Shown in pieces: positions 1 to 45,557 of a DNA stretch of 45,557 nt (positions within the stretch are counted from its first letter, which is position 1; each line of letters starts with the position of its first letter). The notes under the pieces are model-generated. The model was given only the letters and a program-made list of their open reading frames with translations. It was not told the DNA's origin and ran no database searches. The stretch is from positions 1 through 45,557 of the forward strand of contig PJAB01000082.1 in the NCBI GenBank assembly GCA_002887195.1, read 5' to 3'. The translations under genes and the position numbers were made by a program. Origin of the DNA: Chrysochromulina parva. Taxonomy: Eukaryota > Haptophyta > Prymnesiales > Chrysochromulinaceae.

Positions 1-215
1 CAGCGGCAATGCCAAGCGCAACGAGAAAGGGAGGGTAGGAGGTCAGAGGCAATGCAGCGGCAATGCCAAGCGCAACGAGAAAGGGAGGGTAGGAGGTCAG
101 AGGCAATGCAGCGGCAATGCGCTGGCAATGCGCTGGCAATGCGGTGGCAATGCGCTGGCCATGCGGTGGCAATGCGCTGGCCATGCGCTGGCAATGCGTC
201 GCAAGCCGCGCGCAC
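1..215 (-). repeat. Tandem repeats in first visible PheRS-beta intron
   Basis: On the + strand, positions 1-54 and 55-108 are two copies of a 54-bp unit that begins cagcggcaatgcc. From about 120 to 197 there are seven copies of an 11-bp unit (gctggcaatgc with one-base variants). Read on the minus strand this stretch follows the predicted GT donor at 215-214 of the PheRS-beta gene, so it is intron sequence. No acceptor is visible before the window edge. Confidence 0.8.
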
Positions 216-1268
216 CATCATCTTATGGAGTAGCAGCGGGATACGCTCCTTGGGCAGCTGCTCCGGGGTCAGGCCGATGGCGCGCTGGATGTAGTCGATC
301 TTGGCGCTGAGCTTGTGCTTGGTCAGCGAGGGCGTCGTCTCGGTCTTCCCGCTCATCTGCTGCCCACCCGTGTTGTGTGACTCGCCGTTGGGATAGTGGA
401 TTGTCACTGGTTCCACCGAGAAGGGCTTGGCGGAGTACTGCGAGAACATGGCGACCATGGTATTGAGCACGACGAGGCCTTTGTAGTAGTCGGTGCACGT
501 GCACTCAATGAGCACGTTCCTTGTGCCCGGCCCGATGCGCGAGTGCTCGCCGTTGATGATCGGAGGGAGCGAGAGCACCCGGTCGGCCGCGTCCATGACC
601 ACAGGGTACACGGGAGAGCCCTCGAGAATCGGCAAAAACTTCTTGAGGGGCGAGTTGCTCGCGCCGTAGTGGGCGAAGAGCTCCTCCGCGTCGAAGGCGC
701 GCTCCTGCGCCAGCGGCACGAAGTTGATCTCCTTGGGCGGCAGCGCGCGGTACCGGAACGGGGGCGTAAGCGTGTCGAGGTCGTGCGTGCCGATCGCGAC
801 GAGCGTGCGCCGCCGGCACACATTGTGGTGCATGCGGTCCTGGAGGTCGAGGAAGGAGTTGTACGAGCGCTCGTCGAAGGTGCAGTCGCGCAGCACTGCG
901 CACACAATGAACGGCCGGATCTGCGCCGTCGCCGGCTCGACTGTCATCGAGAGCAGCCCGCCTTTCGGCGGCGGCAGATGCGTGTACTCGGGCCGCGCCG
1001 TGTTCTCGAGGAAGACGTTGAGCGCGCGCGACAAGCCCTCGAGGCACAGGATGTCATACCGATTGGCCGGCACCTCGATTTTGTAGATAACCTCGAGCTC
1101 CGGCTCGCCCTGCGCCGAGCCGCGCGTCTTGGTCACCTTGACGGGCTCCTCGACAGCCTCGTCGAGCTCGATGCCGAATTCGAAGCACAGGTCCTGGAAC
1201 TCGTCATCGGTGAACTTGCGGCCGAGCGCGGCGAACAGCGGGTCACGTGGGATGCTCACTGTCGGCAT
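216..1268 (-). CDS. FARSB: Phenylalanine--tRNA ligase beta subunit, cytosolic, first exon (partial)
   Basis: Charges tRNA-Phe as the beta subunit of the cytosolic (alpha-beta)2 PheRS. The exon has 351 codons from ATG at 1268 (MPTVSIPRDPLF) and stays open to a GT donor at 215-214 (AAGATGATG|GTGCGC, phase 0). Conserved stretches include the N-terminal FTDDEFQDLCFEFGIELDE, VPANRYDILCLEGLSRALN, then the B3/4 editing-domain region with MHHNVCRRRTLVAIGTHDLD and LPPIINGEHSRIGPGTRNV, typical of the eukaryotic/archaeal form. A KIDYIQRAIGL-like stretch near residues 325-335 leads toward the B5 DNA-binding-like domain, which is cut by the intron. The family is usually about 590 residues, so the catalytic-like core lies beyond the left edge. 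Identity is secure; the exact donor is inferred. Confidence 0.93.
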
Positions 1269-1796
1269 GAGGCGACGGTGAGCCCGAAATGAGCGTCAGG
1301 AAGGCTCGCCGACGGTCTTGGTCGAGTCGACGTGGGAGATGTGCTGCGCTGTGAAACACAAAGCCAGCCGAGGGGCAGGGGGGAGTGTCTCCTCAAGGTG
1401 AACTCTCGAGACAGAAGTTCTCCACTGTGGCCTGTGGAGAACTATACGATAGTTGTGGCCTCGAGAGACTCAAGTGATTTAGGTTTGTACATCATTCGCA
1501 CAGTTCACGCGCTGCGGACAGACGACAGAGCGCTTCAGAGCGCGATATTTAAGAGCGCATCCTAATATCGAAGGGGCTTCAAGGTGTGTGTCGCACGAGA
1601 CACGTCGAGGGCAGCATCTCGTCTCATCAGCGAGCAGCCTCCGCATCTGAGGGAGCGTGCGTCGACAGCACCGCAAGCCAGAGGGTCTGCTCGCTAACTG
1701 CTCGCTAACTGCTCGCTAACTGCTCGCTAACTGCTCGCCCGTGTGACGCCCGTGAGATGCGCGCCGCGCGTGCACACGCCGCATGCCTCAACCGCG
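1269..1796. other. Intergenic, upstream of PheRS-beta, with 11-bp satellite
   Basis: No convincing gene. Positions 1687-1730 hold four perfect copies of ctgctcgctaa followed by a partial copy to 1738. The stretch must contain the PheRS-beta promoter and the E2F 3' end, since both genes read leftward; no core promoter motif stands out. Confidence 0.6.
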
Positions 1797-3272
1797 TCAG
1801 CCCTCGACTTTTACCTCTCCCGCGCTGTCGACGGAACGCGTGCGAATTGCGGGTCGTCCAGGGGGGTCGTCGTCCCAAAAGTCCGCGATGCCCAGCTGTC
1901 CGGTGGTCTGCGTCATCCAGTAATCATCGCCCTCGGCCACCTCAAGCTTGAGCAGGCCCTCGTGCTGGCTCGGCGCGGCACTCGGAAAGGCCGCTGCCGC
2001 CGCCGCCGCCCCGCTGGCTCCGTGGCTCGCTGCGGCGCCACGTGCTGCCCTCAGTGGCGACACTCCGTTGGAGAGGTTGCCATCGGGTCGCGCGCGCTTG
2101 CTGCTGCGGCGGCCGCCAGCGTCCGTATCTGCACTCGCGCATGCGCTGCCGTCGTCGTGCTTGGCCGCCGCCGCGCCGCTCGCACCCGCGCCGCTCGCCG
2201 CCGCCTCCGCGCCTGCGCCAGCGACGTCCCCTGCGCCCGCAGCCGCAGCTCCCGCGTCCGCGGAGTTGCTCGCGGCTCCGGCGGCGTCGTCATCTTGATG
2301 AGAGACGAGGAAGACCTCGACGGGGCCCGAGGTGCTGCGCAGGTAAATCTGGTACCGGCGCTGCGGGTAGTCCATCCCCTCGTCTGGATCTGGTACTTCA
2401 AGGGTGGTGCCAGAAGGAGCCTTGATCGCGATGACCGTGTCAGCGGCGAACGCGTTGATGTTGCGCACGTCCTCGTGCGTGACGAAGGCGTACGAAGCGT
2501 TGGCCTGATCCTCGGCCAGGTCGCGCAGCGACGACTGCATTTCCATGATTGCCTGGTCCAGCCACGTCTCCGACTCAGCCGACGAGCGAACCTCGCCCTT
2601 AAGCTGATCGAGCTCCGCTTGCATGTTCGAGCTGTTGGCACCTAGGCCTTTCCACTGGATATTATTCTTGGAGCGCTTCTCGATGATACCGATGCCCTCG
2701 AGCACGTTCGTGATGTCGTAGATCCGACGTTTCTGCACCCCCAGCATCGTCGCCGCCGCGTTCAGATCGAGAACGCCCTCCGGAGCCCCCTGAATCAGCG
2801 CCGTGAACTTCTTGGTCAGAAGCCCGAGGCTGCTGTCGTACCGGCACGTCTTCTGCTTGGGCATCGGCGCCTGCCGCACGCGGGATGGGGCGAGCGCCGT
2901 CAGGCAAGCGCCAGGCGCGCTTGTCGTGGGTGGGGACTCTGGCCTCATGTTGGGTAGCAAATCGTGACACCCGGAGTTGTGGCCACAAAAGGGGCCCACG
3001 AGAGCGACGCGGGACGAGGGTGGGTCGGGGCGGCTAGGAAGCCTTGCGCAGTGGCGGCGCGGGTGCGCAGGCGTGCATTCACGGGCGCGCAGGCGCCAGA
3101 CAAGGAGCAGCGGGACGACGGGCAGGTGTGCGCCCACCACTCCATTGCCACCCTCAGCAAATGACACAAGCTGCTCCGCGCCGTCCTCGTCGTCATCCGG
3201 GCCGTCACCACTCTCATGGATGCCCAGCATAGCCTCCATGGCATCCGCCTCTTCGGCGGACTGGGACGTCAT
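1797..3272 (-). CDS. E2F-family transcription factor
   Basis: Cell-cycle transcription factor acting in the nucleus, normally as a heterodimer with DP. The start ATG is at 3272 ([15 protein letters not shown]); 491 residues. The winged-helix DNA-binding domain lies at about residues 142-210, with [14 protein letters not shown], the signature [18 protein letters not shown] and NNIQWKG. A dimerisation/marked-box region follows ([37 protein letters not shown]). An Ala/Gly-rich linker leads to a C-terminal acidic motif at about 449-471 ([19 protein letters not shown]) that resembles the Rb-binding peptide of activator E2Fs. Residues 45-125 are basic, low-complexity and unlike the family; they could be a retained in-frame intron. 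Activator E2F rather than DEL type, since there is one DNA-binding domain and an Rb motif. Confidence 0.9.
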
Positions 3273-3275
3273 CAC

Positions 3276-4073
3276 CGACTGAAACGTCCCGCAGGCGCTC
3301 CCAGGTACAATACCTTGCGCGCCTCAGGAGCGCGAAGTGGTTCGCGCCTCCAACGCGAAACGCTCGAAACAACGCGATTCAGGGTGAACAGGTTCACGCG
3401 AAACGACGCACGCACGCCGCAAGCCGCTCCAAATCCGCTGTCAATGACGCATTTCCCAAACGCATTTCAGATGAGACGATGTGAGGAGAGAGAGGGTGCA
3501 CGCGGTAAAGGGTTCGCGTGGTCGGTGACGGTGTGGTCGGTGGCATAGTCGGTGGTGAGGAACTCCCGTCCCGTACATCGCCTATCGGTGTAATCGTAGA
3601 GCGCAGGATCCCGGACGATCCCCACACGACAGCAACATCGAACGGAATACGAATACGCTCCATCAGACACTGACGCGCCACGCACGACAGGTCCCGCGCT
3701 TTGGAACTGATGCATGCCCGCTCTGCCCGCCGTCTCGAGCCGTCTCTTCCAGAACGCGCGCCCAGGTCCGACGGACACGTGTGCTGAGTCGTCGGTGGTT
3801 CACGGCCGCACGACTGTTCACACCGCACGTCGGTTCACGGCCGGCGTGCAACGCCAGCGGTGCAGGCCCACTAACGCCCAGGTACTCACCGCCCAGGCCC
3901 ACAAAGCAACCACCTCACCGCCGAGCTCCACCGCCCAATCAAGCGACCACCTCACCATCTACCCTCATCATCGTCATCTCGGCTGCTGCCCCGAGGCCCA
4001 CAGCACGCCCAGGCCCACAGCACACCCTCTCCTCTGCGGCGCCCACCTCGCTCGCTTCGCAAGAGAGAGAGGT
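3276..4073. other. Intergenic, E2F upstream region
   Basis: No gene supported; the open frames here are short and biased in composition. It contains the 3' flank of the nucleoside kinase gene and the promoter side of E2F. Short imperfect repeats of gcccacagcac occur at about 3985-4025. Confidence 0.5.
3353..3405. promoter_or_regulatory. Two identical E2F-like sites upstream of the E2F gene
   Basis: The 10-mer acgcgaaacg occurs at 3353-3362 and again at 3396-3405, about 80 and 125 bp upstream of the E2F start. Its reverse strand reads CGTTTCGCGT, one base from the E2F consensus TTTSSCGC. Autoregulation of E2F genes is established in other eukaryotes; that it occurs here is inference. Confidence 0.35.
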
Positions 4074-5684
4074 TCAGTGGCAGTCGAATGCTCCATCACC
4101 GATGAACTCCCGGAGCAGCGACGTGGTAGGCACCTTTGCGGTGGACGCCGAGTGGAAGAGGCGAAGCAGGCTGAGCAGACGCACCGCGGCCGCGTACTGC
4201 GCATCGTCGGGCGGCACGGCGGCAAGCAGAGGCTCGACGAGCGGCTTGAGGATGGCCATCTCATACTCATGGGACGAGTTCACGACCATGTCGACCGCGT
4301 CTTGATGAGGGAAGATCCAAGTATGCTCGCCACGGCGTACGTTTGCCCACATGGAGAGCGTCTTCGAGGCTGAGTGGCCGCGGAAGAGGTAGTCGCGGCT
4401 CATGCGGCGTAGCAGTCGGTTGTCCGTCGTCTTGAGCGCGTTCGCCTCATCTAGCTGGAGCGACGAGATCGGCGAGATGTAGACCTTGAAGAGGCGCTTC
4501 GACGGGACCGTCTTGAGGAACTCCGGGTTGAGCGCATGGATCCCCTCGATGACAAGCATCGACTTGTCGACGGGAGCGGGCAGCTTCATCGGAGTGCCCT
4601 CGCCATCGCGAAAGCCCGTCTTCATGTTATACACGGGCGTGCGCACCTCTTCCCCCGCGAGCAGCCGATTGATGTGCTCGCCCACGAGGTCCGAGTCCAT
4701 CGACTCGACGTGGTCGTAGTCCACGTCCGAGCGCAGCTTGCGCGCCTGGTACCGGGGCTGCCGGTCGAGAGGCAGGTAGTAATGGTCTACGGTCAGGGCC
4801 CGGCCGGTGAAGCCCAGGTTGCGAAGGTACATGGTGAGCTTGGTCGCGAACGTAGTCTTGCCCGAGGAGGTGGGGCCGGCGATGCAAACGACGCCCACAC
4901 GGTCCGCGTCGCTGCTGCCCGTGCACCGCGCCGCAATCGCGGAGGCGAGCTCGGCCAGCTTCGCCTCCTGACGAAACTCTGCATGCAAGATGAAGTCGTG
5001 CAGCTCGCGGTTGCACGTCTGCAGCGAGTTGAGCTCGCCCACGCACGACACCTTGTGAGACGCACCCCAGGCAGCGTGGTCATTCGACGCGCTCAGCAGC
5101 GACGTTGAGACGCTCGCCCCCGCGTGGCCAGGGGCGCTGGCGCCCTTTGCGCGCTTGGCCGGTGGGGCGTCGCCACCGTCGCAGGGGCCATACGAGACTA
5201 GGAGCGCGCCATTGTGCAAGCTCAAGACGGGCGGCTCGGCCGCGAGCACGGACGTTTTCGCAGCGAGCGCGCCAAACGCGAGCCTTGAGCAGCTGCCAAG
5301 GGTGTGGACTTCCACAGACTCACTGGAGCGCGAACGAAGGAGGGCCACCGACTGCGCGAGGCCCGCATCGCCAAAATACTTCAAGGCCTCGGCATATGGC
5401 AACGCCTTCTTTGTGATCGGCAAGTCGTCTGCAATGAGCTTCGTGACCCGTGCGCTGATCTGCTCCACTTCCTTAGCCGAGAGCGGTCGGCCTGCACTCG
5501 AAAAGAGGTATGCCCGGCCGACGGTGCGTCCGCCGACCAGGGCCGGCGTCTCCGCGGCGCATGAGACGATGAATCGCAGGGTCGCACGGGTGCTCGCGTC
5601 CTCGTAGATTGATGGCATCGCCTCGCTCGCAGTGTCGCTCGCAGTCTCGGACTTCTTGGCGGGGGTCTTCTTTGCAGGCGGCAT
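4074..5684 (-). CDS. Uridine kinase-like nucleoside kinase with N-terminal tRNA_SAD-like domain
   Basis: Likely phosphorylates a nucleoside with ATP. The start ATG is at 5684 (MPPAKKTPAKK, Lys/Ala-rich tail), 536 residues. The N-terminal half carries a stretch like the second additional domain of threonyl/alanyl-tRNA synthetases (GRPLSAKEVEQISARVTKLI; ALKYFGDAG). The C-terminal half is a phosphoribulokinase/uridine-kinase P-loop domain: Walker A GPTSSGKTTFATKL at about 270, the nucleoside-site stretch TVDHYYLPLDRQP, SDVDYDHVESMD, and the Walker B-like SMLVIEGIHALNPEF, then LLRRMSRDYLFRGHSA. This domain order matches the long nucleoside kinases of bacteria and some protists. A KRAKGASAPGHAG low-complexity stretch separates the two halves. 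Nucleoside specificity cannot be read from sequence. Confidence 0.85.
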   Translation of the reverse strand: MPPAKKTPAKKSETASDTASEAMPSIYEDASTRATLRFIVSCAAETPALVGGRTVGRAYLFSSAGRPLSAKEVEQISARVTKLIADDLPITKKALPYAEALKYFGDAGLAQSVALLRSRSSESVEVHTLGSCSRLAFGALAAKTSVLAAEPPVLSLHNGALLVSYGPCDGGDAPPAKRAKGASAPGHAGASVSTSLLSASNDHAAWGASHKVSCVGELNSLQTCNRELHDFILHAEFRQEAKLAELASAIAARCTGSSDADRVGVVCIAGPTSSGKTTFATKLTMYLRNLGFTGRALTVDHYYLPLDRQPRYQARKLRSDVDYDHVESMDSDLVGEHINRLLAGEEVRTPVYNMKTGFRDGEGTPMKLPAPVDKSMLVIEGIHALNPEFLKTVPSKRLFKVYISPISSLQLDEANALKTTDNRLLRRMSRDYLFRGHSASKTLSMWANVRRGEHTWIFPHQDAVDMVVNSSHEYEMAILKPLVEPLLAAVPPDDAQYAAAVRLLSLLRLFHSASTAKVPTTSLLREFIGDGAFDCH

Positions 5685-5887
5685 GGCGAGACGCACAACT
5701 CCTGCCCACTCCAGTCACGCGATTTCACGCGTCGCGCAATTGATGAGGATCTTTGGAATCGCGTTGGCGTCGAAGGAGAAAATTGGTTTGTAATTGACGA
5801 AGCGAGCCGTTTCGCAGTACTTTTGTATTCATCGGGAAAAGGCGAACAAGGAAAAAAAACGGCGTATCGGAGCGAAGCGTCGTGAGA
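5685..5887. other. Promoter of the nucleoside kinase, AT-richer
   Basis: About 200 bp between the kinase start and the SCFD2 stop. It includes an A-rich run near 5838-5862 (gaaaaggcgaac, then ggaaaaaaaac) that contrasts with the GC-rich surroundings. No specific element is assigned. Confidence 0.4.
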
Positions 5888-7760
5888 TCACGAGGACGGC
5901 AGCTCGGTGGCGCTCGGCGCGCTGCCTACGTGCAGCCCTCGAGTGAGCATGTGACCGACCGCGTGCGGCGTCGCAAGCTGCGTGGCGCCGACGAGCAGCC
6001 GATGCTTTGGGTGCTGCGCGCCCAGCTGCCGGAGCTCGCGCAGCTCGGCGAGGGAGATTCCGCCGAGGACGAAGACGACGATCGTGCGCTGGTCTGTGAG
6101 GCGCGCCGTGCGCCTCATCCCAAGCAAGTTGGCGCCGCGCGAGAAGAGCGACCCGATCGACGCCTCGCCCACGCGGCGGAGCTCGGGCATTTCCTCGGAG
6201 CGGAGGGCACGCTCGAGCGTGTGGCGCACGAGGGGCCGGTATACCTAATTAGGGAGAGGGTGGCGCCGTGGTGAGCACTTGCATGCCGAGCGTGTGGCGC
6301 ACGAGGGGACGGTATACCTCCCCTGCCGTCTGGCCCGCGCCGAGCAGCAGCGTCTCCGTGGCCGTACCTAATTAGGGAGAGGCGGGCGCCGTGGTGAGCA
6401 CTTGCATGCCGAGCAGCAGCGTCTCCGTGGCCGTACCCAGGCCATGGCGCGCCGTGGCGAGCGCGTGCAGCCGTTGGAACACGACGCGCAGGGCGCCGTC
6501 GAGGGCCTCCCGCCGAGCTCCAATCTCCGTCGGCGTGAGGGCCTCGATGGGGACGGGCGCCGTGCCGGGCGCGAGGAGGCCGCCCGCGTGCGGGTCGCGC
6601 AGGCACGCTTGGAGCAGCCCCTCGCGTAACCGCTGCTCCTGCTCGCCGAGCGCCGCGCTCGAGACGGCGCTCATCCCTGCGAGGGAGTAGACCATCGCAC
6701 AGAGCGGGAGCAGCTCGGGGACCCCGAGGGGCTGGGTACCGAGGGGCTGGGTACCGAGGGGCGGCGGGCTGGTGGCGCCGGCGGCGGCGCGGGTAGGCGA
6801 GGCGGCGGCGCCGGCGCCGGCGGTGGTACGCACGGGCTTTGCGACCGAATGCGAGCGCGCTGTGAGTGTGATCAGCTCGGAGAAGGCCGCCGCAACCCCC
6901 GCATCCGACGCCGTGTGCTGCAGCAACTTCTGATGGCTGATGAGCGCGGCGCCGGCGCTCGAGACGGCGCCCTTGCCCCCTTCGAGCGCGTCGACGAGCG
7001 CCTCGACTGCACCTAGGATCGGCGTGTGGCGCAGTGCGACGCTCGGCTCGTCGCACAGGGCGCGCAGCATCTCGCGAAGCTTGGGCGGCGTCGGGCGAGC
7101 GGGAAGCGGTATCTCGAGAGCCTCCGACGCATCGGCCACGGCGGCGAGGCTGCGCAGGAGAGTGGTGGGTACATCCTTGGCACGGCGCGTGAGCAACGCA
7201 TCCAGCAGCTCTTCACACCGGGGGTCGACCGGTGCCAGTGCCTGCTGAGCGAGCTCAGAGAGCGGTGGAGGCGGAGGCGGAGGCGGTGGCGGTGGCGGTG
7301 GCGCGGCACGGCGCTCCACGCCCGTGCCTCCACCGCCGCCACCGCCTCCACCTCCACCGCCACCACTCGCTGTGGGGACTGTGGGGACTGTGGGGAGGCC
7401 GAGCATGATCGCATCGAGCGCGTGGTCCGAGTGGAGAGAGGGTGCCACCGCATCGAGCCACCGATCGACCAGCAGCACCGATGCCTCCATGGCGGCTGGC
7501 GCATCCGCGCCGTCGCGGGCACCCAAAGGTCCGTCAGGCGACTGCTGCAGCAGCAACTGACGGGCGACAAGCTGTGAAGAGGCGCCGAGGGCGAAGAGGG
7601 TGGGCTTGAGGTGGGCAGCACGCAGCCAGCCGGCCAGGGCCATCGCAACGCCGCCAAAAGCGCGCTGGCGCCGTGGTGGCAGCGAGGACCACGAGAGCTC
7701 CTCAAGGCGCAAGCGCGCCGCACCACCACCCCCCCCACCACCACCCCCACCGCCACCGCC

Positions 7761-7803
<43 letters not shown>

Positions 7804-8480
7804 TCGCCGGCTCCACCGCCGCCGCCGGCCGTCTCGCCGGCGCCGTCGAGGCTGCCGCTCGTGTCCAGATCGGAGCTCAGGAGCGGCTCCGCGTCCTCGA
7901 TCGGCAGCAAAAAGGCGCCACTGCCGAGCGGGCACAGCTGTGCCGGCAGCTCAAGGTGACTGACCACCACACGCACCGCCGGCACCGGCCGTGCCGGCGA
8001 GCCGCTGGCGCTGGCGGCGGCCTCACAAAGCCATCGGCGCGCCTCCGCCTCGCACGCTTCGTACGCATTGGTGGCCAGGGCGCCCGTCGGCGCCGCGGCC
8101 GTCGCGCCATACTCGCGATGCGCCCTCTCCGAGAAGGTGCACGCGATCGTGCAGTCGGTCAGGCGGAAGCCTGAGTGACAGAGCGAAGTGCGCAGCGCAG
8201 CGTACGCCTCGGGCAGGAAGCTCGAACAGAGCACGACGGCCCTGTCTGTGGAGGACGCGCCCGCGCCCGGCAGCACCGACGGCGTGCCACTGGCGAGCCG
8301 GTCGCCCAGCCGCAAGACGTTGCACACGCCGAGGTCGAGCAGCGCGGGCAGACCGACCGCCCAGGCGAGGGCGCACGCGGCGCGGTCGTCGGCGAAGAGG
8401 ACGGCGCCGTCGAGAGGGAGCTGCGCCAGTGACTTGCGCCAGAGCTGCGCGAGGTTGGCGTCGCCTGTGGCCACCTGCAT
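5888..8480 (-). CDS. Sec1/Munc18-like protein, SCFD2-type, three exons
   Basis: SM-like protein expected to act with SNAREs or tethers in membrane traffic. Exons: 8480-6437, 6367-6318, 6244-5888, giving 816 residues. Exon 1 starts MQVATGDANLAQLW and contains SVLLVDRWLDAVAPSL...DHALDAIM, like the SCFD2 stretch around its 'VDRTLDL' motif. Exon 3 ends with the Sec1 C-terminal hallmark TIVVFVLGGISLAELREL and HRLLVGATQL. Human SCFD2 has 684 residues; the excess is a poly-Gly run (about 223-250), a second Gly run (370-385) and a Pro run (392-406). The two introns (6368-6436 and 6245-6317) are essential to reach the conserved C terminus: without splicing the frame stops at 6372. Both introns carry the same 42-bp element between duplicated exon sequence. 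Confidence 0.82.
6245..6317 (-). repeat. Intron 2 of SCFD2: 42-bp element inside a 31-bp duplication
   Basis: The + strand shows cgagcgtgtggcgcacgagg...gtatac at 6214-6244 and again at 6287-6317 (31 bp, one mismatch). Between them, 6245-6286, sits a 42-bp element starting ctaattagggagagg and ending cacttgcatgc. Spliced on the minus strand, the GT donor lies at the start of the upstream duplicate (GAG|GTATACC) and the acceptor TAATTAG is the end of the element. The 73-bp intron leaves one intact copy of the exon sequence. Confidence 0.85.
6368..6436 (-). repeat. Intron 1 of SCFD2: second copy of the 42-bp element in a perfect 27-bp duplication
   Basis: Positions 6341-6367 and 6410-6436 are identical over 27 bp (cgagcagcagcgtctccgtg...gtac). 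The element at 6368-6409 matches the 6245-6286 copy except for a few bases near its middle. Minus-strand splicing uses the GT of the duplicated exon (CTGG|GTACGG) and the element's TAATTAG acceptor. The 69-bp intron is divisible by three but carries an in-frame TAA, so splicing is required. Confidence 0.87.
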
Positions 8481-8894
8481 AAAAATTTTCTCTTCACAGA
8501 AGAAGTTCGTGTTACCACATCATCGCCGATTTCGAATAGAGGGGGGCCGATCGCAAAACCCCCGTGGACCCGAGTCACGGCCGACGATTGATAACTGTAA
8601 CTGGAAACTGCCTGCCGAGCCCCCCGCGCGCGCAAACAGCATGACAGTCGGAGGTCGGCGCATGGGTCGGCGGTCGTGGCAGTGCAGGCCGCATACGCAC
8701 CAACATACCACACAGGCGCGGGTGTGTGGGCGCGGCTGTGCAGGCCGCACGCACACGTCGCTCGTCGCGACAACGTGTCCAGGCGTGTCCACTGCCGTGA
8801 TTCACTGTCCTGAGTACGACGTGGAGTGTGGCGTGTCCTCCGGCTCTCAAGGAAACCTCGCTGTGTGAATTCACAGCTCTCGAGGACTCCTCGC
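8481..8894. other. Intergenic, SCFD2 promoter side
   Basis: About 410 bp between the SCFD2 start and the end of the 7TM gene. No gene supported; short frames only. No repeats or promoter motif recognised with confidence. Confidence 0.5.
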
Positions 8895-10385
8895 TTAAGC
8901 TGACGAGCGCTTGGGAGGACGCGCGTCGCACTCGTCCAAGGTACGTGCCTGGATGAGTGCGGATTTCACAGCCTGGATTTCACAGCCTGGATTTCACAGC
9001 TCGTCCAAGGTACGTGCCTGGATGAGTGCGGATTTCACAGCCTGGATTTCACAGCTCGTCCAAGGTACGTGCCTGGATGGCGGCGGCGAAAATGGCGACG
9101 CCCGTGCCCACATGAAAGCAAGCGGTCGGTTGCGTGAGGAGCGAGAGAGGTTCGCAACGCAAGTCGAGCACGAGCCTCTCGAGGATGTGCATCACGAAGC
9201 CTGCGGGCAACGCGATCACCGAGATGCCGATCGCGGGCATACAGCCCCAGTGGCGGCGCCAAGCCATGAGGAGGAGTGCAGGCAGAGGATAGAGCCCAGG
9301 CAGCCCACAGTACATGCTGATCTCGAGCGCGGAGATAGTGCGCGGCGTGACGGCGGCGCGAGCGCGCCCTGTGGGGAAGCCGCTGTGGAATTCGTCCGTG
9401 TGGGCGTACGAGCTGCCAAGGAGCGCTGCGGCGAGCGCTACGTACGCTATGCCGACCGCCAGGCTGCCGCGCGCGTCGCTCGAGCCGGCCAGGGCCAGCA
9501 AGGCGCTTGCGGAAAACCGGAAGGGAAAGAAGGCGATTACGGCGTTCATGAGGCCAATGTCAATCATGTGGACAGCGGTGCAGTTGGAGGCATGCCATGC
9601 GAAGCTTGCGAATGACATGGCGAGGAGCACAAGCCCGAAGGTCGCGTCGAGGAGCTGGAAGGGCCGTGTGGAGCGGTGCACATTCTCTTCCACAGCGAGG
9701 CAAAGCAACCCGAGCGCCGTGTACGCATACGGAAGGTCTGCGCGGGATCACGCCGAGACTCGAGGCCGACCGTTAGGTTACCGTTAGGTGGATGAGGTCG
9801 CCCAAGAGGTGGAGCGACCCTCTCCGACGGAAGCGCACGCGCGCAGGTCGAGCTGGGCGCCGACGCACTCGACCAAAAGTTGGCGGGGTGGCGTACTGCC
9901 GACCCGTGCCGCGTCGCCTCGCAGAACATCATGTGGTACACGCATACGCGCTGCGCGCATTCGCCCCAGACGGTCGGCGGCAGCACGTGCTCCGCCGTCA
10001 TCAAGCCGAGCGTCACAAGCGCGCACAGCAGTATCCACGCGCACAGGGTCGCCGGCGTCACCGCCGAGAGCGAGCGCGGCAGCGCCGAGGTGCGCTGCCA
10101 CGGCGTGCAGAGCATGAGTGGCACGACCGCAATCGTAAGCGCCACGAGCAGGAGTGGGCCGCACGCGATGATCATCGCGCCCACAGGATCCTCGAGGAAG
10201 GGCGGCAGCGCGGATGTCGCGAGGCCCGCCTTGTACTGCGGGCATTCGCACCCGGTCATGGTCGACTGGCATGCGCCGCCGCGGTCCCATTCGCACGGCG
10301 TCACGGCGCACAGCTCTTGCGGCTCGGCGCCATCGGCGCAGAGCTGCGCGCACGATGCGTTGGCAGAGGAAGGAGCGGCACCCAT
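8895..10385 (-). CDS. Multi-pass membrane protein, CREST-superfamily-like
   Basis: Start ATG at 10385 (MGAAPSSANASCAQLC). Exon 1 encodes a Cys-rich N terminus (about nine Cys before residue 60) and two TM helices (VGAMIIACGPLLLVALTIAV; LCAWILLCALVTLGLM). An intron follows whose acceptor is at about 9752 (CGCAG|ACCTTCCG); the donor is not resolved (candidates in 9770-9900, where an 11-bp repeat ccgttaggt(t)a sits). Exon 2 adds about six TM segments, with SFASFAWHASNCTAVHMIDIG and, near the end, CFHVGTGVAIF. A Ser-x3-His, an Asp in the next helix and a His in the last helix resemble the metal-site pattern of alkaline ceramidase/PAQR/Per1/TMEM8 (CREST) proteins. The C terminus is either ARTLDEL at 9049 or, after removing repeated introns, ARTLDECDARPPKRSSA ending at 8895. 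Family call is tentative. Confidence 0.6.
8931..9079 (-). repeat. Triplicated exon-intron unit at the 3' end of the 7TM gene
   Basis: The 25-mer starting ctcgtccaaggtacgtgcct occurs at 8931-8955, 9000-9024 and 9055-9079. The spacers contain one or two copies of cctggatttcacag. Units are 69 and 55 bp. If spliced as minus-strand GC-AG introns (ATCCAG|GCACGTACC ... CATCCAG|GCACGTACC; 9018-9072 and 8949-9017, or one 124-bp intron), the coding frame runs on to a TAA at 8895. If not spliced, it stops within the first spacer at 9049. Confidence 0.7.
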
Positions 10386-10649
10386 GATGATGCGACGCAA
10401 AGCAGGCTTCCGTCGGAGAAAAGTAGGGACCCGGAAGGCAACAAACAAATTCCGCAATCGGGTTTCGTTCTTTCGGAGTGCATTTACCACGGAGTGACCA
10501 CGTCTCCGTTCGTGTGCCCCCGCTTTGTCCCCGCACAATATACAAAAGCTCCGATCTGCCAGCCGTTAACGCAGCGCCACCCCACAGGAGCTTTCTGCGT
10601 TCATCTGCCCCTGAACGCTGTCGTTCGCCGCTTCGCCCGCGGTCGTTCG

Positions 10650-12457
10650 CTAATTCGTCGTCGATCGCACCTTTGCACGCCGGCGTCGTCGCCCCCGTCC
10701 GCGACCCTTTCCGGGGATCACGGGGGCCGCGTCAGCCTCCTCCGCCGTAACCTCCGCCGGTGCGCGTGCGGCAGGCGTCTCGGAAGCAGAGGCCGCCACT
10801 CGCAAAGAGAAGACTTGGAGGTTCGTCGCGTCCGCGCCCCCGAGCAGAAGCGACATGAGCTTGAACTTGTGCTCCCCGGAGGAGGTGCCCGCGCTGATGT
10901 GGAGATGAACTCGACAACAGCCGTCGGCCTTATCGGCGGCGCGGCGCGCCGGGCGCAGCGGCAGCCGACGCACGTCCGTCACCGACACGCCATCCTTGAT
11001 GTCGTGCGCATCGATCACATCGGGAGTGCACGAGCACCGGCCGTCGCAATGGAGACGCGCACGCCCCATGTGCTCATATGAGCGTAGGAAGCCCAGCCAG
11101 AGCACTTGCGGGGGTTTGGTGCGTGCCCCTTCCGTCGGCCACGGCAGGCAGAGCGAGAGTGACTTGCCAACCCCAACAGCAAGGTAGCCGAGCTTTCCCT
11201 TGCCCCGGCCCTCGTCAGTAAGGTTGAAGCCTCCCAAATCCGAAGCCTCGACGTAACGAGAGAGCTGCTCACCACGCGCGCACACGCTCGACGCCATCGC
11301 GAAGCCCTCGGCGCCGTAGTAGGGCGTCGGCAGCACCACGGCGGCGCTCGCGGCGGCGCTCGCGCCCGACGGCCCCACCAGCGCGTTCGCCGACGTGCCC
11401 GCGGCAGCGCTGACCGACGGCAGCACCACGGCAGCGCTGGCCGTCGCTCCGCGGCAGCCGTCGGCGGTGCTGTCGGCGGTGCTGGCGGCAGCGCCACGAG
11501 CATACGTGGGCGAAAGGAGGCGGTGGAGGATGAGCTGTGCCAGAAAGGTGTGCCCCACACCGTTCGGGTGCTTGCAGTCGTTCATAAACGTCGGGATCGC
11601 GATCACGCCCGCGCGCACCTGATGAGGAAGGTCATCAGAGGTCACCAGAGGTCATCAGAGGTCATCAGAGAGGCATCATCAACGTCGGATCGCCATCACG
11701 CCCGCGCGCGCACCGCCCCAACGAGTGCAGCGCGCATCGAGACGAGCGGAACGTCGTAGTGCCTGCACAAGGCCGCGATCTCGTCCTCGTCGGCGGCGAG
11801 GTTGTCGGGCTTGCCCACGTGGTTGATCTTGCCCATGGTCTGCGCCGCCCATTGCGTCCGATTGCGCGCCATATCCAACGGCCACTTGCGAGACCAGCAC
11901 TTGTCAGTGCGCCCGTCGTGGGGCCGAATAGCGCGCCAGCGGTGCGCGTTTACGACGATGAGCGCGGGCGCGCGCGGGTGGGACAGCAGCTTGCGCAGTA
12001 GCCGCTCAAACGACGCCGGCGAGCGATCCGTGTTCACCGCGTACTCGAGCAGCACGAGCTCGACGTCGGCGGCAAGGTGGTCGTGCACGCAGTGCTCCAT
12101 GTAAGTCGGCCCGGTGCCGGGCACGCCGCCGTTATGGTGTGCATGGCCGCCCGCCACCGGGAAGCGCTTGTTGAGCGCAAACGCCACCTTGCGGTGGTAC
12201 AAGAAATCGGCCGCAGAGCCTGAGCCCGCCGCGTAGCTTGAGCCCGCCGTGATGGAGCCTCCCACGGCGCTCATGCTGACCCTGCGGCCGGCCAAGAGCG
12301 CAGCCCGCACACACGAAAGGGGTGCGTCAATGCCGGCGTGCTCGATGCCACTCGCGACCAGCGACGAGTTGAGCAGCGTGTGAGCCTGAGGCCACACGCT
12401 GCGAAGCATGGCGTCGTCGATCAGGGTGTTGCCCATAGGCTGGGAGCGAACAACCAA
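10650..12457 (-). CDS. SGNH/GDSL-type hydrolase with C-terminal beta-rich domain, two exons
   Basis: Probable ester hydrolase or O-acyl-transfer enzyme acting on glycans or lipids. Exons 12457-11714 and 11618-10650 give about 570 residues; the start may also be the Met seven codons in (MGNTLIDDAML). Block I is SMSAVGGSITAGSS at about residue 60 (Ser nucleophile), then VELVLLEYAVN, and block V at the start of exon 2, NDCKHPNGVGH (Asp-His). The later part, with LCLPWPTEGARTKPPQVLWLGFLRSYEHMG and EHKFKLMSLLLGG, looks like a beta-sandwich appended in algal and plant proteins of this type; the tail is Arg/Gly-rich. No signal peptide is visible at the chosen start, so a 5' exon is possible. It lies head-to-head with the XEG113-like gene. 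Confidence 0.8.
11619..11713 (-). repeat. Intron in the SGNH gene with 37-bp exon duplication and 10-bp satellite
   Basis: The + strand has tcataaacgtcgggatcgcg... at 11582-11618 and a near copy, tcatcaacgtcggatcgcca..., at 11676-11712. Between them run about four copies of aggtcatcag. Minus-strand splicing uses the GT in the upstream duplicate (GGGGCG|GTGCGC) and the acceptor CTCATCAG|GTGCGC, joining ALVGA to VRAGVIAIPTF in frame. Length 95 bp. Confidence 0.83.
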
Positions 12458-12570
12458 TGGCTGTGAACGTCACGCGAACCCCCGGCATGTTCATCCCCCC
12501 CTTCACGCTGACCTTCACGCGCCACTCTCGCCTTTCGCCCTCTCCGCGCGCCGCCCCTTGAGTGGACATC
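12458..12570. promoter_or_regulatory. Bidirectional promoter between the SGNH and XEG113-like genes
   Basis: Only 113 bp separate the two divergent start codons, so the promoters must overlap. No TATA box is evident. Co-expression is an inference from the arrangement. Confidence 0.5.
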
Positions 12571-15054
12571 ATGGCAAGGACCATGGTGCTCGTAATGACG
12601 CTCAGCTCCGTGTCGGTGCTGCTCTTGCTGGCGGGTAACCAGCGACCTACGACCACGTTCCGCGACTACCGGCCCGCGGCGTCCGAGATCTGGGCCACGG
12701 CGGCAGTCGCAGTGAGCAGCGCGGGCGACACGTTGACAGAGGCGGCGGCAGGCGCGGTGTCCGCAGCGTCAGAAGCCGCACAAGCCGCCGTCGATGCCGC
12801 GAGCAGCGCCTTCACGCCGGGCACTGCCTCGACGAGCGAAGATCCAACAAAGGCGGCGATCTTGGGATTCGCGGCATCCGAGGCTCAGCGGAGCCGCGGC
12901 TCGACTGAGAGCGCGGCCGACGACCCGGCGACGTGGTGCCGCGCGGCGGCGCGCGAACACGGCGTGCAAGTCGGCGTGTCATGGGGCACACTCAGCGAAA
13001 CGCAGCAGCGCGAGTGGACGGTCAACCGTTGCGACCAGCGGGTGCGACCAGCACGTGGATGGGGCGAGGGCACAAGCGCGACCTCCCCGGCCGGCGCCTC
13101 TGACGCAGCGCCATCCGGCGCGGCCGGCACCGCGGTCGCGGGCGCTTCGGCGTGCAATCGCGACCACTCGAAGGCGCTGCAGCCGACGGACCTCCTGTGC
13201 CGCGTGCCCGTGGGCGAGCTCGCCTTTGTCTCCCTCGCCAACGCGGCGTACGGCGAGCTCGCCATCAACTGGGCGCTGCTACTGCTGCCGGTGCTCGAGC
13301 GGGTAGGGCACGGAGATCGAGCGGTCATCGCGTCGCTCGACGCCGAGGGCGTCGCCATGTTCACGAAGCGCAAGCTGCCCACGATGTCGACGTCGGGCTT
13401 TGGCGGCATCACCTTCGACACGCGCGGCGCGTTCAAGGGTCAAATGGATGGCTTCCGCTGGCGTACGGGTGCCTTCCGAGAGTATGGTGTGACCAAGGCA
13501 GCGGTCATCATCTGGCTGCTTCGCAGTGGGCGCGACGTGTGCATGTCGGACGTGGACGCGGCGTGGATCTCGACGCCGTACGCGCTCATGCAAACGGTCC
13601 CCGAGGCTGACGTGCTTTCGGGTACAGATTGCTTGCATGTGCCTTGGGACGCCGACCGGAGTCCGCGCAAGAACACGGTCAAGAACTGCGGCCACCAGTC
13701 GGGGAGCGATGCGTCTGCATGGTTCAACACGGGGGTGATGATCTTCCGAGCGCGCGCACGCACGATCGACTTGATGATCGAGTGGCGCGACTTGATGGAC
13801 TCCATCAAGGGCGATGCCCAAATCGATGACCAGCTCACGTTCAACCAACTCATCGGCACTGTCTGGGCCCAGGGCAAGAACCTCAAGGATCGGTTCAAGC
13901 AATTTTACCCGCTCAAGCCGGCCAGCGCGGACGGTAGAGTCGTGTTCGATGGGAACGGGACGCGGCGCGTGCACGCGGTGCCCGCGTCCGCCTTTTGCTC
14001 GGCGCACGTGTACCATGTGCAGCAGTCCGCTGACCCGAAGGCCTGCCTGGTGCTTCACCTCACGTTCGTTGAGGGCTGGCCGAAGAACCCAGCCAAGTAC
14101 TGGCGACTGCGTGAGGCCGGGCTTCTCGCGGTGCGCCCCGAACCATTCGATGGCAAGTACCTCTCGTTCACGCCGCCGCAGCCGCGCTTGATACCTCCCG
14201 AGCGCCAGCTTCCGGATCCGCCGAAGACGAGCGACGGCAAGGGATGGTCGGTCGCCAACGCGCTGCTCTGGTCGCCACGGCTCGCCGCGCACCTCCACCT
14301 CATCGACCGGCACATTGCGGCGCTGCGCAACGCGATCGGGATCGCGAGAGCTCTTGGCCGACAGCTTGTCATGCCCCGGATGCTCTGCCTGTGCGAGCGC
14401 GCGGAGGGCCCCACCGCCATCCTACCCCAGTGTACGATTGAGGGTGCGTCGACACCGGTGCCCCACGTGTGTCCTCTTGAGTCGGTGTACGACGTGGCGC
14501 GCGTCGAGAACATCTGGCACCGCAACTACCTGCAGCTGCGCCCGTGGACCTTCCTGAACAATACCATCCACCCCGCGCCCACCGGTTCGCGTCCTTTCGA
14601 CCTCGCCGCCGATGTGCTCACCGTCCGCTGGCACGCGGAGGGGGTGGCGGCGGCAGCCCTCTCGAGCGACAGAATTAGGGAACATGCGGCCTCAACCAAG
14701 GAGCTCACCATCGCTCGCGGCCTCTCCGACGTGCAGCTGCAGCAGGCGGTGGCGGAGGCTGGCGTGTCGGACGCGCGCGTCATTCACTTGGAGAGCGCCG
14801 AAGGGGTCTTCGGTGGCTTCGAGGCCGTCGGCGCCACCAATGACTTCCAAAAAGCGATCATGAGCGACCTTCTCGGCGGTTGGAGTGCGACTTGGTGCTG
14901 CACCAGCTGGAACAAGCCGGCGGGCACCCTCAAATTCAAGCGACCGCTGGTGCTGCCCTCTGGGCGGGGGGCGCGCGGACCCAAAGTCGTGCACGACTTA
15001 CCCGAGAAGCGCGAGTGCTACTGGCAAGACCAGAGCGACTGCAACCTCATCTAG
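12571..15054 (+). CDS. GT77 arabinosyltransferase, XEG113-like
   Basis: In plants XEG113 is a Golgi enzyme adding beta-arabinose to hydroxyproline-linked arabinosides of extensins. The start ATG at 12571 (MARTMVLVMTLSSVSVLLLLA) gives a signal-anchor and type II topology; 827 residues, one exon. An Ala-rich stem (about 30-170) is followed by the GT77 nucleotide-sugar domain: LAFVSLANAAYGELAINW, FREYGVTKAAVIIWLLRSG, and MSDVDAAW with the DxD motif at about 327-329, then NTGVMIFRA and QIDDQLTFNQLI. The C-terminal part (about 555-670) has LIDRHIAALRNAIGIARALG, RQLVMPRMLCLCERA and VPHVCPLESVYDV, a second block also found in plant XEG113. Donor and acceptor in this organism are unknown; scale or cell-surface glycoproteins are likely targets. 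Confidence 0.87.
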   Translation: MARTMVLVMTLSSVSVLLLLAGNQRPTTTFRDYRPAASEIWATAAVAVSSAGDTLTEAAAGAVSAASEAAQAAVDAASSAFTPGTASTSEDPTKAAILGFAASEAQRSRGSTESAADDPATWCRAAAREHGVQVGVSWGTLSETQQREWTVNRCDQRVRPARGWGEGTSATSPAGASDAAPSGAAGTAVAGASACNRDHSKALQPTDLLCRVPVGELAFVSLANAAYGELAINWALLLLPVLERVGHGDRAVIASLDAEGVAMFTKRKLPTMSTSGFGGITFDTRGAFKGQMDGFRWRTGAFREYGVTKAAVIIWLLRSGRDVCMSDVDAAWISTPYALMQTVPEADVLSGTDCLHVPWDADRSPRKNTVKNCGHQSGSDASAWFNTGVMIFRARARTIDLMIEWRDLMDSIKGDAQIDDQLTFNQLIGTVWAQGKNLKDRFKQFYPLKPASADGRVVFDGNGTRRVHAVPASAFCSAHVYHVQQSADPKACLVLHLTFVEGWPKNPAKYWRLREAGLLAVRPEPFDGKYLSFTPPQPRLIPPERQLPDPPKTSDGKGWSVANALLWSPRLAAHLHLIDRHIAALRNAIGIARALGRQLVMPRMLCLCERAEGPTAILPQCTIEGASTPVPHVCPLESVYDVARVENIWHRNYLQLRPWTFLNNTIHPAPTGSRPFDLAADVLTVRWHAEGVAAAALSSDRIREHAASTKELTIARGLSDVQLQQAVAEAGVSDARVIHLESAEGVFGGFEAVGATNDFQKAIMSDLLGGWSATWCCTSWNKPAGTLKFKRPLVLPSGRGARGPKVVHDLPEKRECYWQDQSDCNLI

Positions 15055-15722
15055 TCGCCACGGGCGTCGCGCGCGCCGCCCCTGTGCTCTCGAGTCTCGT
15101 GCGCAGGGCAGAGACACACTTGGATCGGGAGTTTCGGGAGAGAGTGGCATTCTCTCTCGCACGCTCGCTCATATGCGGCGGGAATCATACCTTGAATCAT
15201 ACCTTGAATCATAACTTGGAGCAAAGCCGCGTACGGTCTTCAACCTACTGGTAGGGACCAAAGGCGCGTCGCGACGAGCGCCCAACGACGAGCCGGGCGC
15301 CGATACGTACCGTAGTCAATCGTTTAACAGTCGGTCGGGTGTGTCTCAGACGCACGGTCGTCGGTCGACGGTTCTCGGAACGGAACTGTCGGCGGCCTCG
15401 GCGTCGCCGCGCGCGCGGCGCGCGGCAGCCCCAGCCGCGCGAGAGCGGGTGTGTGGCGAATCGTATACGTATTACATTTCGCCCATATAAATCATATTCG
15501 TATTATCTTCGGCGTTATCCCTGCGGGTGCCCCCCCTCCCCGCCCGTCATGCCCCGTACCCCCTCGCCGAGCCCGCGCCCCGGCGATCGGGACGGTGAAC
15601 CTAGAAGTACATCTCAACACTCACCAATCAAATAGCTTCCAATCCATCCGCCACATACGACGACGGCACCACCTTCAAATCCCCCACTGCACACCCCTTC
15701 ATCGTCCTTTACGGCAGCTCGT
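15055..15722. other. Intergenic, convergent 3' flanks, 12-bp satellite
   Basis: No gene seen between the converging XEG113-like and GST-like genes. Positions 15183-15218 are three copies of aatcataccttg (last one varied). The part from about 15640 to 15720 is in the 3' flank of the GST-like gene. Confidence 0.5.
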
Positions 15723-16643
15723 TCAGATCAAACTCACACTCACCGGTGTGGCGTTGGCGCCTCGGCCGCATATGTTGTACACGCGCAAGATATGCTGCCC
15801 AATGCCCGTGCTACGCCACGCAGCGACGCGTGCTCGGCTTTCTTCGTCCTGACTGAGCCACTGACTCCACACCGCGTTAAAGCGGCCGTCGCAGTAGCCA
15901 GATGGCATCACGCATGGCGCCAGAATGGCGGCGATCGCAATGTCCGCAGCCCCGGCTGTCGCTCCGCCAAAGAATGGCGTCTCAAGTGCTGCGAGCTGCT
16001 CTCCCAGCTGGCGCAGCCCCGCGTTCAGCTCGTCCTCAACCTGCGCCATGTGTGCGGCGTCCTCGAGGCGCATGCTCTTCTTCATCGAGGCTCCAAACGG
16101 CCCACCGATCCATTTCCAGCATATCTTCCACAGCCGACCTGTTTCGAATGTCAGCAGCCCATCCCACACATTCTTATTCGCGGGCTTGAGCAGGCCACGA
16201 TATGCCATGGAGCGAGCATACGCACCCAGTTTGGTATCCAAGAGCTCCTTGAGCTCCGGAGTCAGGCCATCCATGCTCCACCCAACTTTCGACGCACTTG
16301 CGCTGAGGATGCTCCACGAGTCAACGAGGATGGTGCCATCCGGCATGGCGCACACAGGGACACCAGTCGGTGACCCTCCAGGCGGCCCGCCAGGCTTGCC
16401 TGGCATCATCCTCGACGACGTCGAAATGTGAGTCCCACCGTTTCCAAAGCGAAGCGCTAGCGTTGGAAGCACGTGTGCGCCTGGGGGGCATGCAATCTCG
16501 TCGAATGGTCCACATGCGGCCATACTCCACCGGGCAAGTTCACAGAAATTGGAGTATGGAATTGTGACCAGCTGAGGTCGCTGCGTTTCCACCGCGCGCG
16601 CCAAGAGGTCTGGCTGTGTGGCTTTGGCGATCCTGGGCAACAT
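15723..16643 (-). CDS. Glutathione S-transferase-like protein
   Basis: Start ATG at 16643 (MLPRIAKATQPDLL), 306 residues, slightly longer than typical GSTs (200-250). The thioredoxin-like N domain contains LVTIPYSNFCELARWSM, where the Ser of YSNFC sits where GSTs place the catalytic Ser/Cys, then HVLPTLALR and GTILVDSWSIL, the latter like the glutathione gamma-Glu site (usually ES/DS). The C-terminal all-helical domain contains LEDAAHMAQVEDELNAGLRQL, and TPFFGGATAGAADIAIAAILAP, the N-capping box region of GSTs. An unusual Gly/Pro loop (GKPGGPPGGSPTG) is inserted in the N domain. Substrate is unknown; cytosolic detoxification or redox is the default role. Confidence 0.75.
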   Translation of the reverse strand: MLPRIAKATQPDLLARAVETQRPQLVTIPYSNFCELARWSMAACGPFDEIACPPGAHVLPTLALRFGNGGTHISTSSRMMPGKPGGPPGGSPTGVPVCAMPDGTILVDSWSILSASASKVGWSMDGLTPELKELLDTKLGAYARSMAYRGLLKPANKNVWDGLLTFETGRLWKICWKWIGGPFGASMKKSMRLEDAAHMAQVEDELNAGLRQLGEQLAALETPFFGGATAGAADIAIAAILAPCVMPSGYCDGRFNAVWSQWLSQDEESRARVAAWRSTGIGQHILRVYNICGRGANATPVSVSLI

Positions 16644-17251
16644 CGCGACCACGGCTCGTGGATTTGCCGACGCGCCGCTCGCGAGGGCACAGCCTGTGTG
16701 TGGGAGCAGATCTCCGTCAGATCTCCGACGAGTTTCGAACTAGTTTCGTCGCGAGGCGATCCCCACTGAGAACCGTGCAGTGTCGTTAAAATCGAACGAG
16801 TACGCGTATGGCCCGCGGCCCCAGCACCACACCCAAACAATGACACTCCACTGTCGCGTCTGTCGTGTTAACACGTTCACTCCACAGGGGCCAAACTGGC
16901 CGCGACGACGACACGTCTTTCAACATGTGTGACATCGACATCAGATCGGATGAAAAGGAAAAGCGTGCTGTGTTTGCTGTTTCGAGCCACACACGTATGT
17001 GGGTATGCGTTCTCGTACCGAGAGGGTCCCTATTTTACAGAGGGGGCTTCTACGTGTTTCTCGCATGCACGCCCCTGCCTTAGCCCATGCTCACCCCGAC
17101 CCCTACCCGACCCCCGCTATTCCCCCGAGCCCAAACGGAACAAGCAGTGCGGCGTGCGCCCCCAGCAATCGAGAAAGCCGGCGCGGACCCATCATGAGAG
17201 CCGCAGACTCATCATGAGAGCCGCAGACTCATCATGAGAGCCGCAGACCCA
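16644..17251. other. Intergenic, GST promoter side and dynamin 3' flank
   Basis: No gene supported. Short frames are compositionally biased. Ends in a 20-bp satellite that abuts the dynamin stop codon. Confidence 0.5.
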
Positions 17252-17259
17252 TCATGAGG
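17191..17259 (+). repeat. 20-bp tandem repeat at the dynamin stop codon
   Basis: Three copies of atcatgagagccgcagactc (17191-17250, last two bases varied) plus a partial copy that overlaps the TGA of the dynamin gene. It lies in the 3' UTR. Confidence 0.8.
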
Positions 17260-20123
17260 TCGAAGGCCATGCGATGATGTCGCCAGGCTGCACCGGCATC
17301 GTGCGCAGCCCATCGATGACTGTCTGTGCACGCTCGAGCTTCTCTATGAGGGCCACGCACTCGGCACGCCGTCGAACGGCGCTCTCCTCCTCTTGCAGCA
17401 TCTCACCGAACTGGTCTTCGCGGTACAGTTCCATGATCAGGTCCTCTTGCAGGTTGGCGCGCACCTGAGCACCCGAGAAGGGCACAGAGCTACCATCACT
17501 CTCAAGGGCACACTCATGGACAATCGGTCACACGCGCCCAATCGCAATCAAGGACAATCAAGCGCCCAATCGCAATCAAGAACAATCAAGGACAATCAAG
17601 CGCCCAATCGCAATCAAGGACAATCAAGCGCACCGCATTGACCAGAAAGTGCATGATGGCCTTGGGCACCGAGTCGAGCAGGTTCTTGCGCACGATCCCG
17701 TAGTACGAGATGAGCAGCGAGCGGATGATCTCCGTCTCGAGCTGCTCGCGAGATTGCTCTCGAGATTGCTCCCCAGCAGCCCCAGCAGCACGCCCGCCGG
17801 CGCCGTACTGGGCACTCAAAGGGTTGTAGCTGTGGCTCGTCGACTCGGCGCCGTACTGAGCGCTGCCGTTGAGCGCGGCGGAGAAGAGCGAGTCCCTCTG
17901 CCGCCGGTCGGGCTGAGACAGGGGCGCCGTCGCAGGCGCTCCGCCGAAGAAGCCGCTAATGAAGGTTTCCGTGTCTTTAAGCATGGGTGGTGGCGGGGGT
18001 GGTGGGGGGGGCGGCGGCGGTGGCCGTTGCTGCGTCAGTGGCACAGGCACAGGCGCTGGCGCGCCCCCCGCGGCGGCAAGGAAGGACTGCGCGATGTGGC
18101 GCATAGCACTGGCACCGCCCACAAAGTCGGGATGCGCCGTGTTGAGGTATGCGAGCTCGATGTCCATCAGGTTGCGCACCTGGACGAGGCACCAGGAGCG
18201 CCATGCGTGGGCGGTGACTTGGACATCATCGAGTGAGGCACTCAGCGGCACTCCGCGGCACTCAGCAGCACTCCGAGCCACTCAGATGCAATCGCATCGG
18301 CGAGCTCACCATCTCGGCACATCCGGTGAATTCACAGGCACACGGGAGCACAGTGCCATCTCGGCGAGCTCACCATCTCGGCCGCCTTCTGCTCCCGACG
18401 CGAGAGCGACCTTTCCCCACAGGCCTGGATGCGCAGCTGCAGGGCCGCGTACCGGCTCACCGGCGGCGGCAGGCAAGCAGGCAGCAGCCGCATCATCTCA
18501 GCAAGCACGAGCTCAACTGCCTTGAGGCAGTGAGGGCGCAGCAGCTGGATTTGTTGTCGGGCGAGGCTCTCGAAGGCCCCCTCGGGCACGAAGAGGGGCG
18601 TGCGCGTGCCGGTCGCCTGCCGTATGGCGCGAGCGATGTCGGCCTCGCTCAGGCCATAGCATGCGTCGACGCTCCGCATGGCCTCATGGAACTGCGTACG
18701 GAAGACGTCGTTGATCTTTGCCCCCCCAAGCAATTCACCGGATCCCCGCGCCGCATCCTGCACCATCACCGAGGTGCCGTCCAGCGCCTCAGAGTAGTTG
18801 GTGCAGAACTTGTGAATCATCTGCAGCACGAAGGCGCCCTGGTGCGAGCGGCCCTCGAGACGCTCGTCGCCAAAGTCCCTCAGCTCCGCACGCGCGCTCG
18901 AGAGGCTGCCGCTCACCTTTTGATGCAGAGCCGGAAGCGTCGCACGCACGTGCGAGAGAAGCAGCTCGTTGAGCCGGTGCGCAAGGTACCTGATGAGCGA
19001 GATATGGACGAGATATGGATGAGATATGGATGAGATATGGATGAGATCATAATCAAGGAATGTCGATCCATGGCGATCGTTGGTAACCAACGGCAAATCC
19101 AAGGCAAGTCAAGTCAAGTCAAGTCAAGTCCAAAGGCAAACACTAAACAACCCATTGCAATCACCGAGTGCTCATCCTCGCGGCGACCGATGATGATCCG
19201 CCTCAATCAAAGGCCATCATCCGTAGCAATCACCGTGAGCCCATCCTCGCGGCGATCGACTGGTACTGCGGGTGGTTGGCAAAGAACCTTGCCTCGTGCT
19301 CGCGCGCGGCCTGTGGGGACTTGCCGTCGAAGAGGTCTTGCTGCGAGCGGTTGACGACACCGACGAAGCCGCGCTTCAGAGGGATCACGCGCCCTTGGAG
19401 CACCGCCAGCGCGTCCGTGCCCGCGTCCATCAAATCCAGTTTCGTCAGTACGCCGATCGTGCGAAGCCCCTCGGGGTCCACACGCCGGGCGAGCTGGATG
19501 GCATCGGAGGTGGCGAGGTCCGCATTGGCCGCCGAGACCGCAAGGATCAACGACTCCTCCGGCTCGATGTACGTGAGCGCCATGGCGCGCAGCTGCTCCT
19601 CGATGTTCGCGGGCTGGTCGGCGATCGGTACCTTGGTCATACCGGGCAAGTCGACCAGCGAGAGGTCGACCACGTGTGGGGAGTAGATGGCGAGCCGGAT
19701 CGGGTCCGCCGACACGCTCTTCGACTTGCCGAGCTTGCGCTCCGTCTCGGCCTCGATCTCGGCGCGGATGGCCTCGAATGATGTGAAGCGCCGGGCCGGC
19801 GCGTGCAGAAACTCGCCCCATTCAACAGTCGCCCCGTCGTCAGTCGCCGAGGCGGTATCACCGTCCGCGGCAGTGCGCACCAGCTGCAGAACGAGCGGAC
19901 GCCGCGTCACGATGCCCGTGCCACGGGGGAGGAAGTCGCGACCTACAAACGACTCGAGAACCGACGACTTGCCGCTGCTCTGGCTGCCGATGACGACGAT
20001 CTGTGGCAGCTTCGGGGCCTGCGCTTGACCACCACTCACAACCAGAACGTCCTGCAGTTTGTTCAAGACCTGCAGCAGCGGAGGCTCCTGTACCGGCTCC
20101 GGTCGCCGTTCTTGCGCTTCCAT
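17252..20123 (-). CDS. Dynamin-related GTPase (DRP1/Vps1 type), four exons
   Basis: Large membrane-fission GTPase. Exons 20123-19234, 18989-18374, 18179-17634 and 17464-17252 give 754 residues. The start is [12 protein letters not shown] at 20123. G1 is GSQSSGKSS (46-54); [10 protein letters not shown] holds the G2 Thr; G3 is DLPGM, G4 is TKLD; NRSQQD follows. The middle domain runs from [15 protein letters not shown] through [19 protein letters not shown], which is restored only when the 18180-18373 intron is removed (KAAEM|VRNLM). There is no PH domain; a Pro-run and low-complexity B insert (about 530-620) precedes the [61 protein letters not shown]. Architecture matches mitochondrial, peroxisomal or vacuolar DRPs. 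Splice junctions were chosen by frame and family alignment. Confidence 0.92.
17465..17633 (-). repeat. Dynamin intron 3 with TTGATTG satellite
   Basis: Donor GCG|GTGCGC and acceptor CTCAG|GTGCGC share a 6-bp duplicate GTGCGC, so one copy remains after splicing. The interior contains repeats of gcgcccaatcgcaatcaagg and acaatcaag on the + strand between about 17530 and 17630. Confidence 0.78.
18180..18373 (-). repeat. Dynamin intron 2 with duplicated exon-intron junction and 10-bp satellite
   Basis: The 22-mer starting tcggcgagctcaccatctcg covers the exon-2 donor at 18361-18382 and occurs again inside the intron at 18297-18318. Next to it are five 10-bp units of the type ggcactcagc at about 18236-18286. 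Acceptor is GTCCAG|GTGCGCAAC. Confidence 0.75.
18990..19233 (-). repeat. Dynamin intron 1 with duplicated junction and 11-bp and 5-bp satellites
   Basis: The exon-1/donor junction region (19226-19258) is echoed at 19157-19189 (gcaatcaccg...catcctcgcggcga). Other tracts are four copies of caagt at about 19102-19122 and four copies of an 11-bp gagatatggat unit at about 19001-19045, just before the acceptor CTCATCAG|GTACC. Confidence 0.75.
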
Positions 20124-20309
20124 TTGTGTGTTGACGCTCGATCGCGAGGACGAACTCACGTCTTTGACGTCTTTGGTTGCACGCGCGCACACACGCACAC
20201 GGGAAAAGATCACGTTCGTGCTTTTACGTTGCCGCCGTTACCCGATACTGTACGAACCTTTTTTGGACAAGTTTCGCGACCTGGGGGAGGTAATCCCCCC
20301 CCCTTCATC

Positions 20310-21425
20310 TCAGGTCCTGCCGCGCTTGGTGCCCTTGTCGGCCGCAACGGCGTCGTTTCTGCCCTCTGCAACGCCCGACGCTGCCGTGCCACCAACTGCT
20401 TCGCCGGTAGCCGCCACAGAGCCGGTGACCGCCTCTGCCCTATATCGTTGTTTCGGCTCGTCCAAGATCCTGACGAAACGGACGGGCGTGCCCTCCTGCA
20501 ATCGCGTACCGTCGAGGATGGCGCTATTGTGCACGAAGAGGTCGACGCCGCCCGCACGAGGGCAGATGAATCCATAGCCCTTGTCGTCATTCCAGCGCGC
20601 GACCGTGCCTCCTTCCGTTGGCGGCCCCCCATGGCGCGCCTGTGCCGACGAGCGCTCAAGCTCCTCGAGCTTCTGTCGGGCATGTACGACAGCGAGCTCA
20701 GCCTGCCGGAGCACGTCACGCTGGGCATCCACTGCATCTGCTGCCTGATCGGCCTTCTTGCGCGCATCCATTGCCCTCTGCTTCTCCGACGCCTCCCACT
20801 CGGCCGCAGCGCCGGCTGCGGCGGCGGTCGCGGCGCGGAAGACGGCGGCGGCAATAGCGTGCTGGCGCGACAGATGCCCCGGAGGTGGTACCGCTGGAGC
20901 TGGCACCGCTGGAGCTGGCACCGCTGGAGGTGGCATCGCTGGAGGTGGCATCGCTGGAGGTGGCATCGTGGTTCTCGGCATGCCGCTGACCGGAGCAACA
21001 GGTGGCTGCTGGTAGGCAGGCGGTGCCAGGAAGGTTGTGGGTGGCAGCTGATGGTGGCCTCGAGGCTGGTAGCCGGTCGACGGACGATAATCCTGGGGAG
21101 GCTGGTAGCTGGGCGGTGGCTGGTAGCCCGGCGGCGGCTGAAAGGGTGGCGGTGGCTGATGGGTAGGCGGATGGCTCAACCTGCCTGGCTGTTGGCCGCT
21201 CGTGGGCGGATGCAGCTGTGCTCGAGGCGGGTAGCCGGTCGACGGACGATAATCCTGGGGAGGCTGGTAGCTGGGCGGTGGCTGGTAGCTCGGCGGCGGC
21301 TGAAAGGGTGGCGGTGGCTGATCGGTAGGCGGATGGCTCATACTACCTGGCTGTTGGCCGCTCGTGGGCGGATGCAGCTGCGGTCTAAGCAGCTGTGGCT
21401 GTGGCTGTGGCAGATGCGGCGGCAC
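20310..21425 (-). CDS. Pro/Gln-rich protein with C-terminal cold-shock domain
   Basis: Probable single-stranded RNA or DNA binding protein. Up to 371 residues are open. The frame has no ATG before residue 29 (MSHPPTDQ, ATG at 21341) and meets an upstream stop, so either that Met is the start or a 5' exon is missing. The N-terminal 180 residues are Pro/Gln/Tyr-rich with two copies of a 54-residue unit (162-bp period; PPPSYQPPQDYRPSTGY in each) and then PPPAM/VPAPA repeats. A charged helical, probably coiled-coil, segment follows (KKADQAADAVDAQRDVLRQAEL). The cold-shock domain at about 270-335 has GTVARWNDDKGYGFI, the RNP1-like KGYGFI, and VDLFVHNSAI (RNP2-like). The Pro/Tyr-rich part resembles low-complexity segments of RNA-granule proteins. 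Confidence 0.85.
   Translation of the reverse strand: MPPHLPQPQPQLLRPQLHPPTSGQQPGSMSHPPTDQPPPPFQPPPSYQPPPSYQPPQDYRPSTGYPPRAQLHPPTSGQQPGRLSHPPTHQPPPPFQPPPGYQPPPSYQPPQDYRPSTGYQPRGHHQLPPTTFLAPPAYQQPPVAPVSGMPRTTMPPPAMPPPAMPPPAVPAPAVPAPAVPPPGHLSRQHAIAAAVFRAATAAAAGAAAEWEASEKQRAMDARKKADQAADAVDAQRDVLRQAELAVVHARQKLEELERSSAQARHGGPPTEGGTVARWNDDKGYGFICPRAGGVDLFVHNSAILDGTRLQEGTPVRFVRILDEPKQRYRAEAVTGSVAATGEAVGGTAASGVAEGRNDAVAADKGTKRGRT
21050..21380. repeat. 162-bp tandem duplication within the cold-shock protein gene
   Basis: gtagccggtcgacggacgat occurs at 21069 and 21231, and the following 130 bp are closely repeated. The period is 54 codons, so the duplication keeps the frame. Confidence 0.85.
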
Positions 21426-22016
21426 GCGGCGAGGTGCAAGAGAGCCGCGCGAGAGGCCCTGTGCACACTCTGGATCCTGGCGACTGTGGTTCGAGAGTGT
21501 GAAGATTAGTGTGAACTGGCATAACTACTCGGCCCCCGGGGGTAGTCGTCGTCGCTTTGTCGGAAGTCTACATGTGACGTGTGGATCGAGTGAGGATCGA
21601 GTCGTTCGCGATAGGATATCAGAATGATCAATTTCCCGATCCTGCAGATTTTTTCCGAGATATAGAATTATGCAACCAATATCGGCATCAATCTCGGACC
21701 GTTTGCATTGTGGGCGGGGGAGAAAATGCGATCACGCAATCTTTCCGGCCTGGCGCATGGCGTTCATGCACCGCTCGACCGCGACGATCCGCCTGCACTT
21801 CAGCCGCCTATCCAGCCCGCTGAACGGCGCCTGCATTCGTCCGCTCTCGAACTGGCCCACGCACTTCAGGCATTCGAGGGTGCTGCATCCTCTGCATGTC
21901 AAGCCGACACTCACAGAGATAGCGAATGAGGTGTGCACGCCGCGCCCTGCTCGGAAGTATATGCGAGCACACGTCTTGCTCATTGCACTCTGCTGCCCCG
22001 TTTGCTATAGCGTGAT
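21426..22016. promoter_or_regulatory. Divergent intergenic region, cold-shock protein and AOX
   Basis: 590 bp between two divergently read genes. The middle (about 21490-21680) is less GC-rich than its surroundings. Short open frames near 21670-22010 are not supported as genes. Shared promoter function is inferred. Confidence 0.4.
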
Positions 22017-22832
22017 ATGGCCGATCACACGGGTCGTCAACAGAACCATATCTGGAGCGAGGCCGAGTTGGCGAAGGCTCTCGCAACGGCGCAAGATCAC
22101 CACACGCCCATCACACTGCCTGACAAGCTCGCCTACGGCGTCATGTACTACGGCTTATACCACCCGTTCAATTTCATCACGGGCTACACCAAGAACGATC
22201 CGTCCCCGCGGGCAATTGAGTGGCGCCTCATCGTCCTCGAGTCCTTTGCTGGAGTGCCCGGGTTCGTCGCCGCCGGCTTCCGTCACTTTCGCTCGCTGCG
22301 ATCCCTGCGGCGCGACCACGGCTGGATCCACACCCTTCTCGAGGAGGCCGAGAACGAGCGGATGCACCTTTTGGTGTGCCTGACGATGTTTAAGGCTGGG
22401 CCCATTACCCGACTCATGGTCGTGGGCGCCCAATTTGCATTGAGCCCTTTCCTCTTTCTCACGTACATGATCTATCCAAGGGCGGTGCATCGCTTCGTCG
22501 GCTACCTCGAACAAACAGCCTGCACCACCTACAAGAACGTCATCGACCACGTCGAAACGCCAGGCACGCGCCTGCACGAGGCCTGGTCCGACCTTCCCGC
22601 GCCCGAGATGGCCAAAGGGTACTGGAAGCTTTCGGACGACGCTAAGTGGGTGGACACACTCAAGTGTATGTACGCCGACGAAACCCACCATCGGGACGTC
22701 AACCACACCTTTGCGGACATGGACACCGACGATCCCAACCCCTTCATCACGAAGCACCGCGAGGACGCCGTTCGCGCGTGGAAGATCAGAAACGACTCGG
22801 CAAGCTCGTCCTCTGGCGTTGCCAAGATGTGA
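22017..22832 (+). CDS. AOX: Alternative oxidase (diiron ubiquinol oxidase)
   Basis: Oxidises ubiquinol and reduces oxygen to water on the matrix face of the inner mitochondrial membrane, bypassing complexes III and IV. 271 residues from ATG 22017; the frame is closed upstream by a TAG at 22008. All six expected iron ligands are present: Glu75 (LESFAGVPGF), Glu114 and His117 (EAENERMHLL), Glu165 (GYLEQTACTTY), Glu222 and His225 (ADETHHRDVNH). The Tyr of the third motif (Tyr172) is kept. The usual GYLEEEA is GYLEQTA, so two flanking acids are lost. The protein is short at the N terminus (family about 300-350), with no clear targeting peptide or regulatory Cys; an upstream exon or a different location is possible. 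Confidence 0.92.
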   Translation: MADHTGRQQNHIWSEAELAKALATAQDHHTPITLPDKLAYGVMYYGLYHPFNFITGYTKNDPSPRAIEWRLIVLESFAGVPGFVAAGFRHFRSLRSLRRDHGWIHTLLEEAENERMHLLVCLTMFKAGPITRLMVVGAQFALSPFLFLTYMIYPRAVHRFVGYLEQTACTTYKNVIDHVETPGTRLHEAWSDLPAPEMAKGYWKLSDDAKWVDTLKCMYADETHHRDVNHTFADMDTDDPNPFITKHREDAVRAWKIRNDSASSSSGVAKM

Positions 22833-23572
22833 GAGTGTAGATGTTCCGTCCCCTCTGATCCGTCGGCGTTCACCTTGGGACATGTGAGAGCTGGCTTCAG
22901 CTGCGCGGCCAAACGCGAGGCGAGTGGACGGCTGCCACACTGATCACTCACGCGATACGGTCCTCTATGTATATGCGCCTTCCAGTCGGGCTGTGCTGGC
23001 GATTCCCACAGAAAGTGCGGGACCTCTGAGCGGTCCTTGCATGAGGGTGCCCGCGGGCAGTGAGTCGCCCGGCCGGGGCCGCCGGCCTTCCGCCGGCCGG
23101 GCATGAGCTAGGCATGAGCCAACGGTACCTATTGGCTGAGCCAACATCGAGAGCCAACAGTACTCATTGGCTGGAGTGCACCGTCGGCGCTACATGTACG
23201 TTAATAGGAGGTTGTGTGATAGATACGCGGAGCGTGTCTGTGGGGAATGTGAGGGGTAGGCGTTCGATTGAGGAGCGAGTTTCCGACGCGTGTCGCGTGG
23301 CTTGCTTGTGCCCGACTGTGAGAGCGTGGCCTGCGGTGTTACCCTAGTGTTACCCGCAAGCAGTGTGAGCTGACTGAGACTAATTTGTCTCGAACTTGCC
23401 GGTGGTCGTGCGTCTTGCCGAGATGGCATTCTAACGTGAACGTGAACGTGAATGTCTCGAACTTGAACAGTAACTTTCTATTCACTAGGGACACTATAGG
23501 CAGAAGAAAGGCGGGCTCAGCACAGAAGGCCGCGGTTGGAGTACGGTCGGTAGTGGTGTGCCGAATCAAATC
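22833..23572. other. Intergenic, AOX 3' flank and MFS upstream region
   Basis: No gene supported. It contains a GC palindrome at 23067-23102 and two inverted CCAAT boxes (attgg at about 23132 and 23167) set in a repeated gagccaac context, roughly 400-440 bp before the MFS start. Short aacgtg repeats occur near 23432-23452. Confidence 0.45.
23067..23102. repeat. Perfect 10-bp inverted repeat
   Basis: gcccggccgg at 23067-23076 and its complement ccggccgggc at 23093-23102 can form a strong GC hairpin with a 16-base loop. It lies between two genes read in the same direction; a terminator or structural role is speculation. Confidence 0.6.
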
Positions 23573-25424
23573 ATGCATCCACTAGCTACGGCGTCGCTCC
23601 TCCTGCCCTCGCTCCTATCGCCGCACTGCCCCACATGCGCAGCCTCGCGCCAACGGATTTCGATCCTGTCGATGGAGGTGCATGAAAACGAGTCTTCCGG
23701 ACCGGTCCAAGTATTGGTTCAGCCTGCCGACCCGGATCCGATGGACCGACTCATGGAAGTGGTCACCACCTCCGGGAGCGGAGCTTATGGCATCATGTTC
23801 GGCTGCGTCGTCATCGTCGCCCTCCATTCTCTCATGGCCTTCGGCACGCTCACCGGCATTTTCCTCGACAGCTCGATTGCGCGCGACCTTGCCTTGCCGG
23901 TCGAGCTGGTCGCCCTGAGCAAATCGCTCGTGTTCTTCGGCTGGATCCCTGGCGCGCTGCTCGGCGGCCCCGCGGGCGATCGCCTCGGGCGCAAACGTGC
24001 GGCCGTCCTCTTTTCGTTGGTGGCCTCGGTCGGCCTGCTCGCGACGGGCCTCACACCCGCCGGCTCGTGTGCGGCACTGCTCGGCTCGCGGGCGTTGACT
24101 GGCATCGGCATCGGCGGGATGTACGCCCCGAGCTTCACGTTGCTCGTCGAGAGCAGCGATCCAAATCGCAAGGGCTCGATCGCGACCACGTGGACTTGGG
24201 GTTATGTTGCCGGAGTCGCAATCCTCTGCGGACTGCACTACGGGACGAGTGCACTTCTGAGCTGGGACTGGCGCGCCGAGATGCTGCTGCTTGGGGCATG
24301 GGGCGTCACCTTCGCGCTGGTGACGCAGATGCTCGTAACCGAATCTCCAAAGTACCTGATCGCGAGCGGAGCTACCACTGAGGGCCTCGACTCGGCCAGG
24401 TGCGATCTCCCTTGATTGCATGTGATTGCCTCTGATGGGAGGGTCTCGACTCCGCCAGGTGCGATCTCCCTGGATTGCATGTGATTGCCTCTGATCGGAG
24501 GGTCTCGACTCGACCAGAACTATGGGCCAGTGGAATGGAGTCGACGTGGACAGCTTCCTCGCGTCGGACCCGTTCCTCGCCAAGCTACGCGACGCCGAGC
24601 GAGCTTGCGACAGGTCCAAGGCTGCCTATGGCGACACTATCTCGCTCTCTGGCGCGGCCGAGGGGCGCACGGATGATTCCGCGTCATCATCCGAGGCTGC
24701 CTGCACGGCCTTCGCCACCGAGGAGTACTCCTGGATGGACCTCTTCGCGCCAGGAGAGGCCGGCCTGCCTCGCACCCTCACGTTTGCTGTCATGGAGATC
24801 GCGTACAACATGGCGTTCTATGGCATCATCTTCTCGGCTGGCGCGTTCAGCGACCAGGTGCGATCTCCCTTGATTGCCCCTGATTGCCCTTGATTGCCCT
24901 TAATGACACACGGCGCGTTGAGCGACCAGTTGCTCCTCAACCTCGTGCTGCTCGCCGCCGCTGACCTACCGGGCTCGACGATCGCGGGCTCCATGTGCGA
25001 CACGGTCGGAGCGAAGTTGACCGCCCTCCGCTTCTTTGGCGCGGCGAGCACGTGCGTGCTCGCGTTTGCGGCGTTTGAGGCTTGGGCGGCGGCGGGCGGG
25101 GCGGAGATGGCCGCGACGATGCCCCTACCGATACATCTGGTGCCGGCCGCGCTCTCTCTCTTGGGAAAGTCTCTGTGCAGCGGAGCCTTCACCGCGACCA
25201 TGCTGCTCTTCAACGAGAACTACCCTGTGATGCTCCGCTCGGCCGCCCTCGGCAGCGGCTTGATGTTTGGCAAGATGGGCGCCTCTTCGGCGCCCCTTCT
25301 CGCCACCGCCTTACCCCTCTTCGCTGTCCTCGGTCTCTCCGGGGGAGCCCTCCTCGCCGCCACGGCGTGCGTCTCGACGCTCCCCGAGTCCCAGGTTCAG
25401 CCAGCTTCGGGTGAGATCCGATAG
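23573..25424 (+). CDS. Major facilitator superfamily transporter, organic-ion/SV2-like, three exons
   Basis: Probable secondary transporter of a small organic or inorganic ion. Exons 23573-24399, 24518-24857 and 24930-25424 encode 553 residues. Start MHPLATASL at 23573; MEVHENESSG at 23672 is an alternative. TM1-6: GIMFGCVVIVALHSLMAFG; the loop 2-3 signature GGPAGDRLGRKRA; SRALTGIGIGGMYAPSFTLLVE, as in SV2 and organic cation transporters (RFLTGIGIGG); and TESPKYL after TM6 (usual ESPRYL). A long cytosolic central loop with Ser/Ala-rich sequence is followed by TM7-12 (AVMEIAYNMAFYGIIFS; NENYPVMLRSAALGSG, like the TPTVxR...G motif). Both introns carry in-frame stops, and exon-end duplications define them precisely. 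Substrate is not readable. Confidence 0.87.
24400..24517 (+). repeat. MFS intron 1: exactly two 59-bp units, ends duplicate the exon
   Basis: Units 24400-24458 and 24459-24517 are about 93% identical; each starts gtgcgatctccc and ends cgactc(c/g)(g/a)ccag. The exon end 24380-24399 (agggcctcgactcggccag) is the same sequence as the unit ends, so the acceptor AG lies in a copy of the exon's own last 20 bases. The frame is AG|A across the junction. Confidence 0.88.
24858..24929 (+). repeat. MFS intron 2: 72 bp, 18-bp exon duplication, shared 20-mer
   Basis: ggcgcgttcagcgaccag at 24840-24857 recurs with one mismatch at 24912-24929, ending with the acceptor AG. The intron begins gtgcgatctcccttgattgc, identical to the first 20 bases of MFS intron 1, then has repeats of ccttgattgc. 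The 72 bp contain an in-frame TGA. Confidence 0.88.
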
Positions 25425-25563
25425 AGTATTTGAAATGACAAAATTCCTTCAAAATGTCACGCCAGCCCCCTGGAGAGCGTGGGGGGACCGCGACGAAACT
25501 GAGTCTGACTGACATCCACAGCCCGCCCGCAACAGCGTTGAGACAAAACTCGACACACAAAAC

Positions 25564-28500
25564 ATGAAGCAAACGAGCATGGCCACGGGCTACAACCGAG
25601 CCCAATTTCGCACTATCGAGGAGGATTACAAGTGCGAAAACCTCACCCTTGTGTGGGCCAAGCAAGGAGGCGAGTGGTGGCCCGCCCACCTCATCTCGCT
25701 AGGCTCGGAGGGAATGCACCTCGTGTCCTTCATTGGATGGGGACGGCGGCATGACGTGGAGGTGCCAGCGAACGACATACGGCAGGAGGAGCCGCAGCGG
25801 CAGCGCTCACGCCCAACACCACTCGACATCTCCGACGGTGGCACGCCCGAGCGTCACAAGCGGGCTAAGCACGCGCATACTCCGCATCGCACCTCGCGAA
25901 GCTCTCCAGGCCCGCCCGAGACGCCGGGAGGGTCGCCTCCGCCTCGCCTGAAGCTCAAAGTCGTCGTCCCGAGTGACGACTCCTTCGAATGCGCTGCGTG
26001 CGGCGGGCGTGGCACCGCATCGCAAATGCTCCGCTGCTCCTTGGGCTCTTGCGACTCGTGGGTACACAGGTGCTGCGCAGGACGAGACGAGGAGGCGCCG
26101 CCGCCGGTGAGCCACCCGCGTCGCTCGTATGCGTGCCCGCTGTGCGTGCCGCCGCCCACGGAAGCTGAGTCGGCGTCCGAGCCGCCGCCCTTGCCGCCGC
26201 CGCCCTCCCCGCCACCACTGCCGTCGACGCCGATGCTGTCGAAGGCTTTGGCGGCTCTCGGCGGCGGAGCCTCCTCGTCCTCTGCTGTGTCCTCGGCCTC
26301 CTCGGCGGCGAGAGCGGCGAGAGCGACCGTGGCGAAGGAGAAGCAGCTATTGGCCGATCTGTGCGCGGACCGTTTGATGGAGAGCGACGTGAGGAAGCAC
26401 CTTCGGCGGTTCGGTCTGCCAACGGGCTGGGAAGAGGGCAAGAGGCAGGGGGGCTTGCGAGCCTGCGACCTTGCCGCGACGCTGCGCCAGCGCCTCGCAG
26501 GGCATCTGCGATCCCTCATCGCCACAGCCGAGCAGGAGGCGGAGAAGGCGGCAGCGGAGGAGGCGGCGGAGGAGGAGGCGGCGGAGGTGGCGGTTGCGGC
26601 GGGGGCGGCGGCGGCGGCGGCGGTGGAGGCGGCGGCGAGGGCGGTAGAGGAGGCGGCGAGGGAGGCAGAGGCGACGAGCGTTGTGGTGAGCATTGAGGTG
26701 GGATCGGAGGCGCATGAGTCTACGTCAGTGACGATGGAGATCGAGACACCGGTGACACCGGCAGCGGCCAAGTACCGCTGCGCATCGCCCGACCACCCCG
26801 ATACCTCGTGGACCGAGATAATGCCCGAGATCGGAGCTCCGGCGACTCCAAACGTGCTAATGCCCGAGATCGGAGCTCCGGCGACTCCAAACGAGATCAT
26901 GCCCGAGATCGGAGCTCCGGCGACTCCAAACGAGATCATGCCCGAGATCGGAGCTCCGGCGACTCCAAACGAGATAATGCCCGAGATCGGAGCTCCGGCG
27001 ACTCCAAACAGGACGCCGCAGACGGCGGTAAAGGCGGTAAAGGCGGACGAGGCGGCGGCGGCGTCGGAGGCGTCAAAAGCGCCCGAGGCTACGTCGAATG
27101 CGCAAGCGGCTTCGTCAAATGCGCCCGAGGCTACGTCGACCGCGGCTACGTCAAATGCGCCCGAGGCTTCGTCAAATGCGCCCGCGGCTTCGTCAAATGC
27201 GCCCGCGGCTTCGTCAAATGCGCACGAGGCTTCGTCAAATGCGCACGCGGCTACGTCGACTGCGGCTACGTCGGCGCCGTGTGCAGGGTGCCTCGAGGGT
27301 TGCGACGCGTGCGGCATCATGTGCCCGGTGTGCGCCGAGGAGCTTGAGGCTACAGCGGCGGCGACAGCCCGTTGCCAGCTATGCGGGGTGCGAATGCACG
27401 CCCGATGCGCGAGCCTGCGCCTGAGCTCGCAATCTGGCTTGAGCTCGCAACCTCCGCCGACGCGCCGCCTGAGCTGCGCCGAGTGCGACGCCCTCTCTGA
27501 TGCCGTCTCGATCGCCTTTGCCCGAGCGTATGGTTGGGCCGCGCCCGAGATAGCGCGCTCGACCGAGGCGCTCAACACAGCGGCTATGCAGGTGCGACCG
27601 GTGGCGAACGCTGCCATCATTGAACTAGCGTGCGCGTGCGCACGCCGGTTCCGAACGCGCGCCCTAGCAGGCCAAGGCCCTCGCTGCGCCCTCAACGTGG
27701 AGGCGAACGCGTACTTTGCCTCGTGGCGCACGGCCACGCGGCTGCGCCTTGCGGCGTTTGGGCCGTCGGCGGTGCCGCGGCTCGGACGCGGGCGGGTGGG
27801 CGGCGGCGGGTGCGGCGGCGACGGCACTGCCGACGAACACGTCGGGGGGGCGGCGCTCGGGGCGGCGCTCGGCGGCGGCGGCGGCGGTGCGGCCACAGAA
27901 GGTTGGTGCCGCTTCGTCCTCGAGGCGGGGGGAGCGGAACTCTTCTTCCTTGTGATGGGGCGGCTCGACGATACCCTGGCGCTGCGCTCGGCGGCGTGCG
28001 TGTGCGCCGAATGGTCGCATCTACTCGACCGCTCACGCTCGTGTGAGGCGGCGGCGGTGTGGCGACAGGCGGTGCTGACCGCGCCTCGTGGGCGCCTCAC
28101 ACTTGCGGCCGCACTTCGCTCCACACGACCCGGTGATCGTCTTCGCATCGCGGCCGGGGTGCACTCGGCGCCGCTGCTTGTGCCGCACCCGCTGCACATC
28201 AGCGCGGCGCCTGGCGCCATCGTCACCGGACCGATCACCCTCACGGATCCGAGATCAGCCGAGATTGGCCGAGATCGACCGAGATCAACCGAGATGGGCG
28301 CCTCGGGCAGCGCCGTCCCGAGCGCCGGCCCCGGCCGTCAAGGTTGCCTGTGTGGCCTTCGCGTCGAGCACTTTTACGAGACGGCCATCACCGTGCTGGG
28401 GGGCTGGTGGACTCTCGAGAACTTAGAGATCGTCTCGAGCCAGGCACCCAAGCGAGCATGCGTGGGCGTGCTGCTGCGAGCGGCGGCGCACGTGGACGTT

Positions 28501-28836
28501 GTGCACAGCGTCATCACGGGCGCCTCGTCCGTCATCACGCTCGGCTCACCGCACGCCTCGCTCGTGGCGCACGACTGCACCTTCGGCAACACGCGGGCCG
28601 CGATCGCCTCCGAACGCGGTGGCAAGCTTGACGTGCGCCGCTGCTCGTTCAGCCTCGAGCTGCCGAGCGATGTGGGCTTTCGGCTCGCCGCCGACACACG
28701 CGGTTTTGTGGGCATGGGGCTGCTCGTCTCCCCCACCACCAGCGGCGGCAGCCTGTGGGGGCGAGTGCTGCCGCCGAAAGCGGTCTGCGTCGAGGCCGAG
28801 GAGGCCGACGAGGGCGCGGCCGCGGGCGCGAGCTGA
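25564..28836 (+). CDS. PWWP-like / double PHD / F-box-like / beta-helix protein
   Basis: Probable chromatin reader linked to a ubiquitin-ligase-type C terminus. 1090 residues, one exon, start MKQTSMATG at 25564. Residues about 27-75 are PWWP-like (LTLVWAKQGGEWWPAHLI). A PHD finger at about 140-195 has CAACGG, MLRCSLGSCDSWVHRCC and YACPLC. A poly-Pro stretch and a long Ala/Glu helix follow. Repeats of 13 residues (EIMPEIGAPATPN, five copies) and about seven residues (SNAPEAS type, about nine copies) fill 418-570. A second Cys/His cluster at 572-620 (CDACGIMCPVC; CQLCGVRMHARCA) is RING/PHD-like. Residues about 780-835 resemble an F-box (LFFLVMGRLDDTLALRSAACVCAEWSHLL spans it), and 840-1050 form right-handed beta-helix-type repeats (ITVLGGWWTLENLEIVS; HVDVVHSVITGASS), as in FBXO11-like proteins. 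The domain combination is unusual. Confidence 0.75.
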   Translation: MKQTSMATGYNRAQFRTIEEDYKCENLTLVWAKQGGEWWPAHLISLGSEGMHLVSFIGWGRRHDVEVPANDIRQEEPQRQRSRPTPLDISDGGTPERHKRAKHAHTPHRTSRSSPGPPETPGGSPPPRLKLKVVVPSDDSFECAACGGRGTASQMLRCSLGSCDSWVHRCCAGRDEEAPPPVSHPRRSYACPLCVPPPTEAESASEPPPLPPPPSPPPLPSTPMLSKALAALGGGASSSSAVSSASSAARAARATVAKEKQLLADLCADRLMESDVRKHLRRFGLPTGWEEGKRQGGLRACDLAATLRQRLAGHLRSLIATAEQEAEKAAAEEAAEEEAAEVAVAAGAAAAAAVEAAARAVEEAAREAEATSVVVSIEVGSEAHESTSVTMEIETPVTPAAAKYRCASPDHPDTSWTEIMPEIGAPATPNVLMPEIGAPATPNEIMPEIGAPATPNEIMPEIGAPATPNEIMPEIGAPATPNRTPQTAVKAVKADEAAAASEASKAPEATSNAQAASSNAPEATSTAATSNAPEASSNAPAASSNAPAASSNAHEASSNAHAATSTAATSAPCAGCLEGCDACGIMCPVCAEELEATAAATARCQLCGVRMHARCASLRLSSQSGLSSQPPPTRRLSCAECDALSDAVSIAFARAYGWAAPEIARSTEALNTAAMQVRPVANAAIIELACACARRFRTRALAGQGPRCALNVEANAYFASWRTATRLRLAAFGPSAVPRLGRGRVGGGGCGGDGTADEHVGGAALGAALGGGGGGAATEGWCRFVLEAGGAELFFLVMGRLDDTLALRSAACVCAEWSHLLDRSRSCEAAAVWRQAVLTAPRGRLTLAAALRSTRPGDRLRIAAGVHSAPLLVPHPLHISAAPGAIVTGPITLTDPRSAEIGRDRPRSTEMGASGSAVPSAGPGRQGCLCGLRVEHFYETAITVLGGWWTLENLEIVSSQAPKRACVGVLLRAAAHVDVVHSVITGASSVITLGSPHASLVAHDCTFGNTRAAIASERGGKLDVRRCSFSLELPSDVGFRLAADTRGFVGMGLLVSPTTSGGSLWGRVLPPKAVCVEAEEADEGAAAGAS
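26815..27009 (+). repeat. Five in-frame 39-bp repeats
   Basis: Five copies of a 39-bp unit encode EIMPEIGAPATPN; copy 2 has VLMPE. The near-identical DNA indicates recent expansion. The stretch 27083-27275 continues with about nine 21-bp units (gcttcgtcaaatgcgcccg type). Confidence 0.9.
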
Positions 28837-30031
28837 GGCCTGAGCAGTGTCTTGGCTTGGTGAGCGCTCTATAAACTGTCATCACTGTACGTCGACCGCA
28901 TTTCGAACCGCATTCCGCGTTTGCACTCTCTGGACCCGCGCGCCCGCGCTCCAGTTTGTCGTCCATACGCGAGCGGACGCTGCGGCACGTAGTATAATTA
29001 TATAATATAGCGCAGACACTTACCGTTAATTTAAACCGCCGGTTTGCGGTTAGGTAGTCGGCGTATACGCGCAACTCGTCACTTCGGCGAATCGGCATTC
29101 CGGTTCGGGCGAATTGCGGCAGGGCCGGCGAGGCCGCGGCCGGGCCGGCGGGCGGCGCCGCCGGCCTCGGCGGGCGGCGCCGGCCTTCGTTGTTCGCTCG
29201 TCCTCGGTCGCGACTCGCGTAAGGCGTATTAACTTTTATTTAAAAAAAGCCTTAAGTACCGGGTAGTGAAAAGTCTGAAGAGGGGACTTCCAAACGAAAC
29301 CGCAAACGCCAACGCAAGCAACCACGATGCGCGCGCGCGTTGCGCCGCCTGTGTCCTGTGCCGTACGCCCGCCGCCACATGGTCGCCACTGCCTGACCCG
29401 ACCACCCACACATTGCGCCCCGCCCCCGGGGAGGTCTGTCCGGCGTCCCCCTAACCCGAACGGTACGGCTTTTTCACACCCACCCCTGCAACAACATGCG
29501 CCGGTCTGTTTCCAAGCCCCACCTAGCCCAACCGGTCTGCTCCGATCCACCCGAACCACTTTGGTACCGAACGACGGCGGCGGCGGCGGCAGAAAGCGAA
29601 AGGCCCCGGCTCTGCGTGTCGAACGGGCATGGTAACGGCGGCGGCGGCCATGGCCGCCTCTGCGCTCTCTAACACTCGAACTACAAGCGTCTGGCTTGGA
29701 CATGGGTACGGGGACAGTGCAGCGGCGACAGACACTGCGCGCGCATCAGCCCTGGCCTCCGGCCTCGACGGCTGCACTCATCGTTGCTTCGTCGTTGCCT
29801 CGTTGTTGCCCTTCTTGACCTTCCACGCGAGAGAACTTCCGCGCACACACGAAATCTGTATTGCCCTTCTTGACGACATCTGTATTGCACGCCACGTCCA
29901 CACATTCACACGTCCACGTTCACACTTCCACGCTGCACTTGCACGCCACGCTGTGCTTCGACGCCACGGCGCCATGCCAGACGACGAGCTGCCCTCCGAG
30001 ATCGATGGCTTAAACCTCCGAGATCGATGGC
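28837..30031. other. Long convergent intergenic region
   Basis: No gene supported in about 1.2 kb between the converging PHD protein and the multi-TM gene. It contains an AT-rich island (28990-29035, ataattatataatata) and a GC-palindromic stretch (29120-29185, rich in ggccggcg/cgccggcc). Open frames on both strands lack recognisable content. Confidence 0.5.
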
Positions 30032-31472
30032 TCAAAGTGCCATCGCGTCCTCCTCTACCGCGGCCTTCGAGACCTCGGCGTCGACCGATTTGGAAGAGAG
30101 GACCTCTGAGGTGCGCCCCTCTGGGATCGCCGGAGCCACCGCATAGAACATCTGCGCCGCGAAGGCCACGGCCAGCCACGAGCCGAAGTAGCCGTTGCCA
30201 GTCACGTGGAAGGGCGACGAGCCGGGGAAGGTGGTCCAGAAGGCCTCGACCACCCAGCTGACCAGCATGACCAGCTTGATGAGGGTGCCGAGCATCGCGA
30301 TCTTGCCGGCGAACAGAGTTGGCCTGAAGACGAAGATCGTAGCGACGAGGATCGTGGCGACGGACAGCCAGAAGGCGAACACCATCGCGGGCGTGTTGTA
30401 CAAGACGATGGCTTCCTGCAGCTCTCGGCCCAGAGCCATCTCATCCTGTGGCGGCTCCACCTCCTCGAACTGCTGCAGCATGCGGCTGGCACTGGGTTGC
30501 GGATTGGTGATGTTGGGCAGCGAGGGCGACGGTGGCGGCGGCGAGGGCGACGGTGGTGGCGGCGACGGCGGCGGCGGCGGCGTCAGCGAGGGCGGCGGCG
30601 GCGGCGTCAGCGAGGGCGGCGGCGGCGGCGTCAGCGAGGGCGGCGGCGGCGGCGTCAGCGAGGGCGGCGAGGCCACCGGCTGGGGCGGCGGCGAGGATGG
30701 CGGCGAGAGCAGCGAGGGGGGGGGAGCACGCGTCATGTTCGTCATGTTCGTCATGTTCCAATTCGAGGGGGGCATCGGTGGGGGATTGATGCGCCACAGG
30801 GGGCGGGGGGGGCCTGAGGGCATTTGAGTGGTGTCGAAGACGATATACGGGAACGCTTGGACTGCGGGCACCGGGGCCGAGGCGCGCGGGGTCACGTGAG
30901 CGTCAACACGGCGCGGGGCGGCGCTGGCAGGGGGCCGCGAGTTCGAGCCTCGGGGCGTTCGTACGGAGGACCATGATCGAGGAGATGATGATGCCCCACG
31001 CGGGCGAAACGCCCTTTTTCGCAATGTCCTCGCCGTTCTTGATGGCATCCACGCCGATGTTGCCCAGAGCAGCGCACACGCCCGCCCAGCACGCAAAGTA
31101 TCCGTTGTTCGTCTGATCGAACCCATGCTCCGGCTGGTTCGTCATGATCAACGCGCCAATGGTTGCGTTCAAGAAAAGGACGAAGCTCAGGAGAGATTCG
31201 ACGGTGATCGGCGCGTACAACAAGGGGACCTTGGCCACGAGGACCTTCGACAGCAAGTCGGGCTTGTACTTGAGCGCTACCAGACCAACGGCGCACAGGA
31301 CGATTTCCATAATGGACCAGACGAAGGCGTAAGCATTGTTCCAGCCGACGCAGTATTGCATGCCACCGGAGACGGCGCACGTGTCCACTGGGTCATTAGT
31401 GAGGAACAGCGATGCAATCAAGACCACCGTCGAGGTGACCAGCAAGAAGCCGGTGGATGTGGAGTTCAGCAT
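30032..31472 (-). CDS. Multi-pass membrane protein with Pro-rich loop and two related TM halves
   Basis: Family not recognised by name. Start ATG at 31472 (MLNSTSTGFLLVTSTVV). An intron 30862-30964 (donor CTCC|GTACG, acceptor CCCGCAG|TCCAAG) joins SSIMVL to LQAFPYIVF, making a plausible TM helix; exons 31472-30965 and 30861-30032 give 445 residues. The N half has about five TM helices, with TNNGYFACWAGVCAALGN. A Pro-rich loop holds four copies of PPPPPSLT and SPPPPSPS blocks, like hydroxyproline-rich glycoproteins, plus three NMT N-glycosylation sequons. The C half has three TM helices ending with TGNGYFGSWLAVAFAAQMF, clearly similar to the N-half motif. Without the intron it would be two genes; the join is preferred because both frames fit. 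Confidence 0.65.
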
Positions 31473-32175
31473 GGCTGATTCGAGGATTGACTGGCGATTC
31501 CAATGGAGTTTCTGGATGGACCTGCCCTCGAGCCGGTCGAGGGAGGGCGCGCCTTTTCCTTGAATCTGGAGAATCTTGACTGAACCATTGCGGATTCGTC
31601 GAATCTATCTATAATTTCACTTAAAATTGAGCGATCTAAACACGTGAACTTGACCTTCAGCGCACAGTAATTTACAATGGCCCTGAGCCTGACCCCCAAT
31701 ACATACCAGCCGACCCCCTCCCTATTAGAGTACAAAGAGAGTCACACACGCTGTCACGCTCCCTCTCGAGTCTCTCTACACAAGCAAGGCTAATACAAGG
31801 CGTCGTATGTGAGAACCCGACATCCCCACGGATGACCTCCATGCACCAGGCGGAGAATCCCTCAAACTCGCCCATGCTCCTCACCTTCGAGCAGAAGACG
31901 CTCTCCCATGTCGTCAACCCCGGTGAGGGGCCCTTGCTACATGAATCTCACATGTACGGCTCTACAGCGGGTGATACACAGCTGCGCTGCGCGTGGGGTG
32001 GGGTGGGGCGTGGGTCGGTGGGTGCATTCACAGGCAGCAGGCTCGAAAATCTGGCGGAGAGATGGAGCCGCCCTCGCCGAGCACGGGCAAGCTGGCGCCT
32101 GTGAAGAGCGCCTGTGAAGAGCGCCTGTGAAGAGCTCCTGTGAAGTGCACCCACGCGCGCGTTTCGAGCGCGTGC
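31473..32175. other. Intergenic, with 13-bp satellite near the permease 3' end
   Basis: No gene supported. Positions 32095-32133 hold three copies of gcgcctgtgaaga and a fourth, varied copy to 32146, about 30 bp from the permease stop (3' UTR). Confidence 0.6.
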
Positions 32176-34416
32176 TTACGCTGAGGAACTAGTCTCAGCT
32201 CCCGCTTTCGTGCTCGAGCTGCCATCCGAGGTGTAGCCGAGGTCTGCGAGCTGCTTCTTCTCATAGGGCTGCATGTACTGGTCCGCCACAAACTTCTGCA
32301 TCACTTTGGGCATGCATTTCCAGACCGTCGGCATCCAGAGCGTGATGCGCAGCGAGAAGACCATCATGAAGATCCACGTAGAGAGGCCGGCGAGGATGCC
32401 GATCTCGATTCTGTACGTGACCGGCTGCACCAGGATGGTGAGCATCGCTGGGATCGACTGCATGTAGTCCATCCAGTCAACATCCTTGACGCCCTCGATC
32501 ATGAAGACGCCCACGAGGATGAGCGCCGGGCCAGTCGCGACTGTGGGGATGGACGCGAAAAAGGGGGCGAGGAAGATGGAGAGGAAGTTGAAGAAGGCGA
32601 TGGTAAGCGCCGTCAGCCCGGTGCGCCCGCCCTCGTAGACGCCGGTCATCGACTCGCCGTACGTCGTGAGAGACGACGTGCCGAGGAGGCCACCGACCAT
32701 CGTGCCGATGCCGTCGGCCATGAAGGCTCCGTAGCAGCCTGGGAAGTTGTCGCCCTTCTCGTTCATCAGGCCGCAGAGGTCCGCGGCCGAGTAGAGGAAC
32801 GCCATCGTGCCGATAAAGTCAATGTACAGGAGCACCAGGAGCGGCGCGCCAAAGTTGTTGAAGGTGAGATCATTGTAGGCCCACGCCACGAAGGTGCCGC
32901 CCGGGATGTCGCCGGCCCAGCACTTGGAGCCTGCGTCGCCGCAGCCGAACGCGCCAAACCAGGGCGTCACGGGGCCCTCCTTGGCCATCGCTCCCTTCGG
33001 AGGCGAGAAGAACTCGATGGGAGACGTGAAGGTCTTGGGGATGCGGCCGGCGCCGCCCAAGCAGCCCTCACCGAAGCCGTCGATCTTGGTGTACGGCGTG
33101 AGGGGGGGAGACCCCCCAAACTCCGGGGACGAGAACGTCGCGCCCATGGCGTTGGTGATCGTCCTGTCAGGATCGACGTAGCTCATGCCCGACCAGCACG
33201 TCGTCGAAGTCATGACCACGCCGAAGCAGGCCGGGTTGAAGCCTCCGTGCATGAGATGGCACGTCTCGGTGCAGCCGCTTGCCACGCTCCCGAGCCCGTT
33301 GCGCCCGTCGCCGTTGCCCTTGAAGCTGAGCGAGCCCATGTGCGTGTGGACGGTGCCGTCGGGGGCGGTGATCGTCCAGTTTCCAAAGGAGTTCATCACG
33401 ACGGACGAGCCAACCCAGGTCGACGTGTAGTAGTCGTCACCGGTGCCCACGCCGGCGACTCCTTTGATGAGCTTCGTGCCGGACTTGCCCACGACGTCGA
33501 AGGCGTTCATGCACGTCGGCTTGGGCATCCCTGGCTCGGTTAGGCCGGTGCCGGAGCCGGGCATGGGGTAGAAGTCTTTGTTGAGCGTCTTGGGGTACTG
33601 CACCTCGCCAAGGCAGCACACCTGCTGGTACGTGAAGGAGGGCGTCTCGACCGCAGCGAGGATCCAGCACGTGAATGTCGAGAGGAGGATGCCGATCATG
33701 ATGGCGCCCTTCACCTTGAGCATGACGAGGGTGGACATGACGAGGAAGAAGAAGAGACCGATCCATGTGACGCCCGCGTGCTCGCCGTTGAGCGGCGCGA
33801 GGTCCACGAGGACCGCCGGGTTATCGCGCGAGAAGATGATGCCATTGCCGGCCTGAAGGCCGATGTGCGCGAGGAAGAGGCCGATGCCAGCCATCGACGC
33901 CTTCATCAACCATTTGGGGAAGATCTTGAAGATCTGGCGGCGCATGTCAGTGAGCGAGATGACGAGGAAGATGAGGCCCTCGATGAACACGGCGAACATC
34001 ACCGGCTTGACGGGTACACTCGTGCCCTTGAAACCGACGACGGTGTACGCAAAGTAGGCGTTCGTGCCCATGCCCGGAAAGACGCCAAAGGGCAGGTTGG
34101 CCCAGAACGCCATGATGAGCGTGGCGATGCACGAGGACATGGCCGTCGCGAACACCAGCCCATCAAAGTTGAGGCCGGTCACGCTGAGGATGTTCGGGTT
34201 CACCGCCATGATGTAGCAGCTCGTCAAATATGTCGTGATGCCCGCACGGATCTCGGTGGTCAAGTTAGAGCCGCGTTCGGTCACCTTGAAGTACTTGTCC
34301 CAATAGGTGCCCATGAACTTGTTGTCCAGAGGGTTGTTCTTGCGGCCCGCGTGGCCCCTGGCGTCCGCCTTGCCGAAAGAAGCGCCGTCAGTCACGACCT
34401 TGACCGCCGCCGCCAT
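32176..34416 (-). CDS. AzgA-type purine permease (NCS2 group) with large Cys-rich loop
   Basis: Proton-coupled uptake of adenine, guanine or hypoxanthine across the plasma membrane is the known role of AzgA proteins. Start ATG at 34416 (MAAAVKVVTDG); 746 residues against about 430-580 in the family. The N-terminal hallmark is FKVTERGSNLTTEIRAGITT and YIMAVNPNIL; then PFGVFPGMGTNAYFAY, GTMVGGLLGTSSLTTYGES with TGVYEGGRTGLTAL, the family signature, and VDWMDYMQSIPAMLTILVQP near the end. Residues about 258-517 form an inserted hydrophilic loop with some ten Cys (CC at its start, C...C pairs throughout), Gly-rich and likely extracellular and disulfide-bonded. The gene is divergent from the guanine deaminase-APRT fusion, which supports purine-base transport. 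Confidence 0.92.
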   Translation of the reverse strand: MAAAVKVVTDGASFGKADARGHAGRKNNPLDNKFMGTYWDKYFKVTERGSNLTTEIRAGITTYLTSCYIMAVNPNILSVTGLNFDGLVFATAMSSCIATLIMAFWANLPFGVFPGMGTNAYFAYTVVGFKGTSVPVKPVMFAVFIEGLIFLVISLTDMRRQIFKIFPKWLMKASMAGIGLFLAHIGLQAGNGIIFSRDNPAVLVDLAPLNGEHAGVTWIGLFFFLVMSTLVMLKVKGAIMIGILLSTFTCWILAAVETPSFTYQQVCCLGEVQYPKTLNKDFYPMPGSGTGLTEPGMPKPTCMNAFDVVGKSGTKLIKGVAGVGTGDDYYTSTWVGSSVVMNSFGNWTITAPDGTVHTHMGSLSFKGNGDGRNGLGSVASGCTETCHLMHGGFNPACFGVVMTSTTCWSGMSYVDPDRTITNAMGATFSSPEFGGSPPLTPYTKIDGFGEGCLGGAGRIPKTFTSPIEFFSPPKGAMAKEGPVTPWFGAFGCGDAGSKCWAGDIPGGTFVAWAYNDLTFNNFGAPLLVLLYIDFIGTMAFLYSAADLCGLMNEKGDNFPGCYGAFMADGIGTMVGGLLGTSSLTTYGESMTGVYEGGRTGLTALTIAFFNFLSIFLAPFFASIPTVATGPALILVGVFMIEGVKDVDWMDYMQSIPAMLTILVQPVTYRIEIGILAGLSTWIFMMVFSLRITLWMPTVWKCMPKVMQKFVADQYMQPYEKKQLADLGYTSDGSSSTKAGAETSSSA

Positions 34417-34612
34417 GGTGAGGAGGGGTACTGCGAGCAAAAGGAAGCACTTTTCGATTCGATCGCACGATAAACGCCGAGATTCCTTCTTGGACGGACC
34501 GCAAAGGATACCTGCGGACCTACGTGACCTCCTCTGCCATGGTGAGAATGGGGGGGTACGCTACGTGAAGAAAAGTCGCTACTTTCGTTGGTTTGCATAA
34601 AGCGCCGAGATC
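34417..34612. promoter_or_regulatory. Shared promoter of the purine permease and GDA-APRT genes
   Basis: 196 bp between divergent start codons. It contains two loosely similar halves: gccatggtgaggagggg (34412) and gccatggtgagaatggggg (34536), each followed about 60-70 bp later by gccgaga and a ggacggaccgcaa/ggaccgtccgcaa type motif (34494, 34627). One half overlaps each start. Coordinated expression is inferred. Confidence 0.5.
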
Positions 34613-36980
34613 ATGCGAGATGCCTTCGGACCGTCCGCAATGGACGCATCCCAGGGGGTACTCGCGGTCTTCGGCACTTTGGTGGACGCGCCGAGGCTCG
34701 GCGTGGTGCGAGGGCTCGACACGCCCGCGCTGATCGTCATCTCACGCACCAACGGCAAGATCGTCTCGGTGCAGCGCGACGCGGAGGCAGCCAGCGCTGC
34801 GGCCGCGCTCGAAGCTCGTGCGGCTGAGTCTCGGACCGTCGAGTTCGTGCGGCTGGGTCCGCGCGAGTTCCTGCTTCCCGGCTTCGTCGACTGCCACGTA
34901 CACGTGGCGCAGTGGGCCTACATGGGCACCGGCATCGACCGGCCGCTCATGGCCGACGACGGCTTCCTTGCCAAGTACGCGTTCCCGGCTGAGTCGTCGC
35001 TCAATAGTCGCACGGCGCCGTCGGTGTACCGCGCGGCGGTCGACGACATGCTACGGCACGGTACGACGACCGCGCTGGTGTTTGGCTCCGCCCGCCTCGA
35101 CGCCTCCGAGGCGTACGTGGCCGCCGCGCTCGAGCGCGGCGGCCCGCGCTCGCTCGTCGGCAAGGTGAACATGGACCGCTACTGCCCCGAGGGGTATGTC
35201 GAGGCGACGGCGCAGTCGCTCGCGGACACGGAGGCGTTCATTGTGGGCACCAAGGCGGCGAACGAGGCGCTCGGCCTGCCCGCGGGCTCGCCACCCCTCG
35301 TCGCGCCCGTCGTGACCCCTCGCTTCCTCCCAACATGCACGCCCGAGCTGCTGCACGGGCTCGGCGCTCTCGCGGAGAAGCACGACTGCTTCATCCAGGT
35401 GAGTGCCATGGAAAGCCATGGAGTGCCACTGAGTGCCACTGAGTCCCACTGAGTCCCACTGAGTGCCACTGAGTGCCACTGAGTGCCACCGCTTGCCACC
35501 GCTTGCCACCGCTTGCCAATGCTGCTCCAACCAGTCGCACCTCTCGGAGTCCTGCGATGAGCTCGCCTTCTCGTCTTCGCTCTTCCCGGAGTACCCGACC
35601 GATGCTGCCGCGTTCGCCGCGTATGGCCTCCTCCGCTCGCCCTCACTCATGGCACACTGCGTGCACCTGCAGCCCGGCGAGGCCGAGCTCATGCTACTCC
35701 ACGGCTGCGCGATGGCCCACTGCCCCACGTCCAACTTCTTCTTCGCCAAGGAGGCGCTGCCCGTGCGCCAGCTGCTCCAGCTGGGTGTCAAGGTCGGACT
35801 CGGCACCGACGTGGCTGGCGGCTACTCGCCGTCGATGCTCGTCGCCATGCGCCACGCCGTCCTCGCCTCCAAGACGCTCCAGTTTCGGCGCGCAAAGAAC
35901 TGCGTCTTCCAGTGCGGGCCGGGTGCAGACGACGGCGCGGCACCGCCAAAGCGCGCCAAGCGGCCCTCCAACTTCAGCATCGAGTACGACCCGACGGCGG
36001 ACGCGGACAAGCTGCGCGACCTACACAACCTCACCCACCTCGACGCACTCCACCTCGCCACCATGGCCGGCGCCGATGCGCTCGGCCTCGGCGCGCACAT
36101 CGGATCGTTCGACGTAGGCAAGAGCTTCGACGCCATCGTACTGGCCGCCACGCCACCGGCCATCCGCGCCTTCGAGGGCGGCGTCGCAGAGGATACGAAT
36201 GACTTGCTGCACAAGCTGCTGACGCTGGGTGACGACCGCCACGTCAAGGCCGTGTTCATCGGCGGCAAGAAGATCGTCTCAGCATCACCGCCGGCGCCCC
36301 CGAGCATTGCACTGGAGGAGGTCGAGAAGGTGATCAAGAAGCTCGTGCGGCCTGTAAAGGGCTTCCCCAACCCTGACTTTGTCTTCGGCGACATCACGCC
36401 GCTCCTTGCGGATGCCAGGGCCTTCGGCATGGTCATAGATGCCCTTGTGGCGCGCTACAGCCGCGTTGACGGGCTGACGGCGATCGCCTCACCGGAAGCG
36501 CGCGGCTTCTTCTTTGGACCGGCCGTGGCAAAGGCCCTTGGCGTGGGCTTCTTGCCGATTCGTAAGATGAACCAGCTGCCGGCCGAAACCCACCGGAGCG
36601 AGATGGTCAAGATGGACTACGGCGAACGCTGCATGGAACTGCATGCCGGGCTGCTGCCCTCGGGCGGCAAGGGCACGGTGGTCATTGTCGACGACATTCT
36701 CGCGACGGGTGGCTCCGCCATCGCGTGTGCCGGCATCTTGGAGCAACTCGGCATGACGGTGCACGAGGTGGCTGCAGTGTTCGACTACAGCGATGGTGCA
36801 TCTGTGCTAACGGGCCGCAGCGTGTTGAAGGACAAGGGCTACAGTGTCTTCGCGCTCGCTCGGTTCTGCGTCGAGGACAAGGGATCCGTGACCGAGACGA
36901 TGTCCTGGTGGCTCGAGCGCGGTCCCGATAGCGACATTCTCATCTCGCCTCACATGGGAAAGATGAACAAGCAGCACTGA
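34613..36980 (+). CDS. Guanine deaminase - adenine phosphoribosyltransferase fusion, two exons
   Basis: N-terminal guanine deaminase makes xanthine plus ammonia from guanine; C-terminal APRT makes AMP from adenine and PRPP. Exons 34613-35398 and 35535-36980 give 743 residues. The deaminase (about 1-500) has the metal site LPGFVDCHVHVAQW (His95, His97), RHGTTTALVFG, CFIQ|SHLSES (third His, across the intron), MAHCVHL and VGLGTDVAGGYSPSML (catalytic Asp). It carries an insertion with KRAKRPSN before FSIEYDPTADADKLRDL. The APRT part (about 520-735) has VKGFPNPDFVFGDITPLL, IASPEARGFFFGPAVA, LPIRKMNQLPAE and the PRPP loop VVIVDDILATGGSA (about 643-656). Both domains look intact. Head-to-head with a purine permease. 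Confidence 0.94.
35399..35534 (+). repeat. GDA-APRT intron made of 10-bp satellite
   Basis: GT donor CATCCAG|GTGAGTGCC and acceptor CCAACCAG|TCGCAC. The 136-bp interior is almost wholly tandem gagtgccact (about seven units, some gagtcccact) then cgcttgccac (three units). No duplication of exon sequence is seen here. Confidence 0.9.
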
Positions 36981-37799
36981 CGGGTGACGGCAGAGCCCGG
37001 CGGTGTTGGATGCGCAGAGCACTAAGAAGGGGACGGTGACATAGTAGTTAGTCGTGGTTGTAACGGCTTGGGCGGGTCGCGTCCCTAATACTAGGAAATA
37101 CCGTTATCCGTCCCGAATTCCGAATCAAAAACCCGAACGCACAACGTTCCGAGAACGAAAGGAGCGCGCGAACCTCCACGAGAACCTACGTGACGCGAAG
37201 CAACCGAACGCGAACCCCCGGCGGTCCGCCCCGCGCCCGGATGCGCGCGGGTCGCTCAGACGAGAGTCGGCGGCTCGGGCGCCACGAGTGCGTCCGTCAA
37301 ATCTCAAATGCGCAGTCTTCGCAGATCTGACTTCGTGACGCATCAGCTGGAAAAGGTTGCATGGGCCCGGCCATGGCGGAAGTCGCTCTAGTCGCAAGTC
37401 GGTACCGCCCCCCGCGTTCTTAATCTTATTAATGATAATTGATAATAATTGATACACGTCGTTAGTATCTCGTTACGATACTGACAAGTTACTCGTAATC
37501 CGGTCCGGTCTTTCGGCCCAGGCTGCCCCCGACTGAGCTCGGCTCTGCGCCCCCCCCGCAGTGTGTCGTGCCACGAGCGCTGCACCTGCCGCCGCGCGTG
37601 TCCGGCAATGACCGAACCTCGAGTCCTAAATCACCTTCGTCTCGAATCCTCAACGGGACTCGCGGTGCAGTGTCGCACGTCTACCAGCTGATCGAACCAG
37701 CTGACGTCTACCGTGTACTCTCCGGGCCACCGGGCCACACCCTTCACGTCAGAGCGTCTGAGATAGCCTCAGCAGGGACCTACTCGAGCCTCAGCAGTC
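36981..37799. other. Convergent intergenic region
   Basis: No gene supported. An AT-rich island at 37421-37455 (tcttattaatgataattgat, repeated ataatt) stands out in GC-rich DNA. Confidence 0.5.
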
Positions 37800-39752
37800 C
37801 TACTCGGGTGCATATTCAGTCAGCTCGGGCGATGGAGGCGATGCCAGCCAACAGCCTGGACTCTCGGCCACCGGACTCTCGGCCATCGCCTCCTTCTCGC
37901 CTCCGTCCTCGTCCTCTTCGGGCTCCGCGCCGCCCTCCTCCTCCTCGCCCTCCTCCTCCCCCTCCCCCTCCTCCTCCTCCCCCTCCTCGTCGGCTTGCAG
38001 CAGGTTGAACGGGTCGGCCAACTTTGGAAAGCCGAGCACCCCTCTCTTCCCGTCGTCGCCCTGTGCAGCCGAAGGCGAGGGCGTATCGCCAGGCCTCGGG
38101 CTGAAGAGAGGGGGGCTGAAGAGAGGGGGGGGGCTCGCCTGTGGATACGATTCCCCACAGGGCCGCGGGCTGAAGAGAGGGGGGGGCAGTGGCGCCGCCA
38201 ACGGCGAGGCCAACGCCGTGATCGAGGTCGTGCCAGAGGCCGGGCTGAGGGGAGGCGGAGGCGCGGGCATCTCGTCTGGTGAGCGAGCCGCGTGCCGCCG
38301 CTGCTTCGCGGACGAGCGCTGTGACGAGCGCTGCTTGGCTGACCAGTGCCTCTGCGCGCGCTGCGGATGGCCCTGTGGGGAATCGGCCGCCAGCACGGCG
38401 GCGAGGGCGGCACGGCGTTTCTTCTCGACGCGTTCTGCGGTTCGCGGCGAGGGTGGCGAGGCGTCGAACGCGGCCATGCGTGCGACGAAGGCCCTGTAGG
38501 AGAGCTCGGAGCCGTCCTCTTCGAGCCATCGACTGCTCGCGACGGCGCTCGCGGATTCGGCCGTGATGACCTCCCTAATTTGGATGACCTCCCAAGCGGA
38601 ATGGCGCTCAGGGGTGCCGTACGCTGTCCCAAACGTGTCTGCCACGTGGGCGTGCCGCTGTCCCTGGTAGGCCCTCTCGATGCGATCTGCCTCGACGAGA
38701 TCGGTCGGTCGCCCGGCCAGCAATGAATACCGAACGGGCGCGAGAGGCGGCGTCGCCCACCGCAGTGCCACCGGCGGCGGCAGCGGCTGCGCGGCGCTGA
38801 CGGCGCTCGGGGCGTCGTCCGAGGCCGACGACGCTGCCGACGACGCTGCCGGCGACGGTGTCTCCTGCGGCGGCGTCATACACGGCGGCAGCGGCGTGAC
38901 CATCACGGTGACCGCCCGTTTCGGCTTCAAGACGGTGTGCGGAGCGCGCTTAGCCGCGGCCGTCTGCCCCGTCGCAGCCTCCACCTGCGCCTCAAGCTCC
39001 CCCACGCGTCGCCGTAGCCTCGCACACTCACCGATGAGGGCATCGTTGTCTTCGAGCGCTGTGGCGAGGCTCGATCGCAAGCTCTGCACCACTGCGTCCG
39101 GCCAAACGGTCCACGGAGCGCGCAGCTGCGCGGGCATCGAGGCGCAGGCATGGCGGCTGCCACTGCTGCTCCGGAGCCGCGCCGCGCTGACCGCCGCAAG
39201 CAAAGGGTTGGGAGGCAGCACTCTTAACCGTGCCTGAGCCTCTCGGAGCGCCGCCTCCGCTGCCTCGAGAGCTTCCTCTCGTGCGGCGGCGGCGACGAAC
39301 CGCACGCGGATCGCCTCGAGCTGCTCGAGGAGAGCCTCATCCCTCGACTGCAGCTGCGCCTCGGACCTCGACAGCTCGGCCTCCGCCAGCTCGGCCTCCG
39401 CCAGCTCGGCCTCCGCCGCGAGCTCATCGATCACCGCCAGCGAGCGCGAGCTGCTCAGCAGCCGGCTGCTGTTCAGCGGCTCAGTCTCGTCGGTGGCAAA
39501 AGACCGTTGGCTCGGCGGGAGGGAGCGACTCGAGGGCAGCGGCTTGCCGCCACCCGCGCGCTTCGAGGCAGTTCCTGACGAGCGCTTCTTCTTCCTGACG
39601 TGCGAGAGCTGGCCGAGCGGAGGCTCATTCTCGTCGCTGACGGGTGGACGCTCCTTGGTGCTTGTGAGCGGATTCCCTCGTGCCGATTGGCTCTTGCTAG
39701 ATTGGCTCTTGCTGCCAGTGAGCGAGGCGAGCGCAGGACGCACGGCGGCCAT
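37800..39752 (-). CDS. Hypothetical coiled-coil protein with low-complexity tail
   Basis: Not recognised. ATG at 39752 (MAAVRPALASL), 650 residues, one exon. The N-terminal 90 residues are Ser/Lys/Arg-rich (RKKKRSSGTASKRAGGG). Residues about 105-190 are strongly helical with AEAELAEAELAEAELSRSEAQ, and 225-270 contain SLATALEDNDALIGECARLR with heptad-like spacing: coiled coils. The middle (about 355-460) is the least biased part, with TPERHSAWEVIQIREVITAE and RAFVARMAAFD. The C terminus has repeated PPLFSPR and a Glu run (about 590-615). Divergent from another coiled-coil gene. A scaffold role is plausible but unproven. Confidence 0.65.
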   Translation of the reverse strand: MAAVRPALASLTGSKSQSSKSQSARGNPLTSTKERPPVSDENEPPLGQLSHVRKKKRSSGTASKRAGGGKPLPSSRSLPPSQRSFATDETEPLNSSRLLSSSRSLAVIDELAAEAELAEAELAEAELSRSEAQLQSRDEALLEQLEAIRVRFVAAAAREEALEAAEAALREAQARLRVLPPNPLLAAVSAARLRSSSGSRHACASMPAQLRAPWTVWPDAVVQSLRSSLATALEDNDALIGECARLRRRVGELEAQVEAATGQTAAAKRAPHTVLKPKRAVTVMVTPLPPCMTPPQETPSPAASSAASSASDDAPSAVSAAQPLPPPVALRWATPPLAPVRYSLLAGRPTDLVEADRIERAYQGQRHAHVADTFGTAYGTPERHSAWEVIQIREVITAESASAVASSRWLEEDGSELSYRAFVARMAAFDASPPSPRTAERVEKKRRAALAAVLAADSPQGHPQRAQRHWSAKQRSSQRSSAKQRRHAARSPDEMPAPPPPLSPASGTTSITALASPLAAPLPPPLFSPRPCGESYPQASPPPLFSPPLFSPRPGDTPSPSAAQGDDGKRGVLGFPKLADPFNLLQADEEGEEEEGEGEEEGEEEEGGAEPEEDEDGGEKEAMAESPVAESPGCWLASPPSPELTEYAPE

Positions 39753-39967
39753 TTTCAAACCTCGACCGTCTGCGTGAACGGACTGTTAATATGAATACTT
39801 GGGCCGCCCTTGGAACTACAAATGGAGCGAGGCAAGCAGGATAAGGTGTTGAGGAGTGGTCTTCCAGATTTGGGACTTCGTGAGAAAAAAGGGTTCACAC
39901 GAACACGTGCGTCTCGCTTTTTCGAACGAACAAGATGGCCGTCTCCGAACGGGTCGGCAGAGCTTGA
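39753..39967. promoter_or_regulatory. Shared promoter of two coiled-coil genes
   Basis: 215 bp between divergent start codons, AT-richer than the flanks. No specific motif assigned. Confidence 0.4.
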
Positions 39968-42221
39968 ATGCAGAGCCATTTGAAGGCCTTCTCCATACAC
40001 TGTGATGCTTCTCCCTCCGATCGCAGGCCGCGCCGCGTGGCCATCCCGGTGACACCGACGGGAGAGCGTGGCCGCTCGCTCCAGGCCCACGCAGCGGAGA
40101 CGTGGTTGCGCCACGTGGGCGTCTCGCCGGTCGTCAAGGAGCGCGGCTCGTTGCCCAAGCCACGCCGGGCGCCACTGTCGGCGAGCTCGGCCAACGGCCG
40201 CCTAAGCAGCAGCCGACCGCCGACCACCGCGATCATCGGCAAGGCTCCGACCCTCGTCGTGCCCTCGCCCTCGAAGAACGGGGAGCTCGTCGTCCAGTCG
40301 CCGGCCGATGTCATCGAGGAAGCCATCAACGAGGCGGATGCGATCATCGAGGATGCGATCAACGAAGCTGAGACGGAGGTCTTCGAGCTCGAGCTCCAGC
40401 TGCGCAAGGAGCGCGGCGCGCGCGAGCAGGCCGAGGCCGCGCTCGAGGCGCGCCTCAGCATGTCGCCTCCGACGGCCGCCCCGCTCGCAGGCACGCCTCG
40501 GGCCGATGCCTTGCGGGCCATCGCCACGAGCGAGGCTGCCGCACAGACGCTGCCCGTTGCCTTGCCGGTCCTCGCGCGAGCGCTCCACCCAAGCGTGCTC
40601 GCGTCGCCTGTGGAAGTGCTCCTCGCTCGGCCGGTCGTGCCGCCGGCGACACACGAGGCGTGCTGCCAGACGGACGAAGCCGTTGACGAAGCCGTTGACG
40701 AAGCCGTTGCCACATCGCCGCCGGCCGCCCGTGCGCCTGTGGCTGCCGCCGCGCCCGCGCCCGATTCGGCGCATGAGCGTCGGCTCCGAATCGCCACGTC
40801 GATGGGGGCGACCTTGGGGCCGGCGGACAGCATGCAAGTGCTCACTACGGCGGACAGCCACGAGACCCAAGAGGCTTTCCGATTTGGAAAGGGCGGTCTC
40901 ACTCCCGATTTGGAAAGGGGGAAGGGCGGTCCCGATTGGGAAAGGGAGAAGGGCGATCTCACTCCCGACTCGGCGCACGAGCGTCGCCTGCGGATCGCGG
41001 CTTCCTTTTTTGGCAGTGGGAAGAAGATGTTCAGCACGCCGCCGGTGCCGCCGACGCCACCGCCGCCGACGCCACCGCCACCGCTCTCCCCTGGGCTGCA
41101 CCGCCACGGCGCGCACGACGCGAGCGGTGGAGCTGCCCATGCGGCCTGCATGCCGAAGGCCGATTGCATGCAAGGCCGACTGCATGCATCCATCTGCGAG
41201 GGAGCTGCCGACCACTTGGCCTCCATCGACGCCGACGCCCCCATCGCCGCCGAGGCCCCCATCACCGCCGAGGCCCCCATCACCGCCGCGTCACCGCCTT
41301 CACGGCTACCGGTCGTGCGCGTGCTGGGCGCATGCAATCGACCGCTTGCCCCCACCACCGGCCGCGCGCGCGTCGTCGTGGTACGCGGAGCGGCGCGGCC
41401 CTCCAAGATCCCCACACCGCGGCGCGCCGTGCCGAGCACGCGTGAGACAGCCTGCAGTCCCCACGTTCCCCACATCCACGTGCCGCCGCACACGCACAGC
41501 GCCGTAGCGAGCGCGAGCGCGACCGTGGGTGCTCGCCTTTGGGGCGATCTGAACTGCGAGATCGGATCCCCGCTGCTGCTCAGCCCGATGGGAGAGGGCG
41601 TTGAGCCGAGCTCGATCGAGCTCGGCTTTGCGGCTCTGCGTCGCGAGATCGCCGAGACGATGGCGGCCTTTCATCAGGTTTCGTCGGGTTCGTCGGGTTC
41701 GTCGCCAGTGGTCGACCACTCTTCGCCAAAGCGCGCCACTTCAGATGCCGCCACGGACGCCACCGCCCCCGCCTCCGCCTCATCGACGGCACCGGCTGGG
41801 GCTGGGGCTGGGGCTGGGCGGCTGGCTACCCTCGCTGCGGAGCGCGCGGCGGGCGAGCGCCGCTTGCGTGGCGTCGAGCTCGCGCGAGATCGAGATCGTG
41901 CAAGGTGCGAGCGCCTGATCGCCTCTCTGATCGCCTCTCTGATCACTTCTCTGAGTGCCGCTGATTGCCTCCATCATCAGGTACGAGCGCCGCATCAAGG
42001 AGCTTGAAGCGATGGTGGCGGCGCTCGAAGGGCACCACGTGGACGTTTCTTTGGGCACTCCCGCGCTCGCCACGACGCTTGCCTCTCCCTCCGAGCGAGA
42101 GAGCGTCGTGCTGGGCGACGTGAGCCCTGCACAACACACGACGGCCGCCGGCCCGAGGACGGTGCTGCCTTCGCGTCGGCTGGAGCTGCTGCCCTCGCCG
42201 GAGCCGCCTTCGCTAGACTGA
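39968..42221 (+). CDS. Hypothetical coiled-coil protein, two exons
   Basis: Not recognised. ATG at 39968 (MQSHLKAFSIHCD); exons 39968-41904 and 41981-42221 give 725 residues. Residues about 110-165 are helical and acidic (VIEEAINEADAIIEDAINEA; TEVFELELQLRKERGA), followed by Ala/Pro-rich linkers with SAHERRLRIA appearing twice, a Pro run (about 358-375) and a C-terminal helix restored by splicing: AERAAGERRLRGVELARDRD, RAR|YERRIKELEAMVAALEG. Composition and coiled coils resemble the divergent neighbour at 37800-39752. A role in the same structure is a guess. Confidence 0.65.
40761..41004 (+). repeat. 204-bp-period direct repeat inside the coiled-coil gene
   Basis: ccgattcggcgcatgagcgt... at 40761-40800 and ccgactcggcgcacgagcgt... 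at 40965-41004 are similar and encode SAHERRLRIA twice. The spacer contains three gatt(t)gggaaaggg-type units. The 204-bp spacing keeps the frame, so this is either an in-frame duplication or an unspliced intron-like insertion. Confidence 0.65.
41905..41980 (+). repeat. Intron with 13-bp exon duplication and 12-bp satellite
   Basis: aggtgcgagcgcc (from 41903) at the donor recurs as aggtacgagcgcc (from 41979) at the acceptor. The interior has two and a half units of ctgatcgcctct and ends CATCATCAG. Donor GT lies in the upstream duplicate; 76 bp. Confidence 0.85.
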
Positions 42222-43571
42222 ACTTTCGGAGGTCGAGATCCTGCTGAGATCAAGAAGGCACCTAGTCGACGGATACGTACGCTGACCGCTAGGCAAGATA
42301 AGTGATCATCGTCTTGCGGCGAGCAAGCAGCATGGCTAGCAGGTAGAGAGACCTTGGTGGTTGGCCCCGATGAGCGTCTCATTCGAGGACGTGGTGTGGA
42401 CTCTGGTGTTCCTGTTCTCGGTGAGACGTGGATGCTGGCTGCTGCGTGAGTGGTCCATCGCGCGCACGAGCGCGCGGGGCGCGGCTCGGCGGGTCCCGGT
42501 TAGTGAAAGGCGCCGCCGGCGCCGCGGTCTCGCTACAGATGTCTCGCCTCGACGTCCCTCCGGTCGGTCGTCGCCCGTGCCGTACCGAACCGGCCGTACT
42601 GTGCGCGGCGTAGCTCTACTGTCGTGTGCGGTCAGTGTTAGGTCCGTGGTCTGGCGTGAAGCGGCTGGCGTGGTGTTCGCGCGGGTCTCCGGTCCGGTCT
42701 CGTCCGTGGCCGGGGCGCGCGCGGCGTGTGGGGCCGTGGCGGCCCTCGGCGGTCCGCGCGCGGTCCGCCCCCGCCGCTCGCCCGCGGTGATTGGGAGGAC
42801 CTGTTGTGTTTTTCTTTTTTAATTCTTTTCGGTCTTGACTGTGGTCACGCGAATACGGTGAATAGCGCAATTTTCCCGCAGCAGCCGAATACCGTGTGGT
42901 GTCGGTGGCACGAAGAAGTGGAACCGACCGGTCCGTCCGAAGCAACTAAGCTCAATCTGACGACTGACGTAGTGACGTTACCGCCGCGGTGACGACATAC
43001 GCGATACGGTGGGTGAGGCGACAGTGCAGGGGCGGACTCAGCGATTGGTACATCACGAGAGCTGCGCCGGAAAACCGCCCAGGAGTCCGTCGCGCAGCCG
43101 TCGCGCGCGTCGAGCGGTACGGTATAGAAGCCCAGCCAGAGCCGGGACCACTGCACACTGCACGCTGCACGGCGGCGGCGCGGGACGTGGCGGTTTTCCG
43201 ACATGGGCTCTTGTTCTTGCTCTTGCGCTGGCACTTCAGGCAGTCCGGAGCTTCACGAGACGACTCGTACTCGTCTCTATGTGACTGCGCGTCTGCTGCG
43301 TTCCCAGCCGTCCTCGCACACGAGGCGAACGTACCTCTGCAAGAGGCTGCTGTGCGTTGGCGAACCGCCCATTCAGCAGTTCTTCGAGTGTGAGCCGCCC
43401 ATTAAGCAGTTCTTCGAGTGTGAATCTTGCTCGCTGCCCGGATGCTGCCGTGTGTTGCGAGCCTGAGCCTGACCGTCGGCCGCTGCGAGACCTCTGTGCC
43501 GGCATGCAGCAGCGGACGCCACCGCCAGTAGTAGGCGTGCCGTGCTCTGGTTGGTAGGAGGCAGCGGTCTC
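42222..43571. other. Intergenic, about 1.35 kb, convergent, 30-bp repeat
   Basis: No gene supported; the frames seen are Arg/Ala-biased or short. It holds a T-rich stretch (42806-42831) and two copies of a 30-bp unit starting ccgcccattcagcagttctt at 43365-43394 and 43395-43424. Confidence 0.5.
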
Positions 43572-43877
43572 TCAGCCCCAAGCGGGCGTCGTGCAGTAGT
43601 TCAGGACGAGAATACCTCCCACGTGGAAGCACTGAGCGACGTCGTGGATGAGCTCGTCGGGTGGAGGAGCGAATGCGCTGTTGCAGTACAAGAAGAGAGA
43701 GTCCTGGGGGGTGAGGCCGAGTTTTGAGCGGAGCAGCTGCGTGGCAACCTCGAACTTGGCATTCGCCGGCAGCTTAAACTTCTGCTGCGCGAGCACCGGA
43801 GCGCTTCCCGCATTCCGGAACTGCACGATCACCTTGCCGTCCTCGCGCACAGGGTCTACCTTCGAGGGCGACGCCAT
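43572..43877 (-). CDS. ATG12: Autophagy ubiquitin-like protein ATG12
   Basis: Ubiquitin-fold modifier that is joined through its C-terminal Gly to ATG5 by ATG7 and ATG10; the conjugate promotes ATG8 lipidation. ATG at 43877 (MASPSKVDPVRED), 101 residues, the right size for a minimal ATG12. KVIVQFRNAGSAPVLAQQKF, FEVATQLLRSKLGL, DSLFLYCNSAFAPPPDELI, DVAQCFHVGGILVLNYC and the exposed C-terminal TPAWG are all family hallmarks. One exon. The start lies only 29 bp after the stop of the SGNH gene read in the same direction, so promoter and UTR must overlap that gene. Confidence 0.95.
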   Translation of the reverse strand: MASPSKVDPVREDGKVIVQFRNAGSAPVLAQQKFKLPANAKFEVATQLLRSKLGLTPQDSLFLYCNSAFAPPPDELIHDVAQCFHVGGILVLNYCTTPAWG

Positions 43878-43906
43878 GCTGTTCACAGATGATTTTCGTT
43901 CACACT

Positions 43907-44974
43907 CTATTTTGTGTCGTAACCCCGTGAAGGGCTCTTCTCCCTCCCCCCGTCCACACGCTTACAAGATCGATAGTTGGTGGCCTTGTAAGCGGCCGAG
44001 CCTGCCACCGAGCACAACCGCATGAGCTCCTCGGCGAGGCAGCTCATCAGCACGCCGTAGCCACTCGCCGACGGGTGGAGACCGTCAGGCAACAGCGTGA
44101 TGTCGACATCGAACCGCGCTGCGGCGGCCATTGACGGCGTCATTCGGAGCACGGTGCCATTCAAGGGAGGCCGGTCCGTACGCGCTCGAAAAGGCTGGGT
44201 GCAGTCGGCGAATCGGACTCGCTGCGAGCCGTACCGTTGTGCGAGCGCAGGCACGGTAAAGTCGTTCAGCTGCGCATTCACAGCGTCCACGCTGCGCTTC
44301 CACGAGCGAGGTATCCTCTTGACTGCGCATACCGATGGGCAGTACTTGCGCGCGGTCGGCGTGCCGCTGATGGACGGACGGCCAGTATTCAACGGCACGA
44401 GCTCGCCAGGCCGATCGCAGTAGGGCCTCGGGCAAATGTTTAACCTCCAGCGATCGCCTCTGGGCAAGAGACCCACGATCAACATCCTTGCTCGAGACGT
44501 GGAGAGCACATACCGCGCGATCGCCTCGATGCCAGCGACCACTTCGTGGCTGCGATGGCCGCCAGCAAGGTTGTTCGTGCCGACGAGCAAGACAATCAGG
44601 AGATGCGGATCACGGCTCATGCTCTGCGACAGCTCGCCTTGAGCCAGCCGCCACAGAACGTGCTGCGTCTCGTCGCCGCCGCTACCAAGTAGGAGTGGGT
44701 TCGGCCAGCCGACGAGGGTGCTTTGCAGCACGCCTCGAAGGGATGCAACCATGCTATCCCCCACGAACGCGAGCCTCGTGACATTATCGTCGTCCTCTGG
44801 CGCTGCCGTGTATGCGCTCGCCTCGTCCCTGAGCCTTTCGTGCCATCTGCAAAAGGCGGGACCTAATTTGCCGAACTTTGGTGCCGCAACATCGGCCAAT
44901 TGACCAGTGTCGTCGACGTGCGCATTGAGCGGCCACGTAATATTAGAGGGTGGGGCGTCGCAAGGGAGCAACAT
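43907..44974 (-). CDS. SGNH hydrolase-like protein
   Basis: Probable esterase or lipase-like enzyme. Block I is RLAFVGDSMVASLRG (Ser at about 71, from ATG 44974, MLLPCDAPPSN); block III is LLVGTNNLAGGH (Asn); block V is LLPDGLHPSASGYGVL (Asp and His). 355 residues. The order resembles the PAF acetylhydrolase gamma-type SGNH proteins, with the longer SGTPTARKYCPSVCAVKRIP Cys-containing insertion. The frame is open to an in-frame stop upstream without another ATG, and no signal peptide is seen, so the 5' end may be missing an exon. Unrelated in sequence to the SGNH gene at 10650-12457 beyond the catalytic blocks. Confidence 0.82.
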   Translation of the reverse strand: MLLPCDAPPSNITWPLNAHVDDTGQLADVAAPKFGKLGPAFCRWHERLRDEASAYTAAPEDDDNVTRLAFVGDSMVASLRGVLQSTLVGWPNPLLLGSGGDETQHVLWRLAQGELSQSMSRDPHLLIVLLVGTNNLAGGHRSHEVVAGIEAIARYVLSTSRARMLIVGLLPRGDRWRLNICPRPYCDRPGELVPLNTGRPSISGTPTARKYCPSVCAVKRIPRSWKRSVDAVNAQLNDFTVPALAQRYGSQRVRFADCTQPFRARTDRPPLNGTVLRMTPSMAAAARFDVDITLLPDGLHPSASGYGVLMSCLAEELMRLCSVAGSAAYKATNYRSCKRVDGGREKSPSRGYDTK

Positions 44975-45182
44975 ACCCCATCCCGCTGCCGCAACGATGT
45001 CGTCACTTGGCGATGTCGTCACTTGGTTCCACCGACGTGCTTGTCAGCCCACACCGCAGGCGCGACAAGGAGTTTGACGAGCTAAATTTGGAACATCCGG
45101 GCCCAAATGGCGGCAAGTCTTTCAGGGAGTCAAAGTTTATGAACACCATCACGCACGTTCCACAGCACCCCTAGCCACGAGG

Positions 45183-45455
45183 TCAGTCATCATCGAGATG
45201 GCGGTTACATGTCGCGAGGAGCATGCGGAGATTCTCACAGCCAGGGGACGCCGCGAGTCGCTCGCTCGCCTGATGAAGCATCTCCTCCACGATGCGCTTG
45301 GCGGACCGGTACTCGGCCACGTCACCACTCGCTAGCTTGGCCTCGACGAGCTGCGCGGCCACCTCGGAGACCACATCGAGCGTCTTCGTCTCGCTCACCC
45401 AGTCGCCCATATGCTCGCGGTACGCGCCCAGCTGCGCCGCCAGGCACTCCCGCAC
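45183..45455 (-). CDS. Last exon of an unrecognised gene (partial)
   Basis: Acceptor GTGCAG|GTGCGGGAG at 45456, preceded on the minus strand by a long pyrimidine tract. The exon encodes 90 residues, VRECLAAQLGAYREHMGDWV to CNRHLDDD, strongly helical, with heptad-like Leu/Val spacing. No family recognised. The rest of the gene lies beyond the right edge; the acceptor is supported by the pyrimidine tract and open frame. Confidence 0.6.
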   Translation of the reverse strand: MRECLAAQLGAYREHMGDWVSETKTLDVVSEVAAQLVEAKLASGDVAEYRSAKRIVEEMLHQASERLAASPGCENLRMLLATCNRHLDDD

Positions 45456-45476
45456 CTGCACGCACGGGGCCGTGAG

Positions 45477-45497
45477 AGAGAGAGGGGGGGAGGGAGA

Positions 45498-45534
<37 letters not shown>

Positions 45535-45557
45535 GGGCGGTGGGGGGGGGGGGGGGG
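45477..45557. repeat. Purine/poly-G tract at the window end
   Basis: agagagagagggggggagggagagag is followed by a G run of more than 30, interrupted only by tgggcggt. On the minus strand it is a C-run and CT tract ending about 20 bases before an acceptor, so it probably belongs to an intron. The length is likely unreliable in the assembly. Confidence 0.7.

Follow-up and report, generated by a model that had tools for sequence, protein, structure and literature searches.

A large introner family that probably moves as the 3′ half of an intron only, the donor apparently being supplied by long target duplications

Two predicted introns of like build in a Sec1-family gene

The window analysed here is a 45,557-nucleotide stretch of DNA (contig C82 of a 45-Mb assembly of 2,199 contigs) with a GC content of approximately 65 %, as in the loci analysed. 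On its minus strand lies a gene predicted to encode a Sec1-family protein of 816 amino acids once two introns are removed (5888..8480, the end coordinate being derived by adding back 142 intron bases). This gene holds two 50-nt copies, 6242-6291 and 6365-6414, which are 96 % alike and whose 2 mismatches both fall inside a 42-bp element. The two copies of the element (6368..6409 and 6245..6286, minus strand, 2 differences) lie where a preliminary description of this DNA had placed them. The flanking direct repeats that it gave as a perfect 27 bp and as 31 bp with one mismatch were likewise recovered, reaching 30 nt with flanking matches (6339-6368/6408-6437, perfect) and, 2 nt longer, 33 nt (6214-6246/6287-6319, one mismatch).

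Predicted intron 1 (6368..6436, 69 nt, minus strand) takes its donor GTACGG from duplicated exon sequence and its acceptor CCCTAATTAG from the first element copy, which consists of the core GCATGCAAGTGCTCACCACGGCGCC, pyrimidines and TAATTAG. Its 27-bp target duplication has an intronic copy at 6410..6436 and an exonic copy at 6341..6367, the latter forming the start of the 50-nt exon 2 (6318..6367) that separates the two introns. Predicted intron 2 (6245..6317, 73 nt, minus strand) has the donor GTATAC from duplicated exon sequence, the same acceptor, an intronic copy of the 31-bp duplication at 6287..6317 (one mismatch) and the exonic copy at 6214..6244, where exon 3 starts. Read on the coding strand each unit runs exon, GT...duplicate, GCATGCAAGTGCTCACCACGGCGCC with pyrimidines and CCCTAATTAG, GT...duplicate, and the duplicate makes up 27 of the 69 bases of intron 1 and 31 of the 73 of intron 2.

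The unspliced ORF (6372-8480) terminates at the TAA of the element and has no Pfam match. With both introns (69 + 73 nt) taken out the three exons fuse into 816 codons open from the ATG, and only this spliced protein matches the Sec1 family (PF00995, E = 8.1e-9, residues 701-792). The match follows directly after junction 2, which places exon 3 in frame, the domain itself lying downstream of the junction. Residues 430-816 align with nine homologues at a coverage of 96-97 % in eight and 90 % in one, the best named being from Prymnesium parvum (46 %), and the alignment is continuous across both junctions (GEVYRPL at junction 2) apart from one extra residue at or near junction 1 that is absent from all nine. 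The earlier proposal that the donor comes from the upstream duplicate and the acceptor from the element is supported in that predicted splicing restores a conserved protein. Near-identity of the two copies suggests recent activity of the element. A search of the assembly with the joined flanks, as an empty site of this gene would read, matched only the window contig itself.

Anatomy and abundance of the element

A genome-wide search for the element with mismatches had been proposed. Carried out with its 22-nt core at up to 3 mismatches it returned 1,811 matches (904 + 907) in the assembly against 0 for the reversed control, a pattern that is beyond chance. At its simplest the unit is the 25-bp core GCATGCAAGTGCTCACCACGGCGCC; as a rule a pyrimidine tract and either CACAG or TAATTAG come after it, bringing the total to about 42 bp. 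Host sequence, mostly 15-40 bp of it, stands in duplicate on the two sides of this unit of 25-42 bases. CTCAC within the core would fit a branch site. The sub-type found in the gene above (core, up to 20 bases, TAATTAG) has 10 copies genome-wide, 9 of which continue with GT, and the form ending in CACAG at the same spacing occurs at 343 sites, GT following at 292.

Our sample comprised 111 core copies at up to 4 mismatches and with complete flanks; copies short of 120/150 flank bases were dropped. Another core lies in the flanks of 40 of these (referred to as arrays), among them one of the two copies in the Sec1-family gene, and 72 of the 111 end in an acceptor motif. The sequence 5′ of the core mostly differs between copies and repeats what comes after the acceptor. 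In the loci analysed the core has sharp ends and truncation within it is rare, 92 of 102 hits of the 3′ core seed retaining at least 9 of 11 upstream bases and 97 of 101 hits in the reciprocal test retaining the other half. The core ends are two unrelated 6-bp palindromes; by eye no terminal inverted repeat was seen on the 42-bp unit, none joining GCATGC to CACAG or TAATTAG. An Rfam search of the window gave nothing reaching the gathering score, and predicted folding of the core and of the element was no more stable than that of shuffled sequences.

Tandem [exon duplicate + core] arrays of up to five units, with periods of about 38-90 bp and mostly finishing in an acceptor motif, were seen at L036, L052, L055, L056, L022 and L054. 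Two introner introns, L039 (minus 4345) and L044 (minus 4986), seemingly have GC-AG boundaries, the duplicate beginning with GC.

Long duplications at the acceptor-bearing copies

To score the duplications we anchored them at the start of exon 2 and took the 99th percentile of swapped pairs as the null, a conservative threshold as some same-contig pairs were included. This anchored test replaced an earlier alignment null and random-position control, both inflated by tandem repeats and same-locus pairs. An anchored duplicate above the null accompanies 51 of the 72 acceptor-bearing copies (41 of 51 singletons, 10 of 21 in arrays) with a median of 27 bp, in agreement with the expectation that copies sit in introns bordered by 20-35-bp duplications, and GT begins 43 of these 51 introns. 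The remaining 21 comprise 11 copies in arrays, one of a mirror type described below and nine unexplained or decayed.

The 41 duplicate-bearing singleton introns measure 60-109 nt, and their donors precede the core by 23-69 nt. When the alignment is left unanchored, the downstream duplicate starts between -5 and +1 of the base after AG in 34 of the 39 acceptor-bearing singletons scoring at least 14. Duplication lengths vary among singletons from 11 to 39 bp. The unusually long duplications that had been claimed are frequent, measuring 27-39 bp in 13 singletons in which the duplicate lies no more than 3 bases from the core; shorter ones occur together with filler before the core. Ten singletons combine a perfect 22-nt core with a perfect duplicate of at least 15 bp, and the identity of the duplicates is uncorrelated with the divergence of the core (Spearman 0.00).

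Evidence for splicing

Predicted intron removal gives continuous Pfam domains over eight introner junctions in six other genes. These include a bromodomain (L041), XRN_N (L008), GH127 (L007) and gelsolin (L027), each across one junction, and ZIP (L039) and the myosin head (L005), each across two introns. The peptides were seven chosen by eye from the 41 introns as recognisable, the seventh (L056) having no Pfam match; six of the eight junction positions were computed and the two in myosin placed by eye. Retention would bring a stop or frameshift in 30 of the 41 singleton introns, taken in the frame with the longest spliced ORF, and their lengths divide 12/11/18 between residues 0, 1 and 2 modulo 3. 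From this continuity of the proteins we infer splicing at the GT of the upstream duplicate and the AG of the element.

A second, unrelated intron family

Scanning the loci without the core revealed further introns of like build. This second family has TGATTGCCTC-like bodies ending in CYTCATCAG and no sequence kinship to the core family. At CYTCATCAG acceptors lacking the core (53 sites), GT comes next in 27 and an exon-2-anchored duplicate exceeds the 99 % null in 21 (median 25 bp); GT starts 14 of these 21 introns, a few of which look like minisatellite or have odd lengths (50, 200 nt). The motif GATTGCCTCCCTCATCAGGT has 1,456 matches (776 + 680) at up to 1 mismatch, not each of which need be an intron, against 0 for its control. 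The acceptor-site scan also identified a probable member in the window (11619..11711, minus strand, coordinates converted by hand from the reverse-complement numbering, 33939), which ends in CTTCCTCATCAG and carries a 23/25 duplicate of the start of the next exon; further examples lie in L057, L052, L023, L045, L043 and other loci. A general scan for AG/GT duplications without the core found 22, against 0-37 in dinucleotide controls, which is no enrichment, so the case for a second family is built on the CYTCATCAG-defined set.

Tandem runs of a 10-11-bp minisatellite (GTCATCAGAG / CTCTGATGAC and variants) in L005, L008, L042, L045, L049 and L054 resemble the bodies of second-family introns.

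Copies without an acceptor and a mirror type

A third core copy in the window (40830..40851, plus strand, one mismatch) is without splice signals. It has 11-bp repeats at 40821-40831/40848-40858, amounts to a net insertion of 27 bp (9 codons) and is open in the ORF 39968-42007, neither of the two ORFs that cover it having a Pfam match. Eleven such acceptor-less copies, each with a duplicate on both sides of the core, have net insertions of 27, 42, 45, 45, 63, 69, 69, 75, 78/81, 50/51 and 88 bp, nine being multiples of three (binomial 0.0014, for copies chosen by eye after the lengths had been computed). Five of the eleven repeats are not above the 99 % null of the earlier alignment (18); of the six that are, five give multiples of three (p ~0.018, by hand). 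L046 (50 or 51) and L057-5911 (88) were scored as failures, and the copy in the window by its 11-bp repeat (27) and not by a distant one (204). Left out were the mirror introns L011, L030, L058+ and L014+, arrays such as L023+ (period 90), and copies with a best repeat that is either weak or distant from the core (L005-640, L038, L015-838, both in L049, and L058-3905). Duplicates of 14-20 bp were found among the acceptor-less copies and are also the weaker alignments. Acceptor-less copies are found within long open frames, whichever way they face (13 places, open frames being common in GC-rich DNA), and the likeliest reading is that copies persist in putatively coding exons as in-frame peptides when they are unspliceable.

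A mirror sub-family, with GTACGTTGATTGCCACTGATGACCTGCCTT before the core, has 104 matches (55 + 49) and carries a donor instead of an acceptor. In L011, L014+ and L030 the AG is taken from a duplicate of the end of the upstream exon, which spans 28 bp in L011 and 17 bp in L014. In a haptophyte as well, the Chrysochromulina sp. Tara MAG, an introner brings its own 5′ splice site and recruits the 3′ one, there with a 4-bp duplication (PMC9860276).

A proposed mobile half-intron

Copies share only the 3′ half of the intron, the acceptor lies within the unit and the duplicate stands ahead of the core, so that the mobile unit looks like half an intron. We put at roughly 0.75 the probability that these copies form a large introner family in which that 3′ half alone is mobile, and the target duplication looks like the source of donor and spacing. 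The upstream host copy, beginning with GT, would form the 5′ half with the donor, as protein continuity implies, and core, pyrimidines and AG would form the 3′ half; insertion would be nearly silent because splicing leaves one intact exon copy. As a 42-bp unit is too short for an intron, survivors would need a duplicate, with or without filler, that places the donor at the distances given above, and selection for a minimum intron length may explain why introns of 60-109 nt are those that survive. The lengths of the duplicates fit such selection but do not prove it.

As a class of mechanism we moderately favour copy-and-paste at staggered breaks, in which the unit would enter a double-strand opening with a stagger of about 25-40 nt, fill-in would create the duplication and short microhomology would assist at the GCATGC end. 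Among the singletons with a gap of at most 1, 5 of 10 show 5′-junction microhomology of at least 2 nt with GC(ATGC), versus 12.8 % of control positions. Sequence ahead of the core is shared by copies on different contigs (CCTGCCTT, GGCAACTCA and GTCTGATT groups). There are 32 cross-contig pairs with at least 7 bases in common, where control offsets give 2-6, and the CCTGCCTT group accounts for most of these pairs. Only five reverse transcriptase (RVT_1) matches were found in the assembly, at 29.7-34.2 bits with a cut-off of 29.6, which does not favour a LINE partner, and no shared or A-rich 3′ tail was seen by eye on the element.

At L043 the sequence ahead of the core (GGTGGAGTCTGATT) is similar to the duplicate plus filler at L022, a locus on a different contig, as though the unit had brought a piece of its source intron with it.

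Among other origins, excised intron RNA, or its 3′ part, might be reverse-transcribed from its exact 3′ end (AG) into staggered nicks in the manner of SINEs and LINEs. Target-primed reverse transcription yields duplications of variable length. Such variation is found here, the unrelated core and TGATTGCCTC/CYTCATCAG families both end at an AG lying directly against the duplicate, and the CCTGCCTT, GGCAACTCA and GTCTGATT groups extend across contigs. Selection for spliceability alone could however explain the exact AG boundary, the 5′ end of the core is sharp and rarely truncated internally in the loci analysed, acceptor-less copies ending GGCGCC and a mirror type with a fixed GT exist, and reverse-transcriptase matches are few; we regard this origin as rather doubtful.

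Template switching or staggered-break repair that reuses existing intron copies as filler would need no dedicated element and would account for variable, imperfect duplications, for 5′-junction microhomology and for the tandem [duplicate + core] arrays (40 of 111 copies with another core in their flanks). It has a parallel in the Daphnia neointrons, with staggered-break repeats of 4-12 bp (PMC4202315). Filler from staggered breaks would be of arbitrary origin, whereas the sequence inserted here is the same element, and some 1,800 occurrences of one unit, with ends that are sharp in the loci analysed, are not expected of random repair, making such an origin unlikely.

A classical non-autonomous DNA transposon, that is a MITE-type introner, would fit the sharp ends and the fact that acceptor-less copies face either way with respect to the longest open frames. 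MITEs are marked by target duplications of fixed length; those of the singletons vary, as in SINEs and LINEs, and by eye no terminal inverted repeat was seen; a MITE is improbable. Ordinary minisatellite or tandem exon duplication in a repetitive genome, involving no intron gain, is very improbable even though tandem repeats abound and AG/GT duplications without the core do not exceed dinucleotide controls (22 vs 0-37), given that with the core they number 31 against 0-13 in every control pair, that 51 of 72 copies exceed the swapped-pair null and that protein domains continue over the junctions.

More tentatively, and in our view with the odds somewhat against it, the half-intron proposed for the core family could be one case of a general mechanism by which any ready-made 3′ half (branch site, pyrimidines, AG) is pasted into a staggered break. 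The machinery would not be bound to one element sequence; 3′ halves might be copied from excised introns, a target duplication of 25-40 bp would become the 5′ half, and unspliceable copies would stay as in-frame peptide insertions. If true, such introns would be invisible to screens demanding similarity at both ends.

Relation to known introners

This introner family is real and abundant, and the roles of element and target duplication are unusually distinct in it. Its 1,811 core matches represent the many near-identical dispersed copies typical of introners, and introns appear to be created precisely, judging from the 51 of 72 duplicates and the continuous domains, on predicted splicing and with one extra residue in the Sec1-family protein. 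In a survey of 3,325 genomes, introner repeats of earlier families measure 3-9 bp and either splice site is recruited from them, and most introner families leave mRNA length unchanged (PMC9860276); the median of 27 bp found here lies outside the 3-9 bp range of introner target-site duplications. Introners of Symbiodinium microadriaticum (Gozashti et al. 2022) are likewise dispersed elements that make introns with their own 3′ splice site and a 5′ site from the duplication, but theirs have 4-bp duplications and terminal inverted repeats, in contrast to the mostly 15-40 bp here (PMC9860276). The survey filter demands similarity near both intron boundaries, so that both ends are alike in the Symbiodinium families, whereas only the 3′ half is common in the present one, the upstream part being host duplicate or filler (PMC9860276); this is a detection filter and not a biological definition.

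In Daphnia neointrons, too, the adjacent exon is repeated directly at the distal end of the intron, but over 4-12 bp and, as far as the available part goes, with no dispersed element family apparent (PMC4202315). Repeated introns with direct repeats are known from Amoebophrya, where the direct repeats are 3-5 nt and accompanied by inverted repeats of 8-20 nt, unlike here (PMC7789003). A published case has a duplicated exon piece giving the donor, as here, but its acceptor half is a duplicated parental intron of the same gene, whereas in the present family it comes from a dispersed element. In a set of 213 introns drawn from various classes, the borders are reported to be accompanied by direct repeats of 4-30 bp, with a mean of 11.4 bp (PMC11782384). 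Duplications of comparable length at introners were not found in a partial search of the open-access introner and intron-gain literature.

The origin of introns is a long-standing question, and the family displays the product of a gain event: a small acceptor half together with a host duplication long enough for donor and spacing. That would account for the nearly silent creation of a splice-competent intron by a unit of 42 bp. Since the survey filter needs similarity at both intron ends such families would probably be missed, and intron gain by mobile sequences may therefore be under-counted. Through the copies apparently retained in exons in frame, intron gain and protein insertion would be linked as effects of one element.

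Host lineage and database matches

Besides the Sec1-family protein a second protein has its best named match in Prymnesium parvum (74 %), and by their named homologues two of the three proteins compared point to a prymnesiophyte haptophyte. A dinoflagellate origin was set aside given these two best matches and the absence of any match to the dinoflagellate spliced leader at up to 2 mismatches in the assembly.

An exact core was found in one IMG/VR contig, L059 (IMGVR_UViG_3300027760_000958, 4495-4516), at its very end, and none in GTDB contigs, records near the genome of the window being possibly missing from both searches. In L059 the perfect core is followed by CCCACCACAG and then GTGAG and is joined to bacterial- or phage-looking sequence; carriage of the core by a virus was rejected, this sole contig probably being a chimeric assembly.

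The third protein, a purine permease encoded at 32176-34440 of the window, has dinoflagellate AZG1 proteins as its best named relatives (~55 %), and its presence amid haptophyte-like genes possibly reflects gene exchange between the two groups.
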